NCBI GenBank assembly: GCA_020851555.1
Contig: JADZCM010000038.1
Coordinates: 1 to 64,000, forward strand
Length of the DNA stretch: 64,000 bases
DNA from: Bryobacterales bacterium
GTDB lineage: Bacteria > Acidobacteriota > Terriglobia > Bryobacterales > Bryobacteraceae
Direction: 5' to 3'
Shown: piece after piece, positions 1 to 64,000 of the stretch
How positions within the stretch are numbered: the first letter of the stretch is position 1
Layout of the letters: the number at the start of each line of letters is the position of its first letter
The notes under the pieces: generated by a model
What the model was told of the DNA's origin: nothing
What the model saw: only the letters and a program-made list of their open reading frames with translations
Databases searched by the model: none
Made by a program: the position numbers and the translations under genes

Positions 1-330
1 CCAGGTGTCCAAAGTACGCCTCTGTTCCGCGCTTAACGCCAAGGGCTCGGCCACGCTCCACATGGTACATCCAGTATGCGGGCAGATCGGCGCATTGTCA
101 AGTTATTTGTGAGACACAACACTAGGTGTCCACCCGTTGCGCAAACCGTCCGAAAAAAGGTGCGTGGCACTACTCAACGGCCCCGAAAACCTGCTGAAAA
201 CCATTCAACCGTTGAAACAACATATCGAAGTCCGTATGTTTGACTCATGTGGTCTACTTGGGAGCCATTGAAAACACGCGCACGCGTATCGACGCGATGT
301 AGCAGGAAATGCCGGGTGTGGACCGCCACA
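1..330. other. Intergenic/degenerate sequence, no intact gene
   Basis: No open frame with recognisable protein content was found. The stretch is less GC-rich than the rest of the window. From about 250 to 345 the plus strand reads like the end of a decayed gene: a plausible frame is interrupted by an in-frame TAG at 300-302 and then continues into the tRNA-like fragment that follows. I could not identify the decayed gene. It may be part of a lost integrase or neighbouring mobile element, but no motif proves it. Confidence 0.4.
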
Positions 331-364
331 GCTACAACATCATCAGGGCGGGTGAAGGCATTCC

Positions 365-430
365 GGAATGCCCGTATTTGCTTGATTCTGATTGGTCGGG
401 GCGGGCAGATTCGAACTGCCGACCCCCTGC
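365..430 (-). repeat. tRNA-Pro 3'-end fragment plus downstream flank (candidate att site)
   Basis: This 66-bp block matches 4789-4854 at 63 of 66 positions (constant offset 4424). It covers the CCA end, acceptor 3' strand, T arm and variable region of the tRNA-Pro gene and about 28 bp beyond the tRNA 3' end. The D arm and acceptor 5' strand are absent and the anticodon loop is wrong, so this is not a functional tRNA. Two of the three mismatches are compensatory changes in the T stem, so the copy derives from a related functional tRNA and not from simple decay. Direct repeats of a tRNA 3' end around accessory genes are typical of integrase-mediated island insertion. Confidence 0.7.
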
Positions 431-610
431 ACTCACGGCAGATTTCGTCGGATGCCGAAAATGGCCTGTTTTCAGCGCCTTACGTTTCAAGTAGATACGG
501 GCCGCCGGTGAAAGCCTGTGGAACCCTGTTGAACCCGGAAGCACCGGACAGCTACAAAATTATCTACAGTCGCTCAGAGGCCCCAAGGGCTATCGGGAGG
601 GCGCGGGCGG

Positions 611-616
611 TATACT
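611..616 (+). promoter_or_regulatory. Candidate -10 box for hicBA (leaderless arrangement)
   Basis: TATACT lies only six bases before the hicB ATG at 623, and no Shine-Dalgarno sequence is visible. If this is the -10 box, transcription would begin at or next to the start codon, giving a leaderless mRNA. No convincing -35 box was seen. Confidence 0.3.
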
Positions 617-622
617 TCAAAC

Positions 623-826
623 ATGAGGTTCCGTGTGGTCCTGGAGTACGACCCGGAGACCGAGAGCTACTCCGCAGTCTGTCCTGAGTTGCCGGGATGC
701 ACCTCGGCTGGCGAGACGGAAGATGAGGCGAGGCGGGGAATCGAAGAAGCAATCCGGCTGTACCTCTCGCCCGCCGAGATCGAGATGTCGCCAACCGCGA
801 AGCTGGTCGAGGTAACAGTTGGGTGA
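623..826 (+). CDS. hicB: HicB-family antitoxin (short form)
   Basis: 67-aa protein with the HicB N-terminal fold: the opening strands read as FRVVLEYDPETESYSA, then CPELPGC and a helix rich in E/A/R (EDEARRGIEEAIRLYL). In the family this degraded-RNase-H-like domain binds and neutralises HicA. The C-terminal DNA-binding domain of long HicB proteins is absent, as in the many compact HicB antitoxins that depend on other means of autoregulation. It overlaps the downstream toxin by 8 bp, so the pair is probably translationally coupled. The order antitoxin-toxin is one of the two common arrangements. The pair sits inside the tRNA-flanked island. Confidence 0.85.
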   Translation: MRFRVVLEYDPETESYSAVCPELPGCTSAGETEDEARRGIEEAIRLYLSPAEIEMSPTAKLVEVTVG

Positions 827-1046
827 CCGCGGGACGCCGCGCCTAACCGCCGACCGGGTGATCTCGATCCTCCGACGAAATGGTTTCACCCTGGTCGGCT
901 CCTCCGGCAGCCACCAGAAGTGGCGTAACGATTCAACCGCAAAGCAAGTGATCGTGCCGTACCACCGTGGGCGAATCCTGCCGCTAGGCACGATGAAAGC
1001 AATCATCGAGGGGAGTGGAATAGACCTAGCGCATTGGATCAAGTAG
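819..1046 (+). CDS. hicA: HicA-family mRNA interferase toxin
   Basis: 75-aa protein with the HicA double-stranded-RNA-binding-like fold. The core RVISILRRNGFTLVGSSGSH contains the family's GSSGSH element with the catalytic-type histidine, followed by the strand KQVIVPYHRG and the IEGSGIDLAHWI tail. HicA toxins cleave mRNA ribosome-independently and are neutralised by HicB. The only suitable start in frame is the TTG at 819, which lies inside the last codons of hicB, and no ATG precedes the domain. Both genes look intact, so this is a candidate functional addiction module on the island. Confidence 0.85.
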   Translation: MGDRGTPRLTADRVISILRRNGFTLVGSSGSHQKWRNDSTAKQVIVPYHRGRILPLGTMKAIIEGSGIDLAHWIK

Positions 1047-1090
1047 TCCGCAACAACTTCGCCCAACTGTCCGCCAATTGAGGCTGAAGC

Positions 1091-1274
1091 TTACTCAGCG
1101 CTCGTTCTGCCGACGACCCATGCAACCTTGTCAAACAGTCTTGCTAAGGGCGCGCCTGGTTCGAGCCGCCGGAGCCTTTCGACTCCGTAGCGTTCGATCT
1201 CGGTCTTCGCATGTTTCAAGCAAGCGAAATACTTTTCAGCCGTATAGTCAGGCTGGGTGGTGTTGGCGAATTCC
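1091..1274 (-). pseudogene. 3' part of a gene split by the IS21 element
   Basis: On the minus strand this segment encodes about 60 residues running from the EFA codons at the IS junction to a stop at 1091 (ending DKVAWVVGRTSAE). It continues the frame of the 5' part at 4105-4598. Removing the IS and one 9-bp target copy joins both parts into 669 bp (222 residues plus stop) with no frameshift. Function is not recognised. Confidence 0.75.
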
Positions 1275-1326
1275 CTCGGGGGACACCTCAAAAGCGGCCA
1301 TACGGGGTCACTTCAAAACCGGCCAT

Positions 1327-1693
1327 AGGAAGCCGACCCAGAACGCATAACTTATACCCTGCCGGAGATGGTTCCGGCATGCCTTTTTTCTCCAGCCAAC
1401 ATTTCCCTGCGGGAGCCTGAGGCACAGGGCATCCTCTCGGCGGCCGGCCAGGGCGAGTCCTCCTTTCTTCGCATTGCGGTGAGCGCCCCGAGGGCGCCGG
1501 CCGCGAAGGATTGGTTTTTGGGTTTTGAGGGAGAACCGTCGCCGGCGCGGTGGGAATGTGGGAATCGCGCCGTGGGCGATTTCCAAGCGGCGGTGGGAAA
1601 CCTGGGAAACCGCCGCCTGGTTTTCCAGGTTTTCCACGGCCCCGTCATTTCCACCGCGCTTCGTCCTTCCCGAGTCTCTTCCATACAACAGCC
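1327..1693. other. Non-coding 3' part of the IS21 element
   Basis: This 367-bp stretch lies downstream of istB inside the IS. It has no protein with recognisable content, although overlapping open frames occur because of high GC. It contains a region of related short words (gtgggaa, cctgggaaacc, ggttttccagg) around 1550-1640 that can fold into GC-rich stem-loops, which could slow transcription leaving istB. Confidence 0.5.
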
Positions 1694-2434
1694 TCATCCA
1701 GCGGCCGCCGTCTTGGTGCGCCAACTGCGTGGGCCGCACTTGAGCAGGTGGCCGTGATGGAGCAAACGGTCCAGCATGGCGCCGACGGCGGCGGCATCGC
1801 CCAGCAGCTTGCCCCAGTCCTCGACCGGGCGGTTCGAGGTCAGCAGGGTGCTGGCCCGCTCGTAACGGCGCATGATGATCTCCAGCAGATCCTCGGCCGC
1901 CGTCTGCGGCAGTTTGCGCATGCCGAAGTCGTCGATGATCAGCAACGGAACCGTGGTGATCGCCTCCACGTACTGCTTGCGCGTGCCGTCCAGGACCGCT
2001 TCGGCCAGCTCCTCCAGCAGGATGTGGGTCTCCCGGTAGAGCACGCCATAGCCCTGCTGGATGGCGGCCTGCCCGATGGCTTGCGCCAGATGGCTCTTGC
2101 CCGTGCCGCCCGGACCGAGGAACAGCGCATCCTCGCGCCGCCCGATGAAGGCGGCGGTGGCCAGGTCGAAGACCAGGCTGCGGTTGATCTTCGGATTGAA
2201 GCTGAAGTCGAAGTTATCCAGAGTCTTGTTAGCGTCACGGAAACCGGCCTGTTTGCGCCGCCGCTCGAGCCGGCGATCCGAGCGGCGGGTCAGCTCGCCG
2301 GAGACCAGACACGAGATCAGGTCGATGGGCGCCATGGGTTCGGCCTGGGCCTGGCGCAGTCGGGTTTCCAGCACGGCGGCCATGCCGCCGAGACGAAGTT
2401 GCCGCAGCGAACGCTCGAGCTCAATCAGGTTCAT
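1694..2434 (-). CDS. istB: IS21-family helper ATPase IstB
   Basis: 246-aa AAA+ ATPase that assembles with the IstA transposase and drives target capture and strand transfer. The Walker A motif GPGGTGKSH is at residues 107-115, Walker B is LLIIDDFG, and sensor-like TSNRP follows. The N-terminal helical segment (LRQLRLGGMAAVLETRLRQA) is the usual IstB oligomerisation/IstA-contact region. The ATG at 2434 overlaps the istA stop as ATGA, the coupling typical of istAB. A longer upstream frame exists but is a shadow of istA. The gene appears intact. Confidence 0.93.
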   Translation of the reverse strand: MNLIELERSLRQLRLGGMAAVLETRLRQAQAEPMAPIDLISCLVSGELTRRSDRRLERRRKQAGFRDANKTLDNFDFSFNPKINRSLVFDLATAAFIGRREDALFLGPGGTGKSHLAQAIGQAAIQQGYGVLYRETHILLEELAEAVLDGTRKQYVEAITTVPLLIIDDFGMRKLPQTAAEDLLEIIMRRYERASTLLTSNRPVEDWGKLLGDAAAVGAMLDRLLHHGHLLKCGPRSWRTKTAAAG

Positions 2435-4002
2435 GGTTCGTTCTCCTCCTTGGTTTTGTCGGCGATGAAGTCGCGGTATAGGGTGAGCTGGCGGATCAAG
2501 GGATCGACCTGCCGCAAGCTCAGGGGGTTGTGGGGACGCCGCTCCAGATAGCGGCGGACGAAGCGGTACTCGTACACTTCCACTTCCAGGGCCGCGGCGC
2601 AGGCGTCGTCCACGCTGGCGGCGCCGTACTTCCTGGCCAGCCAGAGCAGGCCCAGGATGCGGCGCACCGCGGCTTCTCCCTGGCGGCAATGCATCCCTTG
2701 GCAAAGCGCCCCGATGTGACGGCCGGCCCGTTCGGTTCGCGCCAGCAGTTGAAGTATGCCCAGCGGTGTTTTGGCCGGCCGGTCCTCGTCCTGGATCCGA
2801 TGGCCGCCACGCTGCTGACGCACATGTTCGCGCAGCAGTTGACCGGTCCGGGGATCCAGCAGCCGCACGTGCCGCTCATCCCACTGAACCCGAACGCGCC
2901 GGCCGATCCAGCCCGGTGGGGCGCCATAGTAGGCGGCTTCGACCTCGACACAGCCGTCCAGGTGCACGGTGCGCTCGCCGAACTGGTAGTAGCGGAAAGG
3001 CTCCAGGGGCAGCGGCAACAGCGCCGGTTTCTCTTCGGCGAACATCGCCGCGACCTGCCGCTTGGTGGTGCCGTGAATGCGGGTGTCGGCCCAGCGCTCT
3101 TCCCAACGGTCCAGGTACGCCTGGGCCTCTTCCAGACTTTCGAAGCGGAGCCCCTTCAGGGGCGTTCTCTTGGCATGGCCAACCCCGGCTTCGACCTTGC
3201 CCTTGCGATCCGGATCGCCGGTCCGGCACGGCAGGGCGACCACCCCATAGTGAGCCAGCATGTCCTGGTAGAGCGGGTTCAGGGCGGGATCGTAGATATC
3301 GGGGGTGAGGACGCCCTCACGCAAGTTGTCGAGCACGATGAGGCGAGTGACTCCACCCAAGCGGCGGAAGGCTCGCTCATGCAGTTCGGCCCAGAGGCGC
3401 GTACTGGAACGGAAGGCGAGCAGGCGCACCGACTTGCGGCTGTAGCCCAGGGTCAGCACGAACAGCCGTGTGCGCTGGTAGCGGCCGCTGGCTGGGTGGC
3501 GCACCATGGGGCCGCTGCCATAGTCCACCTGAGATTCTTCGCCAGGGGCCGTCTCGATCACCATGCGGGCTTCCGGTGACCTCGAACCGCGCAGCTTGCC
3601 GACGAAGCGCTTGACGCTCTGGTAGGCCCCACTGAAGCCGTGAACGGCTACCAGGTCCTGCCAGATGGCCTTGGCGTTGCGGCCCTTGGCCAGATCCGCT
3701 TCGATGATCTCCCGGTAGGGCTCGCAGGCGCTGGCCGTGGGACTGCGGCCGGGCGCCGGTTCTGGTTCGGCGACGGGGGCTGCGGGCGCCCCGGAGTCGG
3801 GGGTCACCCCATTGGCCGGTTTTGCCGGAGGCTGCCGTCCCCACCGGCCCGGCGGCCGGGGCTCGATGCCAGCCGCGCGTAGGTAGTCGCCGGCGATCTC
3901 GCGGCGCACTCCTGTGGTGCGCTGGATGCGCCGCAGCGACCATCCCAGCCGCCCCAGCGCGATGATCTGTTGTTTCTTCTCTTCGCTCAAAACATTGCTC
4001 AT
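2431..4002 (-). CDS. istA: IS21-family transposase IstA
   Basis: 523-aa DDE transposase. The N-terminus has a helix-turn-helix (IIALGRLGWSLRRIQRTTGV) for binding the terminal repeats, then a proline-rich linker. The rve-type catalytic core has D160 (in QVDYG), D225 (in LIVLDNLRE) and E271 (in KGKVEAGVGHAKR). A C-terminal DNA-binding/IstB-interaction region follows. I chose the ATG at 4002. A TTG at 4035 would add 11 residues, but those codons form a perfect stem-loop that looks like a leader structure. The stop overlaps istB. Confidence 0.92.
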   Translation of the reverse strand: MSNVLSEEKKQQIIALGRLGWSLRRIQRTTGVRREIAGDYLRAAGIEPRPPGRWGRQPPAKPANGVTPDSGAPAAPVAEPEPAPGRSPTASACEPYREIIEADLAKGRNAKAIWQDLVAVHGFSGAYQSVKRFVGKLRGSRSPEARMVIETAPGEESQVDYGSGPMVRHPASGRYQRTRLFVLTLGYSRKSVRLLAFRSSTRLWAELHERAFRRLGGVTRLIVLDNLREGVLTPDIYDPALNPLYQDMLAHYGVVALPCRTGDPDRKGKVEAGVGHAKRTPLKGLRFESLEEAQAYLDRWEERWADTRIHGTTKRQVAAMFAEEKPALLPLPLEPFRYYQFGERTVHLDGCVEVEAAYYGAPPGWIGRRVRVQWDERHVRLLDPRTGQLLREHVRQQRGGHRIQDEDRPAKTPLGILQLLARTERAGRHIGALCQGMHCRQGEAAVRRILGLLWLARKYGAASVDDACAAALEVEVYEYRFVRRYLERRPHNPLSLRQVDPLIRQLTLYRDFIADKTKEENEP

Positions 4003-4004
4003 CT

Positions 4005-4028
4005 CGACGGAGGGTAAATCCTCCGTCG
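4005..4028 (-). promoter_or_regulatory. Perfect 9-bp stem-loop just upstream of istA start
   Basis: CGACGGAGG and CCTCCGTCG form a perfect stem with a 6-nt loop. On the istA mRNA strand the only purine-rich Shine-Dalgarno-like sequence (GGAGG) is inside the stem, and the start codon follows the 3' arm within three bases. IS elements often use such hairpins to block translation from read-through transcripts started outside the element. That role here is inferred. Confidence 0.5.
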
Positions 4029-4104
4029 TGGTCAATGTCCTGAGTCAGCTCCGTTGGCCGGTTTTCAGGTGACCCTCAATGGCCGCTTTTGGGTGTCCCC
4101 CGAG

Positions 4105-4598
4105 GCGAATTCCATGTGATGGTGTCTTCTGAACGCTGAAGCAACGTTACGGTCGAGCACGATGAAGAGAGCCGGAGCGATCCAATGAAGAATCTTTGTC
4201 GCACCGACGTGGAACTGCCTGTACTGATTTCCACGAAGGGCACCCTCGCCTGACGCAGCCAGACAGTCGTAGGCTTCCGTGATCGCGTTCTGGAACGAAG
4301 CGAGTTCGGTCTGGTCCGGGCACACCAGCGGTACGCCCTTAAGCCGCTCTCGCACAATGTGCATCTTCGCCCTCAAGCGGGCTCTGAATCCCGTTCCGGT
4401 GAATTCGTACTTGTCGCCGGCTCCCATCGTTCGCCCCATGTCGAATGAAATCAGCCCTGCGATGATGTGAGGCTCGTATTCGGCAGAGAAAGGGCCCGAG
4501 GTCTCACGGGCCTTGTAGATCGCATCAACAACGCGGTTGTACCGCCGGCCAACCCGGTTGTACTCAGCGACAACGGTGTCTGCCCGCTCTAGAATCAT
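4105..4598 (-). pseudogene. 5' part of a gene split by the IS21 element
   Basis: The minus-strand frame starts with ATG at 4598 and encodes about 165 native residues before running into IS sequence. With the 1091-1265 part it restores a 222-residue protein in frame. The sequence is mainly helical. It contains a stretch (HVGATKILHWIAPALFIVLDRNVASAF) that resembles uncharacterised accessory proteins with a G(A/S)SKxLHFxxPxLFPxxD-type motif. I do not recognise a function. It may once have been island cargo such as a defence or stress gene, but there is no direct evidence for that. Confidence 0.65.
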
Positions 4599-4816
4599 TC
4601 CGTGCCCTCCATCACAGACACAAAGCGGGGTAGCGGTTTGCTGCCACGCACCTGCCCTTTGGTGCAGGTGACCTGCCGGCGACCCACTGAAGACACTGGC
4701 TCGGGTACCCGCGATATCAGCCGCGCGGCGCCGGATTCATGTCCCCACAGCTACAAAATCATCCACAGCGGGATTTTGGAGGCAGCCAGGAATGCCCGTA
4801 TTTGCTTGATTCTGAT
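4599..4816. other. Intergenic sequence next to tRNA-Pro; third copies of short island repeats
   Basis: No gene is seen. A hairpin is formed by cacctgc and gcaggtg at about 4650-4672. At 4745-4766 the sequence acagctacaaaatcatccac matches words near 330 and 548 in the left part of the island. The last 28 bp belong to the repeat shared with 365-392. Confidence 0.45.
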
Positions 4817-4893
4817 TGGTCGGGGCGGCCAGATTTGAACTGGCGACCCCCTGCGCCCAAGGCAGGTGCGCTACCAGGCTGCGCTACGCCCCG
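4817..4893 (-). tRNA. tRNA-Pro (anticodon TGG)
   Basis: Complete 77-nt cloverleaf on the minus strand with an encoded CCA end (4817-4819). The acceptor stem CGGGGCG pairs with CGCCCCG, the D arm contains GCGCAGCCTGGTAGCGC, the anticodon loop CTTGGGC gives TGG, and the T arm is GCCAG-TTCAAAT-CTGGC. Its 3' end faces the accessory island, and a near copy of this end lies at 365-430, so the gene is the likely integration target and is still intact. Confidence 0.95.
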
Positions 4894-4994
4894 ACATCTG
4901 CGGCTTCTTAGATTCTAAGCCACTGGCGCGATGCGCTGCCATACGTAGGGCCTGCCAACCCGGCCAAGCCGTACTGGAAATGTATCAGAACCCT

Positions 4995-5018
4995 GTTCCC
5001 AGGAGGTCCACTGGGAAC
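4995..5018. terminator. Perfect 8-bp stem-loop between tRNA-Pro and the methyltransferase operon
   Basis: GTTCCCAG and CTGGGAAC pair around an 8-nt loop. No U-tract follows, so a rho-independent terminator is not proven. It could equally be a leader structure for the operon starting at 5186. Nothing else recognisable lies in 4894-5185. Confidence 0.3.
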
Positions 5019-5185
5019 GCCGGGCCGCGGCCGTGCGCCCCCCTCATCAGGACGGCAGGGGTTCAGCCCTTCTGGACGGCACTGACCACGGCTTCACGCA
5101 CCGCCGCGTCAGGCGGCTCGCACAGGCCGGTTTTGGTCACGGTCCGCTCAATAGATCGTCCCGCTTTGCTAGACTGAACCCATTC

Positions 5186-6451
5186 ATGACCGGCAGGGAA
5201 AGAATACACGCGGCATTGTCGCACCGGCAGCCGGACCGCGTTCCCCTGGACTTCGGAGGGACCGCCGTCACCGGCATCCACGTCAGCGCGGTGGCCGCGC
5301 TGCGCGATCACTACGGGCTGGAGAAGCGGCCGGTGAAGGCCTACGAGCCGTACCAGATGCTGGGCTGGATCGACGACGACCTCAAGGAGGCCATGGGGAT
5401 CGACGTCGAGTGCGTGCCTCCCCCCAGGACCATGTTCGGCTACTCCAACGACGGCTGGAAACCCTGGCGCATGTACGACGGCCTGGAAGTCCTGGTGGGT
5501 GGCGGCTTCGAGCTGACCATCGACGCCAACGGCGATACGCTGATCTATCCGGAAGGCGACCGCAGCGTTGCTCCCAGCGGGCGGATGCCCAAGGACGGCT
5601 ACTTCTTCGACACGATCATACGCCAGGAGCCGCTCGGCGAAGATCCGCTGGACCCGGAAGACAACCTGGAGGAATTCACGCCGGTTTCGGACGAGGACCT
5701 GGCGTATTTCGACCGTGAGACCCACCGCGCGGCGGCGACGGGGCGGGCGGTGGCGGCCGCGTTTGGCGGCACGGCCCTCGGGGATATCGCCCTGGTGCCG
5801 GGCCCCTCCATGAAGCGGCCGAGAGGCATCCGCGACGTCGCCGAGTGGTACATGTCCACGCACAGCCGGCGCGGCTTCATCCACGAGATCTTTTCGAAAC
5901 AGTGCGACATAGCGCTCGCCAATCTGGAGAAGATCCACGCCGTGGTGGGCGGCCGCGTGGACGTGGTCTTCGTCTGCGGGACCGATTTCGGGACACAGAC
6001 CTCGAGCTTCTGCTCGGTCCCGACATTTCGGGAGCTGTATCTGCCCTACTACAAGCGGGTGAACGGCTGGATCCGGAAGCACACTTCGTGGAAGACGTTC
6101 AAGCACTCCTGCGGATCGGTCGAGCGCTTCATCCCGTCCTTCCTCGAAGCGGGTTTCGACATCCTGAATCCCGTGCAATGCTCGGCGGCCAACATGGAGG
6201 CGCGCCGCCTGAAATCGGCCTACGGCGACCGGCTGGTCTTCTGGGGAGGCGGGGTGGATACGCAGCGCGTGCTGCCGTTCGGCACGCCCGCGCAGGTCAG
6301 GCAGCAGGTGCTGGAGCGCTGCGAGATCTTCGCCCGCGGCGGCGGCTTCGTCTTCAACACGATTCACAACATACAGGCGCGCACCCCCGTGGAGAATATC
6401 GTGGCGATGATGGACGCGCTGCGGGAATTCAACGGACGCGCATGCGCCTGA
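5186..6451 (+). CDS. UroD-family corrinoid methyltransferase (MtaA/CmuA-like)
   Basis: 421-aa protein of the uroporphyrinogen decarboxylase superfamily. The opening TGRERIHAALSHRQPDRVPLDF is typical of methyltransferase members and not of heme-pathway HemE. It has the zinc motif H307-x-C309 (KHSCGS) with a distal C332 (NPVQC), which in MtaA/MtbA/CmuA holds the Zn that activates a thiol acceptor. The likely role is moving a methyl group between a corrinoid protein and a thiol or tetrahydrofolate-type acceptor, in the cytoplasm. ATG 5186 was chosen because the longer frame upstream shows no family similarity. It overlaps the DUF1638 gene by 10 bp. No corrinoid-binding protein gene lies nearby, so the methyl donor is unknown. 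Confidence 0.8.
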   Translation: MTGRERIHAALSHRQPDRVPLDFGGTAVTGIHVSAVAALRDHYGLEKRPVKAYEPYQMLGWIDDDLKEAMGIDVECVPPPRTMFGYSNDGWKPWRMYDGLEVLVGGGFELTIDANGDTLIYPEGDRSVAPSGRMPKDGYFFDTIIRQEPLGEDPLDPEDNLEEFTPVSDEDLAYFDRETHRAAATGRAVAAAFGGTALGDIALVPGPSMKRPRGIRDVAEWYMSTHSRRGFIHEIFSKQCDIALANLEKIHAVVGGRVDVVFVCGTDFGTQTSSFCSVPTFRELYLPYYKRVNGWIRKHTSWKTFKHSCGSVERFIPSFLEAGFDILNPVQCSAANMEARRLKSAYGDRLVFWGGGVDTQRVLPFGTPAQVRQQVLERCEIFARGGGFVFNTIHNIQARTPVENIVAMMDALREFNGRACA

Positions 6452-7146
6452 AACTGATCGCTTGCGAGGTGCTGTACCGCGAACTCTGCGCCCTCACCGC
6501 CCGCTCGGTTCATCAGGTGGACGCGGAGTTCCTGCCCAAAGGACTGCACGACCTGGCGAGCGCCGCCATGCTGGCGCGCCTCCAGCAGGCCGTGGATGGC
6601 GCCGAGGGCGCCGGCTATGAGGCCGTGCTGCTCGGTTATGCGCTTTGCGGCACGGGCCTGGCCGGGCTGACCGCCCGCTCGATTCCGCTGGTGGCGCCCC
6701 GCGCCCACGATTGCATCACGTTGTTCATGGGCGGCAAGGAACGCTACCTGGCTTACTTTCAGAGCCATCCCGGCGTGTACTTCAAGACTTCCGGCTGGAT
6801 CGAACGAGGCGACGCCAAGGACCGCCAGCTCGGCCTTCAGTTTGACGATCTGGTGGAACGCTACGGCGAAGAGAACGCCCGGTATCTTTACGAAGAACTT
6901 ACCAAGCACTACCGGCAGTTCACCTATATCGAGATGGGCGTCGAGCCGGACGACCGGTTCGAGCAGCGGACGCGCCAGGACGCCATCTCGTCGGGCTGGA
7001 CGTTCGAGAAGATGCAGGGCGACCTGGGACTGCTGCGCCGGCTGGTGGACGGCCCCTGGGATGAGCGCGATTTTCTGGTCGTGCCGCCGGGTTTCCGGGT
7101 GGCCGTCCGCCATGACGAGTCCATCCTGGGCGCCGAGCGAAGCTGA
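6442..7146 (+). CDS. DUF1638 family protein
   Basis: 234-aa cytoplasmic protein opening with LKLIACEVLYRELC, the typical DUF1638 start, and containing the family's GYALCGTGLAGL and HDCITLFMGGKERY stretches. The latter's D-C-x-T-L-x-x-G is conserved in the family and suggests metal or cofactor binding. The biochemical role is not established. The family occurs beside corrinoid-dependent methyltransferases and their activators, exactly as here. It overlaps the upstream methyltransferase by 10 bp and ends 6 bp before the reactivase gene, so the three genes form an operon. Confidence 0.8.
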   Translation: MRLKLIACEVLYRELCALTARSVHQVDAEFLPKGLHDLASAAMLARLQQAVDGAEGAGYEAVLLGYALCGTGLAGLTARSIPLVAPRAHDCITLFMGGKERYLAYFQSHPGVYFKTSGWIERGDAKDRQLGLQFDDLVERYGEENARYLYEELTKHYRQFTYIEMGVEPDDRFEQRTRQDAISSGWTFEKMQGDLGLLRRLVDGPWDERDFLVVPPGFRVAVRHDESILGAERS

Positions 7147-7152
7147 GTCCCC

Positions 7153-8640
7153 ATGAAACCGGTGAACATTCGGCTGGAACCGCTCGGCAAGACATTGAGC
7201 GCCCCGCGCGGCGAGCCGCTCCAGGATCTGCTCTTCGAGCACGGAGTCGAATTCCCGTGCGGAGGGCGCGGCACCTGCAAGGGGTGCCGCGTGAGGGTGC
7301 TGGACGGCGCCGCGCCGGTTACGGCTCTCGAGGAACGCGCGTTCACGCCGGATGAGCTGCGTTCCGGCTGGCGTCTGGCATGCATGCTCGCCCCGGCGGA
7401 AGACCTGGTGCTGGAGGTCGCCCAATGGGAGACGGCGATCCTCACCGACGGCCTGCCCGTGGAGGCCTCCGGCCGCGAGGGGCTCGGGGTGGCGGTGGAC
7501 CTGGGGACGACCACGCTGGTGGCGCAGTTGGTGGACCTCTCCAACGGCCACGTGCTCGGCGTGCGCACCGCTCTGAATCCCCAGGCCGTACACGGCGGAG
7601 ACGTCATGAGCCGCGTCGAGGCAGCCACATCCGGCGGCGAACGCGACGCCCTGACGGACCTGATTCGCCGGGGCATCGGGGCGCTCGCGGCTGACTTGTG
7701 CGGCGCGCGCCCGGAAGTCCGCGACGTGGTCCTGGTTGGGAACACGGTCATGCATCACCTGTTCTGCGGTTACGACGTCGCTCCGCTGGCGCAGGCGCCG
7801 TTCGAAACCACAAGAGGCGAACTGGCCGTTTTCCACCCGTGGGAGCTTGGCTGGAGTCTGCCGGAGTCCGCTACTGTCCGCTTCCTGCCCTGCCTCGGGG
7901 GCTTCGTCGGCAGCGACATCCTGGCCGGCATTCTGGCGACGCGCCTGGACCAGGCGGCCGGGTTGACCGGCCTGATCGACCTGGGCACCAACGGGGAGAT
8001 CGTCTTCGGCGATGGCCACCGGATGCTGTGCGCATCCACCGCCGCGGGACCAGCCTTCGAAGGCGGCCGGATCTCCATGGGGATGCGCGCTTCCTCGGGG
8101 GCGATCTCCGCCGTGCGGCTGGAGGGGAACCGGCCCGTCTGCCACGTGATCGGGGACGGAGCGCCGCGCGGCATATGCGGCAGTGGTCTGGTGGACGCCG
8201 CCGCGGCGGGTCTGGACCTGGCCATCATCGCTTCGAGCGGCAGGCTCCCGGACTCGTGGGAACTCGCGCCCCCCGTGGTCCTCACCCAGGCGGATATCCG
8301 CCAGCTACAACTCGCCAAGGCCGCCATCGCAGCCGGGATACGGATTCTGCTGAAGCGGCTGGGCGCGGAACTTGGGGACGTGCAGCGCGTGTACCTGGCA
8401 GGAGCTTTCGGCAACTATGTGAATGCCGCCGGCGCCCGCCGCATCGGCCTGTTCGAGTTCCCGCTGGAGACGGTTTCGCCGGCCGGCAACACCGCGCTCT
8501 CGGGCGCACGCCGGGCCTTGTTCGACGGGCCGGAGTCCGCCTACGGCGCTTTGCGGAGCAGGATCGAGCACGTGCCCCTGGCCTCCGATTCCGATTTCGA
8601 GCAGACTTTCGTGGACTCGATGGTTTTCCCCGGCGGCTGA
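7153..8640 (+). CDS. Corrinoid activation/regeneration protein ([2Fe-2S] + ASKHA; RACo/RamA-type)
   Basis: 495-aa protein. The N-terminus is a plant-type ferredoxin domain with C36, C42, C45 (FPCGGRGTCKGC) and C77. The rest is the ASKHA (actin-like ATPase, DUF4445) region with phosphate-binding AVDLGTTTLVAQLVDL and DLGTNGEI, plus GPAFEGG and YLAGAFGNYVN. Such proteins use ATP and an electron to reduce Co(II) corrinoids back to active Co(I). It is shorter than the roughly 630 residues of RACo from acetogens, mostly in the linker. Its presence is the strongest evidence that this operon handles corrinoid methyl transfer. Confidence 0.85.
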   Translation: MKPVNIRLEPLGKTLSAPRGEPLQDLLFEHGVEFPCGGRGTCKGCRVRVLDGAAPVTALEERAFTPDELRSGWRLACMLAPAEDLVLEVAQWETAILTDGLPVEASGREGLGVAVDLGTTTLVAQLVDLSNGHVLGVRTALNPQAVHGGDVMSRVEAATSGGERDALTDLIRRGIGALAADLCGARPEVRDVVLVGNTVMHHLFCGYDVAPLAQAPFETTRGELAVFHPWELGWSLPESATVRFLPCLGGFVGSDILAGILATRLDQAAGLTGLIDLGTNGEIVFGDGHRMLCASTAAGPAFEGGRISMGMRASSGAISAVRLEGNRPVCHVIGDGAPRGICGSGLVDAAAAGLDLAIIASSGRLPDSWELAPPVVLTQADIRQLQLAKAAIAAGIRILLKRLGAELGDVQRVYLAGAFGNYVNAAGARRIGLFEFPLETVSPAGNTALSGARRALFDGPESAYGALRSRIEHVPLASDSDFEQTFVDSMVFPGG

Positions 8641-8653
8641 CCCGCGCGTGCTC

Positions 8654-8682
8654 CTCCGCCCTGTACCGCAACCGGGCGGGAG
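8654..8682. terminator. GC-rich stem-loop between convergent genes
   Basis: CTCCGCCC pairs with GGGCGGGAG (one bulge) between the convergent reactivase and serA genes. This is a plausible bidirectional transcription stop. There is no U-tract. Confidence 0.35.
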
Positions 8683-8757
8683 GCGCGGCCGCCGGCGGGC
8701 AACGCCGGTGCGCGGCGTCTTGGCGAAAGAGCGCAGAACGCTGCCCCGAGGCTTGGT

Positions 8758-10350
8758 TTACGAAGAAAAATTGACTACTTTAACCACTTTTACGGCGGGG
8801 TTTTCGCTGAGCATCGCCAGCACCGCGGGCGAGGGAACCTGGTCGGTCTCCACCACCGCCACGGCGTCGAGCGGGATCCCCGGGCTGGCCGGGGCGTCCT
8901 GGCGTCCGAGGGAGAAGTTCGCGATGTTGACCCCACTGCGCCCGAGCACGGACCCAACGTGTCCGATCACTCCCGGAACGTCCTTGTTCCGCATATAGGT
9001 GAGGCAGCCGCTCAGGGTGGCTTCAAGCTGGATCCCGTCCACCTGCAACAGCCGCGGCTTGCCGAGCACGACCGCGCCCTCCACGCTCGTCACACCCAGA
9101 TCCGTCGCCAATTCCAGCCGGATGGAGTCCACGTGGACCGAGCGGCCCTCGTGCCGTTCGGCCACGTCCAGACCCCTGCTGGCTGCGATCTGCATGGCGT
9201 TGACCAGGTTCGCCTTGAACGAAATCCAGCGGTTCAACAGGCCGGCCAGGCCGGCGTTCCGGATCAGGTGGGTGTCGCCGTCGGCCAGCCTGCCGAGGTA
9301 GGCGAACCGCACCGCGGTGGGGTTGCCTTCGGCGATCTGCGCGGCGAAGGCTCCCAGCCGCCCGGCCAGGGCGATGTACGGTTCGATCTGCCGGTACTGT
9401 TCTGGCGAGAGGGCCGGCATGTTCACGGCGTTAACGGCGTTGCCGCTGCGCAGATATTCGGCAAGCTGCTCGGCGATGCGAACTCCGACGATCTCCTGGG
9501 CTTCCTCGGTAGCCCCGGCGATGTGCGGCGTGGCAATCACCCTGTCCAGCCCGAACAGCGGGTAACTGGAGGGAGGCGGTTCCTGGTCGAATACGTCCAG
9601 TGCGGCGCCCGCCACCTTGCCGGACTCGATGGCCTCGCGGAGCGCCGCGACGTCGATCAGTTCCCCGCGCGCGCAGTTCACCAGCCGCACTCCGTCCTTC
9701 ATTCCGGCGAAGGCCTCCCGGCCGATCATGCGCCGGGTCTCCGGCGTCAGCGCCACGTGCAGCGCGATGTAGTCGGACGCCGCGTAGAGTTCGCCCATCT
9801 CCACAAGCTGGACGCTCACGTCTTCGACCGCGCGCAGGCTGACGTACGGATCGCAGGCGACCACCTTCATCTCGAAGGCCCGCGCGCGCCGCGCCACTTC
9901 CCGGCCGATGCTGCCCAGGCCGATGATTCCAAGCGTTTTGCCCCGCAGTTCGCTGCCCAGGAACTTCTTCTTCTCCCACAGACCGTTCTTGGTCGAGGAA
10001 CTGGCCTGCGGAATGCTCCGGGCCATGGCCAGCATCAGCGCCAGGGTATGCTCGGCGACCGCCACGGCGTTTCCCCCGGGAGTGTTCATCACCAGCACCC
10101 CGGCGGCCGTGGCCGCGGCGATGTCCACATTGTCCACCCCCACGCCCGCTCTTCCGATGGCGCGCAGCCTGGGCGCCTTCGCCAGCACCTCACTGGTCAC
10201 CTTCACCGCGCTCCGGACCACCAGCGCGTCGGCGTCCGCCAGGTGTTGCAGATACTCCTTGGGATTGGAGGCGACCACCTGCCAGCCGGGCTGGCTGCGG
10301 AGCAATTCCAGTCCCGCCGCCGCCATGGGTTCCGCTACAAGGATCTTCAT
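8758..10350 (-). CDS. serA: D-3-phosphoglycerate dehydrogenase
   Basis: 530-aa enzyme that oxidises 3-phosphoglycerate to 3-phosphohydroxypyruvate, the first step of serine synthesis. It has the long (type 1) layout. A substrate/NAD domain carries the Rossmann motif GIIGLGSIGREVARRA, catalytic-site segments NCARGELID and PHIAGATEEA follow, then an allosteric substrate-binding domain and a C-terminal ACT domain (RNKDVPGVIGHVGSVLG) for serine feedback. ATG 10350 is the only start that gives the canonical N-terminus MKILVAEP. It overlaps the stop of the upstream aminotransferase by 4 bp, so the two are translationally coupled. Confidence 0.95.
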   Translation of the reverse strand: MKILVAEPMAAAGLELLRSQPGWQVVASNPKEYLQHLADADALVVRSAVKVTSEVLAKAPRLRAIGRAGVGVDNVDIAAATAAGVLVMNTPGGNAVAVAEHTLALMLAMARSIPQASSSTKNGLWEKKKFLGSELRGKTLGIIGLGSIGREVARRARAFEMKVVACDPYVSLRAVEDVSVQLVEMGELYAASDYIALHVALTPETRRMIGREAFAGMKDGVRLVNCARGELIDVAALREAIESGKVAGAALDVFDQEPPPSSYPLFGLDRVIATPHIAGATEEAQEIVGVRIAEQLAEYLRSGNAVNAVNMPALSPEQYRQIEPYIALAGRLGAFAAQIAEGNPTAVRFAYLGRLADGDTHLIRNAGLAGLLNRWISFKANLVNAMQIAASRGLDVAERHEGRSVHVDSIRLELATDLGVTSVEGAVVLGKPRLLQVDGIQLEATLSGCLTYMRNKDVPGVIGHVGSVLGRSGVNIANFSLGRQDAPASPGIPLDAVAVVETDQVPSPAVLAMLSENPAVKVVKVVNFSS

Positions 10351-11525
10351 GCCCGTCCCTCCGCGGCCAGCTTCAGCCCGGCGGCCCCGGCGTAGCTCCT
10401 CTGCACGGCAGCCACGCCCGCGCCCAGCCGCACCGGATGTCCGTTGGCCGCCAGTATCAGCTCCAGTTCCGCCACCACGGCGGCCAGGTCGGCGAAATCG
10501 AAATAGCCGAGGTGAGCAATCCGGAAGATCTTGCCCTTCATCGAACCCTGTCCGTTGGCGATGATGGCGCCGAAACGGTTTCGGAATTCCTTCACGATCA
10601 GTCCGGAATCCCACCCCGCGGGGGCTTTGATCGCGGTCACCGAGGAACCCGGGGATTCCGGCGCGAACAACTCCAGCCCCAGCTCCGCCGCGGCGCTGCG
10701 CGTGGCGCGAGCCAGAAACTGCGCGTTTTCGATCAGCTTATCCATCCCCACGGACTTGATGTAGCCCAGGGCCGCGTGCAGCGCGATGACCAGTGAGGTA
10801 TTCGGAGTCCAGCTCGATTCGCCCAGAGCCGCGTTCTTCTTCTCCTTTTTCAGATCGAAGTAGTAGTGGGGCAGCGTGGCGCTTTCGGCGCGCTTCCACG
10901 CCTTGGGGCTGATCGAAAGGAACGCCAGCCCGGGTGGGATCATGAACGCCTTCTGGGACCCTCCCACCACCACGTCCAGCCCCCAACCGTCGATATCGAG
11001 GGGCATGGCGCCCAGGCCCGTAATGGCGTCCACCACGAAAATGGCGTCCGTCCTGGCAACGGCCTGTCCCATGGAGCGGACATCGTGCTGGACGCCGGTG
11101 GAGGTCTCCGATGCCTGTACGAACACTCCGCGGGTCTCGGGGTTGGCGGCCAGCGCACCGGCAACCTGCTCGGGCCGCACGGCCTGGCCGTACTCCGCTT
11201 TGAGTACGACCGCGTCCAGGCCGAACGCCTTGGCCATCTCGACCCAGCGCTCGCCGAACTTGCCGGCGGAGCAGACAATGACCTTTTCCCCGCGGGAAAA
11301 GAGATTCGAAACAGCGGACTCCATGGCGCCTGAGCCGGAGGCGACCAGGATCAGCACGTCGTTGGACGTGCCCATGAGTCCCTGAAGATCCGACAAGGCG
11401 GCCCGGTAGATGTTGCGGAAATCCTCCGTGCGGTGGTGTATGTCGGACCCCATCATGGCGTGCAAGGCCGGCGGGTAGAGAGGCGTCGGCCCGGGAGTTA
11501 AGAGACGGGTCTTCCTGATGTGCAT
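10347..11525 (-). CDS. Class V aminotransferase, probable phosphoserine aminotransferase equivalent
   Basis: 392-aa PLP enzyme of the serine-pyruvate/alanine-glyoxylate aminotransferase group. It starts with the typical RLLTPGPTPL, has the cofactor region ASGSGAMESAV and QASETSTGV, and the Schiff-base lysine in GGSQKAF. By family it transfers amino groups among serine, alanine, glyoxylate and related keto acids. Here it sits directly before and overlaps serA, and no classical serC is seen in the window, so it most likely aminates 3-phosphohydroxypyruvate. That substrate is inferred from context; several bacteria and archaea use such a stand-in for SerC. Confidence 0.85.
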   Translation of the reverse strand: MHIRKTRLLTPGPTPLYPPALHAMMGSDIHHRTEDFRNIYRAALSDLQGLMGTSNDVLILVASGSGAMESAVSNLFSRGEKVIVCSAGKFGERWVEMAKAFGLDAVVLKAEYGQAVRPEQVAGALAANPETRGVFVQASETSTGVQHDVRSMGQAVARTDAIFVVDAITGLGAMPLDIDGWGLDVVVGGSQKAFMIPPGLAFLSISPKAWKRAESATLPHYYFDLKKEKKNAALGESSWTPNTSLVIALHAALGYIKSVGMDKLIENAQFLARATRSAAAELGLELFAPESPGSSVTAIKAPAGWDSGLIVKEFRNRFGAIIANGQGSMKGKIFRIAHLGYFDFADLAAVVAELELILAANGHPVRLGAGVAAVQRSYAGAAGLKLAAEGRA

Positions 11526-11558
11526 GGCGGTAGGTAGTCTTTTAGAATATCAGACAGG

Positions 11559-12005
11559 ATGGCACTGCTCGCCCGCGTTCAGACTGCAATGACGGAGGCC
11601 ATGAAGGCCCGCGATGAGGCCCGGCTCGGCGCGCTCCGGATGCTCAAGGCGGCCTTGAAGAAGCACGAGGTCGATTCCAGGAAGGCGCTCGACGAGGCCG
11701 CCGGGATTCAGGTGATGAAGTCCCTGGTCAAGCAGCGCCTGGAGGCTGCCGCAATGTTCCGCAAGGGCGGCCGTCCGGAGTTGGCCGAGAAAGAGGAGGC
11801 GGAGCTGAAGGTGATCGAGTCGTTTCTCCCCGCCGCGCCGCCGGAGGAAGAAATCGAAGCGGCCATCCAGGCGGCGCTCGCGGAGACCGGCGTCACCAGC
11901 CTCAAGCAGATGGGCCTGGTGATGAAGGCGGTGCAGGCCCGGCTCGCCGGCAAGCTCGTGGACGGCAAACTGCTCAGCGACCGGGTGCGGACCAGGCTGA
12001 GTTGA
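11559..12005 (+). CDS. yqeY: GatB/YqeY domain protein
   Basis: 148-aa helical protein matching the stand-alone YqeY family, which resembles the tRNA-binding tail domain of the GatB amidotransferase subunit. Typical segments are ALRMLKAALKK near the start, LVKQRLEAAAMFRKGGRPELAEKEEAEL in the middle, and the C-terminal MGLVMKAVQARLAGKLVDGK helix pair. The role is probably linked to tRNA or amidotransferase function but is not well defined. It is divergent from the serine operon and convergent with the dnaJ operon. Confidence 0.88.
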   Translation: MALLARVQTAMTEAMKARDEARLGALRMLKAALKKHEVDSRKALDEAAGIQVMKSLVKQRLEAAAMFRKGGRPELAEKEEAELKVIESFLPAAPPEEEIEAAIQAALAETGVTSLKQMGLVMKAVQARLAGKLVDGKLLSDRVRTRLS

Positions 12006-12029
12006 CGGCGGGCAGGGCCAACCCGGCCT

Positions 12030-13151
12030 TTACACGAAATACTCTTTGACCTTGTCGAACAGGCCCTTTTCCTTGGGCTGGTTGTCGGCCGGCAGCGTCT
12101 CGGCGAGCTGCTCGAGCAGCTTACGCTGTTCGCGGGTCAGCTTGGCGGGCACCCTGACCTCTATGTGGACGAAGAGGTCCCCCCGCCCGTCCGCGTTCAA
12201 CTTGGGCAGTCCCCGGTTGCGAAGGCGGAACTGCGCCCCGTCCTGCGTGGCTTCCGGGATGGAGAGCCGCTGCGCTCCATTCAGGGTCGGAATCTCCAGC
12301 TCGGCGCCCAGCGCGGCCTGTGCGATGTTCACCGGCACGGTGCAGTGTATGTCGCTTCCGTCGCGCAGGAATATGGGGTGCTCCCTCACCTTCAGGACGA
12401 CATACAGATCGCCCGGAGGGCCTCCGTGGTAACCCGCCTGCCCCTCCTGGGACAGCCGCAGGTGGGTGCCGTTGTCGACTCCCGGCGGGATGTTCACCTT
12501 GAGCCGGCGCTCCACGCGGACGGCCGCCTGCCCGCGGCACTGGCCGCAGGGCTGCCGAATGACCTTGCCGCTGCCGCCGCATTGCGCGCAGGTCCGGCGA
12601 ATCGACAGGAAGCTCTGCTGGTAGACGACCTCGCCCCGCCCCCGGCAGGTCTGGCAGGTCGTCTCTCCCGAGCCCGGCTCGGCACGGCTGCCCTGGCAGT
12701 GCGGGCAGATCTCGTCGCGCGGGATCAAAAGCTCGGCGGTCATGCCGCGGACGGCGTCCTCGAAGCTGATCTCGAGGTCGTACCGGAGGTCCTCGCCGCG
12801 CGCCGGCCGGGTCCGGCGTCTTCCACCGCCGCCGAACAAGTCGCCGAATCCGAAAAAATCCCCGAAAATGTCGCTGAAATCGGCGAACACGCTCGCGTCG
12901 AAGCCGGCCGGCGCCGTGCCCTGGCTGCTGAGGCCCGCGTGGCCGTAACGGTCGTAGGTCATCCTCCTGCCGGAGTCGCAAAGGACGCTGTACGCCTCTG
13001 CCGCTTCTTTGAAGTGCTCTTCGGCGTCCCGGTTGCCGGGGTTGCGGTCGGGGTGGTGCTTCAGCGCCAGCCTGCGGTAGGCGCTCTTGATCTCCTGCAA
13101 GTCGGCGTTCCGGTCTACGCCGAGAACCTCGTAGTAGTCGCGCTTGCTCAC
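12030..13151 (-). CDS. dnaJ: Chaperone protein DnaJ
   Basis: 373-aa Hsp40 co-chaperone that stimulates DnaK ATPase and delivers unfolded clients. The J domain has the HPD motif (KHHPDRNPGN). A G/F-rich linker with FGFGDLFGGGG follows, then the zinc-binding domain with four CxxC repeats (CPHC, CQTC, CAQC, CGQC), and the C-terminal peptide-binding domains. Length and domain order are those of a type I DnaJ. It overlaps the grpE stop by 4 bp and is the last gene of the hrcA-grpE-dnaJ operon. Confidence 0.97.
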   Translation of the reverse strand: MSKRDYYEVLGVDRNADLQEIKSAYRRLALKHHPDRNPGNRDAEEHFKEAAEAYSVLCDSGRRMTYDRYGHAGLSSQGTAPAGFDASVFADFSDIFGDFFGFGDLFGGGGRRRTRPARGEDLRYDLEISFEDAVRGMTAELLIPRDEICPHCQGSRAEPGSGETTCQTCRGRGEVVYQQSFLSIRRTCAQCGGSGKVIRQPCGQCRGQAAVRVERRLKVNIPPGVDNGTHLRLSQEGQAGYHGGPPGDLYVVLKVREHPIFLRDGSDIHCTVPVNIAQAALGAELEIPTLNGAQRLSIPEATQDGAQFRLRNRGLPKLNADGRGDLFVHIEVRVPAKLTREQRKLLEQLAETLPADNQPKEKGLFDKVKEYFV

Positions 13152-13738
13152 TTATCCGTCCGCCTGTCAACAGGAGGTGGCGCCGCAACTCTCACGAGTG
13201 CGGGTCTCAGGAGCTTCCCCCGGAATAGGTACCCTTTCTGGAACTCCGCCAGGATGGAGTGATCTTCGGCCTCGGTACTCGGCTGCACCTCCAGCGCGTG
13301 GTGAAAATGCGGATCGAATTTCTGTCCTTCGGTCTGGACCGGCTCCAGGCCAAGCTTCTGAAGCTCGGCCGACAGCCGCCGCACAATCAGCTCCATGCCC
13401 CGGGCGTAGTCCTTATCCGCCGTCTCCGTGTTCAGCGCGCGCTCCATGTCGTCCAGAAACGGGAGAAACTGGCGCACGGTCTCCATGGTGGAGAAGTCGC
13501 GGAGTTCCGCCTTCTCCCGCTCCACCCGTTTGCGGAAATTGTCGAACTCCGCCATCCGGCGGGCCAGCCGCTCCTGCAAATCCGCTTTCTCGGCAGCCAG
13601 TTGGTCTCTCTCAGCGGCGATCGCCGCCAACTGCGGGAAGTCGCCGGACTCCACGCGAGTCTCCGTTGCATTCGGGGCTGATGGGGCAAAGTCTCCGCCA
13701 CCCGGCGTGACGGGGACGGCGCTTTCGTGTTTCGACAT
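13148..13738 (-). CDS. grpE: Nucleotide exchange factor GrpE
   Basis: 196-aa GrpE, the ADP/ATP exchange factor and thermosensor for DnaK. A disordered N-terminus is followed by a long coiled coil (IAAERDQLAAEKADLQERL) and the signature FDNFRKRVEREKAEL. The C-terminal beta domain includes FDPHFHHALEV and SILAEFQKGYLFRGKLLRPALV. It lies 30 bp downstream of hrcA and overlaps dnaJ by 4 bp. Confidence 0.96.
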   Translation of the reverse strand: MSKHESAVPVTPGGGDFAPSAPNATETRVESGDFPQLAAIAAERDQLAAEKADLQERLARRMAEFDNFRKRVEREKAELRDFSTMETVRQFLPFLDDMERALNTETADKDYARGMELIVRRLSAELQKLGLEPVQTEGQKFDPHFHHALEVQPSTEAEDHSILAEFQKGYLFRGKLLRPALVRVAAPPPVDRRTDK

Positions 13739-13768
13739 GGCCGTTCAATACCCAGGTTAACAGACCGC

Positions 13769-14806
13769 TCAGGAGGGTATGTTCTGAAGCGCGCGCCCGA
13801 CGCCCAACACAGCCGACATGACCCGCGAATAATGCATTCTCATCGGCCCCAGGACAGCGATCCTGGCGCCCAGACCGCTCTGCGCTGTGACCTGGATGCC
13901 GATCAGCGCAAGTTCGCGCATGGCGGGATCCAGGTCCCCCAGGCCGACCTGCACTCGCACCGCGCCCGGTGATTCCTCGAGGAACCGGTCCAGAAGCTGA
14001 AGAATCCGCTTCTTCTCTTCCAGCGCGCGCAGCAACTCCCGCATCTTCTCCCGCGTCAGATGCAGATCCCGGGCGATCAGGTAGGAGGCGCCCTCCATGT
14101 GGACGGCCGGGCCGAGGTCGATGTCCAGAAGCCCCCTGGCGAACAGCGCGTTCAGGCACTTGAGCAGCGCGTCGTAGTACGCGCTCTGGAGCCGCAGCCG
14201 CCGCTCCAACTCCTGGCGCAGTTCCGAAACCACCCAGCCGCTGAAGTTCTGGTTGATGTAGTTGCGGATGGACAACAGCTCTTCGGGGCTGACCTCTTCC
14301 TCCAGGCTCACCACGCGGTTGCGCACCATGTGGTCGCGGGTAACCAGGACCACCAGGACGCGGCGGTCCGCCAGCGGCACAAGCTCCATGTGTTCCAGCG
14401 TCTGGCAGGAAGCCGGGATGATGGCGGCGATCCCCACCGCCTGGGTCAAGTCGGTCAACAGCCGGCTGGAACGCTCGATTCCCTCTTCCAGCGTTTCCAC
14501 GCCCTGGAAGCACTCCTGCACCCGCTGGACCTCGGCGGCGGAGGGACGCCCCACGCTCAGGTCCTGAGCGAAGAGCCGGAACGCTTTCTCCGTCGGCACG
14601 CGCCCGGCGGAGGTATGCGGCTGGGTCAGGTATCCCTCTTCGGCCAGGTCCGCCATGACATTACGGACACTGGCCGCGCTGAGTCCGGCTCCGTGACGCC
14701 TGGAGATGGTCCGCGAAGCCACCGGCTCCGGGTTCTCAATGTAGGCCCTCACGATCTCACGCAGGACCTCGGCCTTGCGGGCCGATTTTGGAGACTCTCC
14801 TGCCAT
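13769..14806 (-). CDS. hrcA: Heat-inducible transcription repressor HrcA
   Basis: 345-aa repressor. The N-terminal winged helix (VLREIVRAYIENPEPVASRTIS and AASVRNVMADLAEEGYLTQPHTSAGRVPT) is diagnostic of HrcA, and the C-terminal GAF-like and insertion domains follow. HrcA binds CIRCE operators and needs GroEL for activity. I looked for the CIRCE inverted repeat (TTAGCACTC/GAGTGCTAA) in the gap upstream of this gene and did not find it, so this operon may not be autoregulated in the classical way. First gene of the operon with grpE and dnaJ; dnaK is not adjacent. Confidence 0.95.
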   Translation of the reverse strand: MAGESPKSARKAEVLREIVRAYIENPEPVASRTISRRHGAGLSAASVRNVMADLAEEGYLTQPHTSAGRVPTEKAFRLFAQDLSVGRPSAAEVQRVQECFQGVETLEEGIERSSRLLTDLTQAVGIAAIIPASCQTLEHMELVPLADRRVLVVLVTRDHMVRNRVVSLEEEVSPEELLSIRNYINQNFSGWVVSELRQELERRLRLQSAYYDALLKCLNALFARGLLDIDLGPAVHMEGASYLIARDLHLTREKMRELLRALEEKKRILQLLDRFLEESPGAVRVQVGLGDLDPAMRELALIGIQVTAQSGLGARIAVLGPMRMHYSRVMSAVLGVGRALQNIPS

Positions 14807-14945
14807 GGTTAAAGCGGCGGGCTACTGCCCCCGATTCGTATTCTAGGAAAAGCCGCCGGACGGAGCAAGCCCGGCAGCGGGCGGACCGTGAACGGCTGTG
14901 GACCCGGGGATCCGCCCCGCCATAGGGCGGGCGCCCCCGCCCGCG

Positions 14946-14965
14946 TCCGGCCCCCTGGCCGGACA
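14946..14965. repeat. Perfect 8-bp hairpin in the hrcA/membrane-protein divergent gap
   Basis: GTCCGGCC and GGCCGGAC pair around a 4-nt loop. A second GC-rich inverted repeat (gcgggcg/cgcccgc) lies just before it. Both are between divergent genes, so they are not simple terminators. They may be intergenic repeat elements or regulatory structures. Confidence 0.4.
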
Positions 14966-15001
14966 CCTGGTACGGACGAATTACGGGGCCGGGGAAGCTG
15001 A

Positions 15002-15007
15002 TACAAT
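15002..15007 (+). promoter_or_regulatory. Candidate -10 box for the gene starting at 15053
   Basis: TACAAT lies directly before an ATG at 15008. A transcript starting 6-8 bases downstream would not include that ATG. The next in-frame start, GTG 15053, has GGAGA seven bases upstream (15041-15045), so this box decides the start choice. The -35 region is weak. Confidence 0.4.
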
Positions 15008-15052
15008 ATGAACTTCGTCAGAACACGCGAGTGTGAAATTGGAGATAGTCCG

Positions 15053-15451
15053 GTGAAAGGCATTCGGTCTCTGCTTCGGGGTTTCTCTTACCTTTTCCAC
15101 GCTGCTTTCATCGTGGTGATGCTGATTATGGCGGGCGTGCTGCTGCTCAGCGGCCCCCAGGCCGTCAACTTCGACTTTCTTCCGCTGACGGGCAACGCTT
15201 TGGCTTACGGGTTGGCGGCGCTGGCGTTGGTGGGAGCCATAGTGCTGCTGCTGGCCGTCCGGCACAAAGCCCAGGCGTTGTACGTGGGGTGGAGCGTAGT
15301 CGTGGCAGCCCTGATCGTGCGGTTCTTTCTTTTCTCCAGCTACGGGTACGTTCCTGACTCTGGCGATTTCCTGTATGCGCTCTACGGTTTGGCCGCCGCC
15401 CTGGCGGCCCTGCTGGGAGCCCGCCAGACACCGGGGCTGAACTCGCGCTAA
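15053..15451 (+). CDS. Small integral membrane protein, function unknown
   Basis: 132-aa hydrophobic protein with about four transmembrane helices (around FHAAFIVVMLIMAGVLLLSG, LAYGLAALALVGAIVLLLAV, YVGWSVVVAALIVRFFLF and FLYALYGLAAALAALLG). No enzyme or transporter motif is visible. An ATG at 15008 would add 15 residues, but it precedes any transcript from the TACAAT box, whereas GTG 15053 has a good ribosome-binding site. The 3' end overlaps the convergent DUF1501 gene by 4 bp. Confidence 0.7.
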   Translation: MKGIRSLLRGFSYLFHAAFIVVMLIMAGVLLLSGPQAVNFDFLPLTGNALAYGLAALALVGAIVLLLAVRHKAQALYVGWSVVVAALIVRFFLFSSYGYVPDSGDFLYALYGLAAALAALLGARQTPGLNSR

Positions 15452-16221
15452 GACCAGATCTCCGGGAACTCGAAGCCCGCGGAGTCAATGGCCTGGCCGC
15501 CGCGGATTCCTCCCCCCGCCACCAGCGCCGCGTGCTGTGGGTAGTGGTCCCGTCCGCGCTGGAAATTCAGGGGGCCGGGCGTCCGGCCGAACTCGCCCAT
15601 TGCCACCACCAGCGTTTCCGCGAGCAGGCCGTCTTCTTTCAAGCCGGCCAGGAGCGCGCCCAGCCCGGCGTCGAACCGGCGGGCGAGCGAACCGGGATTG
15701 GCGGCGTCCAGCGTCGTCTCGTAGATCTCCGCGTGAGAGTCCCACCCGCCCAGCGTAATCTGAAGACGGAGACCCGTATGCGCCTCCCGTATCCGTGTTC
15801 GGGCATCCGCGCACGCCTCTTCGAAGCTGCCCGGAATGGAGGCGGCGCACGGAAATCCATACACGGACTCGGAGCCGAGAATCCCCACGGAAGTGAACGA
15901 CGGCAGGCAGGACTGTGCGGCGGGGTGGCAGGTCGACGGAGCCTGCAATCCGCGAAGGAACGAAATGCAATCCCTCTGCGCGGCGATTTGAGGCAACAGG
16001 CCCTGAGGCAGGCACAGCCCGCCCGCCGCCGCCGGACGGAACCAGCCCGGGGTCCAGGGGCCTGCCTGGAAGTCGAACATGTCCGACTGGCTGGGACCTC
16101 CCGCCATCAGCACGAAGACACAATGGCGCGCACGGGCGGCTCCCGCCAGGCTCCCGCCGGCGGCAACGGCCGCCAGCCGCAGGAAGGCCCGCCGCGCCAT
16201 AAAGGTTGGTCTGTCCGTCAC
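15448..16221 (-). CDS. DUF1501 family protein, short/truncated form
   Basis: 257-aa exported protein of the sulfatase-like DUF1501 family. A twin-arginine-type leader is visible (RRAFLRLAAVAAGG), then FVLMAGGPSQSDMFDF, GGWDSHAEIY, MGEFGRTPG and GRDHYPQHA, the metal-site-like family motifs. Typical DUF1501 proteins have 400-480 residues. Here a central segment is missing and the chain stops soon after the GGGIRGGQAIDSAG region, without the usual C-terminal domain. It may be a naturally minimal member or a shortened gene. The start could also be the ATG in front of ARRAFLRL. Confidence 0.75.
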   Translation of the reverse strand: MTDRPTFMARRAFLRLAAVAAGGSLAGAARARHCVFVLMAGGPSQSDMFDFQAGPWTPGWFRPAAAGGLCLPQGLLPQIAAQRDCISFLRGLQAPSTCHPAAQSCLPSFTSVGILGSESVYGFPCAASIPGSFEEACADARTRIREAHTGLRLQITLGGWDSHAEIYETTLDAANPGSLARRFDAGLGALLAGLKEDGLLAETLVVAMGEFGRTPGPLNFQRGRDHYPQHAALVAGGGIRGGQAIDSAGFEFPEIWS

Positions 16222-16351
16222 CGGTGGCGTCTCCTGTCGGGGTTCCAGTCTCCCTTATACACCACTGGCGGTGGAAAATCCTTTCCGCCGGGAGGACAAT
16301 TGAATTGGGCGCCGAAACCTCAGGAAGCGGGTTTGCGTCCTAGAGGTCGTA

Positions 16352-16969
16352 ATGAGGCTCCTCTTCTTTCTAGTTTTGGCTCTGCCGCTGGCGGCGCAGC
16401 CGCCCTACCCGAAGCACAACGTATCCTTCGGGGTGGGAGCCGGACTGCCCGGGGCAGAGCTCACGGGCCCGTTCGGAAACAGCGCAGGGGTCACTGTAAA
16501 CTACGGATACCGCTGGCAGCGCTGGCTCCAGGCTGACCTGGGCCTCGACACGCTGTTCGGCGCCGCCCGAGTCCGTGACTTCGTGCCGACCGAGTTCGGC
16601 TATCTCCGCATCCGCGACTTCCAGTTCCTGGTTCCCTTCGGAGGCCGCCTGGTTCTGCCGCTGCAAGAGGGACGGACGCAGCTTTCCTTCGGGGGAGGCG
16701 GAGCCTACATGCGCTACTCCGAGCGCCTGCGCCAGCCCAGCAGTTACTATCATTTCGAGTGCCCGGACTGCCAGGCTCGCAGCGGTTGGGGCAGCTATGC
16801 CCTGGTGGGCGGCAGCTTCGCCCTGGACCGCTACCAGCGTTTCAGGGTGGGAGTCACCTCGAAGCTCTACCGCGGCCACACCGACGGCGGCCGTTTGGGC
16901 GCTCTTCCGGGAGTGGAGTCGCTGGACCGCTGGATCAACCTCTTCGCCGACTTCACCATCGGTTTCTGA
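16352..16969 (+). CDS. Predicted outer-membrane beta-barrel protein
   Basis: 205-aa protein with a signal peptide (MRLLFFLVLALPLAAQ). It then has alternating strands with glycine and aromatic residues such as NVSFGVGAGLPGAELTG, GVTVNYGYRWQRWLQADLG, QLSFGGGGAYMRYSERL and a final NLFADFTIGF ending in phenylalanine, as porin-like barrels do. About eight strands fit the length, as in OmpA/OmpW-like small barrels. A CPDC motif in one loop could form a disulfide. No specific family was recognised. Confidence 0.65.
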   Translation: MRLLFFLVLALPLAAQPPYPKHNVSFGVGAGLPGAELTGPFGNSAGVTVNYGYRWQRWLQADLGLDTLFGAARVRDFVPTEFGYLRIRDFQFLVPFGGRLVLPLQEGRTQLSFGGGGAYMRYSERLRQPSSYYHFECPDCQARSGWGSYALVGGSFALDRYQRFRVGVTSKLYRGHTDGGRLGALPGVESLDRWINLFADFTIGF

Positions 16970-17019
16970 CAGACCGCGGCACGTTCCGCCGCAAGCCGCA
17001 AGATCCTCTTGGAGAGACC

Positions 17020-17490
17020 CTACTGCATCTCGGGGCTGGTGGCGGTGGCGGGGTCCGCGCCCCAGTTCTGCCGCAGGACCATGGTCTGGTCCGAGTAGAA
17101 GCTGCGCCGGCCGTCGCGGTTGAACGCCACCGGGGTCGCCAGAACGCGGTAGCCGGTGGGGGTGGTCTCCAGCACGAACTTGTAGCCGCCCTTAATTCCC
17201 GTGGCGAGGTCGGAGGGAATCAGGTCCGCCGCGCCGGGTCCTTCCTGTCCGCCGGCGGGGGGGCCAAGCTCCGCCAGCGTGGCCGCGAAGCGCCCGAACT
17301 GGGAGTTGTACTGCGTCTGCGCCGTGTGGATGGTCCGGATGGCGCTCATGGCGGCGGTTTCACGGGCGTTCATCAGGTACTGGCTGAACTTCGGAGCGGC
17401 TGCGCTGATCAGCACGACAATGATGGCGATGACAATCAGCAGCTCAATAAGGGTAAAACCGCCACGACGGCTCCGCTGGGCTCGTTCCAT
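17020..17490 (-). CDS. Type IV pilin / pseudopilin-like protein
   Basis: 156-aa prepilin. The leader MERAQRSRRGG is followed by FTLIELLIVIAIIVVLISAAAP, the class III signal cleaved by PilD between G and F, with the conserved glutamate at +5. The rest is a small globular head beginning with a helix (NARETAAMSAIRTIHTAQTQYN), as in GspG/PilA-like pilins. The start at 17490 was chosen because it directly precedes the leader; upstream codons add an unnatural extension. It lies 66 bp after the M28 peptidase gene. Pili or a type II secretion pseudopilus are both possible. Confidence 0.85.
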   Translation of the reverse strand: MERAQRSRRGGFTLIELLIVIAIIVVLISAAAPKFSQYLMNARETAAMSAIRTIHTAQTQYNSQFGRFAATLAELGPPAGGQEGPGAADLIPSDLATGIKGGYKFVLETTPTGYRVLATPVAFNRDGRRSFYSDQTMVLRQNWGADPATATSPEMQ

Positions 17491-17556
17491 TACACGCACT
17501 CTCTCCCTTAGATTATGACGCCGGGCGGCCCGAAAGCGTTGAGCGGACACGGCCGG

Positions 17557-19037
17557 CTACTTCCCTGCCAGGATCTTCTCCCGGGCGCGGATGTAACGCT
17601 CCGCGCGCGGGTTCTCTTTGTTCCACTGGGGCGCTTCGCCGCTGTCCGCCAGCCGGTAGATGCCCAGCGCCACGGCGCGAGCCACCCGCGCCATATTGCC
17701 GTAGTCCAGCTTCTCCCACTCGTCGCCCGGCCGATGGTAGTCCGGAAACGTATAACCAACCGAAAGGGTGTGTGCGGGAACGCCGAGCGCGGCCAGCGCG
17801 GCGTTGTCGCTCCGGCTGTAATACAAGTCGCTGCGCTTCGCGTCCTTCAACACCTGCACATCCAGTTCTGCGCCGGCCTGCCGCAGCACCTCGGTGATGC
17901 TGGTGTAGTCGAAGCCCGTGACGTTGTACTGGCCCACCCGCGGCCCCGAATCGTCATCGGTGCGGCCCATCTGTTCCAGGTTGACGTGCGCCACGGTCCG
18001 CGCCAGAGGAAACAGCGGATGGCCGGCGTAGTACCTTGAACCGAGCATGCCGCGCTCCTCGCCGAAGAACGTCATGAAAACGATGCTGCGCTTGGGCCTG
18101 GCAGGGAGCGATGCCAGCGCGTTGGCGATCTCGATGACGAGGGCGGTCCCGCTGGCGTTATCGTTGGCGCCGTTGAACAGCCGGTCGCCGGAGCCGGCGG
18201 GAGACACGCCGAGGTGATCGTAGTGCGCGGTGAGCAGCACGTAGGTGTCCCGCAGCAGGGCGTGGGAGCCGCGCAGAACGCCGGCTACGTTGCGCAGCTT
18301 CACGGGCGTGCTGACCGGAGCGGGAACCCTCAGCGAAACCGCGGCCTCCCTGGCTTGGGCGAGCGCCTCCCGCACCCCGGCGTCCCACACCCTCAGCATC
18401 GGGTAAGGGGGAACCGTGACGGGTTCCGAAGCCTCCACCAGCCTCGGCCCGTATCCGGTTGGCGCCGGGCTCGGGCTGAGGGTGATGATCAAGGACGGCG
18501 GCGGGGAGCCTTGCAGCGCCGCGCGCAAGGCGAGCATCGCCGTCCCCGTGCTGCGCGACTCGAAGACCAACGCCCTGCCTCGCGCTGCCTCGCCGTGCAG
18601 CGCCGTCATCGCGGCCGGATCATCTTCCCGCAACTTCAGCACCTTCGCGCCTCTCACCTCCCGCGCAGCGAAATCTTCCAGCGCGACCGCAGCCTTGTCG
18701 GGGACCACGGTCCTGCCGTCGATCTCAAACGATAGCTCCATGCCCTCCACGTCCGGCGTGTAGGAGATGAAATCCGCAGTCTGGAAATACCCCTCATCTC
18801 CGGCCGGCTCCAGCCCGGCGCGCCGGAACTGCGCGGCAATGAACTCGGCGGCGATGTCCAGTTCGGGCGAGGGCGTCGGGCGGCCCTTGAGAACGTCCGA
18901 GGCCAGGAAGGAAACGTCGGATCTCAGCGCTTCGGCAGTCAGCCGGGCGGCGATCTCGCCGGCCAAAGAAGCGGTCTGCGCCGCCGCGGCGGCGGCGAGC
19001 AGCAGGGCGCAGGCCGCGCTCCGCAGAAGCTTGGCGG

Positions 19038-19041
<4 letters not shown>
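17557..19041 (-). CDS. Secreted M28-family metallopeptidase
   Basis: 494-aa protein with a signal peptide (ending AAAAAAQ), a PA-like insert, and a C-terminal M28 aminopeptidase domain. The expected two-zinc site is visible: AHYDH (His), GANDNASG (bridging Asp), FFGEE (catalytic Glu plus ligand), a fourth ligand position occupied by Glu (HVNLEQMG, where many members have Asp) and YHRPGDE (His). It probably removes N-terminal residues from peptides in the periplasm. It overlaps the kdsA stop by 4 bp, so it belongs to the kdsB-pyrG-kdsA transcription unit. Confidence 0.88.
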
Positions 19042-21519
<2,478 letters not shown>

Positions 21520-22278
21520 TCATCCCATTCTCAGCCCGGCTTCCATCCATGCCCGCACACGCTCCAGGTCCTCCGGCGTATCGACGCCCACCGATTCGCT
21601 GGCCGTCTCGATGACCCGGATCTTGAAGCCATTCTCCAGGGCCCGCAGTTGCTCCAATTTCTCCGCCTCTTCCAGGGGGCCGGCCGGCAGGCAGGAGTAG
21701 GCGAGCAGGAACTCCCTCCGAAACGCATACAACCCGATGTGCTTGTAGTGCACGGTCCCGCCGGACCGGGCGTAAGGAATCATGGATCTTGAAAAGTACA
21801 GCGCGTGGCCGGACCGGTCCGTCACCACCTTGACTACGTTCGGGTCTTCCAGTTCACCGGGGCCGTCGATCCGTTTCTTGAGGGTGCTCATGGGAGTTTC
21901 GTGCGATTGCAGCAACCCGTTCACCGCGGCGTCGATCGTCGCCGGGTCCAGCAGCGGCTCGTCCCCCTGGATGTTGACCACCAGCGCGGCCGCCGGGTCG
22001 CCGGCCGCCACCTCGGCGCAGCGGTCGGATCCGGAGCGGTGTCCGGAACCGGTCATGCGGGCCGGCGCGCCGAAACGCCCGGCGGCCTCCAGGATGCGCT
22101 CATCGTCGGTGGCGATCACCAGCCTGCTCAGCGTGCGCGACCGGGCTGCCCGCTCCCACACGTGCTGAAGCATGGGTTTACCGGCGATGGGGGCGAGTGG
22201 CTTACCGGGGAACCTCGAAGAGGCGTAGCGCGCCGGGATGACCCCTAGAATCTCCTGCGGCACGTTCGATAATAGCAT
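21520..22278 (-). CDS. kdsB: 3-deoxy-manno-octulosonate cytidylyltransferase
   Basis: 252-aa enzyme activating Kdo with CTP to CMP-Kdo. Family motifs are GVIPARYASSRFPGKPLA at the N-terminus, GKPMLQHVWERA, VIATDDERI, NIQGDEPL and HIGLYAFRREFL. The ATG at 22278 gives the normal N-terminus; a longer upstream frame has no similarity. First gene of the kdsB-pyrG-kdsA-peptidase run, divergent from the VWA genes. Confidence 0.95.
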   Translation of the reverse strand: MLLSNVPQEILGVIPARYASSRFPGKPLAPIAGKPMLQHVWERAARSRTLSRLVIATDDERILEAAGRFGAPARMTGSGHRSGSDRCAEVAAGDPAAALVVNIQGDEPLLDPATIDAAVNGLLQSHETPMSTLKKRIDGPGELEDPNVVKVVTDRSGHALYFSRSMIPYARSGGTVHYKHIGLYAFRREFLLAYSCLPAGPLEEAEKLEQLRALENGFKIRVIETASESVGVDTPEDLERVRAWMEAGLRMG

Positions 22279-22298
22279 GAAGCCGCGAATCCCTGTGC

Positions 22299-22304
22299 TA
22301 TACT
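22299..22304 (+). promoter_or_regulatory. Candidate -10 box for the VWA genes
   Basis: TATACT sits 31 bp before the ATG at 22336 in the short divergent gap after kdsB. No good -35 box was found at 16-18 bp. Confidence 0.3.
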
Positions 22305-22335
22305 CAGGGCAGCGAAAGTGAGCTGGGCGGACGCC

Positions 22336-23355
22336 ATGGCCAAGCACCTGCCAGCCAAATTAGCGGTTCTGGGTTTCTCCGTTGTTCTGGCCTTTGCCGG
22401 GGCGCTCCTCGGACGCGCGGAGGAGACCGCGCGGGCCCAAGGTCCTCCCCCCAGGGTGCAAATCGTCCCCAAGACCGGCTCGCCCGGACTCCCCGACCCC
22501 GACACTCCCCGCTCCAACCTTCGCGTGGACACGCAACTGGTTCTGATTCCGGTCACCGTGACGGATCCCCTGAACCGGGTGGTGACCGGTCTGGACAAGG
22601 ACTACTTCCGCCTGGAGGAGGACAACGTCAGCCAGGTCATCTCCCACTTCGCCAGTGAGGACGCGCCGATTTCGGCGGGAATCGTCTTCGACACCAGCGG
22701 GAGCATGGGCAACAAGCTCCAGAAATCGCGGCAGGCGGTGGCGGAGTTCTCCAAAACCGCCAACCCGCGCGATGAGTTCTTCCTGGTGCAGTTCAACTCC
22801 AGCCCGGAGCTCACCGTTCCGTTCACGACCGCCACCGAGGAAATCCAGAACCGGATCACGTTCACCCAGTCCCGGGGCAGGACGGCGCTTCTGGACGCCG
22901 TCTATCTGGCGCTGCACGAGATGAAGAAGGCCAGCAACCCGCGCAAGGCCCTGCTGGTGATCTCGGACGGGGGCGACAACAGCAGCCGCTACACCGAGGG
23001 CGAGGTCCGGAACCTGGTGCGGGAGGCTGACGTGCAGGTCTATGGGATCGGCATTTTCGAGCCCCTCGGTTCGCGGGGGCGGACGGCCGAAGAACTGGCG
23101 GGGCCGAGTCTGCTCGATGACATCGCCCAGCAGACCGGAGGACGCGCCTATCCCGTGGAGAACCTGAACGACTTGCCCGACATCGCGCACAAGATCGGAA
23201 TCGAGCTGCGCAATCAGTACGTCCTGGGATATTCCCCCACCAACCAGGTGCGAGACGGCAAATACCGCCGCGTCAGGGTAAAAGTGGTGCAACCCCGCGG
23301 GTTCCCTCCCCTGCGAGCTTTCTGGCGGCTTGGATACTATGCTCCGTCTCAATAG
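22336..23355 (+). CDS. Secreted VWA-domain protein (acidobacterial type), first of a tandem pair
   Basis: 339-aa protein with an N-terminal membrane/signal segment (LAVLGFSVVLAFAGALLG). A beta-rich linker (VDTQLVLIPVTVTDPLNRVVTGLDKDYFRLEED) is followed by a von Willebrand A domain. The MIDAS motif DTSGSMGNK is intact, with a downstream threonine/aspartate region (SRGRTALLDAV, ISDGGDNSS). The layout fits the 'VWFA-related Acidobacterial domain' family, of unknown role, probably periplasmic or surface metal-dependent protein binding. GTG 22318 is an alternative start. Its end overlaps the second VWA gene by 17 bp. Confidence 0.8.
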   Translation: MAKHLPAKLAVLGFSVVLAFAGALLGRAEETARAQGPPPRVQIVPKTGSPGLPDPDTPRSNLRVDTQLVLIPVTVTDPLNRVVTGLDKDYFRLEEDNVSQVISHFASEDAPISAGIVFDTSGSMGNKLQKSRQAVAEFSKTANPRDEFFLVQFNSSPELTVPFTTATEEIQNRITFTQSRGRTALLDAVYLALHEMKKASNPRKALLVISDGGDNSSRYTEGEVRNLVREADVQVYGIGIFEPLGSRGRTAEELAGPSLLDDIAQQTGGRAYPVENLNDLPDIAHKIGIELRNQYVLGYSPTNQVRDGKYRRVRVKVVQPRGFPPLRAFWRLGYYAPSQ

Positions 23356-24313
23356 CCCCCATCTGATATCCGCGCTGTCGCTCGCTCTCCTCGCCCTGGC
23401 GCTTCCGGCGCAGGACCCGGTGTTCCGCTCCGACACGCGGCTGGTGGTGCTGCAAGCCACCGTGGTGGACCGCAACGGCAAGCTCGTTACGAACCTGCCG
23501 CGGAAGGCGTTCAGAGTCTACGAGAACAACGTTGAACAGCAGATCCATACGTTCCTCCAGGAAGACGTACCCGTCTCGCTGGGCCTGGTGATCGACAACA
23601 GCGGCAGCATGCGGGACCGCCGGGAGACGGTGGAATCCGCCTGCCTGGGCCTGGTCAAGGCGTCCAACCGCGAGGATCAGGTCTTCATCGTGAACTTCAA
23701 CGACGAGGCCTACCTGGACGCCCCGTTCACCAGCAGCATCGAGAAACTCGAAGAGGGCGTGGCGCGCATCGATTCCCGCGGCGGGACGGCCATGCGCGAC
23801 GCCATCAGCATGTCCATCGACTACCTGAAGGAGGAGGGCAAGCTGGACAAGAAGGTGCTCATGGTGATCACGGACGGAGATGACAACGCCAGCGCCGTGA
23901 CGCTGGAGCAACTCGTGCGAAAGGCCCAGCAATCCGAGGTCTTGATCTACGGGATCGGGCTGCTGGACCAGGAGGACCGCGGGGCCGCCCGGCGCGCTCA
24001 GCGCGCCATTCGCACGATCTGCGAAGCCTCCGGGGGGCTGGCGTTCTTCCCGGCCACGCTGGCGGAAGTGGGGGATCTCACCCTTCAGGTCGCGCACGAA
24101 CTCCGCAACCAGTACACCATCGCCTACACGCCCTCGAACCAGACGCTGGACGGCAACTACCGGTCCATCCGCCTCAAGGTGGACGCGCCCGACCGGCCCG
24201 TGGCCCGCACTCGCACCGGCTACTATGCCACGCCCGACGAGCAGGCGCGGCCGTCCGCCAAGCCCCGCCTCAGCGTGGATTCCAGGCCCCGGGAAACAGA
24301 GGCCAACCCGTAA
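23339..24313 (+). CDS. Secreted VWA-domain protein (acidobacterial type), second of a tandem pair
   Basis: 324-aa paralogue of the preceding gene with the same order: signal peptide (ISALSLALLALALPAQ), linker (RSDTRLVVLQATVVDRNGKLVTNLPRKAFRVYEN) and VWA domain with MIDAS DNSGSMRDR, FNDEA, SRGGTAMRDAI and ITDGDDNAS. Both end with a strand in which ELRNQY is followed by (V/T)(L/I)(G/A)Y(S/T)P(T/S)NQ. Overlapping reading frames mean coordinated expression, and the pair may act as a heteromer. No enzymatic motif is seen. Confidence 0.8.
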   Translation: MLRLNSPHLISALSLALLALALPAQDPVFRSDTRLVVLQATVVDRNGKLVTNLPRKAFRVYENNVEQQIHTFLQEDVPVSLGLVIDNSGSMRDRRETVESACLGLVKASNREDQVFIVNFNDEAYLDAPFTSSIEKLEEGVARIDSRGGTAMRDAISMSIDYLKEEGKLDKKVLMVITDGDDNASAVTLEQLVRKAQQSEVLIYGIGLLDQEDRGAARRAQRAIRTICEASGGLAFFPATLAEVGDLTLQVAHELRNQYTIAYTPSNQTLDGNYRSIRLKVDAPDRPVARTRTGYYATPDEQARPSAKPRLSVDSRPRETEANP

Positions 24314-24370
24314 ACGCTCCCCGGCCGGCTGCCAGGCTCGAACAGTTTACGGCTACGGGTCCGCCGGCGG

Positions 24371-25894
24371 TTACTTCTCCTCGTGATACTCCTCTTCGGT
24401 ATTGACCGCCCAGATGTTTTCCTTGGAGGAGATCCCCGCCACGATGTTGTCCACGGCGGTCATGGCCGTCAGCATGGAATGATCCTGGTTGTTGTAGCGG
24501 TGCATTCCGTTCCGGCCGATGAGGTACAGGTTCTCGAAACGGTCCAGGTATTCGCGGAGCACTCCGAAGTTCTCGTAGGCGCCGAAGTAGGCCGGGTAGG
24601 TTTTCTGGGTGCGGATCACGGTTGCGTCCCGGACCAGGGCGGGGTCGAGAACGCCGATTCTCTCCAGTTCCGTCTTGGCCAGTTCGACCAGTTCCGCGTC
24701 GGTGCGCGTCCACAGCGAATCGCCTTCGAAGCAGAAGTACTCCAGGCCGATCCAGACTTTGGACGGGTCGGCGGCCAGGTAAGGACTCCAGTTGTGGAAC
24801 AACTGGAGCCGCCCGACCAGAACGTCGGGCTCCTGTATGTAGATCCAGTTGTCCTCGATGGGGCCTCCTCCGGTTTCGTGGACCTCGAGCCTGTCCGCCA
24901 GTAAGCCTACGGTGATGAAATCGCGGTACTCCAGCGCCTCCGCGGTCTCCCGGACGGGTGGGGGCACGTCAGCGTCGAGCGCCCTCACCAGGTCCTTCAC
25001 GGCCATGGTAGAGAAGAAGCAGTCACCCTCGAAACGCCGGGCCTCTCCCGTGGCAGGGTTCACCGCCGTAACCGCCGTAACGCGCCGGCCCGAGCAGTGA
25101 ATGCCGCGCACCTCCCACCCCGTGAGAACCTGTCCGCCCTTGGAGCCTACCCGCCGGGCCACCTCCTCCCACATCTGACCGGGCCCGTATTTCGGATAGA
25201 GGAAGCGCTCGATGAGCGACGTTTCGGTGCCTCGCTGGGCAACGCCGGCAGACTTCCGGAAAATCTGCCGGAAAAAATGGAGGACCGTCCTGGCGACCGA
25301 CAGCCCCTTGACTCTTTGAGATCCCCACTCGGCGCTGATGCGGTCGCAGGGAACGCCCCAGACCTTTTCGGTGTAGTCCTTGAAGAAGGTCCTGTACAGC
25401 TCTGATCCGAAACGGTTGGTGAAGAACTGCTCCAGGTTGCGCTCGGGTCTTACCGGAAACAGCGCCCTCCAAAGATAACTGAGCCCGATGCGGAGCGTGC
25501 GGCGCGCGCCGAGTTTCGCGAGCGTGCCGGGCGTCAGGCGGATGGGGTAGTCGAAGAATTTGCGGAGGAAGTAGATGCGGGACTTCCGGCTGCGGACCAG
25601 CATCACGCGGTCCACCGAGTCCGGCCGCACCCCGGCGCTCTCCATGGGCAGAATGTCAAACCACCACTGCATGACCCTGTCCGACTTGGAGAAGAACCGG
25701 TGGCCGCCGATGTCGATGCGATTGCCCTTGTAGTTGACGGTGCGCGCGATGCCGCCCATGAACTCGCTTCGCTCCAGCACCACCGGCCGGATCTGTGTGC
25801 GCTCAAGCAATTCGCAGGCGGCGGTGAGACCCGCCGGCCCCGCGCCGATGACGATGGCCGTCTGGCTGGACATCTCTAATGACATTAGCATCAC
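24371..25894 (-). CDS. FAD/NAD(P)-dependent oxidoreductase (protoporphyrinogen oxidase / UDP-galactopyranose mutase-like)
   Basis: 507-aa flavoprotein. The N-terminal Rossmann fold carries [20 protein letters not shown], then [27 protein letters not shown], the amine-oxidase-type second FAD motif. The C-terminal [24 protein letters not shown] closes the FAD site. Similar proteins are annotated as protoporphyrinogen oxidases or as NAD(P)-binding proteins in polysaccharide clusters. The N(Q)DHS ending and the HRFFSK motif resemble the latter group. Substrate unknown. The start could be one of three nearby ATGs. It is divergent from the TonB receptor gene. Confidence 0.75.
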
Positions 25895-25928
25895 CCCGGC
25901 GGTAGCACGGAATGAACATTAGTGCTAC
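25876..25928. promoter_or_regulatory. AT-rich palindromes between the oxidoreductase and TonB receptor genes
   Basis: Two structures stand out in this 44-bp gap and its edges. CTAATG-A-CATTAG (25876-25888) is a 6-1-6 palindrome, and its core recurs as aatgaacattag at 25911-25922. GTAGCAC (25902-25908) and GTGCTAC (25922-25928) form a perfect 7-bp inverted repeat just before the receptor start. In a GC-rich genome such AT-rich repeats suggest an operator. The 6-1-6 form is reminiscent of Fur-family boxes, but that link is only suggestive. Confidence 0.45.
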
Positions 25929-25938
25929 GATGGACGGC

Positions 25939-27963
25939 ATGAGACGATTAGCTCCTGCTGTCTTGTTCCTGGCGGCTGGCCGTCTGATTGCCGCGGATCC
26001 GGTAGCGGTGAAGGTGGTGGATCCGCATGGATTCGGGGTCCCCGGGGCCGTGGTGGAGGTCCGTGATCCGGCCGACGGCCGCACTATCGCAGCGGTCAGG
26101 TCCAACCCGGCGGGTGAAGCGGAACTGCCCCTCACGCTGCCGGCGGCGCTCCGCGCCTCGGCCGACGGTTTCGATGCCGCGACGGTGCCGGTGAGAGCCG
26201 GGCAGGCCGGTCCGGTCACGATCCGTCTGACTCCGGCCGTGGTCCGCTCCTCGGTCGAGGTGGTGGTGAGCGAGCCGGCCCTGGTGGAGACGGCCACGGT
26301 GGGCACGGCGGTGGAGATCGATCGCACGGGCGCCCGGACGGTTTTCGACGCGGTGGACCAGCTTGTGCCCGGAGCGTTCGTGACGCGGCGCGGCGTCATG
26401 GGCTACGGCATCGCCACCAACGGGACCGGCATGGTCTCCATTCGAGGGATCGGCGGCTCGCCTAATACGGGTGTTCTGATCGTGGTGGACGGGCGGCCGG
26501 ACATGCAGGGATTGATGGGTCACCCGCTGCCGGACTTTTACAGCCTTTCGAACGCTGAGAGCGTCAGTGTGACCGAAGGTCCCGCTTCCGTCCTTTACGG
26601 GAGCAACGCCATGGGCGGCGCTATCGAGATCTTTCCCAGCAGGCCCCTGGGAGGAACGCACACCCGCTTGTCGAGTTCCCTCGGTTCCTTCCTGACCGGC
26701 CAGCACCGGCTGGCGCATGAAACCCGCTGGGAGAAGACCTACTATACGCTCCATGCCGGGATCGACCACACCCGCGGGGAACGCGACGGCGCGGCCTACC
26801 GCAGCAAGGACGCCGCTCTGGGATTCGGCCGGGACCTGTCTTCAGCCTGGCGGGCTTCTCTTCAGGGGCGTTACGGCCACTTCCACGTGGAGGACCCGGG
26901 CCCGGTAACCGCGCCGCTGGCAGGGAGCTACGCCCGGGTCGGCCGCGGAGGATTCAGCCTGAACCTGGACAACGGGTACGGCCGCACCTGGGGGTACCTC
27001 CGGCTGTTTTCGAGCCATGGCCGGCACATCATCACGGACGGCTTCCGCTCGGTGGACAGCACCACCGGGGCGCGCGTCCACCAGTCGTTCTCCCTGACCT
27101 CGCGCCTGGCGCTGGATGCCGGAACGGAGGCTTTCTCTTACGGCGGCAGGGCCACCAATGTGCTCGGCGGGCTGAACTACGGCGAGCATCACATCAGCAC
27201 GGCAGCCGGGTTCTCCCGGGTGCAGTACAACGCCGGCTCGCGGCTGCGGCTGAACACCGGGCTGCGCTACGAGCACAACTCCGCGTACGGCCAAATCGCG
27301 GTGCCGGAATTCGGCGCCAGCTTCAAGCTCCGCACGGGGTACACGCTGGGCGTCATGGCGGGAAAGGGCTTCCGCAGCCCCACCATCCGGGAACTCTACC
27401 TGTTCCCGGCACCCAATCCCCTGCTTCGGCCGGAGACCTTGTGGAACTACCAGGCTACCTTGCGCCTGGAGCCGTCCCGGAGCTTCCAGTCTTCGATCAC
27501 CGCCTACTACGCGGACGTGCGTGACATGATTGTGACCACGGGCAGGTTCCCGAACCTGGCCTTGCGCAACTCGGGGGTTGCGCTGAACCGGGGTGTTGAG
27601 ACGACGGTTCGCTGGAGGCCGCTCCCGCGGGTGCAGTTGACGAACGGGTACGCGTACCTGCGATCCACCAACCTTGCCCCTTACATCCCCGCGCACAAGT
27701 GGAACTTCGCGGCGGACCTGGACGCCGGCAAGGCTTACCTTCGCGCGGGGGTTACAGCCGTCGGCGAGCGGTGGGCGAATGCGGCCCGGACTGCGCGGAT
27801 GGGCAGTTACTCGACCGTGAGCCTCAAGGGCACGCTTCCGGTGGGCCGCGGCCGCAGTTTCTTCGTGATGCTGGACAACCTGCTGGATCGCAGGTACGAG
27901 GTTGTGCCGGGATATCCCATGCCGGGAGTGAACGCGGCCGGCGGGTTTACCTTGGAATTCTGA
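25939..27963 (+). CDS. TonB-dependent outer-membrane receptor
   Basis: 674-aa protein. After a signal peptide (LAPAVLFLAAGRLIAA) comes a carboxypeptidase-regulatory-like domain (AVKVVDPHGFGVPGAVVEVRD). The plug follows (GYGIATNGTGMVSIRGIGG, VLIVVDGRPDMQGLMG, SVSVTEGPASVLYGSNAMGG), then a 22-strand-type barrel ending GGFTLEF. Siderophore, cobalamin or metal-chelate receptors have this design (the DGRP and GPASVLYGSNAMGG signatures are BtuB/FepA-like). Its stop overlaps the ECF S-component start by 1 bp, so the cargo is probably handed to that inner-membrane transporter. ATG 25930 is another possible start. Confidence 0.9.
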   Translation: MRRLAPAVLFLAAGRLIAADPVAVKVVDPHGFGVPGAVVEVRDPADGRTIAAVRSNPAGEAELPLTLPAALRASADGFDAATVPVRAGQAGPVTIRLTPAVVRSSVEVVVSEPALVETATVGTAVEIDRTGARTVFDAVDQLVPGAFVTRRGVMGYGIATNGTGMVSIRGIGGSPNTGVLIVVDGRPDMQGLMGHPLPDFYSLSNAESVSVTEGPASVLYGSNAMGGAIEIFPSRPLGGTHTRLSSSLGSFLTGQHRLAHETRWEKTYYTLHAGIDHTRGERDGAAYRSKDAALGFGRDLSSAWRASLQGRYGHFHVEDPGPVTAPLAGSYARVGRGGFSLNLDNGYGRTWGYLRLFSSHGRHIITDGFRSVDSTTGARVHQSFSLTSRLALDAGTEAFSYGGRATNVLGGLNYGEHHISTAAGFSRVQYNAGSRLRLNTGLRYEHNSAYGQIAVPEFGASFKLRTGYTLGVMAGKGFRSPTIRELYLFPAPNPLLRPETLWNYQATLRLEPSRSFQSSITAYYADVRDMIVTTGRFPNLALRNSGVALNRGVETTVRWRPLPRVQLTNGYAYLRSTNLAPYIPAHKWNFAADLDAGKAYLRAGVTAVGERWANAARTARMGSYSTVSLKGTLPVGRGRSFFVMLDNLLDRRYEVVPGYPMPGVNAAGGFTLEF

Positions 27964-28502
27964 TGCCGGGTCTTCATTCGGGCCGCCTGCGGTGGATGGT
28001 CCTGAACGCGGCGATCATGGCCCTGGGCCTCATCCTGCCGATCGCCTTCCATGCGGTAGGGTTGGGGAGCAAGTTCCTCCCCATGCTCCTCCCGCTGCTT
28101 CTGAACGGTTTTTTGTCACCGCCCGGCTGGGCGATTCTGACCGGAGCGGCCACGCCGCTGGTCTCCGCCCTGGCGACCGGCATGCCGCCCCTTTATCCGC
28201 CGGTCGCCGCCATCATGTCTGTCGAGTGCGCGGTGCTCGCGGCGGTGGCGGGCCTGGTTCACCGCGCCACGAACCGCCGCGTATGGCCGGCGCTGGCGGC
28301 CGCCGTGGTGTGCGGACGCCTGACCTCGGCCGGGCTATCATGGACCGTGGCGGAATGGTTGGGCCTCCCCGCCAGGCTCTCGGTGGCAGCCTCGATGATT
28401 CAGGGACTGCCCGGAGTCGCGCTCCAGTTCGCGGTGGTGCCGCTGGTGCTCAAGGTCCTGAAAACCAGGAAGGGACCGCTGTTCGCAGATGCCCGAGAGT
28501 GA
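27963..28502 (+). CDS. ECF transporter S component (substrate-binding membrane subunit)
   Basis: 179-aa membrane protein with about five to six helices. The sequence around SKFLPMLLPLLLNGFL, WAILTGAATPLVSALATGMPPLYPP and ECAVLAAVAGLV matches the ECF_trnsprt-type pattern, in which a conserved P(L)LS..(T)GMPPL loop follows the third helix. Members with this loop include vitamin importers of the CbrT/PanT type. The substrate cannot be read from the sequence. Linkage to a TonB receptor with BtuB-like features and the presence of corrinoid enzymes elsewhere in the window make a corrinoid or metal chelate plausible. It overlaps the methyltransferase gene by 14 bp. Confidence 0.7.
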   Translation: MPGLHSGRLRWMVLNAAIMALGLILPIAFHAVGLGSKFLPMLLPLLLNGFLSPPGWAILTGAATPLVSALATGMPPLYPPVAAIMSVECAVLAAVAGLVHRATNRRVWPALAAAVVCGRLTSAGLSWTVAEWLGLPARLSVAASMIQGLPGVALQFAVVPLVLKVLKTRKGPLFADARE

Positions 28503-29100
28503 CAAGAAACGATATTTCAACGGCCTGGCCGCCGATTGGGACAACCTGCCGAGGATGGACGGCTCCGACGAGAAAGTGCGCCGGTACGTCGCTCAAAGCG
28601 CGGCGGGCGCGCCTTCCAGGATTCTTGACGTGGGCTGCGGAACCGGCATTTTGCTCGCCGCGCTTCTCGAAAGGCTGCCTGAGGTAGAGTGCGTCGTGGA
28701 AGTGGACTTCGCCATTGAGATGCTCCGCCAGAACGCGTACAATCTGTCCGACCGGCGGGTCAGCCGGGTTTGCGCCGACGCGCTGCGCCTTCCCGCCGCC
28801 TCAGGCTCATTCGACCTGGTTCTGTGCTTCGGCATTCTGCCGCACCTCAGCGACGGCGCCGCCGCCCTGGCCGAGTTCCTGCGGGTCCTGCAACCCGGCG
28901 GCGCGCTTACCGTCGGGCACCTGGCGGGGAGCAAGGAACTGAACGCCTTCCACGGCTCGCTCGACGGCCCCGTTTCGAAGGACGTGCTGCTTCCGTCGGA
29001 CGAATTGGCGCGGGCCCTCGGCAAAGCCGGGGCGGTTCGCATTCACGCCGAGGAGGATCCCGGTTGGTACTTCGTTCGCGCGGAAAAGCCCGCCGCCTGA
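28489..29100 (+). CDS. SAM-dependent methyltransferase embedded in the TonB-ECF operon
   Basis: 203-aa class I methyltransferase. The SAM-binding motif I is ILDVGCGTGILLAALLERL, the acidic residue ends VVEVDFAIEML, motif II region is ADALRLPAASGSFDLVLCFG, and LRVLQPGGAL follows. The opening KKRYFNGLAADWD is typical of UbiE-like enzymes acting on small molecules. It overlaps both the S component and the T component, so it is made with the transporter and may modify the imported compound or recycle a by-product. No methyl acceptor can be deduced. Confidence 0.8.
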   Translation: MPESDKKRYFNGLAADWDNLPRMDGSDEKVRRYVAQSAAGAPSRILDVGCGTGILLAALLERLPEVECVVEVDFAIEMLRQNAYNLSDRRVSRVCADALRLPAASGSFDLVLCFGILPHLSDGAAALAEFLRVLQPGGALTVGHLAGSKELNAFHGSLDGPVSKDVLLPSDELARALGKAGAVRIHAEEDPGWYFVRAEKPAA

Positions 29101-29513
29101 CGCGGCGGCTGCTGCCGCTCCTCCCCATTGTGTTGTTCGCGGGCATGCTGGCGCTGATGCAGTGGGTGGCGGGCATGCCGGTCACCTGGCTGTGGCTGAA
29201 GACGATTGTGGTGTGCCTGGCGGCCATGGCCGTGGTGCGGTTCCTGCCCTGGGACCGGTGGCTGTTCCGGCTCCGGCGGGGCAGCCTGCTGTTTCAGCTT
29301 ACGCTGTTCGCTCTCTTTGTCAGGCACTTCGCCGTCATTCTTCTGGCCGAAGCCCGCCGCGCGCTGACCGCCCGTTCGCTGGCTGCGCCGAACCAATACG
29401 GCAAGGGCTGGTTCCGTTCTTTGGCGTGCGCCGTGAGTTCGTTCTTCGCCCGCTCCATCCTGCGCGCGGAACGCTTCTATGCGGGGCTGTGGGTGCGGGG
29501 GATCGGCGAATGA
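29064..29513 (+). CDS. Minimal ECF transporter T component (EcfT/CbiQ-like)
   Basis: 149-aa membrane protein with three clear helices (LLPLLPIVLFAGMLALMQWV, WLWLKTIVVCLAAMAVVRFL, LLFQLTLFALFVRHFAVILLA). The C-terminal cytoplasmic part has two EcfT-style coupling segments, EARRALTARSL and RAERFYAGLWVRG. EcfT proteins normally have 220-270 residues and five or more helices, so this is an unusually short version. The TTG at 29064 is the first usable start in frame and lies inside the methyltransferase gene. The stop overlaps the ATPase start as ATGA. Identification rests on position and the coupling motifs. Confidence 0.65.
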   Translation: MVLRSRGKARRLTRRLLPLLPIVLFAGMLALMQWVAGMPVTWLWLKTIVVCLAAMAVVRFLPWDRWLFRLRRGSLLFQLTLFALFVRHFAVILLAEARRALTARSLAAPNQYGKGWFRSLACAVSSFFARSILRAERFYAGLWVRGIGE

Positions 29514-30202
29514 GGCGGGTGCTGGAGGTCGAGCGGCTGCGCTTCGGCTTCGATCCGCCCAGCGAGGTTCTGCACGGCGTCAGCTTCGCCGTCAACGAGG
29601 GGGAGTGCCTGGGCATCGTGGGCGCCAACGGGAGCGGTAAGAGCACTCTGCTGTGGTGCGTGCTCGGGCTTTACCACGCCGGCGGCTCGGTGAAATTGTT
29701 CGGCGAGCCGTTGTCCCGGAAGAACCGGCACAGAATCGGCGCGGTCTTCCAGAACCCCGAGGACCAGCTCTTCATGCCGAGGCTGTTGGAGGACGTAGCG
29801 CTGCCGCTGATCAACCGCGGCGTTCCGGCCTCTACCGCCGGGAAGCAGGCTTTGGCGGCGTTGGAGGCGGCCGGTCTGGGTCACGCCGCGGGCCGGCCGG
29901 CGGCCAAGCTCAGCCTGGGCGAGCGGAAACGGGCGGCGATAGCCGCGGCGCTGGTCACCTCGCCCGAGTTGCTGATCCTGGACGAACCCACGGCGGAGCT
30001 CGACGGGCGGTCCGTGCGCAGGCTTGTGGAGCTGCTGGGCGGGCTCACGGTGACGCGGCTCGTCGCCAGCCACGACCTGGAGTTTCTCAGGCGCCTTGGC
30101 GCCCGGCTGCTGGTCCTGCGGGACGGCGCAGTGATGGCGGAAGGCCCGGCCGCGGACATCCTGGAGAACCGGGCGCTGCTGGAAGAGGCAGGGTTGGTCT
30201 GA
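29510..30202 (+). CDS. ECF transporter ATPase (EcfA/CbiO-like)
   Basis: 230-aa ABC ATPase. Walker A is GANGSGKST, the Q-loop is VFQNPEDQLF (the NPEDQ form is characteristic of CbiO/EcfA ATPases), the signature is LSLGERKR, Walker B is LLILDEPTAELD, and the switch histidine is in VASHDLEFL. A single ATPase gene implies a homodimer powering the S/T membrane pair. Last gene of the TonB-S-methyltransferase-T-A operon. It ends 15 bp before a convergent lipoprotein gene. Confidence 0.88.
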   Translation: MRRVLEVERLRFGFDPPSEVLHGVSFAVNEGECLGIVGANGSGKSTLLWCVLGLYHAGGSVKLFGEPLSRKNRHRIGAVFQNPEDQLFMPRLLEDVALPLINRGVPASTAGKQALAALEAAGLGHAAGRPAAKLSLGERKRAAIAAALVTSPELLILDEPTAELDGRSVRRLVELLGGLTVTRLVASHDLEFLRRLGARLLVLRDGAVMAEGPAADILENRALLEEAGLV

Positions 30203-30217
30203 AACGCCGGGCCCGCG

Positions 30218-30847
30218 TCAGCGTAGAGCCTGCGCGAACTCGCCGGTGGCTGCATCGACCAGGATGGAGAACCCGCTGGTGGCAACCGACTCACCCCAGA
30301 TCACACGCCACATGGGGTTCGTGTGGCTGGGAGTCAGCTCCAGTATGTAGTGGACCGGCATGTCGGGGTGTTTCTTAACGTAGTAGTCGCCCTTCTTCTC
30401 GGCGATTCCGAAGGCTTTCTCGCTGTCGGTTTGTACCGCGCTGATGGGGAACGGCCGTTCCTGCCCGTGCGGCCCCGAGTAGCTCTCCTCGCTGGCCTTG
30501 AAGACCCCCTGATGCAGGTTGCCCTGCGCCTCGACCACCGAATAGGTGTACATCCGGGCACGGGAGAGGCTGGGGGAAACCAAGGTCGCCTCCCACGCCC
30601 CCGCCTTACCCGCCTGGGACTCGACCTCAGTGAGCCGAAGGCTCCGCACCCGGAGAACCTGCACGTCCGGAGCCCACTGGCGCGCCATGTTGTACATCTG
30701 GTACAGAGCGGTGAGTCCGCTGACCGCTTCGGGCGGTTTGGCCGGTTCGGCCTTCTTCTCGGGCACGGGCTGGGGAGATTCTCCGCATCCCGTTGTCAAC
30801 AAAAGGCATAAGATAGCGGGAAAGGCCGCTGAAAGAAACCATTTCAT
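30218..30847 (-). CDS. Predicted lipoprotein, function unknown
   Basis: 209-aa exported protein with a lipobox (LLLTTGC) after a short hydrophobic leader, then a Pro/Lys/Ala-rich tether and a globular domain. The domain ends with TPSHTNPMWRVIWGES and FSILVDAATGEF, reminiscent of PepSY-like folds. No known family was assigned with confidence. Probably anchored in a membrane facing the periplasm. Confidence 0.65.
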   Translation of the reverse strand: MKWFLSAAFPAILCLLLTTGCGESPQPVPEKKAEPAKPPEAVSGLTALYQMYNMARQWAPDVQVLRVRSLRLTEVESQAGKAGAWEATLVSPSLSRARMYTYSVVEAQGNLHQGVFKASEESYSGPHGQERPFPISAVQTDSEKAFGIAEKKGDYYVKKHPDMPVHYILELTPSHTNPMWRVIWGESVATSGFSILVDAATGEFAQALR

Positions 30848-30904
30848 GTTGTGATCTTACCATTGTTTACAGGTCTTCTAGGACTGTCGTGGAGCGTGGT
30901 ACTC

Positions 30905-30910
30905 TATAAT
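30905..30910 (+). promoter_or_regulatory. Consensus -10 box (TATAAT) for the TPR gene
   Basis: A perfect TATAAT lies 28 bp before the GTG start at 30939, and AAAGGGGG (30925-30932) gives a strong ribosome-binding site. No clear -35 hexamer is present 16-18 bp upstream. Confidence 0.5.
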
Positions 30911-30938
30911 TGGTTTCGATCCCGAAAGGGGGCCCCTC

Positions 30939-32231
30939 GTGAGAAACCCATTGAGTTCTCTTGCCGCGTATGCGGCCGTAGTGTTGCTGTTGGCCGGACT
31001 GGCCGTCGCTCAGCAGGGCGGCCAGACTCCCACTCCGGGCGGCGGAGGAACCACCGCGCCGACGACTCCCACGCCTTCGCCGACGCCAACCCCATCCCCC
31101 ACTCCGTCGCCCACGCCGACGAGGCCGTCGCAACCTTTCCCGCCGCCCACCGAGCGGCCGCAGGAACGGATCCCGGAGATGCCAAGGCCGATCTATCTGT
31201 CGGGGAAAGTGGTTCTCGAGGACGGCACCCCGCCTCCGGAGCCGGCCGTTATTGAACGGGTCTGCAACGGCATCGTGCGGCCGGAGGGATACACAGACTC
31301 CAAGGGACGCTTCAGCATTCAACTCGGACAGAACACCCAGTACATCGCGGACGCGAGTTGGGGAGGCGACGCCAGCTACGCCGGCATGGGAAGCGCCGGC
31401 CGGGACGCCTCTTCCATGGGAGGTTTCGGAAACAACCCGGGAATCAGCGAGCGCGATCTTATGGGCTGCGAACTGCGGGCTTCACTCGCGGGATACCTGT
31501 CCGACCGCCTGCCGCTCGCCGGACGCCGCGCGCTCGACAATCCGAACGTCGGGATCATCGTCATTCGGAGGTTCGGGAACGTCGAAGGAACCACCATCAG
31601 CGCCACCAGCCTGGCCGCCCCCAACAACGCCCGCAAGGCCTACGACAAAGGGATAGACGCCCGGAAGAAGGAGAAGTGGGCGGACGCCAGGAAGCAGTTT
31701 GATCTGGCGGTGAAGGCTTACCCGCGCTACGCCGCGGCCTGGTACGAGCTGGGTTTCGCCGCGGAAAAGATGGGTGACTTGGAGGCGGCGCGCCAGGCAT
31801 ACGCACAGGCTCTGGATTCGGACGGCAAATTCGTCAAGCCCTACCTGCAACTGGCCGGCATGTCAGCCCGAGGCCAGAACTGGGAGGAACTCGCCCAGAC
31901 CACCTCGCAGGTGTTGCGGTTGGATCCCTACAACTATCCTCAGATCTACTACTTCAATGCCGTCGCCCAACTCAACCTCCGGCACGTCGACGAGGCCGAG
32001 AAGAGCGCCCGGCAGGCGGTGAAAATGGACAAGCAGAATCAGTTCCCGGGAGCCAACCATGTCCTCGGAGTGATCCTTGCCGCCAAAGGCGAGATGGCGG
32101 AAGCGGCCGGATATTTGAAGGCCTATCTGAAGCTGGCGCCTGCCGCCCCGGATGCGGAAGTTGCGAGGAAGCGATTGGCAACCATCGAGGCGGCCGCCGC
32201 CGACGCCGTGGCGACAGCTCAGCCCCAATAA
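30939..32231 (+). CDS. Secreted TPR protein with Pro/Thr-rich tether
   Basis: 430-aa protein starting at GTG 30939. A signal peptide (AAVVLLLAGLAVAQ) precedes a low-complexity P/T/S stretch of about 45 residues, a likely surface or periplasmic tether. A domain resembling carboxypeptidase regulatory folds follows (IYLSGKVVLEDGTPPPEPAVIERVCNG). The C-terminal third holds several TPR repeats (AYDKGIDARKKEKWADARKQFDLAVKAYPRYAAAWYELGFA and three more). Such proteins probably scaffold complexes in the periplasm; partners are unknown. Confidence 0.75.
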   Translation: MRNPLSSLAAYAAVVLLLAGLAVAQQGGQTPTPGGGGTTAPTTPTPSPTPTPSPTPSPTPTRPSQPFPPPTERPQERIPEMPRPIYLSGKVVLEDGTPPPEPAVIERVCNGIVRPEGYTDSKGRFSIQLGQNTQYIADASWGGDASYAGMGSAGRDASSMGGFGNNPGISERDLMGCELRASLAGYLSDRLPLAGRRALDNPNVGIIVIRRFGNVEGTTISATSLAAPNNARKAYDKGIDARKKEKWADARKQFDLAVKAYPRYAAAWYELGFAAEKMGDLEAARQAYAQALDSDGKFVKPYLQLAGMSARGQNWEELAQTTSQVLRLDPYNYPQIYYFNAVAQLNLRHVDEAEKSARQAVKMDKQNQFPGANHVLGVILAAKGEMAEAAGYLKAYLKLAPAAPDAEVARKRLATIEAAAADAVATAQPQ

Positions 32232-32280
32232 CGAAAACGGCGGGTTTGGGCGCATCACCCGGGGTTGCCGGTGCGAGCCG

Positions 32281-33528
32281 CTAGGAAGCGCCGCGTGGCT
32301 GCGGTTCGGGGATGCGTCCGCGCCAGTCGTACCAGCCCCAGACCAGCGCCGTAATGACGCCCAGCAGGCCCGCCACCACGCCGATGGCGCGCGGGCTGTA
32401 GTACTCCGACGCCAGGCCCGCGATCGCCATGGAGAACATCATGGTGGCCCAGCGCAGCGACTCCAGGGTCGCGAACACCCGGCCGCGGAACTCGTCCGGC
32501 ACCCATCGCAACAGTTGCGTGTTGTTGAGGACCGTGGTCACCGCCATCCCCACTCTCGACAGCAGAATGAAGAACAGCGCCGCCGCGTAGGATTCCATGC
32601 GGCTGAATGCCACGTAAGTCGCCCCGTGGACCAGGTAGGACAGCGCCACGGCGCGCTTGTAACCGGCGAAATCCACCCGCCGGCCGGCTACGTGCCCGAT
32701 GGCCCCGCCCACCAGCAGGCCGATGCCCGCGAAACCCCAGATGGTGCCGATGCCCTCCGCGCCGCGCCGGAAAACCTGCTCGCCGAACAGCGCGAACAGA
32801 ATCTGCGCCGCCCCGCCGCCCATGGCCCATCCCACCGAGATCAGGCCGATACCCAGCACCAGGGGCACGGAACGCATGTAGCGCAGGCCCTCGGCGTAGT
32901 CGGCCCACGGGCGGAGCATGGCGCCCGTGCGTTCCGCCCGGAAGCCGCCTCCCTCCACCCGGAGCCGTGAGATCGCCGTCGCCGAGAACACGAACGACAA
33001 CGCATTGAGGATGAACGCCCACTCGTAACCCAACCGCGCCGCGCTCAGTCCGCCCACGATGGTCCCCACGGTCTGTGTGGCCCACTGGGTGTTCTGGGTC
33101 AGCGAGTTGGCGGTGTGTAGTTCCTCCCGGCTGGCGATCGTGGGGAGAATGGAGGCGCGCCCGCTGGTGTAAAAGGGAGCGGTGAACATCAGCAGGGCGC
33201 TGAGCAGATAAAGCAGCCAGGCGTCGTGAAACCGCAGCGTCAGCAGGAAGGCCAGGGCCACGGCCGCCCGGCACAGGCTGCTGGCGATCATGATGCGCTT
33301 GCGGTCGAAGCGGTCGAGCGCCACGCCCGCCAGCGGTCCGGCCAGCGCCGCGGGTATGGCCCGCGAGAGCATCACCGCGCTCACGACCAGTCCCGATCCG
33401 GTGGTTTCGAGCGCCAGGCTGAATACGGCTACGTTGTTGAAGTAGTCGCCGATCTCGCTGACTACCTGCCCCGCCCAGAGGCGCCGGTAGTTCCGGTTGC
33501 GATTCAGCAGTTCCGTCCAGTCGGCCAT
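32281..33528 (-). CDS. MFS transporter (EntS/multidrug exporter-like)
   Basis: 415-aa protein with 12 predicted helices. It starts NRNYRRLWAGQVVSEIGDYFNNVAVFSLAL, the pattern of the MFS_3/EntS group (siderophore or drug exporters). The loop between helices 2 and 3 contains LAGPLAGVALDRFDRKRIMI, the conserved G-x-x-x-D-R-x-x-R/K MFS motif. The substrate is not determinable. The start ATG 33528 gives the family N-terminus; the frame continues upstream as a shadow. Confidence 0.85.
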   Translation of the reverse strand: MADWTELLNRNRNYRRLWAGQVVSEIGDYFNNVAVFSLALETTGSGLVVSAVMLSRAIPAALAGPLAGVALDRFDRKRIMIASSLCRAAVALAFLLTLRFHDAWLLYLLSALLMFTAPFYTSGRASILPTIASREELHTANSLTQNTQWATQTVGTIVGGLSAARLGYEWAFILNALSFVFSATAISRLRVEGGGFRAERTGAMLRPWADYAEGLRYMRSVPLVLGIGLISVGWAMGGGAAQILFALFGEQVFRRGAEGIGTIWGFAGIGLLVGGAIGHVAGRRVDFAGYKRAVALSYLVHGATYVAFSRMESYAAALFFILLSRVGMAVTTVLNNTQLLRWVPDEFRGRVFATLESLRWATMMFSMAIAGLASEYYSPRAIGVVAGLLGVITALVWGWYDWRGRIPEPQPRGAS

Positions 33529-33605
33529 GCAGGAAGACAAACCATGATAGCGGTTCCGCCAGGCGCCGCTTGGAGCCTCCGTCCGCCTGCGGCCGCGGGC
33601 GCGGC

Positions 33606-33643
33606 CGGCAGGACGGACACGGGCGGGAGTGTCCGCCCTGCCG
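33606..33643. repeat. Long intergenic hairpin (15-bp stem, one mismatch)
   Basis: CGGCAGGACGGACAC pairs with GTGTCCGCCCTGCCG around an 8-nt loop; only the central A/C position is unpaired. It lies in the divergent gap between the MFS gene and the repeat-protein gene, so a terminator role is unlikely. It looks like a palindromic intergenic element of the REP type. Confidence 0.5.
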
Positions 33644-33697
33644 TGCGGGCCCCAGGGCGGTTCCCCGCTCGCTACACTGGAAAGTGAGGGGTACAAC

Positions 33698-34636
33698 ATG
33701 CCGCGAACAAGACGATGGGTTGGGGCGCTGGCCGTCCTCGCCGCCGTGACGCTCATCGCACAGGCAGCACTGACGAATGATGACCTCATAAAGCTGGCCA
33801 AGTCCGGGTTGAGCGAGGAGTTCATTCTGAACCTGATCGAGAAGCAGCCGGTCAACCTGTACACCGATGCGGGCCGGCTGGCGGACCTGAAGGCGGGCGG
33901 CGTGTCGGAGCGCGTGATTTCAGCCGCGGTAAAGAGGAGCCCGCCGCAGGAGCCGCTCACGACGGACGGGCTGCTGAAGCTGGCGGGCGCCGGATTCTCC
34001 GAGCAGTTTCTGATCGGCATGCTGGAGGGGCGCCCTGTAGCGGTCGCCACCGACGCGGACAATATTGTCCGCTTGAAACAGGCGGGCATCAGCGAGCGCG
34101 TGCTGGCGGCCCTCGTAGCCAAAGGTTCGGGCAAGGAGGTCCCGGCCGGCACGGTGATCTATGTCAGGATGATTGACGCCATCGATTCGGACAAGAACGC
34201 CGCCGGCGAAACCTTCAGGGCCAGCCTGGACGAGCCGCTCACTGTGGACGGCGAGGAGATCGCGCCCAAGGGCGCGGACGCCGTGGTGAGGCTGGCGGCC
34301 GCCCAGGAGTCCGGCAAGCTGACGGGAAAGACCGAGCTCACCATCGAACTGGTTTCCGTTACGGTGGGCGGCAAGCCGGTCGCCTTCCGCACGTCGGCCG
34401 TCTCGCAGGAGAGCGACTCGCAAGGCGTCCGGACCGCCAAGACCGCCGCCGCGGTCGGGGCGGTCGGCGCAATCATCGGAGCGATCGCGGGCGGCGGCAG
34501 GGGCGCGGCCATCGGCGCGGGCGCGGGCGCGGCGGCGGGCGCGGGCTCGCAGGTCTTCCTCGGAGGGCAAAGGGTCCGGATCCCCTCGGAGGTCGTTCTC
34601 GGATTCACCACGCAGGCGGCGGTGAAGACGCCGTGA
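33698..34636 (+). CDS. Exported protein with two copies of a helical repeat and a glycine-zipper-like segment
   Basis: 312-aa protein with a signal peptide (VLAAVTLIAQA). Two about 50-residue repeats follow: NDDLIKLAKSGLSEEFILNL...GGVSERVISAAV and TDGLLKLAGAGFSEQFLIGM...AGISERVLAALV. A beta-rich domain follows, with VYVRMIDAIDSDKNAAGETF-like sequence about holding solutes or inhibitors. Near the C-terminus a Gly/Ala-rich segment (AIIGAIAGGGRGAAIGAGAG) resembles the glycine-zipper motif of membrane-associated proteins. Function unknown. It overlaps the next gene start by 4 bp. Confidence 0.65.
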   Translation: MPRTRRWVGALAVLAAVTLIAQAALTNDDLIKLAKSGLSEEFILNLIEKQPVNLYTDAGRLADLKAGGVSERVISAAVKRSPPQEPLTTDGLLKLAGAGFSEQFLIGMLEGRPVAVATDADNIVRLKQAGISERVLAALVAKGSGKEVPAGTVIYVRMIDAIDSDKNAAGETFRASLDEPLTVDGEEIAPKGADAVVRLAAAQESGKLTGKTELTIELVSVTVGGKPVAFRTSAVSQESDSQGVRTAKTAAAVGAVGAIIGAIAGGGRGAAIGAGAGAAAGAGSQVFLGGQRVRIPSEVVLGFTTQAAVKTP

Positions 34637-35634
34637 TGCGGCTTCCGGGCGGCCTTCTTATCCTGGGAGTCCACCTGCTGGCGGGCCTCTTGTTCGCGCA
34701 GCCGGTGGCGACGTTGAACGGCGAGCCGATCTATGAAAAGGACCTGGCCGCCGCCTCCGAAGGCCAGATGCGCCAGTTGCGCAGGCAGGAGTACGAGATC
34801 AAGCTCGGCGCGCTGGAGGCTGTGATCAACCAGAGGCTGGTGGAGACCGAGGCCAGGGCTCGCAAAACGGACGTGGAAAAGCTCATGGCGGAGGAGGTGG
34901 ACGCCAAAGCCCCGCCTCCTACGGACGAGGAAGTCCAGGCCTACTACCAGAGCCAGAAGGAGCGGATCAACCGTCCGCTGGAGGCGGTGGAGGCGCAACT
35001 GCGAAAGGGGCTGTGGCAGGTGAAGCTCCAGGGCGCCAGGGAGCAGTTTTACAGGCGCCTGCGGGACAAGGCCAAGATCTCGATTTGGCTCCAACCCCCA
35101 AAGGTCGAAGTGGCGGTGGACCCATCCCGTATCCGCGGGGACGCCGGCGCGCCGGTAACCATCGTGGAGTTCTCCGACTTCCAGTGCCCTTTCTGCCAGA
35201 GGGTTCAGCCGGCGCTGTTGGAACTGCTTTCGAAGTATCGCGGCAAGGTTCGCCTGGCCTATCGCGACTTTCCGCTGGCCGAGATCCACTCCCGCGCGCA
35301 CAAGGCCGCGGAGGCCTCGCGCTGCGCCGGCGACCAGGGGGCCTTCTGGACCTACCACGACCGGTTGTACGCGGACATCTCCAAGCTGGGCGACGACGAC
35401 CTGAAGGCGCACGCGCGGGCGCTGAAGCTGGATGAGGCCAGGTTCTCGGGGTGCCTGGATTCCGGCCGCTACACCGCCGCCGTGGACGAAGACCAGCGGC
35501 TCGGCGTCAGCGCGGGTGTGAACGGCACACCGGCGTTCCTGGTGAACGGGGTGATGCTGGAGGGCGCGCAGCCCATCGCGGCCTTCGAGAGCCTCATCGA
35601 GGCGGAGTTGGCGGCCGGCACGTCCGCGCAGTAA
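34633..35634 (+). CDS. SurA-N-like / DsbA-like thioredoxin fusion protein
   Basis: 333-aa exported protein. After a signal peptide (LLAGLLFAQ), residues about 25-140 resemble the N-terminal chaperone part of SurA-type peptidyl-prolyl isomerases (ATLNGEPIYEKDL..., LEAVINQRLVETEARA). The remainder is a DsbA/DsbG-type thioredoxin fold with active-site CPFC in FSDFQCPFCQRVQP, the helix insert and the cis-proline loop GTPAFLVNG. It probably acts as a periplasmic thiol oxidase/isomerase with a built-in substrate-holding module. The start is GTG 34633 or ATG 34636. Confidence 0.8.
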   Translation: MMRLPGGLLILGVHLLAGLLFAQPVATLNGEPIYEKDLAAASEGQMRQLRRQEYEIKLGALEAVINQRLVETEARARKTDVEKLMAEEVDAKAPPPTDEEVQAYYQSQKERINRPLEAVEAQLRKGLWQVKLQGAREQFYRRLRDKAKISIWLQPPKVEVAVDPSRIRGDAGAPVTIVEFSDFQCPFCQRVQPALLELLSKYRGKVRLAYRDFPLAEIHSRAHKAAEASRCAGDQGAFWTYHDRLYADISKLGDDDLKAHARALKLDEARFSGCLDSGRYTAAVDEDQRLGVSAGVNGTPAFLVNGVMLEGAQPIAAFESLIEAELAAGTSAQ

Positions 35635-35708
35635 GGGCGGGCCGGCGCCCGGCCCCCGCGCGAGACCCGCGGTGCGAGAATGGTGGGTCCCGGCAAGGAG
35701 ACCCGATC

Positions 35709-36872
35709 ATGCCGTCGAATGCCGCTGCGCTCCGGTTCACGCACCTGCTGGTCAGGAACTGGCGCAATTTCCTCCGGGTGGATCTCGACCTGGGAGACAG
35801 GGTGTACCTGGCCGGGCCGAGCGGCTCGGGCAAGACCAACCTGCTCGACGTGTTCCGTTTCCTGGCGGAACTGGTTTCTCCCGCCGGTGGCTTTCAGGAG
35901 GCCGTGCGCAGCCGCGGCGGCGTACGGCGGCTGCGCTGCCTGTCCGCCCGGCAGGAATCCAACCTCTGGCTGGTGGTTCACGCGGGCGACGAAGGCAATC
36001 CTTCCGCCTGGGAATACGAGTTGCAGTTCAACCAGGAGGAGCACAGGCTGCCGGCCGTGAGGCGTGAGCGGCTGAGCTGGCAGGGCGAGGATCTGGTCGA
36101 CCGGCCCGACCGGCACGACAAGGAGGATGCCGGACGGTTGGCGCAAACGGCCCTGGAGCAGGGAGTCCGGCGGAAGGAACTGCGTGAGTTCGCCGCCTTG
36201 CTGGGCAGTGTCCGCTACTTCCATCCGGCAGCGGCCCTGTTACGGGACGCGGACCGCCCGCCGGGAACGCTTTTCGAGCCTTTCGGGGCGGGCTTCCTCG
36301 GCCGTGTCATGGCCACCGCCGAGAAGCCGCGCAAGGCCAGGCTCCGGTACGTGCTGGAAGCTCTGGGGGGCGCCTTTCCCCAGCTTCGGGAGCTTCAGGC
36401 TCACCGGGACGCGCAAGGGCGGCCGCATCTTCGGGCGTTGCACCAGCACTGGAGGCCTCACGGCGCATGGCTGGGCGAGCAGCAGTTGCCGGACGGGGCG
36501 CTGCGGCTGATCGCCCTGCTCTGGGCTGCGCTGGACGGCGACGGTCCCCTGCTTCTGGAGGAGCCTGAACTCTCGGTTCACCCGCATGCCGCGCGCATGG
36601 TCCCGCGCATGCTGGCGCGGCTGGGCCAGCGCTGCTCCCGGCAGGTGATCTTCACCACTCACTCCCCGGACGTGCTGTGCGGAGAGGAGGTATCGACCTC
36701 GGAGATCGCGCTGCTATGCCCGTCGGAGGAAGGCACTCTGGTGCGGGCTGCGCTCGACCTGAAGGAGGCCGTGGATCTGCTCGACAGCGGCGCTCTGACG
36801 GCTGAGTCCGGCGCTGCGGGAGAGGCTCCGGCGCCCGAGAGGCAACTGGGGTTGTTCGGCGGACCGCGGTGA
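35709..36872 (+). CDS. AAA-family ATPase (AAA_21/RecF-like), function unknown
   Basis: 387-aa soluble ATPase with an SMC/RecF-like head. It starts FTHLLVRNWRNFLRVDLDLG, has Walker A GPSGSGKTNL, and the signature-Walker B region QLPDGALRLIALLWAAL...PLLLEEPELSVHP, followed by IFTTHSPDVL. The NWRNF start and EEPELSVHP are typical of stand-alone AAA_21 ATPases; some of these act with nucleases in defence or DNA repair. No partner nuclease gene is adjacent, so no function is assigned. Confidence 0.75.
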   Translation: MPSNAAALRFTHLLVRNWRNFLRVDLDLGDRVYLAGPSGSGKTNLLDVFRFLAELVSPAGGFQEAVRSRGGVRRLRCLSARQESNLWLVVHAGDEGNPSAWEYELQFNQEEHRLPAVRRERLSWQGEDLVDRPDRHDKEDAGRLAQTALEQGVRRKELREFAALLGSVRYFHPAAALLRDADRPPGTLFEPFGAGFLGRVMATAEKPRKARLRYVLEALGGAFPQLRELQAHRDAQGRPHLRALHQHWRPHGAWLGEQQLPDGALRLIALLWAALDGDGPLLLEEPELSVHPHAARMVPRMLARLGQRCSRQVIFTTHSPDVLCGEEVSTSEIALLCPSEEGTLVRAALDLKEAVDLLDSGALTAESGAAGEAPAPERQLGLFGGPR

Positions 36873-36911
36873 GGGTCCGGCGCCGTGCGTCCGTGACGCA
36901 GGGATCCAGCC

Positions 36912-36939
36912 TAAAGAAATCCGCCCGGCAGGCCGATAC
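36912..36939 (+). promoter_or_regulatory. Sigma-28 (FliA)-type promoter upstream of fliM
   Basis: TAAAG at 36912-36916 and GCCGATAC at 36932-36939 match the flagellar sigma-28 consensus (TAAA-N15-GCCGATAA) with one extra base in the spacer. It is 21 bp upstream of the fliM ATG. Confidence 0.55.
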
Positions 36940-36959
36940 ACTCAGGCTGGGGCTCGGCC

Positions 36960-37919
36960 ATGGACCCGGAACTCTCCCAACAAGAGATCGACTCGCTGTT
37001 CCGCGGGGCGCAGCCGCATCCGGATGAAACCGCGGAGCAGCCCAAGGCGCTGCCCTTCGATTTCAGCCGCCTGGACCGCATCCCTAAGTCGCAACTGCGC
37101 GCCATCCGGCTGGTACAGGACAACTTCGTGCGCAGTCTGGCGTCCAGCCTGTCGGCCTATCTCCGCACGTCTCTCTCGGTCACTCTGGTGAGCGTGGAGC
37201 AACTCTCCTACGCCGAATTCCTGGACGGGCTGGCATCGCCCACGTGCCTGGCGCGACTGGGCCTGAGCCCGTTCGAAGGCAACGCGGTGCTGGAACTGAA
37301 CCCGAACCTCACGTTTCCGGTCCTCGAGTCCCTGCTGGGTGGCAAGAACCGGACCTCCGGGGCGTTGAGCCGGGAAATCACCGAGATCGAGCGCAACCTG
37401 CTGGAAGGGTTGCTTTCGATCATCCTCAAGGATCTCAGGGATTCCTGGGCCGCTATCACGGCGATCAACTTCGTGGTCGAATCCGTGGAGACCGAACCGC
37501 AACTCCTGCACGTGTTGAACCCCGGCGAGGCGTTCGTCGCCACCGGCATTGAGATCCGGACCGGAGGCGTCATCGGCATGATGAACCTGGCCATCCCATC
37601 GCTCATCATCAAGCAGATGCGCGGCAAGTTCGATCAGCCGGGCGGCCGCCGGAGCCGTTCCAGCGACGCCGATCAGGCCCGCGTGCTGAACCTCGTGCGA
37701 AACGGGCGGCTGGGACTGGAAGTACGGCTCCGCGGCCCCCGGCTGCCGTTAAGCGACGTCGTAGCGCTGGAGCCCGGGGATCTGATCCCGCTGGACTTCC
37801 CTTTGGCGCGTCCGCTGGATTGCCTGGTCAACGGGAGCCTGAAGTTCCGGGGGCAGGTGGTCAGCGCCGGCCACAAGCGGGCTTTCCTGGTCGAAGAGAC
37901 GGGGTGCCGCGCGGATTAG
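36960..37919 (+). CDS. fliM: Flagellar motor switch protein FliM
   Basis: 319-aa switch protein. The N-terminal LSQQEIDSLF is the CheY-P binding motif. The middle domain (PKSQLRAIRLVQDNFVRSLASSLSAYLRTSL, then GG-containing GIEIRTGGVIGMMNLAIPSLII) contacts FliG, and the C-terminal SpoA domain pairs with FliN. FliM sits in the C ring and reverses rotation on CheY-P binding. fliN is not adjacent. It begins the flagellar region of the window. Confidence 0.95.
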   Translation: MDPELSQQEIDSLFRGAQPHPDETAEQPKALPFDFSRLDRIPKSQLRAIRLVQDNFVRSLASSLSAYLRTSLSVTLVSVEQLSYAEFLDGLASPTCLARLGLSPFEGNAVLELNPNLTFPVLESLLGGKNRTSGALSREITEIERNLLEGLLSIILKDLRDSWAAITAINFVVESVETEPQLLHVLNPGEAFVATGIEIRTGGVIGMMNLAIPSLIIKQMRGKFDQPGGRRSRSSDADQARVLNLVRNGRLGLEVRLRGPRLPLSDVVALEPGDLIPLDFPLARPLDCLVNGSLKFRGQVVSAGHKRAFLVEETGCRAD

Positions 37920-38212
37920 GCGGCGTGGGGCGGTTCGCCCGCGGCGGCCGGACCAGCCAGGTGGCTCAACAGATCGAGGCACGCCTCCCAGGCCAGCCCG
38001 CCGTCGTTCGCGGGCAGAGCGCGCAGCCGGCCGGTAACGGCCCGTAGCAACTCCCGGCGTTCGGTCTCCAGCGTGGAAGGGGCGGCTGCCGGGACGGCGG
38101 CGCCGGCCGGCTCCTGATCTCTCCACGGGTTGTCTTGAGAGGAGCGGCTGCGGAGCCGCTCCCGCCGGGCGGCTCTGTTCGAGGTCCGGCGGCAGTCCAT
38201 GAAGGCAGGCAT
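37916..38212 (-). CDS. Small hypothetical protein between fliM and flbD
   Basis: 98-aa frame on the opposite strand to the flagellar genes. ATG 38212 has GGAG ten bases upstream. It starts with a basic stretch (DCRRTSNRAARRERLRSRS) and ends in a helix (ETERRELLRAVTGRLRAL). It overlaps the fliM stop by 4 bp. The sequence is not clearly a shadow of another gene because the opposite strand has no gene here, but no family is recognised. Confidence 0.4.
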   Translation of the reverse strand: MPAFMDCRRTSNRAARRERLRSRSSQDNPWRDQEPAGAAVPAAAPSTLETERRELLRAVTGRLRALPANDGGLAWEACLDLLSHLAGPAAAGEPPHAA

Positions 38213-38300
38213 CTCTTTCTCCGGTTCGTGGTTTGCGGCGGGAGTTATCCCTGGCATACTCATCGGGGTGTAGCGGCCGGATTTGAGGCTTTCGAGCGCG

Positions 38301-38326
38301 GAAACAGCGCCGTGGCCCGCCGATAT
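38301..38326 (+). promoter_or_regulatory. Weak sigma-28-like promoter upstream of flbD
   Basis: GAAA at 38301-38304 and GCCGATAT at 38319-38326 (14-bp spacer) resemble the FliA consensus. It is 20 bp before the flbD ATG. The -10 element is good, the -35 element is poor. Confidence 0.35.
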
Positions 38327-38346
38327 GCATGGATGGCGGCGCTCAA

Positions 38347-38580
38347 ATGATCCGGCTTACGCGCTTGAACCATGTGCCCCTGGTGCTCAACAGCGACCTG
38401 ATCGAGCACATCGAGGTCACGCCGGATACCGTGGTCTCGCTCACCAATGGACAGAAGATCATGGTGCTGGAGACCGCGGAAGAGGTGGTGGATCGCGTGG
38501 TCGCCTTCCGCCGGCTGATCCGCGAGAGCCCGCCGGGATCGTCCCATACGGACGCCGTCCTGGAGAACGAGGAGGGGTAA
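38347..38580 (+). CDS. flbD: Flagellar protein FlbD/SwrD
   Basis: 77-aa protein with the full FlbD pattern: MIRLTRLNHVPLVLNSDLIEHIEVTPDTVVSLTNGQKIMVLET, a small beta fold preceding motAB in many flagellar clusters. In Bacillus SwrD raises motor torque. A longer start at 38329 exists, but MIRLTRL is the family start. It is 9 bp upstream of motA. Confidence 0.92.
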   Translation: MIRLTRLNHVPLVLNSDLIEHIEVTPDTVVSLTNGQKIMVLETAEEVVDRVVAFRRLIRESPPGSSHTDAVLENEEG

Positions 38581-38589
38581 CCGCCGGCC

Positions 38590-39447
38590 ATGGCCGCGAA
38601 GGCGGGGACAAAACCGAAAGGCGACGCCGTATCGAAACCTGACCTGGCGACCATCGGCGGGCTGGTGCTGGCGTTCGGGGGCATCCTGGGCGGACTGGTG
38701 CTGGAAGGCGGCAGCATCAAGGACGTCAGCCAGGTCACCGCCGCCATGATCGTAATCGGGGGAACGCTGGGGGCGGTCATGGTGACCACGCCGATGTCGG
38801 TGCTGGCCGGTGCGGCCAAGAAGCTCCCGCAGGTCTTCCTGAGCCGGGAACAGAGCGCCGAGGCGGCCATCGAGGAATTGATCGGTTATGCCACCAAGGC
38901 ACGCAAGAGCGGCATCGTCTCGCTCGAGCAGGAGGTGATGGGGATCCCCGACCCCTTCCTGCAAAAGGCGCTGAACCTGGCCATCGACGGGATGGAACTG
39001 AAGGAACTCCGCAAGATGATGGAACTCGAGATCGGCCTGGAGGAGCAGCGCGCCGAGGAGGAGGCCAAGGTCTACGAGGCGGCCGGCGGCTACTCCCCGA
39101 CCATCGGGATCATCGGCGCGGTGCTGGGGCTGATCCAGGTCATGAAGCACCTGGAGAATATCGAGGAGGTCGGCAAGGGGATTGCGGTGGCCTTCGTGGC
39201 CACCGTCTACGGCGTCGGCCTCGCCAACATCTTCTTCCTTCCGGCGGGCAACAAATTGAAGGCGCGCACCCGCCGGACCATTCTGCTCAGAGAACTGGCG
39301 CTGGAAGGGGTTGCCGGCATCGTGGAAGGACTCAACCCCAAGCTGATACGCAGCAAACTGGAGGCGTACGCGCGGGAAGAGGCGGGCAAGGCCGCCGGGC
39401 GGAAACAGGCCGGCAAGGAGCCACAGGCCGCTCCCGCCAAGAGCTGA
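38590..39447 (+). CDS. motA: Flagellar motor stator protein MotA
   Basis: 285-aa proton/sodium channel subunit with four helices (first: LATIGGLVLAFGGILGGLVLEGG). The large cytoplasmic loop contains RKSGIVSLEQEV and the torque-generating region, and helix 3-4 contains YSPTIGIIGAVLGLIQVM with the conserved proline and IAVAFVATVYGVGLANIFFLP. It lies 9 bp after flbD and 9 bp before motB. The longer N- and C-terminal tails are charged and probably disordered. Confidence 0.95.
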   Translation: MAAKAGTKPKGDAVSKPDLATIGGLVLAFGGILGGLVLEGGSIKDVSQVTAAMIVIGGTLGAVMVTTPMSVLAGAAKKLPQVFLSREQSAEAAIEELIGYATKARKSGIVSLEQEVMGIPDPFLQKALNLAIDGMELKELRKMMELEIGLEEQRAEEEAKVYEAAGGYSPTIGIIGAVLGLIQVMKHLENIEEVGKGIAVAFVATVYGVGLANIFFLPAGNKLKARTRRTILLRELALEGVAGIVEGLNPKLIRSKLEAYAREEAGKAAGRKQAGKEPQAAPAKS

Positions 39448-39456
39448 GGCCGCTGG

Positions 39457-40305
39457 ATGTCAAGAAAGAAGAAGCATGCCGAGCACGAGAATCACGAACG
39501 GTGGCTGGTGTCCTACGCGGACTTCATCACGCTGCTGTTTGCCTTCTTTGTGGTCATGTTTGCCTCCTCCAACCAGGACAAGGTGAAGGCGCAGCAGATC
39601 TCCGAATCGGTCCGCAAGGCGCTGGCGCAAGACCATGTGGCGGCCAAAGTCGCGGCCGTGCTGGGCGGAACGGTCAACGACAGGGGGCAGGGCAACGCCC
39701 AGCGCAAGGGTCCGGGCGGAGCGCAGAAAGCCGCAACGGAAGCTCCGCCGCAGTCCGCGGCGGGTGAGTTGCTGCCATCCCTGGAGTTCCTGAACAAGGA
39801 GTTGGAGCAGGAGATCAAGGCCGGACGGCTGAGGTTGTCACTGGAGCCGCGCGGACTGGTAGTGACGCTGCCACAAGCCACCTACTTCCTTTCCGGCCAG
39901 GATTCCATCGACCCGGCCACCCATCCGGTCATCGCCAAAGTAGTCCAGGTGATAAACAAGTTGCCCAACCAGGTCCGGCTGGAAGGCCATACCGATTCGG
40001 TGCCGATCCACAACGGGCGTTTCCGCAGCAACTGGGAGCTTTCGGCGGCGCGCAGCATCGCCATGATGGAACTGCTGGCCACCAGGTTCCAGGTGCCGAG
40101 AAGCAGGCTGGCCATTGCGGGCTACGCGGAGAACATCCCGGTCCAGTCCAACGACACCGAAGCGGGCCGCGCTCTGAACCGCCGCGTGGACCTGGTGATC
40201 ATCAACCGTCTCGTGCAGGCGCCGGAGCCGGATGCGGGAGAGCCACAAGCCCCTCCCGCCGAGGCCGCGCATCCAGGCGCAACTCCGGCATCCAAAGTGC
40301 ACTAG
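39457..40305 (+). CDS. motB: Flagellar motor stator protein MotB
   Basis: 282-aa stator anchor. The single helix SYADFITLLFAFFVVMFA carries the essential proton-binding aspartate, and the plug region follows. The OmpA-like peptidoglycan-binding domain has LEGHTDSVPIHNGRFRSNWELSAARS and GRALNRRVDLVI. A Gly/Ala/Pro-rich tail ends the protein. Forms the MotA-MotB complex with the upstream gene. Confidence 0.95.
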   Translation: MSRKKKHAEHENHERWLVSYADFITLLFAFFVVMFASSNQDKVKAQQISESVRKALAQDHVAAKVAAVLGGTVNDRGQGNAQRKGPGGAQKAATEAPPQSAAGELLPSLEFLNKELEQEIKAGRLRLSLEPRGLVVTLPQATYFLSGQDSIDPATHPVIAKVVQVINKLPNQVRLEGHTDSVPIHNGRFRSNWELSAARSIAMMELLATRFQVPRSRLAIAGYAENIPVQSNDTEAGRALNRRVDLVIINRLVQAPEPDAGEPQAPPAEAAHPGATPASKVH

Positions 40306-40553
40306 GAGCCGGCTGAATAAGGCAATGAGCGAGTCCGGAGACGCACTCTGTACGGACGGGAGTCTCTGGTGCGCTCTTTGGGGCGGGACTCCGGTCAGGC
40401 CCCATTAGAGCCCCGTGGCGGCTCTTTCGGCCGGCTTCCGGGAAGGAAAGCAGAGGCCGGCGGGAGCGCTGCTCCGGCTTTAGGGGAAACGGCCCAGCCG
40501 GTCAACAGCGGCAAGAACCGGACGCCCGGCGGAGATTTGGCGCAGCCTGAGCC
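40306..40553 (+). other. Structured intergenic leader before the TPR-glycosyltransferase gene
   Basis: This 248-bp gap has several nested inverted repeats: GAGTCC (40331-40336) with GGACTC (40386-40391), CGCAC (40342-40346) with GTGCG (40369-40373), GAGCC (40408-40412) with GGCTC (40420-40424), and GGAGC (40463-40467) with GCTCC (40471-40475). It may be a structured 5' leader RNA or merely the motB terminator zone. I could not match it to the c-di-GMP (GEMM) riboswitch consensus. Confidence 0.35.
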
Positions 40554-42530
40554 ATGGACCTGACACAGGGAACACTCACCCAAGCGCTGGAGCACCACCA
40601 GGCCGGGCGCCTGGCCGAGGCCGAGCGCATGTACCGGGAGATACTGGCGCGCCGGCCGCGCCATCCGGACGCGCTGCACTTGCTGGGAGCGCTGGCCGGG
40701 GCCGCCGGGCGGCACGACGAAGCTCTGGCGCTGATCGGCCAGGCGATCCAAGCCAGCCCCACGGTGGCCGCGTTTCACAACAGCCTGGGCCTGGCGCTCC
40801 AATCGCAGGGACGCCACTGCGAGGCCGGGCTGTGTTTTGCGCAGGCGCTCTCGCTGGCGCCGGGCTTTGTCGAGGCCCACGTGAATTTCGGCAACTCCCT
40901 TCAGTCGCTGGGCCTCTTGCAGGAGGCCGCCGCGCAGTACCAGGCGGCCCTGCGCAGCCGTCCGGACTGCGCGGAAGCGCACAACAACCTGGGCAACGCC
41001 TTGCTCGCCGGAGAGGATGCGCCCGCGGCGGAAGCCTGTTTCCGGGAGGCTCTGCGGTTAAGGCCGGACTATGCGGCAGCCTGGGTCAACCTGAGCGGAG
41101 CGCTTCAGCGCCAGCAGCGGCCGGAGGAGGCGCAGCGCTGCTGCCTGGAAGCCGTCCGGCTTGCCCCGGAGATGAGCGAGGCGTACAGCAACCTGGCGGC
41201 GATCTGGTCGGCGGCGGGGCGGTTCGACGAAGCCGAAGCGTTGGCGCGGGAGGCGATCCGCAGGAAGCCGGATCTGGCCGAGGCGTGGACTCTGCTGTCG
41301 GTGGCGCACAGCGGGCGCGGGCGGTATGCCGAAGCCGAACGGTGCGCGCGCCGGAGCCTGGAACTACGCCCGGGCTACGCCGAAGCATGGAATAACCTCG
41401 GCAACGCCCTCCAGGAACAGGACCGGTTCGAAGAGGCCGAGGCCTGTTACCGCGAGTCGCTCCGCCTGAAACCGCGTCTGGCTGAGGCGCACTACAACTT
41501 GGGCAACCTGCGCCGCCAGAAGCTGAGATTGTCCGAGGCCGCCGGGTGCTACCGCGAAGCCATCCGGCTGAATCCCGGCCACGCCAAAGCCCACTGGAAC
41601 CTCTCCCTGACCCTGCTGGCAGCCGGAGAACTGGAACGCGGCTGGGAGGAATTCGAGTGGCGGTGGAAGAACCCGAAGACGCCGCCGCGCGGCTTCCCGC
41701 AGCCGCTTTGGGACGGCGCGTCTCTGGAGGGGCGCACCATCTTGCTCCATGCCGAACAAGGGCTGGGAGACACGATCCAGTTCATACGCTACGCGGAGCT
41801 GGCCAAGGCAGCCGGCGCCGCCGTCGTGGTGGAGTGTCCGGCCAAACTGGGTCCGCTGGTGGCCTCGGCTCCGGGTGTAGACCGCGTCGTGGAGGCCGGC
41901 GCGCCGCTGCCGCCGTTCGACGTGCAGGCGCCGCTGATGAGTCTTCCGCGCATACTCCGGACCTCGCCGGAACGGATTCCGGCCCGTGTGCCGTACCTTT
42001 CCGTGGATCCGGACCGCCGCCGCCGCTGGGAAGCCCGTCTGGCGGGAGCGGCCGGCTTCAGAGTCGGACTGGCGTGGAAAGGAAACCCCGAGCACCCCGA
42101 AGACCGGTTCCGGTCAGCCGGGTGGGACGTGTTGCAGCCCTTGTCGGAGATCCGGGACGTGGCCTGGTACAGCTTGCAGCACGGCGGCCGGCCCGGCGTG
42201 TTTCCGGGCGGCAAAGTCACGGATCTGGCGCCGGAGACCAAGGACTTCCGCGACGCGGCCGGGGCGATCGAACAAATGGACCTGGTGATCACGGTGGACA
42301 GCGTCATGGCTCACCTGGCGGGGGCGCTTGGAAGGCCGGTCTGGGTGCTGCTCGCCCATCTCCCGGACTGGCGCTGGATGCTGGAGCGCCAGACCAGCCC
42401 CTGGTATCCCACGGCGCGCCTGTTCCGCCAGCCTGAGCGGGGAGATTGGGAATCTGTGATCGAATCCGTGGGGGAAGCCCTTATCCAGGAACGCTCGAAA
42501 GCCGCGAACCGGGAGCGATATGCATTATGA
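40554..42530 (+). CDS. TPR protein with glycosyltransferase domain (probable flagellin glycosyltransferase)
   Basis: 658-aa cytoplasmic protein. The first two thirds are about ten TPR repeats (e.g. ALEHHQAGRLAEAERMYREILARRPRHPDALHLLG, AEAHYNLGNLRRQ). The C-terminal part resembles GT9/heptosyltransferase folds: ILLHAEQGLGDTIQFIRYA, AGFRVGLAWKGNPEHPEDRFR, MDLVITVDSVMAHLAGALGRPVWVLL. TPR-glycosyltransferases of this type O-glycosylate proteins. The gene ends 63 bp before flagellin, so flagellin is the likely acceptor. Confidence 0.8.
   Translation: MDLTQGTLTQALEHHQAGRLAEAERMYREILARRPRHPDALHLLGALAGAAGRHDEALALIGQAIQASPTVAAFHNSLGLALQSQGRHCEAGLCFAQALSLAPGFVEAHVNFGNSLQSLGLLQEAAAQYQAALRSRPDCAEAHNNLGNALLAGEDAPAAEACFREALRLRPDYAAAWVNLSGALQRQQRPEEAQRCCLEAVRLAPEMSEAYSNLAAIWSAAGRFDEAEALAREAIRRKPDLAEAWTLLSVAHSGRGRYAEAERCARRSLELRPGYAEAWNNLGNALQEQDRFEEAEACYRESLRLKPRLAEAHYNLGNLRRQKLRLSEAAGCYREAIRLNPGHAKAHWNLSLTLLAAGELERGWEEFEWRWKNPKTPPRGFPQPLWDGASLEGRTILLHAEQGLGDTIQFIRYAELAKAAGAAVVVECPAKLGPLVASAPGVDRVVEAGAPLPPFDVQAPLMSLPRILRTSPERIPARVPYLSVDPDRRRRWEARLAGAAGFRVGLAWKGNPEHPEDRFRSAGWDVLQPLSEIRDVAWYSLQHGGRPGVFPGGKVTDLAPETKDFRDAAGAIEQMDLVITVDSVMAHLAGALGRPVWVLLAHLPDWRWMLERQTSPWYPTARLFRQPERGDWESVIESVGEALIQERSKAANRERYAL
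42497..42521 (+). promoter_or_regulatory. Weak sigma-28-like element before flagellin
   Basis: GAAA (42497-42500) and GCGATAT (42515-42521) lie within the last codons of the glycosyltransferase gene, about 70 bp before the flagellin ATG. The word CGATATGCAT is shared with the element before flbD. Spacing and consensus match are imperfect. Confidence 0.25.
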
Positions 42531-42593
42531 CGGCTGAGAGATCAGCCCCCCGGCAAGATGCCGGGAATCCTAACGACAAGGACGTGACAGGCA

Positions 42594-44093
42594 ATGGCCG
42601 TATCCATCCAAACCAACGTGAATTCCATCGTGGCACAGGAGAACCTCCGTGTCACCGGCGAGTTTCAGAGCAAGACCATCCAACGGCTGACTTCCGGCTA
42701 TCGCATCAACTCATCGGGCGATGACGCCGCGGGCCTGGCCGTGGCCAACAAGTTCCGCAGCGACATCGCGGAACTGATGCAGGGCGTCCGGAACGCCAAC
42801 GACGGCATCAGCACACTCCAGTTGGTCGACGGCGGTCTGAACAACATCTCCAAGTTGATCGACCGCTTGAAGACCCTGGCCAGCCAGTCGGCTTCCGGCA
42901 CGTTCAGCGGCAACCGCACCACGCTGAACAGCGAGTACCAGGCGCTGCTGGTCGAGATCAACCGGCAAGCCTCGAACATCGGGCTGGTCGGCGGCGGGGT
43001 CAACAACAAAGTGCTCGACATTTACATCGGCGGCGGCAGCACGCAGGCCAATGCACAGGTGTCGATTGACCTGAGCGGCTCCGGCAACCAGGTGGATTCC
43101 ACCGGTTTGGGCCTGGCCAATACGGCCATCTCCGGCGGCGGGACGGCGCTCACCGGCAACACCGTGCGTCTGGACAACCCCGCGCTGTCCTTCCTGAACG
43201 GCAGCGATACCCAGGCGTTCGTGTTCCACGTCTACAACGGGTCCGGAGCCGCCGACGTCACGGTGACGGTGACAGGCACCGCCGGCGGAATCAGCGGGAC
43301 CGAGGTGATCAACCAGTTGAACAGCGGACTGGCCAGCTACGGAATCTCGGCGTCCATGGTCGGCTCGGGCGCCGACGTGGGAGAGTTGCAGTTCGGCGGT
43401 TCCCGCGCCTTCGTGGTGGAGACCACGGGTGCAAACGGAGCCGGGCAGGCGGTCGCGGGCGCCAGCGACGCGGTTAACCAGGGAAACCACCGCTTCGCGC
43501 AGACGGTCGCCGGCATTACGGTCTACACCGCGCCTGAGATCGTGACCATCACTAACGCCAGCGGTTCGGCCAATATCACGCTCGGCGCAAACGGCGCCAA
43601 CCTGTCCCTCGCCATGGCCGCCATCAACAATGCCACGGCCGGTCTCGGCATCTACGCCGTGGAAGATGCGGCCGGCACGGGCTTCTCGCTCCAGAGCGCC
43701 AGCGCGTTCACCGTCGTGAAGACCCAGGCGGCCACGACGGGCTCGGTGTTCAGCGGCGCCGTGGGAGCGAAAGCGGTGACGGCTCCGGCGGCTTCCGCCA
43801 GTTCGACGGCCAACGCCCTGGCGGCCATCACCCTGTTGACCACCGCGGTGACCACGCTCGGCTCCGTGCAGGGCAAGGTCGGCACGGGACAGAACAAGCT
43901 GTATTACTCGATCCAACTGGCGCAGTCGCAGATCGCCAGCTTTTCGGCAGCCGAAGCGCGCATCCGGGACGCGGACATCGCGGCCGAGGCGGCCAACCTG
44001 ACCAAGGCGCAGGTCCTGGAGCAGGCTTCCCTAGCCGCCATGGCCCAGGCGAACGCTTCGCCGCAGTCGGTCCTGGCGCTTCTCAGGGCGTAA
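42594..44093 (+). CDS. fliC: Flagellin
   Basis: 499-aa filament subunit. The D0/D1 N-terminus is canonical (VSIQTNVNSIVAQENLRVTG..., IQRLTSGYRINSSGDDAAGLAVANKFR, ANDGISTLQLVDGGLNNIS), as is the C-terminus (AAEARIRDADIAAEAANLTKAQVLEQASLAAMAQAN, QSVLALLR). The middle, about residues 140-400, is a surface D2/D3 region rich in Thr, Ser, Gly and Ala. This fits O-glycosylation by the upstream enzyme. Only one flagellin gene is in the window. Confidence 0.95.
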   Translation: MAVSIQTNVNSIVAQENLRVTGEFQSKTIQRLTSGYRINSSGDDAAGLAVANKFRSDIAELMQGVRNANDGISTLQLVDGGLNNISKLIDRLKTLASQSASGTFSGNRTTLNSEYQALLVEINRQASNIGLVGGGVNNKVLDIYIGGGSTQANAQVSIDLSGSGNQVDSTGLGLANTAISGGGTALTGNTVRLDNPALSFLNGSDTQAFVFHVYNGSGAADVTVTVTGTAGGISGTEVINQLNSGLASYGISASMVGSGADVGELQFGGSRAFVVETTGANGAGQAVAGASDAVNQGNHRFAQTVAGITVYTAPEIVTITNASGSANITLGANGANLSLAMAAINNATAGLGIYAVEDAAGTGFSLQSASAFTVVKTQAATTGSVFSGAVGAKAVTAPAASASSTANALAAITLLTTAVTTLGSVQGKVGTGQNKLYYSIQLAQSQIASFSAAEARIRDADIAAEAANLTKAQVLEQASLAAMAQANASPQSVLALLRA

Positions 44094-44105
44094 TGAGGCG
44101 GGGCC

Positions 44106-44144
44106 GGGGACGGGCGGCGGGTAACGCCCCGCCGTCCGGTCCCC
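44106..44144 (+). terminator. Strong GC stem-loop between flagellin and fliD
   Basis: GGGGAC (44106-44111) pairs with GTCCCC (44139-44144), and a GGCGGG/CCCGCC inner stem adds at least eight more pairs around a 6-nt loop. There is no U-tract. It probably acts as a partial terminator or a 3' stabiliser, so that flagellin is made in excess over the cap protein. Confidence 0.5.
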
Positions 44145-44157
44145 GACGCCCGATACC

Positions 44158-45504
44158 ATGAGCTTGACCGGCGCCAGTTCCATCTTCAGCGGAAGCAGCC
44201 GCTACTCCAACGACTTCCAGCAGATCGTCGACCGGGCCGTGGCCATCGCATCGCTCCCCAAGGCGCAGATGGAAAACACGCGGAGCGAGATGTCGGCGCG
44301 CAGTTCGGCGTTGGATTCAGTTCAAAGCAAGTTCGGGGCGCTGCGCGCGGCGCTCCAGAACCTGGAGTCGGCCCGGGAAGGCTACAGCACCACTACATCC
44401 AATGGAGCGGTGGCCAGCGCCAACGTCACCGGCGGCGCCATAGCCGGCATTTACCAGATCGAAGTGCTGGATCTGGGGTCTTATACCTCTTCGATGAGCA
44501 AAGACGGGCTGGAACAGGTCGCCGACCCCCGGAAGGAATCGATCAGTTCCGCGGCTTCCTTCACGCTGACGGTGGACGGGGAAGAGTTCGAGATTACACC
44601 CGCCGGGACGTCGCTGGTTGAACTGGCCGAGGCCATCAACTCCAGTAAGGCGGAGGTGGAGGCGACGGTCGTGAATATTGGAACGGCCTCGGCGCCCGAC
44701 TACCGGCTTTCCCTGCGCAGCACGGCGCTGGGCGGAGTCGAGATCCAACTCAACGACGGAACCGCGGACCTTCTCGACACCACCATCACCGGGACGCCGG
44801 CGAGGTACAGGGTGAACGGGCAGCCGCCGGCGGGCATCAGCAGCAACTCGCGCTCCGTGGCCGTTGCCCCCGGCCTTACCGTAACCCTGTTGAAAGAGGG
44901 CAGGACCGATATCTCTGTTTCGCACAACCTGGCGTCGGTGACGAATGCGTTTTCGGCGCTGGCGTCGGCTTTCAATGCCGCCGTGGAAGAACTCGACAAA
45001 CACCGCGGCGAAGGCGCCGGAGCCCTCCAGGGGACCTCCCTGGTCCAGACGCTCGCGCACTCGCTCCGCAACATTGCGAACTACGACTCGGGCGCCGGCG
45101 AGGCGTCCTCTTTGAGTTCTCTGGGCGTGGTGTTCGATAAGCAGGGAAAGCTGTCGCTGGATCTCCCCACTTTCAGCGCCGCCACCGCGGACCGGTGGGA
45201 GGCCCTGGCGGGCTTCCTGGGAACCAGTTCGACGGACGGTTTCTTGAAACACGCCACCGCTCTGATGGACGGCCTGGAGGGTGGGGGGGAGAGCATCCTC
45301 GACACCGCCATCGGCTCCGTCAAAGAAGAGATGGCCAGGCAGAATACGCGCATAACGGAAGAGCAGGAGCGCATCGACCAACTCGAGCAGAACCTCCTGG
45401 CGCGCATGGCGGCCGCGGATGCGATGATTGCGTCACTCGAGCAGCAGGTCCGCTACATGACCCGGCTGTTCGAATCCATGCAGAGCCTGAGAGAGTCACG
45501 GTGA
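44158..45504 (+). CDS. fliD: Flagellar hook-associated protein 2 (filament cap)
   Basis: 448-aa cap protein. The FliD_N region (DFQQIVDRAVAIASLPKAQMENTRSEMSARSSALDSVQSKFGAL) is followed by a central beta part (AASFTLTVDGEEFEITPAG) and the C-terminal FliD_C coiled coil (EEMARQNTRITEEQERIDQLEQNLLARMAAADAMIASLEQQ, YMTRLFESM). It caps the growing filament and folds incoming flagellin. The last base pairs overlap the small downstream gene. Confidence 0.93.
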   Translation: MSLTGASSIFSGSSRYSNDFQQIVDRAVAIASLPKAQMENTRSEMSARSSALDSVQSKFGALRAALQNLESAREGYSTTTSNGAVASANVTGGAIAGIYQIEVLDLGSYTSSMSKDGLEQVADPRKESISSAASFTLTVDGEEFEITPAGTSLVELAEAINSSKAEVEATVVNIGTASAPDYRLSLRSTALGGVEIQLNDGTADLLDTTITGTPARYRVNGQPPAGISSNSRSVAVAPGLTVTLLKEGRTDISVSHNLASVTNAFSALASAFNAAVEELDKHRGEGAGALQGTSLVQTLAHSLRNIANYDSGAGEASSLSSLGVVFDKQGKLSLDLPTFSAATADRWEALAGFLGTSSTDGFLKHATALMDGLEGGGESILDTAIGSVKEEMARQNTRITEEQERIDQLEQNLLARMAAADAMIASLEQQVRYMTRLFESMQSLRESR

Positions 45505-45809
45505 GTACGCCGCTGGAAGACGCCCGGGACCGTTTGCAGAGAGCGGTCCGGAGGGGATCGTACCAGGAGGCGGGCAGGCTGCTGGAGGAGTATTCGCGCG
45601 CGGTCAGGGCGGCGTTGGTTTCCACCGCGCTTGACAGCGGTCCCCCGGCCGCCACCCTCCGCTCGGCGTTGGATGTGCTGCGCTGGGCCGACAGGGTTGT
45701 CCGGGCAGGCCGGGCGCACGACGCCGCCCGGCTGGCCAAGCTGGGCGCGTCCAGGACCTATCGCCCGGCGCGCCCGGCGCGCGCGGCTACCTGGGAGTTG
45801 GAGGGGTAG
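45501..45809 (+). CDS. Small helical protein downstream of fliD (possible flagellar chaperone)
   Basis: 102-aa protein starting at GTG 45501, overlapping the fliD stop by 4 bp. Two long amphipathic helices are predicted (LEDARDRLQRAVRRGSYQEAGRLLEEYSRAVRAAL and LRSALDVLRWADRVVRAGRAHDAARLAKL). Usually fliS and fliT follow fliD; this gene has the right place, size and helical content for a FliT/FlgN-like export chaperone, but no diagnostic motif is visible. Confidence 0.55.
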   Translation: MSTPLEDARDRLQRAVRRGSYQEAGRLLEEYSRAVRAALVSTALDSGPPAATLRSALDVLRWADRVVRAGRAHDAARLAKLGASRTYRPARPARAATWELEG

Positions 45810-45879
45810 CGGCCGGCCTCCGGCGCCACCATTTAACCCACCGTAGGATCAACGGGTTAGCCTTCTATGAGCCGGCCGG

Positions 45880-45908
45880 GGAACTTGTCTCCAAGGGAGA
45901 GCGTCTAA
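45880..45908 (+). promoter_or_regulatory. ECF-sigma-type promoter for the sigma factor gene
   Basis: GGAACTT (45880-45886), a 16-bp spacer and GTCTAA (45903-45908) match the RpoE-type promoter (GGAACTT-N15/16-GTCNAA). The site is 63 bp upstream of the GTG start of the sigma factor, so autoregulation is likely. Confidence 0.7.
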
Positions 45909-45970
45909 TTCTTTGCAGGCGGAAACCGGGTCGTGGTAGCTTGTAAGTGGCGTAAAGCAGAGGCGCTACC

Positions 45971-46639
45971 GTGGCAAGCGAACTGATGGAACTCGAAGTT
46001 CTGGCCTCTCCCGAGGAGGCGGCAGCGCCGGACGGGGGTGATGACTGCCTGCTCGAAGGCCTCATTGAAGGCGCGGAGTGGGCCTATGAAGCGCTTATCG
46101 CGCAATATGGCCAGCCTGTCTACAATCTGGTCTGCCGGCTGGTCTGGGACCAGGCCGAAGCCTGCGACGTGGTGCAGGAGGTGTTCATCAAGGTTTTCCG
46201 GAAGATCGGCGCGTTCCGGGGCGACAGCAGCCTGCGAACCTGGATCTACCGCATTGCGGTTAATGAGGCGCGCAACCACTGCCGCTGGCACGGACGCCAT
46301 CGAGGCCATGAGGTCGGACTGGAGCGGGACGCCGAGTCGCGGAACTGCCCGGCAACCCTGGCGGCGGACGGCCTTTCGCCTTTCGACCTCGCTCTGGAAA
46401 GAGAACAGCAGCACCTGGTGGAGCAGGCGCTGGCCGAGTTGAGTCCGGCTTTCCGGTCAGTGGTGGTTCTGAGGGACGTGGAGGAACTGAGCTACGAGGA
46501 GATCGCCGGGATCCTCGGGTTGCCCTTGGGCACGGTTAAGTCACGGATCCTCCGTGGGCGCGAAGCCCTGCGGAAATTGCTGCAACAGAAGCTGGAGCCG
46601 GCGCCGAGGCTCCATCTTTCGCCCCAGTTGGTGGAGTAG
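45971..46639 (+). CDS. ECF (RpoE-type) RNA polymerase sigma factor
   Basis: 222-aa sigma-70 family protein. Region 2 has the core-binding and -10 helices (EALIAQYGQPVYNLVCRLV, QAEACDVVQEVFIKVFRKIGAFRGDSSLRTWIYRIAVNEARN) and region 4 has LSPAFRSVVVLRDVEELSYEEIAGILGLPLGTVKSRILRGREALRKLL. It starts at GTG 45971. A matching RpoE-type promoter lies upstream, and the anti-sigma factor gene follows after 4 bp. Probably responds to an envelope signal, as the anti-sigma factor is membrane-bound. Confidence 0.92.
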   Translation: MASELMELEVLASPEEAAAPDGGDDCLLEGLIEGAEWAYEALIAQYGQPVYNLVCRLVWDQAEACDVVQEVFIKVFRKIGAFRGDSSLRTWIYRIAVNEARNHCRWHGRHRGHEVGLERDAESRNCPATLAADGLSPFDLALEREQQHLVEQALAELSPAFRSVVVLRDVEELSYEEIAGILGLPLGTVKSRILRGREALRKLLQQKLEPAPRLHLSPQLVE

Positions 46640-46643
46640 TCAT

Positions 46644-47339
46644 ATGGACTGTTACAGAATGAAACGTTTGCTGGCGGCCCGTTGCGATGAAGGTCTCACG
46701 CCCGGTGCGCGGGAGGCGGTGGATGCGCATCTGGCGGGTTGCCGGTCCTGTGCCACTCTGGCCAGGCAGTATGCGAGCGGCAGGACGGTCCTGAAGTCTC
46801 TGCCCAAGCGCACGCTCCCCAGAGGGCTGGAGACTTCGCTGCGCATTCTGGCGTCCCACGAGCGGGTGCGCCGGCTCACCGGACAGCGCATGCCGCGGCC
46901 GCTGGCCCAGTGGGTGGTACGCGCTAGGCTGTGGGCGGATGCGATGATGCGGCCTCTGGCGCTGCCTCTGGCCGGCGGGCTGTTGTCCGCCGTGGTTCTC
47001 TTCGCCCTGGTGGTTCCCAGCGTCTTTACCTCATACACCGTGCCTTCCGGCATGGACGTGCCGACCATGCTCTCCACGGAGGCCGTGCTGGTGGGCTCCG
47101 GTCCGTACGGCATCGACGGAGACGAGGCGACCGTATACGTAAGGCTGGACAGCCAGGGACGCCTGGTGGACTACTCCACTCCGAGTGATCAGGCGTGGGT
47201 TCACGATCCCGGCATGCGGAGGAGCGTCGAGAACACGCTGCTTTTCATGCGGTTCGTTCCCGGCACGACCTTCGGCCAGCCGGCGTCCTCCAGCATCCGG
47301 GTGAATCTGCGCCGCAGCCACATCGAAGTCCAGGGCTGA
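46644..47339 (+). CDS. Zinc-finger anti-sigma factor, membrane-anchored
   Basis: 231-aa protein. The N-terminal ZAS/zf-HC2 domain has the metal motif HLAGCRSC (H-x3-C-x2-C) with an upstream Cys (C3 or C14 region, MDCYRMKRLLAARC). One transmembrane helix follows (LALPLAGGLLSAVVLFALVV), then a periplasmic domain of about 100 residues (GIDGDEATVYVRLDSQGRLVDYS). It should hold the sigma factor inactive until the periplasmic part is processed. ATG 46644 is 4 bp after the sigma gene stop. Confidence 0.85.
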   Translation: MDCYRMKRLLAARCDEGLTPGAREAVDAHLAGCRSCATLARQYASGRTVLKSLPKRTLPRGLETSLRILASHERVRRLTGQRMPRPLAQWVVRARLWADAMMRPLALPLAGGLLSAVVLFALVVPSVFTSYTVPSGMDVPTMLSTEAVLVGSGPYGIDGDEATVYVRLDSQGRLVDYSTPSDQAWVHDPGMRRSVENTLLFMRFVPGTTFGQPASSSIRVNLRRSHIEVQG

Positions 47340-47353
47340 CGCACGCCGGAATC

Positions 47354-48100
47354 GTGGGACAGCGCCTGGGCCAGCATTTCCTCGGATCAGCACGGGTGTT
47401 GGAACGCATCGCGCTGGCCGTCTGCCCCCAACCCGAGCCGCTGGTGGTCGAAATCGGCGCCGGCCGGGGCGCCCTCACCCGTCAACTCCTCGCCAGAGCC
47501 GGACGCGTAGTCGCCATCGAGACCGACCCGCGGCTGGCCGGCGGCCTGGAACAGACCTTCGCCGGAACGGCCGGTCTCCTGGTGGTCCGCGGGGACGTGA
47601 TGAGCACGGACCTGACGAAGTGGGGCCCCGCCGTCTTCGCCGGCAACCTTCCGTATTACCTCACATCGCCGATCCTGAGACGCGTGCTGACGCTGGGTGA
47701 TGCGTTTCTGCGCGCGGTGTTCCTGGTGCAGAAGGAGGTGGCCGGGCGATTGGTGGCTCAACCCGGTTCACGCGCCTACGGCTTCCTGACGGTCCAGACT
47801 GCGGCGTTCGCCGCCGCCGAGATGCTCTTCACCGTGCCGCCTTCCGCGTTCCGGCCGCCGCCCAAGGTGGACTCGGCGCTGGTTCGCCTGACGCCGCGCC
47901 CGGTGGAAGAGCCCGACCCGGCGGGTTTCCTGGAGTTCGTCTCCCAGTGCTTCCGCCAGAAGCGCAAGACGCTGCGCAACAACCTGGCCGGCCGCGTGGA
48001 GCGGCGCTTGCTGGAGGATCAGCCGGAAGCCTCCCTGCGCGCCGAACAGTTGTCGCTGGAGCAGTTCCGCTCGCTGCATCGCCGGCTGGCAAGGCGGTAA
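47354..48100 (+). CDS. rsmA: 16S rRNA (adenine(1518)-N6/adenine(1519)-N6)-dimethyltransferase
   Basis: 248-aa RsmA/KsgA enzyme dimethylating two adenines in helix 45 of 16S rRNA. Motifs are GQRLGQHFLGS at the start, VVEIGAGRGALTRQLL (SAM motif I), AIETDPRLAGGL and FAGNLPYYLTSPILR (catalytic NLPY), then the C-terminal helical domain with FRPPPKVDSALVRL. The start is GTG 47354, as no ATG precedes the domain. It begins 14 bp after the anti-sigma gene. Confidence 0.93.
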   Translation: MGQRLGQHFLGSARVLERIALAVCPQPEPLVVEIGAGRGALTRQLLARAGRVVAIETDPRLAGGLEQTFAGTAGLLVVRGDVMSTDLTKWGPAVFAGNLPYYLTSPILRRVLTLGDAFLRAVFLVQKEVAGRLVAQPGSRAYGFLTVQTAAFAAAEMLFTVPPSAFRPPPKVDSALVRLTPRPVEEPDPAGFLEFVSQCFRQKRKTLRNNLAGRVERRLLEDQPEASLRAEQLSLEQFRSLHRRLARR

Positions 48101-48142
48101 GCGGCCGCGCTGCCGGGACGGGGGTGCGGCACGAGTTCGCGG

Positions 48143-49411
48143 CTATGACCGGGCGAAGTAGAGGTTCACGGCGCGCTCCAGGTCCGTGCGCGTCATCCTC
48201 GGCTGGCGCGTTTCGTACAGGCTGATCGAGAGCAGGATCCGGCAAATGTCCCCGGGGTAGCAGGCTCGCAGCACGGTACGGCCGTCGCGGAGACAGAGCG
48301 AGCGCAGATAAGCCGCCATATCCTGGTCGTAGGGCACTCCCTTGGCCAGAGAGTAGCGTCTCAGGATCTCGTCGAACACCCCTGCGGAGATCTCCTCCAC
48401 GAGAATCTTGTTCTGGATACGCCGGAGGAAGGCTTCGTCGGCCAGACTGGCCGGATCCAGGTTGGTGGCAAAGACCACCATCAGTTCGAAGGGGATCTGG
48501 AATTTCACGCCGTACCGCAGCATCAGGTAGTCGACGTGGCGGTCGAGCGGCACAATCCAGCGGTTGAGCAGGTCCCGCGGCGGGATGAGCTGGCGGCCGA
48601 AGTCGTCGATCACGAGGATGCCGTTGTTGGCCTTCATTTGCAGCGGTGCGGAGTAGGTGCCCGACGCTTCGTCCATGCGCAGTTCAAGCATGCTGGGCAC
48701 CAGTTCGCCGCCGGCGATGATGGAGGGACGCCTGCAACGCACCCAGCGCGGGTCATGATCCGGTTCCTCGTCTTCCGGGCCGATCCGCTGGTGTACGACC
48801 GGGTCGTACAGCAGTATGACCTGCCCGTCCACCTCCACGGCGTACGGGATCAGGACATCGTCATCGTAGAGCCGCACCAGCCGCTCGGCCAGGGAACTCT
48901 TGCCGTTTCCCGTCGAGCCGTAGAGGAACAGCGCGGCCTGCGAGATGATCGCCGGGCCGAGCTGGTCCAGCAGCGTGTCGGTCACCACCAGGTCGGACAG
49001 GGCGTGGCGCAGCCGTTCGCGGTTCACCTTGAGCCGGGCCGTCTGGGCCTTCGTTCCCGCCGTGTACTGCGCCAAGGGCACGGGGCAGGCGCCCGCGTAC
49101 TGTGACATCTGGAAGCGTTCGGTGGCAAGCTGACGGCCTGGCCCGGAGAGCATGAAGCTGTAGTCGTTGCCCACCATGCCCAGGACTTCGACGAGTTGCC
49201 GGTGCCGCATCTGGCGGAAGACGGTCTCCACGACCGATGGCGACAGCTTCAGCGTCTTGCTCAGTGACGATAGCGTGCTGGTCCTCTCAATGAACACCCG
49301 CCGCAGCACCAGGTCCTGCACCAGGATGTCGGAGATGCCAAGCTTGTCCAGCGAATCAGGAAAGTGCGGGGAGAACGATGGTCTCTCCGCGGTGTAGCCG
49401 CCCGCGCTCAT
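48143..49411 (-). CDS. AAA ATPase with winged-helix N-terminus, divergent from secretin
   Basis: 422-aa protein. Residues about 30-110 look like a winged helix (STLSSLSKTLKLSPSVVETVFRQMRHRQLVEVLG). The ATPase core has Walker A LYGSTGNGKSSLAERL, Walker B GILVIDDFGRQ and sensor MVVFATNLDP, followed by a lid. The GSTGNGKS...DDFGRQ pattern is of an uncharacterised AAA group often seen near pilus/secretion genes. It starts 92 bp from the divergent secretin gene, which suggests a joint role in assembling or powering a secretion system. That is inferred. Confidence 0.65.
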   Translation of the reverse strand: MSAGGYTAERPSFSPHFPDSLDKLGISDILVQDLVLRRVFIERTSTLSSLSKTLKLSPSVVETVFRQMRHRQLVEVLGMVGNDYSFMLSGPGRQLATERFQMSQYAGACPVPLAQYTAGTKAQTARLKVNRERLRHALSDLVVTDTLLDQLGPAIISQAALFLYGSTGNGKSSLAERLVRLYDDDVLIPYAVEVDGQVILLYDPVVHQRIGPEDEEPDHDPRWVRCRRPSIIAGGELVPSMLELRMDEASGTYSAPLQMKANNGILVIDDFGRQLIPPRDLLNRWIVPLDRHVDYLMLRYGVKFQIPFELMVVFATNLDPASLADEAFLRRIQNKILVEEISAGVFDEILRRYSLAKGVPYDQDMAAYLRSLCLRDGRTVLRACYPGDICRILLSISLYETRQPRMTRTDLERAVNLYFARS

Positions 49412-49503
49412 ACTGTCAATCTACATCAGATGAGGCGCGGCTGAAGGGGGGGGAGGCAAAGATCGTCTCCACGCACGCCCCCCGGGAGACGTCATGTTAG
49501 TGC

Positions 49504-51048
49504 ATGCGTTTGGTGTGCGCGCTCTTCGTCCTCGCGGCCGCGCTCGCGGCGGCCGACGGCCGCGTCGATGCGCGCCGCCTGGCCCAGGACGCGGAGAAGG
49601 CCGAGCAATCCGGCGACCTCACCCGGGCGTTCTTCCTGTTCTCCCAGGCGGTTGCGGGCGACCCCTACAACCTCGAGTACCACCGCCGCCGCGAGCTTCT
49701 CCGGGTGCGGGTGGCTCTGGAGCCGGCGCAGCGGCCGGAGATGGCCGAGACGCCGCCCCCCGTGCAGCCTCCGGCGGGCCGTGAAGCGCTGCCTCCGGTG
49801 GAGTTGAGTGCGGCGCCCGGCCGGCAGGATCTGGAATTGCGCGGCGATGCCCGGTATCTTTTCACGGAGGTGGCGCGCGCCTACCAACTCGGCGTCGTCT
49901 TCGACGCGGACTATCAGGCGGGAGCGGTCATGCCGTTCCGCGCGCCGGGAGCCGGCTACCGGGAGGCCCTGCACGCGCTCTCCGCGGCGACCGGGTCTTT
50001 CGTGGTGCCCGTTGGCGAGCGTCTGGTGATGGTGGCCAGGGACACGCCGCAGAAGCGATCCGAACTGGAGCCGGTGGTTTCGGTCTCCGTGCCGGTCCCC
50101 TCCGCGATGTCAGACCAAGAGGCTCAGGAAATCATGAACGCCGCCCGCCAGACGCTGGCGCTGACCAGGGTGGCGTACGATTCGAAGCGGCAGGCGATTC
50201 TGCTGAGGGACCGGTTGAGCCTGGTCCGCCCGGCGCAGCGCCTGGTCGAAAGCCTCGCCGGACACCGGGTGGTCGTTTCCATTCAACTGGAGTTCATGGA
50301 ACAAGCCGGCGGCCGCTCGGCCTCCCACGGCGCATCCCTTCAGACGTTGTTTCCGCTGGTGAACTTCGGCAGAGCGTGGAACTCGATGCCGGGCATCCCC
50401 TCGGGATTCACGAAATTCCTCGTCTTTGGAGGCGGCCGCAGCCTGCTGGGCCTGGGGGTGGCCGACGCGCGGATGTTCGCCCGGATGACCGAATCGTCCG
50501 GGCACAGCCTGTTCCGGACCGAGGTGCGGTCGCTCGACCGGCAGCGGGTAACGGTCCACGTCGGCGACAAGTACCCCGTGCTCACCGGCAGGATCGTGTC
50601 GTCCGCCGCGGAGAACCAGTTGGTGTTCCCTCCAACCGTGAGCTTCGAGGATCTGGGGCTTTCGGTGGAAGTGACGCCGCGCGCCAACGGGTCCGGCGAA
50701 GTCACGCTGGAGTTGGAAGCGGAGTTCAAGGCGCTGACCGGACAGGTCGTGGATGACATCCCCGTGATCGCCAACCGGCGGCTGCAATCGACGGTCCGGC
50801 TCCGGTCGGGCGAGTGGGCGGTGATCGCCGGGCTGATGAGCTCCTCGCAGGCGCGGACGATCAGCGGGCTGGCGGGCTTCTCCAGGATTCCGGTGATTCG
50901 TGACGTACTGGGCTCGAACACGCGCGACCGCGCCACGGACGAGGTGGTGGTCATTTTGAAGCCTACGATCCTCGGCGTGGCGCCCCAGGACGGCGCCGCC
51001 GAGGCGCTCTGGGTGGGTACGGATCTTCGCCCTCGAGTGCCGCTGTAG
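49504..51048 (+). CDS. Type II/III secretion-type secretin (GspD/PilQ family)
   Basis: 514-aa outer-membrane protein. After the signal peptide (VCALFVLAAALAAADG) is a TPR-like helical part, an N-domain/STN-like region (LELRGDARYLFTEVARAYQLGVVFDADYQ), and the C-terminal secretin domain (EFMEQAGGRSAS, YPVLTGRIVSSAAENQLVFPPTVSFEDLGLSVEVTPR, VIAGLMSSSQARTISGLAGFSRIPVIRDVLG). It would form a large multimeric channel for a type II or pilus-like system. It is shorter than most GspD proteins; a separate pilin-like gene is at 17020-17490 but no other machine parts are here. Confidence 0.85.
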   Translation: MRLVCALFVLAAALAAADGRVDARRLAQDAEKAEQSGDLTRAFFLFSQAVAGDPYNLEYHRRRELLRVRVALEPAQRPEMAETPPPVQPPAGREALPPVELSAAPGRQDLELRGDARYLFTEVARAYQLGVVFDADYQAGAVMPFRAPGAGYREALHALSAATGSFVVPVGERLVMVARDTPQKRSELEPVVSVSVPVPSAMSDQEAQEIMNAARQTLALTRVAYDSKRQAILLRDRLSLVRPAQRLVESLAGHRVVVSIQLEFMEQAGGRSASHGASLQTLFPLVNFGRAWNSMPGIPSGFTKFLVFGGGRSLLGLGVADARMFARMTESSGHSLFRTEVRSLDRQRVTVHVGDKYPVLTGRIVSSAAENQLVFPPTVSFEDLGLSVEVTPRANGSGEVTLELEAEFKALTGQVVDDIPVIANRRLQSTVRLRSGEWAVIAGLMSSSQARTISGLAGFSRIPVIRDVLGSNTRDRATDEVVVILKPTILGVAPQDGAAEALWVGTDLRPRVPL

Positions 51049-51122
51049 CCCGGATCCCTGATCAGACTCCGGGGACCTCCCACCGTATTGAGAGGAAGCC
51101 GGGGCGGCGCCCGGCCTACGCA

Positions 51123-52529
51123 CTAACGATGCAGGCAGGTCTCCCAGCCGAGGTAGTTGTCAAAGGCTTCGGCCAGAACACCGGCGCACAGGGAGGCGTT
51201 CATGGCGACGTGGTGTTCGAAACCGTTGCGGCAGATGTAGCGCATCAACTTCTGGAGATCCGGGATCTCCACCACCGCCCGTGAGCCGAACGTGGCGAGC
51301 GGGTCGTCGGTGAAGCGGCCCTCTCCGGCATAGGCCCGGATGCACCCCGCTTGGTCGTCGGTTGTGATCCGGGCGAAGGTCACCGGGCCGGCCGGAGCGC
51401 GTCCCTCCATGGCGCCGAACGTGTTCTCCAGGCCCAGGGTGGAGCCCAGGATGGGCGCGTTGCTGATCTTGACGCCGGGGACGAAGCTCTTGGCCCAGTT
51501 GCCGCAGTGGAAGAACACGCATTTGTTCGGGTCCTGGCCGTAGTTATTGTTCCAGTCCACCAGTCCGCTCGGCCTGCCGGAAGCCAGTTGCAGGGCGTAC
51601 ATGGCCACGGCGCCGGCGACGTCCACCTCGCAGGCGCTGGGCATGAGCTTCTCGCTCATCATGCTCATGATGGTGCAGCAATTGACGCCATAGTTGCGCT
51701 GGAGGGAGCTCCAACACTGGAGGGCGGTGGCCTGCAAATCGTACTGGGCCATCCAATCCTCAAGCACGATTGCGAGCCTGGCCATAAGAACCAGGGACTC
51801 CGGCGGAACGCCCGGGGCGGCCGCGTAAGTCCCGATCTCATCGAGCTTGCGCCTGACGCGGGGATCGTCGCCGGGCAGCCGGTTGGCGTCGCCGAGCGCC
51901 TCGGACAGGTCCAGGGTGCTGACGCTGACGCCCGAAGCTTCCAGCAGTTTCTCGCTGTAGCGCGTCGTATTGAACGCGCTGGGCCGCGCGCCCACCGCGC
52001 CGATACGCGCCCGGCGGATGCCCCGGACCACGCGGCAGACGCCGAGGAAGTCCGCCAGGTCCTTGCGGAAGGTGCCGCTCAGGAGTTCGTCGGTATGAAG
52101 CGTGGTGAGCGAATAGGGAAAGCCATACTGGCGGAGGTTATTGCACACCGACACTTTGCCGCAGAACGCATCGCGCCGGCGTTCCACGCTGAGCTGGTTG
52201 AGATCATCCGGATAGGCCTGAACCAGCACGGGCACGTTCAGCCCGGCGAGTTTCAGCGTGTCCGCCACGCCCTTCTCGTCGCCGAAGTTCGGCAGCGTGA
52301 CCAGCACGCCGTCGATGCGGTCGCGGTTGGCGCGGAACAGTTCCGCGCAGCGCTTGGCGTGCGCCCAGGTTTCCACCGATCCCAGCTTGGTCTCGGTTTC
52401 CGAGACCATCACGGGATCGATGCCCGTTTCCTGGAACAGCTTCAGGACGTCCCGGCGCGCCTCGGTGACGAGGCGGTCAGGAAAGAAATCACGGTTTCCG
52501 ATGATAACACCCAGCGTCATATCAGCCAT
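51123..52529 (-). CDS. L-fucose/L-arabinose isomerase-family protein
   Basis: 468-aa protein of the fucose/arabinose isomerase fold, which interconverts aldoses and ketoses with a divalent metal. It opens with [21 protein letters not shown]. The body has [19 protein letters not shown]-terminal [29 protein letters not shown] (E and D as metal ligands) and FEHHVAM (His ligand), as in related isomerases. ATG 52529 gives the natural start. Last gene of the sugar operon, 7 bp after the binding-protein gene. It would convert the imported sugar to the ketose for the FGGY kinase. Confidence 0.8.
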
Positions 52530-52536
52530 TTTGATT

Positions 52537-54486
<1,950 letters not shown>

Positions 54487-54490
<4 letters not shown>

Positions 54491-55983
54491 GACGCCGCCT
54501 CCGCGAGCGCGCTGTCGGTTGCCTGGGAGGCGGCGAACTCCGCGGTGACTCTGCCCCGCGACATGACAACGATCCGGTGAGCGGCAGCGCGCACTTCCTC
54601 CAGTTCGGATGACACCAGGATCACTCCCATGCCTTCCTCCGCCAGACGCCGGATGATCGAGTGGATCTCGCGCTTCGCGCCCACATCCACGCCGCGGGTC
54701 GGCTCATCCAGCAGCAGCACACGCGGCCCGGTCAGCAGACACCTGGCGATGATCACTTTCTGCTGGTTGCCGCCGCTCAAGGAGCCGATCTCCAGCCCCA
54801 GGCCGGCAGTCTTGATGCGCAGGCCGTTTACCATCTGCGCGGCGGCCGTTCGCTCTGCGGCCGGGGACAGCCATGCTCCACGCGAGAACTTCGCCAGGCC
54901 CGACAAAGTCATGTTCGCCAGGACCGAGATGCTTGGCACCAGCCCGTCCACCTGGCGGGCCTCCGGCACGATGGCCATTCCGGCAGCGATGCGGGCGGAG
55001 GTGTGCAGGCGGCCAAGCCGTCTGGAATCGAGAAAGACGCTGCCGGCGACCTCCGGATGCAGTCCCATCAGGCACTCCAGCAACTCCGTGCGGCCGGCGC
55101 CCATCAGGCCGTAGACTCCCAGTATTTCGCCGGCATGGAGGCTCAGCGAGACACCCTGCAGCACCGGGCGGCCGCTCGGGAGCGTGAGGGATAGGCCCTC
55201 GACGCGGAGCAGTTCGGGCCCGCTGCGGGCGGCGCCCGCCGTTTCCTCCGATCCGGCGGGCCTGCCGGTCATCTTCTCGACCAGCCAGCGCGCGTCCACA
55301 TCGGCAGCCGCGGCCTCGGCTACCATGCGGCCGTCGCGCAGTACCGACACATAGTCGGAGATCTCGAGCAGTTCTTCCAGCCGGTGCGATATATAGACCA
55401 CGGCCACACCGTGCGCTGCCAGGTCGCGGATAATGCGGAACAGAACGGCGATCTCGCCGGCGCTCAGGGCCGAGGTCGGCTCGTCCATCATCAGCACGCG
55501 GACGTTGCGGGCCAGGGCCTTGGCGATTTCGACGATCTGCTGCTGGCCCAGCGGTAAATCGCCCACCAGGGCCGTGGGATCTATCGGCTGCTCCAACCGG
55601 GCCAGCAGCCGGCGGGCCCGTTCCTGCTGCCCCCGCTTGTCGAGAACGCCGTGCCGGGTCAGCTCCCGCGCGAGGAAGATGTTCTCGGCTACGCTCAGAT
55701 TGGGGCAAAGGTTCAGTTCCTGGTGGATGATGCCGATGCCGAGAGCGTCGGCGCGGCGAACGGAATCCAGAGAGACCTCTACTCCGTCCATGCGCAGACG
55801 GCCGCGCGTGGGCCGCACGATGCCGGCCAGAACACCTACCAGTGTGGATTTGCCGGCGCCGTTTTCGCCGATGAGCGCGCTCACCTTGCCCCGATGAAGA
55901 CGGAAACTGACGCTGTCGAGCGCAAGGGTGCCGGGATACTGCACGGAGACTTCCCGCGCCTCAAGGACGACGTCCGTGTTCAC
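54487..55983 (-). CDS. Sugar ABC transporter ATPase, two nucleotide-binding domains (RbsA-type)
   Basis: 498-aa double ABC ATPase. The first domain has Walker A GENGAGKST, signature PLGQQQIVEIAKAL and Walker B LMMDEPTSAL. The second has the degenerate Walker A GLMGAGRTELLECLMG typical of RbsA, signature LSGGNQQKV and Walker B LLLDEPTRGVDVG. Energises the RbsC-type permease. Its end overlaps the permease start by 4 bp, and its start overlaps the DUF2291 gene end by 4 bp. Confidence 0.93.
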
Positions 55984-56633
55984 CGGCGCTCCTCCACGGT
56001 CAGTTCCACCGGCACCAGATCGCGCAGCGGGGGAGCCGCCGACTCTTCCGCGGCCAGCGTGCCGGCGAATGCGACCACGCAGCCTTCGAGCGAGGCCGTG
56101 TCCAGAGGGGCCAGAACGGTCTTCACCACCCGGTCGTTCAGCTCGTTGCCCACATCGGCAAACTGGAGTTGATTCACGAAATCCGAGAACCGCACAATCC
56201 CGGTGGCGTCCCGCAGCGATACGCCGCGCAGCACTGGCCCGATCTGGATTGACACGTCCGCCTTCCCGTCCAGCGGGGCGACATCAATCAGCGCCAGCCC
56301 GGTGCGCGAACCCCTGTCGACTTCCAGCACCACGCCGCGTCCCTTGACGATGTAGTAAGCAGGCCCACCGCCTTCCCGATGGCCGTAGCGGGCCAGGGCC
56401 TCCGTCGGGGCCGTGGCCAGTGCGTCCAGCAGCGTCCGCGCCTCGACAGCCGCGCTGCGGACCGCGGGAACCAGCTTCGCTGCCCAGATGGAATCCACGT
56501 AGGCCGCGGCAGTCTGGGTGGCAGGGTCCGCGGCACCCTGCTCGCTCGCGATGGGCCGCACCGTCCAAGGCACGCAGGAGGCCAGCGGCAACCACAACAG
56601 CGCCACCAGGAGGATGGCGCGCCTTCCCGTCAT
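55980..56633 (-). CDS. DUF2291 family periplasmic lipoprotein
   Basis: 217-aa exported protein with a lipobox (LPLASC). DUF2291 features are the opening CVPWTVRPI, TAAAYVDSIWAAKLVPAVRSAA, and the beta-rich later part (VLEVDRGSRTGLALIDV, IRFSDFVNQLQFADVGNELN). Its biochemical role is unknown; the family is found inside ribose-type sugar ABC operons with transketolase and FGGY kinase genes, as here. It may be an accessory binding or sensor component. Overlaps both neighbours by 4 bp. Confidence 0.85.
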   Translation of the reverse strand: MTGRRAILLVALLWLPLASCVPWTVRPIASEQGAADPATQTAAAYVDSIWAAKLVPAVRSAAVEARTLLDALATAPTEALARYGHREGGGPAYYIVKGRGVVLEVDRGSRTGLALIDVAPLDGKADVSIQIGPVLRGVSLRDATGIVRFSDFVNQLQFADVGNELNDRVVKTVLAPLDTASLEGCVVAFAGTLAAEESAAPPLRDLVPVELTVEERR

Positions 56634-57589
56634 CGACTCCTCCCGTGCAACAGCCGTTGTGCGGTTGCCAGATCGGTGATGAGGACCTTCACCAGTTTGC
56701 CCGCCAGCGCTCCACGGATGGCGTTCAGTTTCCGGCGTCCGCCCGCCACGCCGATGACCCTGGGTACGCGCCGGAGTTCGTTCAGATCCATGCTGATGAC
56801 GCGGTCGTTGAGCGGCGTGATCACCGGCTGCCCGGCGGCGTCGAAGAATCGCAGGCAGATGTCGCCCACCGCCCCTTTGCCGGTCAACTGCCTCAACTCC
56901 TGGTTCGAGAAGACGTTGCCGCTGGCCGCCAGCATCTTAGAAGGCTCTACGGCTCCGATTCCCACCAGCGCGACCGTGACGGACTTAAACAGCGCCAGCG
57001 CCTCCCGCACGTACTGGTCTTTCATCAGGACGCGCTTGGCTTCCGGTGAGCCGACCACCCCCGGAGCGGGCAACAAGATCGCCTCCGCCGAGATCAGTCC
57101 AGCCAGACGGCGCGTGACATTGGTGGCGTGCATGGCCGCACCCGGGCTGCCGACGCCGCCCAGAATCTGGACTACTCGCGTGGCGCCGGCGCGTTGCGTG
57201 GGGCGCATGGCCTCCACCATGGCCAGCAGGGCGGCGCTCCAGCAGGAGATGCCGATCACGTCGCCCGGCTTGAGAGTGCTCTCGACGGTGAAGGCGGCGG
57301 CCGCGCCCAAGTCGCGCACGATCTGGTCCTCGTCGTCCACACAGTCAACGACAACCGCGTCCTCCAGTCCGTAGGCTTCCTGTAGGGCCTCTTCCAGTTC
57401 CGGGTGTGTGCCGGACGGCACGCTGAGGATCACACGGATGATCCCTTCCTTCTCCGCGCGCTTGAGGACGCGCGAGACCGTGGACTGGTGGATGTTGAGG
57501 CGCTTCATGATCATGGTTTGCGTGAGGCCCTGCTGGTGGTACATGCGGGCCACCTTGGCCATCAAACGCAGTTCGTCAAGGCGCGCCAT
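56630..57589 (-). CDS. SorC/DeoR-type sugar-binding transcriptional regulator
   Basis: 319-aa regulator. The N-terminal helix-turn-helix (YHQQGLTQTMIMKRLNIHQSTVSRVLKRAEKEGIIRVIL) precedes a sugar-phosphate-binding domain (VQILGGVGSPGAAMHATNVTRRLAGLISAEAILLPAPGVVGS...LFKSVTVALVGIGAVEPS). It likely senses a phosphorylated intermediate of the operon's pathway. A triple 8-bp repeat upstream of the first operon gene (60821-60856) is the candidate operator. It begins 3 bp after the kinase gene end. Confidence 0.9.
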   Translation of the reverse strand: MARLDELRLMAKVARMYHQQGLTQTMIMKRLNIHQSTVSRVLKRAEKEGIIRVILSVPSGTHPELEEALQEAYGLEDAVVVDCVDDEDQIVRDLGAAAAFTVESTLKPGDVIGISCWSAALLAMVEAMRPTQRAGATRVVQILGGVGSPGAAMHATNVTRRLAGLISAEAILLPAPGVVGSPEAKRVLMKDQYVREALALFKSVTVALVGIGAVEPSKMLAASGNVFSNQELRQLTGKGAVGDICLRFFDAAGQPVITPLNDRVISMDLNELRRVPRVIGVAGGRRKLNAIRGALAGKLVKVLITDLATAQRLLHGRSR

Positions 57590-57592
57590 GGG

Positions 57593-59071
57593 CTATGGTT
57601 CCCCGGCCGCCCCGTGCAGCCTGGCGCGCGCTACGGCCTCACGCCACCCCGCGCAGCGGGCGTCCCGTTCGGTTTGATTCATCCGTGGCTCGAAGCGGTC
57701 CTCCGGGCGCGGCAGCGCCCGGAGTTCGCCAGCCGACTTCCAAAGGCCCACGGCCAGTCCCGCCAACCAAGCAGCGCCGATGGCCGAGAGGTCCGCCGAC
57801 AGGTTGCGGACCACCGGCCGGCCCAGGATATCCGCCTGGAACTGCATCAGGGAATCGTTCCGGCTGGCGCCGCCGTCCGCCAGCAGCTCAGGCAGATCGA
57901 CCGACACATCCTGCCGCATTGCCTCGAAAACATCCCGAACCTGGTAGGCGATCGATTCCAGCGTGGCGCGCGCCACCTGCGCCGCAGTAGTCCCGCGGGT
58001 GAGCCCCGAGATGAGCCCGCGTGCCGTAGAATCCCAGTAGGGCGCCCCCAGGCCGGCAAACGCCGGCACCAGGTAGACACCGCCCGCACCGGGCGCCTCA
58101 AGCGCCAGCGCCGCGGCGCCGGAAGCCGGATCCGCCAGCCGCAGGAACTCACCCAGCCACTGCACCGCGCCGCCGGTCATGAAGATGTTGCCTTCCAGGG
58201 CATACGTCGCGGCGGGCCCCTGCCACCAAGCAATGGTTGTGGACAAACCATGACTGGAGAAGGCCGGCTGTCCAGTCAAGGTCATCAGCGACGAGCCGGT
58301 TCCGTAGGTCGCCTTCACCGAACCGGGCTCGAAGGCGGCGTGTCCGAAAAGCGCGGCGTGCGAGTCCCCGATCAGACCGGCGATCGGCACGCCCGCCCAT
58401 TCACCGGCCGTTCCACTGGAAGGACGGATCTCGGGCAACGCCTGTCGGGGAACCTGGAAGACACCGAGCAGCTCATCATCCCAGTCGAGCCTCCGCAGGT
58501 TGAGCAGTTGGGTGCGCGAGGCATTGGTGGCGTCGCAGGCATGCACCCGGCCCCCGGTGAGGTTCCACAGAACCCAGCTATCCACGGTGCCCAGGCACAG
58601 GTCGCCGGCCTCGGCGCGCTTCTGCCCACCGGGGATGTTGTCCAGCAGCCAGCGCAGCTTGCTGGCGGAGAACAGCGGGTCGATCCCCAGGCCGGTGCGC
58701 TCGATGAGCATGGGCTCCAGCCCCCGGCGGCGCAGGTCGTCGCAAAAGGCAGCGGAACGGCGGCATTGCCAAACGATGCACGGAGCCGCGGCTTCGCCCG
58801 TCTTCCGATCCCAGGCCACCACCGATTCCCGCTGGTTGGAGACGCCGACGGCCGCCAGTTCCGCGCCGGCGGCCTGCGCCAGGCACTCGTCGATGGCTTC
58901 CGCCACGCTTCGCCAGAGCACCCCCGCGTCCTGCTCCACCCAGCCGGGTTGGGGGAAATGAATAGAGAGCGGGCGCGAGGCCCGCGCCGCTACACCGCCC
59001 TTGTCATCAATCAGGAGGACCTTGGTATTGGTGGTGCCTTGATCAATCGCCAGTACGAGTTTGCGCTTCAT
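57593..59071 (-). CDS. FGGY-family carbohydrate kinase (glycerol/ketose kinase-like)
   Basis: 492-aa FGGY kinase. ATP-grasp is AIDQGTTNTKVLLID, the catalytic-domain motif is AGLIGDSHAALFG (the Asp corresponds to the catalytic base; glycerol kinases usually have GDQQAA), FGGY signatures YGTGSSLMTLTG and LADGGASRNDSLMQFQADILGRPV follow. The residue change at the catalytic loop suggests a substrate other than glycerol, probably a ketose from the isomerase. The start overlaps the transketolase subunit end by 29 bp. Confidence 0.88.
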   Translation of the reverse strand: MKRKLVLAIDQGTTNTKVLLIDDKGGVAARASRPLSIHFPQPGWVEQDAGVLWRSVAEAIDECLAQAAGAELAAVGVSNQRESVVAWDRKTGEAAAPCIVWQCRRSAAFCDDLRRRGLEPMLIERTGLGIDPLFSASKLRWLLDNIPGGQKRAEAGDLCLGTVDSWVLWNLTGGRVHACDATNASRTQLLNLRRLDWDDELLGVFQVPRQALPEIRPSSGTAGEWAGVPIAGLIGDSHAALFGHAAFEPGSVKATYGTGSSLMTLTGQPAFSSHGLSTTIAWWQGPAATYALEGNIFMTGGAVQWLGEFLRLADPASGAAALALEAPGAGGVYLVPAFAGLGAPYWDSTARGLISGLTRGTTAAQVARATLESIAYQVRDVFEAMRQDVSVDLPELLADGGASRNDSLMQFQADILGRPVVRNLSADLSAIGAAWLAGLAVGLWKSAGELRALPRPEDRFEPRMNQTERDARCAGWREAVARARLHGAAGEP

Positions 59072-60014
59072 CACGGACTCTCCCGTAAACCAGCTCACGC
59101 GCGGCGTCTCGTATGCCCTGGGCAGTCAATCCGAAGTGCTCGAACAGCCAGGGGGTGGGGCCGGTCGGTGCGAACACGCCCGGCACGCCCAGGATCCGCA
59201 TCGGCGCCGGGGCGGCGCTCACCACCGCCTCCGCCACGGCGCTGCCCAGGCCGCCGTGGATGGAATGCTCCTCCACGGTTACGATCGCGCCGGTTTCGCC
59301 CGCCGCGGAGATGACGGCTTCACGGTCGAGCGGCTTGAGTGTGGAGAGATTCAGGACCCGGGCCTGTATGCCCTCCTCTCCCAGCATGCCGGCGGCGGCC
59401 AGCGCGCGTGACACCATGGTGCCGTTGGCGATCAGGGTGACGTCCGTGCCCTCCCGCAACACGGCCGCGCGGCCGATCTGGAATTGATAGCCCGCGGGGT
59501 GAACCGCCGGAACGGGCATGCGGCTTACTCGCAAAAAGACCGGGCCGTCGGTCCGGGCGATGGCGTGCACGGCCTGCCGGGTCTCCTCGGGATCGGCAGG
59601 GACGACGATGGCGAGATTCGGAATCACACGCGTCCAGGCGAGGTCCTCGATGGAATGGTGGGTGGGGCCGAGCGCGCCATAGGCCATGCCGCTCGACATC
59701 CCGCAGAGCTTGACGTTGGCGCGGCCATAACCGAGGTCCACCTTCACCTGCTCCAGGGATCGCCCCGTCAGGAAGCAGGCCGCGCCGCAGACGAAGGGCG
59801 TTTTGCCCCCGTTGGCCAAACCCGCGCTCACGCCGATCAGGTTCTGCTCGGCGATGCCGACGTTGACGAAGCGCTCCGGGAAGCGCTTCCGGAAGTTGGT
59901 GATGTTGGAAGAGCCGATGGAGTCGTTTGTCACCACCACAATGCGCGGGTCGGCCGAAGCGAGCTCTTCGAGCGCCTGTGCGAAAGCCTGCCTGCAATCG
60001 AACAGTTCACTCAC
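59043..60014 (-). CDS. Transketolase, C-terminal subunit (split transketolase)
   Basis: 323-aa subunit with the pyrimidine-binding and C-terminal domains of transketolase. Motifs are RFPERFVNVGIAEQNLIGVSAGLANGGKTPFVCGAACFL (catalytic Glu region), GMSSGMAYGALGPTHHSIEDLAWTRVIPNLAIVVPAD and ILGVPGVFAPTG. It starts at GTG 60014, overlapping the N-terminal subunit stop as GTGA. Together the pair transfers a two-carbon unit with TPP. Confidence 0.92.
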   Translation of the reverse strand: MSELFDCRQAFAQALEELASADPRIVVVTNDSIGSSNITNFRKRFPERFVNVGIAEQNLIGVSAGLANGGKTPFVCGAACFLTGRSLEQVKVDLGYGRANVKLCGMSSGMAYGALGPTHHSIEDLAWTRVIPNLAIVVPADPEETRQAVHAIARTDGPVFLRVSRMPVPAVHPAGYQFQIGRAAVLREGTDVTLIANGTMVSRALAAAGMLGEEGIQARVLNLSTLKPLDREAVISAAGETGAIVTVEEHSIHGGLGSAVAEAVVSAAPAPMRILGVPGVFAPTGPTPWLFEHFGLTAQGIRDAARELVYGRVRDEAQTRTGD

Positions 60015-60829
60015 TGGCCGTGCGCCTCCAGTTCCTCCAGTGCGCGATCCAGTTCCTCGCCGGAAGGGACCCGGTGGTGCCATTCCACGCGATCCTCCAT
60101 GAAGGAGACCCCCTTGCCCTTGTGCGTGTGGGCGATCAGGCAGTTCGGTTTGCCGGGCTGGAGCGGTAAACCTTGCAGCAGCGACCACAACGCCTCATGA
60201 TCGTGGCCGTCCACCTCGGCCACCGTCCATCCGAACGCCCGCCACTTGTCAGCCAGGGGCTCGAGCCGCATCGCGGTTTCGGTGGCGTCGCCCTGCTGGA
60301 AGCGGTTGCGGTCCACGATGACCGTGAGATTATCGAGCCCGTAGTGGGCGGCCATCATGGCCGCTTCCCAGTTGCTGCCTTCCTGGAGCTCGCCATCCCC
60401 CACCAGCACGTAGGTGCGCCATGCAGCGCCGTCCATTTTCGCCGCCAGCGCCGCCCCCGCGCCGATGGGCAGACCGTGTCCCAGAGGGCCGGTGCAGGCT
60501 TCGACTCCCGGCACCTTGTTGCGATCGGGGTGCCCGTTGAGGGCGGAAAGAGGCTGCATGTAGGTGTCCAGGTCTTCCAGTGGGAAGAAGCCCGCTGCCG
60601 CCAGCGCCGCATACAACGCCCCGGAACAGTGGCCCTTGCTCATGATGAAACGGTCGCGGTCGGGAGCGGAAGGGTCTTTGGGATCGATGCGCAGAACGCC
60701 GAAGTAGAGAACGCTCAGGATGTCCGCCGACGACAGGTCGCCGCCGGGGTGGCCGAGGCGGGCGCGGTGCACCATGGCCAGGCTGCGGCGGCGGATAAGG
60801 TTCGCCTGCTTTACAAGGTCGTCATGCAT
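60011..60829 (-). CDS. Transketolase, N-terminal subunit (split transketolase)
   Basis: 272-aa subunit with the TPP pyrophosphate-binding domain. Motifs are ARLGHPGGDLSSADILSVLYF, FIMSKGHCSGALYAALAAAGFF and the TPP/Mg motif VLVGDGELQEGSNWEAAMMAAHYGLDNLTVIVDRN. First gene of the sugar operon. ATG 60829 fits the family start; another ATG at 60853 is possible. The operator-like repeats overlap this start. Confidence 0.92.
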   Translation of the reverse strand: MHDDLVKQANLIRRRSLAMVHRARLGHPGGDLSSADILSVLYFGVLRIDPKDPSAPDRDRFIMSKGHCSGALYAALAAAGFFPLEDLDTYMQPLSALNGHPDRNKVPGVEACTGPLGHGLPIGAGAALAAKMDGAAWRTYVLVGDGELQEGSNWEAAMMAAHYGLDNLTVIVDRNRFQQGDATETAMRLEPLADKWRAFGWTVAEVDGHDHEALWSLLQGLPLQPGKPNCLIAHTHKGKGVSFMEDRVEWHHRVPSGEELDRALEELEAHGQ

Positions 60830-60856
60830 ACCAATGCATGACCGCTCAGTCATGCA
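60821..60856. promoter_or_regulatory. Triple GTCATGCA repeat, probable operator of the sugar operon
   Basis: GTCATGCAT (60821-60829) and its inverted copy ATGCATGAC (60834-60842) form a perfect 9-bp palindrome with a 4-bp centre. A third copy GTCATGCA (60849-60856) makes a second perfect 8-bp inverted repeat with the middle copy. The block covers the start of the first operon gene. SorC-family regulators bind such repeated inverted sites, so this is the best candidate operator; it has not been tested. Confidence 0.55.
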
Positions 60857-60971
60857 ATCTCGACTCTACCACGGCCTCCACCGCTTTTCAATTGCGCGTC
60901 TGGGCCGGGGCAGGCCGCGCTGTGGGGACAATTCTGAGGTACGCTGGAGCGGATGCGTCAGACAGAGGTGC

Positions 60972-62348
60972 ATGAAAATGCGACTGCATGAGTGCTGCTT
61001 TTTCCCGTTGATGGTCCTGTTCACCATGACCGCCTCGGCCCAGGCGCCTCCGGCGGCCAAACCCAAGCCCGCGGCCATGCCCCCGCAGCAGGCGGAACGG
61101 GCGCGGCCCCGGGTTATCGTGACTACGGACGGCGAGATCGACGATCGCTGCTCAATGATCCGCTTTCTGCTGTACGCCAACGAGTTCGAGGTGGAAGGTC
61201 TGATCAACAGCAGCAGCCGGTTCCACTGGCTGGGGCAGACCTGGAGCGGCGTTGAATGGATCAACGCCCAGCTCTCCATGTACGACAGGGTGTACGCCAA
61301 TCTCCGCAAGAATGCCAACGGATTTCCCACACCCGAGGAACTGCGCGGCAGACTCTACGTGGGCAACATCGCCAACGTGGGCGAGATGGAGCGGGATACG
61401 CCGGGAGCCGACAGAATTGTCAGGGTGCTGCTTGACGACCGGCCGGGGCCCGTCTATCTACAGGCGTGGGGCGGGACCAACACCATCGCCAAGGCGCTCC
61501 ACACCATCCAGACGCAGTACCCGCAGCAGATGGACAAGGTGAGCCAGAAGGCGATCGTGTACATCATCCTGGATCAGGACGACACCTTCCGGAAGTACAT
61601 TGAACCCAACTGGCCCAGGCTCCAGGTGCTCGGCAGTTTCCGGCAGTTCGGCGCGCTGGCCTATGCCTGGGCCAGGCTCATTCCGCTGCCCCACCGGACG
61701 CTGTTCGAGCGCCCCTGGATGGAGGGCTACATCACCGTGGACCGGGGACCGCTCACCGGAGCCTACGAGTCGGACAACGGCGCATTCCGCTCCGAAGGCG
61801 ACTCGCCTTCCTTCATGCACCAGATCGAGGTGGGGCTGCGAAGCCTGGAGAACCCCGGCTACGGGGGCTGGGGCGGCAGGTTCGCTCCGGAAAAGCCGGG
61901 TGTCAACAACGTGTGGCGCGATGCGGAGGACGACGGCGATGTCTACAAGCCCATCTGGCGCTGGGCCACGGCTTTCCAGAACGATTTCGCCGCGCGGGCG
62001 GCGTGGTGCGTCAACTCCTACCGCGATTCCAACCATGCCCCGGTCCTCACCCTGGCAGGGCCTGCCGATGTCGAAGCCGCGGCGGGCTCGGCCGTCACCC
62101 TGGATGTCAGCGGCTCGGGTGATCCAGACGGCAACCGTTTGTATTACTCCTGGTGGCAATACCGCGAGCCCGGCACATATAAGGGTACGGTTGCGATCAG
62201 GGACGCCGACAGGGGATTGGCCACGGTGGTGATCCCGGCAGATGCAAAGCCCGGCGATACGATCCACCTGATTGCTGAAGTGACCGACGATGGCAAGCCG
62301 CCGCTGACAAGGTATGCACGGGTCATCGTGACCGTGCGCGCGAAGTAA
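60972..62348 (+). CDS. Secreted DUF1593 (nucleoside-hydrolase-like) protein
   Basis: 458-aa exported protein with a signal peptide (LMVLFTMTASAQA). The DUF1593 domain starts PRVIVTTDGEIDDRCSMIRFLLYANEFEVEGLI, close to the TDxxxDD calcium motif of nucleoside hydrolases. It ends in a PKD/Ig-like C-terminal domain (VLTLAGPADVEAAAGSAVTLDVSGSGDPDGNRLYYSWW). Family members are linked to polysaccharide use and to a cellulose-binding protein. Divergent from the sugar operon, so it may supply sugars from extracellular glycans. ATG 60972 and 60978 are both possible starts. Confidence 0.82.
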   Translation: MKMRLHECCFFPLMVLFTMTASAQAPPAAKPKPAAMPPQQAERARPRVIVTTDGEIDDRCSMIRFLLYANEFEVEGLINSSSRFHWLGQTWSGVEWINAQLSMYDRVYANLRKNANGFPTPEELRGRLYVGNIANVGEMERDTPGADRIVRVLLDDRPGPVYLQAWGGTNTIAKALHTIQTQYPQQMDKVSQKAIVYIILDQDDTFRKYIEPNWPRLQVLGSFRQFGALAYAWARLIPLPHRTLFERPWMEGYITVDRGPLTGAYESDNGAFRSEGDSPSFMHQIEVGLRSLENPGYGGWGGRFAPEKPGVNNVWRDAEDDGDVYKPIWRWATAFQNDFAARAAWCVNSYRDSNHAPVLTLAGPADVEAAAGSAVTLDVSGSGDPDGNRLYYSWWQYREPGTYKGTVAIRDADRGLATVVIPADAKPGDTIHLIAEVTDDGKPPLTRYARVIVTVRAK

Positions 62349-62363
62349 GAGGAGGGCGAACTC

Positions 62364-62777
62364 ATGCGAACACTTCTGTTGGGTTTATTGCTCGCGGCGG
62401 CGGCCATGGCCGCGAATTTCTCGGGCAAATGGGCACTGGAGTCCCCGGGACGGGGCGGGCGGGGCGGACCCCCGACCATACTGGTGCTGAACCAGGTGGG
62501 CAAGGAAGTGACCGGGACCATATCGGCGCGAGCGGACGCAGGCACGGGAAATCCCGTCAATACCGAGGTTCTGGGTGGCGTGGCGGAAGGGGACACCATC
62601 TCGTTCTACGTCTGGACCGGGACGGACCAGCCCGTCAAGACCATCTACAAGGGAACCGCCGCCGGCGAGGACACCATCGTTTTCACGGTCACGGGCGGCC
62701 CCGCGGGAGGAGGCAACTTCGCCCTGGGCCGCGGAGCCGGCGGCCCACAGAAGATCACGGCAAAGAGAACCAGGTAG
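62364..62777 (+). CDS. Small exported protein, unknown function
   Basis: 137-aa protein with a signal peptide (LLGLLLAAAAMAANFSG). It has a compact beta-sandwich-like sequence (WALESPGRGGRGGPPTILVLNQVGKEVTGTISAR, GDTISFYVWTGTDQPVKTIYKGTA) and a Gly-rich tail. Similar short proteins of the same kind occur in Acidobacteriota, but their role is unknown. It starts 15 bp after the DUF1593 gene stop and is likely co-transcribed. Confidence 0.65.
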   Translation: MRTLLLGLLLAAAAMAANFSGKWALESPGRGGRGGPPTILVLNQVGKEVTGTISARADAGTGNPVNTEVLGGVAEGDTISFYVWTGTDQPVKTIYKGTAAGEDTIVFTVTGGPAGGGNFALGRGAGGPQKITAKRTR

Positions 62778-62891
62778 GCCCGCCGGTGGCGGGGCTTCCG
62801 GGACTACGGCCGCAGACCTGACGAGCGAAGCGGCGGCGCGCTGCGGGCTCCAGATCCTCCCGCCGCAACAAGAGTGTATACTGGACAGCGT

Positions 62892-64000
62892 ATGAGAACG
62901 GCCGCTCAGATAGCACTCATCGTTCTGGCAGCGCTGATTGCCGGTGTAGGGTTGATTGGCGCCGCCGGAAGCCAGGAGTATCTCGTTTATATAGGCACAA
63001 ATACCCGAAACAAGAGCAAAGGGATTTACGCTTACCGCTTCCAGCCGTCCAGCGGCAATATCACGCCCATCGGCCTGGTGGCCGAGACGCCTTACCCGTC
63101 CTGGATCGCGGTGCACCCCAAGCTGCAATACTTGTACGCCGCGAACGAGAATGAGTTCAAGCCTGAACGCGACAAGCCCAGTAACATCAGCGCGTTCGCC
63201 ATGGATCGCAAGACCGGCCAGTTGACGTTGCTGAACCGGGCGTCGGCCGTGGGCCGGGGTCCATGCCATGTGAGCGTGGACCGTACCGGCAGGGCGCTGA
63301 TGCTGGCTAACTATGGAAGCGGCAGCGTGGCCGTGCTCCCCATACAGGCGGACGGTCAACTGGGGGAGGCCACGGCTTTCATACAACACAAGGGTTCCAG
63401 CGTGGACCCCAAGCGGCAGGCCGGACCCCACGCGCACTGCATCCTGCCCTCGCCCGACAACCGCTTTGTGCTGGCCGCCGACCTGGGGCTCGACCAGGTG
63501 CTGGTCTACCGTTTTGACGCCGCCAAGGGCACGCTCGCTCCGAACGAACCGCCCTTCGGGAAGGTCCCGCCCGGCGCCGGCGCGCGGCATTTCGTCTTTC
63601 ACCCTAACAGCCGGTATGCATACGTGGTGAACGAGATCGCAAACACAGTGACCACGTTCCGTTACCAGGCCAACAAGGGTGTCCTCACGGAACTCCAGAC
63701 CGTCCCCACGCTCCCCAAGGATTTCTCGGGGCACGACCTCGCCTCCGGGATCCTCATCGACCGGGCCGGTAAGTTCGTCTACGTCTCGAACCGCGGCCAT
63801 GACAGCATCGCGGTCTTCGCCATCGATCCGAAGAAGGGAACACTTACGCCGGTCGAGCACGTTCCCACACAGGGAAAGACCCCGCGCAGCATTGCCTTGG
63901 ACCCCACCGGAACGTACCTGTTTGCGGCCAATCAGGACACGCACAACATCGTGCTGTTCCGCGTGGACTCTAAGACCGGCCGGCTGACTCCCACCGGCCA
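62892..64000 (+). CDS. Lactonase-family beta-propeller protein, partial at window end
   Basis: The frame begins at ATG 62892 and stays open for 369 codons to the window edge, so the C-terminus is missing. The N-terminus is a signal peptide (ALIVLAALIAGVGLIGAAG). Seven-bladed propeller sequences follow (EYLVYIGTNTRNKSKGIYAYRF, YPSWIAVHPKLQYLYAANE, PHAHCILPSPDNRFVLAADLGLDQVLVYRF, GARHFVFHPNSRYAYVVNE, IDRAGKFVYVSNRGHDSIAVFAID). The HAHCI segment is typical of 6-phosphogluconolactonase-like (PF10282) proteins. Its export suggests a lactone or sugar-acid role outside the cytoplasm. Confidence 0.85.
   Translation, partial: MRTAAQIALIVLAALIAGVGLIGAAGSQEYLVYIGTNTRNKSKGIYAYRFQPSSGNITPIGLVAETPYPSWIAVHPKLQYLYAANENEFKPERDKPSNISAFAMDRKTGQLTLLNRASAVGRGPCHVSVDRTGRALMLANYGSGSVAVLPIQADGQLGEATAFIQHKGSSVDPKRQAGPHAHCILPSPDNRFVLAADLGLDQVLVYRFDAAKGTLAPNEPPFGKVPPGAGARHFVFHPNSRYAYVVNEIANTVTTFRYQANKGVLTELQTVPTLPKDFSGHDLASGILIDRAGKFVYVSNRGHDSIAVFAIDPKKGTLTPVEHVPTQGKTPRSIALDPTGTYLFAANQDTHNIVLFRVDSKTGRLTPTG

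Follow-up and report, generated by a model that had tools for sequence, protein, structure and literature searches.

A conserved TonB receptor, ECF importer and methyltransferase cassette of Acidobacteriota: a probable nickel acquisition system behind a predicted NikR-type operator

Genes for a TonB-dependent outer-membrane receptor, an ECF S component, a methyltransferase (MT), an ECF T component and an ECF ATPase lie contiguously on one strand in a Bryobacterales bacterium, a soil Acidobacterium (Table 1). Two questions are raised by this locus: what cargo would such a system import, and why should a methyltransferase stand in the middle of it? The window, that is the whole stretch of DNA analyzed, was 64,000 nucleotides in length. 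The line of five genes described in the original prediction was recovered, with the receptor, S component, MT and ATPase all exceeding their Pfam cut-offs. Successive genes overlap by 1, 14, 37 and 4 bp, of which only the last differs from the value first given (3 bp); the 37-bp overlap between the MT and T genes hinges on the TTG start of the latter, which is not certain.

Table 1. Features of the cassette (25939-30202, + strand) and of the site preceding it; positions are those of the window
Feature	Position	Strand	Remarks
NikR-type operator (predicted)	25902..25928	.	perfect inverted repeat, -37 to -11 from receptor start codon
TonB-dependent outer-membrane receptor	25939..27963	+	674 aa; CarboxypepD_reg + plug + barrel
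ECF S component (substrate-binding membrane subunit)	27963..28502	+	179 aa; Pfam ECF_trnsprt
Class I SAM-dependent methyltransferase (MT)	28489..29100	+	203 aa; Methyltransf_25/11
Short ECF T component	29064..29513	+	149 aa from TTG; start uncertain
ECF ATPase	29510..30202	+	230 aa; ABC_tran

The importer belongs to the ECF class: the S, T and A components are encoded together, the ATPase is of the ECF/CbiO type (best NCBIfam matches ECF_ATPase_2, cbiO and ECF_ATPase_1), and the T component can be assigned through a CbiQ relative. The S component scores 34.5 bits against Pfam ECF_trnsprt (PF12822; cut-off 30.7). The T component has no Pfam match and reaches only 16.9 bits with CbiQ (NCBIfam); its positional counterpart in L056, a distant relative, is a full-length CbiQ of 241 aa that exceeds the cut-off. 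T proteins of the Bryobacteraceae comprise 137-166 aa against these 241, and since the T gene starts at the MT stop codon in several relatives, the shortness is not merely a matter of start choice. The MT possesses a Rossmann domain with an intact SAM motif (DxGxGTG), which places it among the class I SAM-dependent enzymes; its structure was modelled with a pLDDT of 92.9, and His119, His144, His155 and Asp165 are invariant. In the receptor the Plug and barrel domains lie well above their Pfam cut-offs, and CarboxypepD_reg lies barely above its own.

The order of the five genes is kept in other Bryobacteraceae, with protein identities of 29-63%, and S-MT-T-ATPase recurs in distant families of the Acidobacteriota; the arrangement is therefore not due to chance. 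A phylum-wide search of 396 genomes with the S profile gave 22 further matches, 18 of which are followed by MT and ATPase genes with a T gene, or a gap the size of one, between them; a receptor gene lies upstream in most of these 18. A neighbourhood survey of this kind had been put forward in the original prediction, which held that its case would fail if the S component grouped with a known vitamin family and the receptor and MT were not conserved with it. The receptor, S, MT, T and ATPase genes proved to be co-conserved and the S component falls in no known vitamin family, so the prediction survives the survey. Its picture of a one-operon system holds for S-MT-T-A and not for the receptor as a constant part. 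The receptor at the front is missing from the cassettes of L062, L065, L067-L069 and L117, all of which retain S-MT-T-A, and a search of seven receptor-less cassette genomes for a receptor elsewhere found no close one, with weak matches in two. S-MT-T-A is therefore taken as the constant core.

The same prediction considered it unusual that a TonB receptor should precede an ECF importer with no binding protein. This does not stand, precedents being available in Caldithrix, where TonB receptors are reported to adjoin nikMNQO genes (PMC5317091), and in the relative G438, where a TonB receptor lies alongside nikM-Q-O in the same layout. What is unusual here is the combination of a vitamin-type S component with a methyltransferase. 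In three genomes of one genus (L065, L068 and L069) S and MT form a single open reading frame; in a fourth genome of that genus they are separate. This fusion argues for a membrane-located action of the MT on the cargo.

Directly upstream of the receptor gene lies a perfect inverted repeat, GTAGCAC-N13-GTGCTAC, which is absent from the original prediction. The NikR consensus of the delta-proteobacteria is GTGTTAC-[N13/14]-GTAACAC, with GTAACAC-[N13/14]-GTGTTAC as its reversed form (PMC545781). Each arm of the usual Bryobacteraceae site (GTAGCAC) is one base off the published reversed arm (GTAACAC); the exact reversed form is found in L026 and L058, and the GTGTTAC form upstream of cassettes from distant families (L062, L064, L075, L116 and L117). 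These are thus 27-28 bp inverted repeats of the NikR type, and 0.025 matches to a degenerate version of the pattern are expected per mono-shuffled 64-kb window. The start of the site falls at -36 to -52 in 11 of the 12 Terriglobia cassette starts checked, and at -85 in the other. Of the 29 cassette genomes, 18 have the operator in front of the cassette and 8 others have nikR next to it, so that one or the other is present in 26. A search with the strict pattern gave no site close to the cassettes of L056, L057, L060, L061 and L063, four of which nevertheless have nikR next to them.

Elsewhere the motif accompanies nickel genes. In the whole genome of the Bryobacterales bacterium the degenerate pattern has three matches, and one of these (contig C56) lies between a divergent nikR and a nikM-nikQ-nikO operon. 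The third match (C50:16999), located in an apparent coding stretch, was taken as chance. A perfect copy stands upstream of the TonB-DUF4198-nikM-Q-O operon of G438; further copies lie directly upstream of CbiM/NikM in G225 and between NikR and CbiM in G010. In five genomes of genus g12 the cassette carries the sole genomic match to the motif. As judged from its positions in these sequences, the motif goes with nickel genes even where the cassette is not involved, and the site in front of the receptor gene is presumably bound by NikR.

Clustering of the cassette neighbours drew attention to a ribbon-helix-helix gene beside several cassettes, which proved to be nikR; in 11 genomes the distance between nikR and the cassette is no more than about 3 kb. 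The NikR of the Bryobacterales genome exceeds the NCBIfam equivalog cut-off (206 versus 105 bits). A NikR_C family search detected NikR in 29 of 29 cassette genomes versus 16 of 28 other sampled genomes (Fisher p ~4e-5, kinship not corrected for). Outside the class, CbiM/NikM was not found in 16 of 18 cassette genomes, nor was a NicO match found in 13 of those 16. NiFe-hydrogenase homologues occur in nearly all cassette genomes, the profile used (PF00374) being one that may also match complex-I-like proteins; the hydrogenase large subunit of the Bryobacterales bacterium ends in a C-terminal DPCxxC motif and has a small-subunit-like frame beside it. Given the NikR motif at nickel genes, the absence of NikM and NicO from most cassette genomes outside the class, and the hydrogenases, the cassette has the appearance of a nickel importer, and it is the main candidate for that role in many of the distant genomes. 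The Bryobacteraceae carriers also have nikM, and the cassette is therefore not their only candidate.

These observations suggest that the cassette is probably a NikR-repressed nickel-acquisition system through which a nickel chelate would be imported and then methylated by the MT. The cargo is most likely such a chelate rather than bare Ni2+, a choice favoured by the properties of the S component, which appears from its structure model (pLDDT 81.8) to have a vitamin-type fold that lacks the NikM metal site. The model resembles RibU, ThiT, FolT, PanT and BioY (Z 12-17) more closely than CbiM (Z 11.1), although the difference is modest. Helix 1 carries an AxxxA motif at residues 16-20, with Ala16 and Ala20 nearly invariant; in S components this motif serves in docking to the ECF module (PMC11109136). 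The search of Pfam and NCBIfam gave no match of the protein to PF01891 or to the NCBIfam CbiM model. In CbiM and NikM, His2 begins the N-terminal Met-His metal site; an alignment of relatives showed that residue 2 of the present S component is not conserved as His. Its invariant residues include His30 (30 of 30 sequences), Glu88 and Arg119, His30 being the sole invariant histidine, with no other His cluster. In NikA the metal of a bound organic nickel chelate has a single ligand from the protein, and these residues would fit a pocket of this kind.

On this basis, NikR would repress the operon as long as the nickel supply is ample. Under nickel shortage, a nickel chelate would be drawn through the outer membrane by the TonB receptor and bound by the S component, His30 probably serving as a direct metal ligand, and the T subunit and ATPase would power its entry into the cytoplasm. 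The MT probably modifies the imported chelator there, which would free the nickel or keep the chelator from leaving or rebinding. The simplest proposal is that methylation after entry lowers the affinity of the chelator for nickel. A bolder version, possible if rather unlikely, would make of S and MT a group-translocation importer: the transporter itself would bring in the nickel chelate and methylate it, and this step would free or trap the metal in place of reduction, hydrolysis or phosphorylation. In the fused S-MT protein the machine would then have its direct form.

It may be asked whether the S component, like NikM, instead accepts the bare Ni2+ ion or a simple complex with histidine, the MT having a subsidiary function, for example in the production or recycling of a secreted nickelophore. 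NikR-type regulation would suit an ion importer, other known NikR-linked ECF systems import ions, and the cassette replaces NikM in the distant genomes. Yet the S component has only His30, with no conserved His2 or His cluster, and its closer fold relatives are the vitamin components, within the modest margin given above. Nickelophore synthesis, moreover, hardly explains the S-MT fusion, and clustering of the cassette neighbours disclosed no other biosynthesis gene conserved with the cassette. Import of the ion is for these reasons judged unlikely.

The vitamin-type fold leads to a further alternative, namely that a vitamin or cofactor is imported under NikR control because a nickel enzyme needs it, the MT being a salvage enzyme. 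The nearest S relatives outside the Acidobacteriota might be read in this way: they occur in Clostridiaceae (Bacillota) as solitary genes, with no MT, T or A, and adjoin a kinase-like gene. An assignment of the S component to a vitamin family was nevertheless rejected, as the only named family in NCBIfam to respond was FolT, at 22.2 bits against a curated cut-off of 60, and the search of PDB sequences gave no match; furthermore, in many distant genomes the cassette is the sole NikR-linked importer found, NikM and NicO being missing. This alternative is considered very improbable. Least likely of all is an importer of corrinoids or other tetrapyrroles with a modifying methyltransferase, for although BtuB is the best NCBIfam and PDB match of the receptor, and its nearest characterized relative, and the MT resembles the corrinoid-associated CpaM weakly, both fall far below their cut-offs (107 versus 599.7 bits for the TonB-B12 equivalog in NCBIfam; 46.6 versus 180 bits), while a search of the window and nine relative loci for a cobalamin riboswitch returned tRNAs only, and a NikR-type operator or a neighbouring nikR occurs with most cassettes instead. 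Of the cargoes suggested originally, a metal chelate is retained and a corrinoid becomes the weaker option.

Bacterial nickel importers are mostly of the NikMNQO, NikABCDE and NiCoT types. The cassette shares with NikMNQO and NikKMLQO (with NikR) the ECF architecture, a single ATPase, the NikR-type operator and, in its relatives, a CbiQ-type T component; some NikMNQO-type operons also hold a TonB receptor, as in the two precedents above. It differs from them in having a PF12822 S component rather than CbiM/NikM, in the absence of NikN, NikK and NikL, in the presence of a methyltransferase and in the strongly shortened T component of the Bryobacteraceae. With RibU, ThiT, FolT, PanT and BioY the S component has in common six helices and the AxxxA motif of helix 1; unlike them, it has no match to a named vitamin family above cut-off and is accompanied in its operon by dedicated T and A components and by nickel-type regulation. 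The BtuB-BtuCDF system likewise joins a TonB receptor to an ATP-driven importer of the inner membrane, and the cassette receptor is nearest to BtuB, but the cassette is an ECF rather than a type II ABC importer, with neither BtuC and BtuF nor a riboswitch. Opine metallophores enter through CntO-CntABCDF, which also pairs a TonB receptor with an importer powered by ATP. The same logic, a metal chelate passing through two such components, would be expected of the cassette, which differs in its importer class, in having no binding protein and in that no opine dehydrogenase or nicotianamine-synthase-like gene is conserved with it.

No description of the cassette was found in the open-access literature; an earlier mention elsewhere is possible. 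If the proposed role is correct, the cassette would represent a new class of NikR-controlled nickel importer whose cargo subunit is of the vitamin type, and would account for the nickel supply of those Acidobacteriota which have NikR and hydrogenase homologues and neither NikM nor NicO. Its continuity from outer to inner membrane would offer a compact test of the passage of a chelate through a Gram-negative envelope with no binding protein, and the S-MT fusion raises the biochemical question of whether a transporter can methylate its own cargo.

Plasmids were also searched with two of the proteins. The S protein gave one weak match, in Subdoligranulum, which carries no annotation. The MT matched a Chloroflexota enzyme with identical invariant residues in an unrelated neighbourhood, which implies that the MT family is not specific to nickel and that the MT alone says little on the cargo. 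Nickel was among the limitation conditions proposed in the original prediction.

The T components of the window cassette and of the related loci L002–L030 are just 137–166 aa long, which is unusually short for the T subunit of an ECF transporter, and lack the N-terminal part of CbiQ. Clostridial relatives of the S component (L009, L010) are encoded on their own, and the gene downstream of each contains a kinase-like P-loop region; this may be a different nutrient importer.

Features discussed, with positions in the window or in the related locus
Feature	Sequence	Position	Strand
Two neighbouring VWA-type genes	window	22318–24313	
FAD-dependent oxidoreductase or mutase-like gene	window	24371–25894	-
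T component	window	29064–29513	+
Region of S relative	L009	5880–7512	
Region of S relative	L010	3304–4132	
NikR-type motif	L142	5209	
NikR-type motif	L143	5312	
NikR-type motif	L144	4935	

In three relatives (L142–L144), the cassette's NikR-type motif also occurs near other large reading frames, lying upstream of, or at most a few hundred bases from, frames resembling TonB-type receptors, which suggests a broader set of nickel-controlled outer-membrane receptors in the Bryobacteraceae. Since the divergent oxidoreductase or mutase-like gene starts 8 bp ahead of the operator, NikR could influence this gene as well. The VWA-type pair upstream of the cassette specifies secreted proteins which resemble each other.
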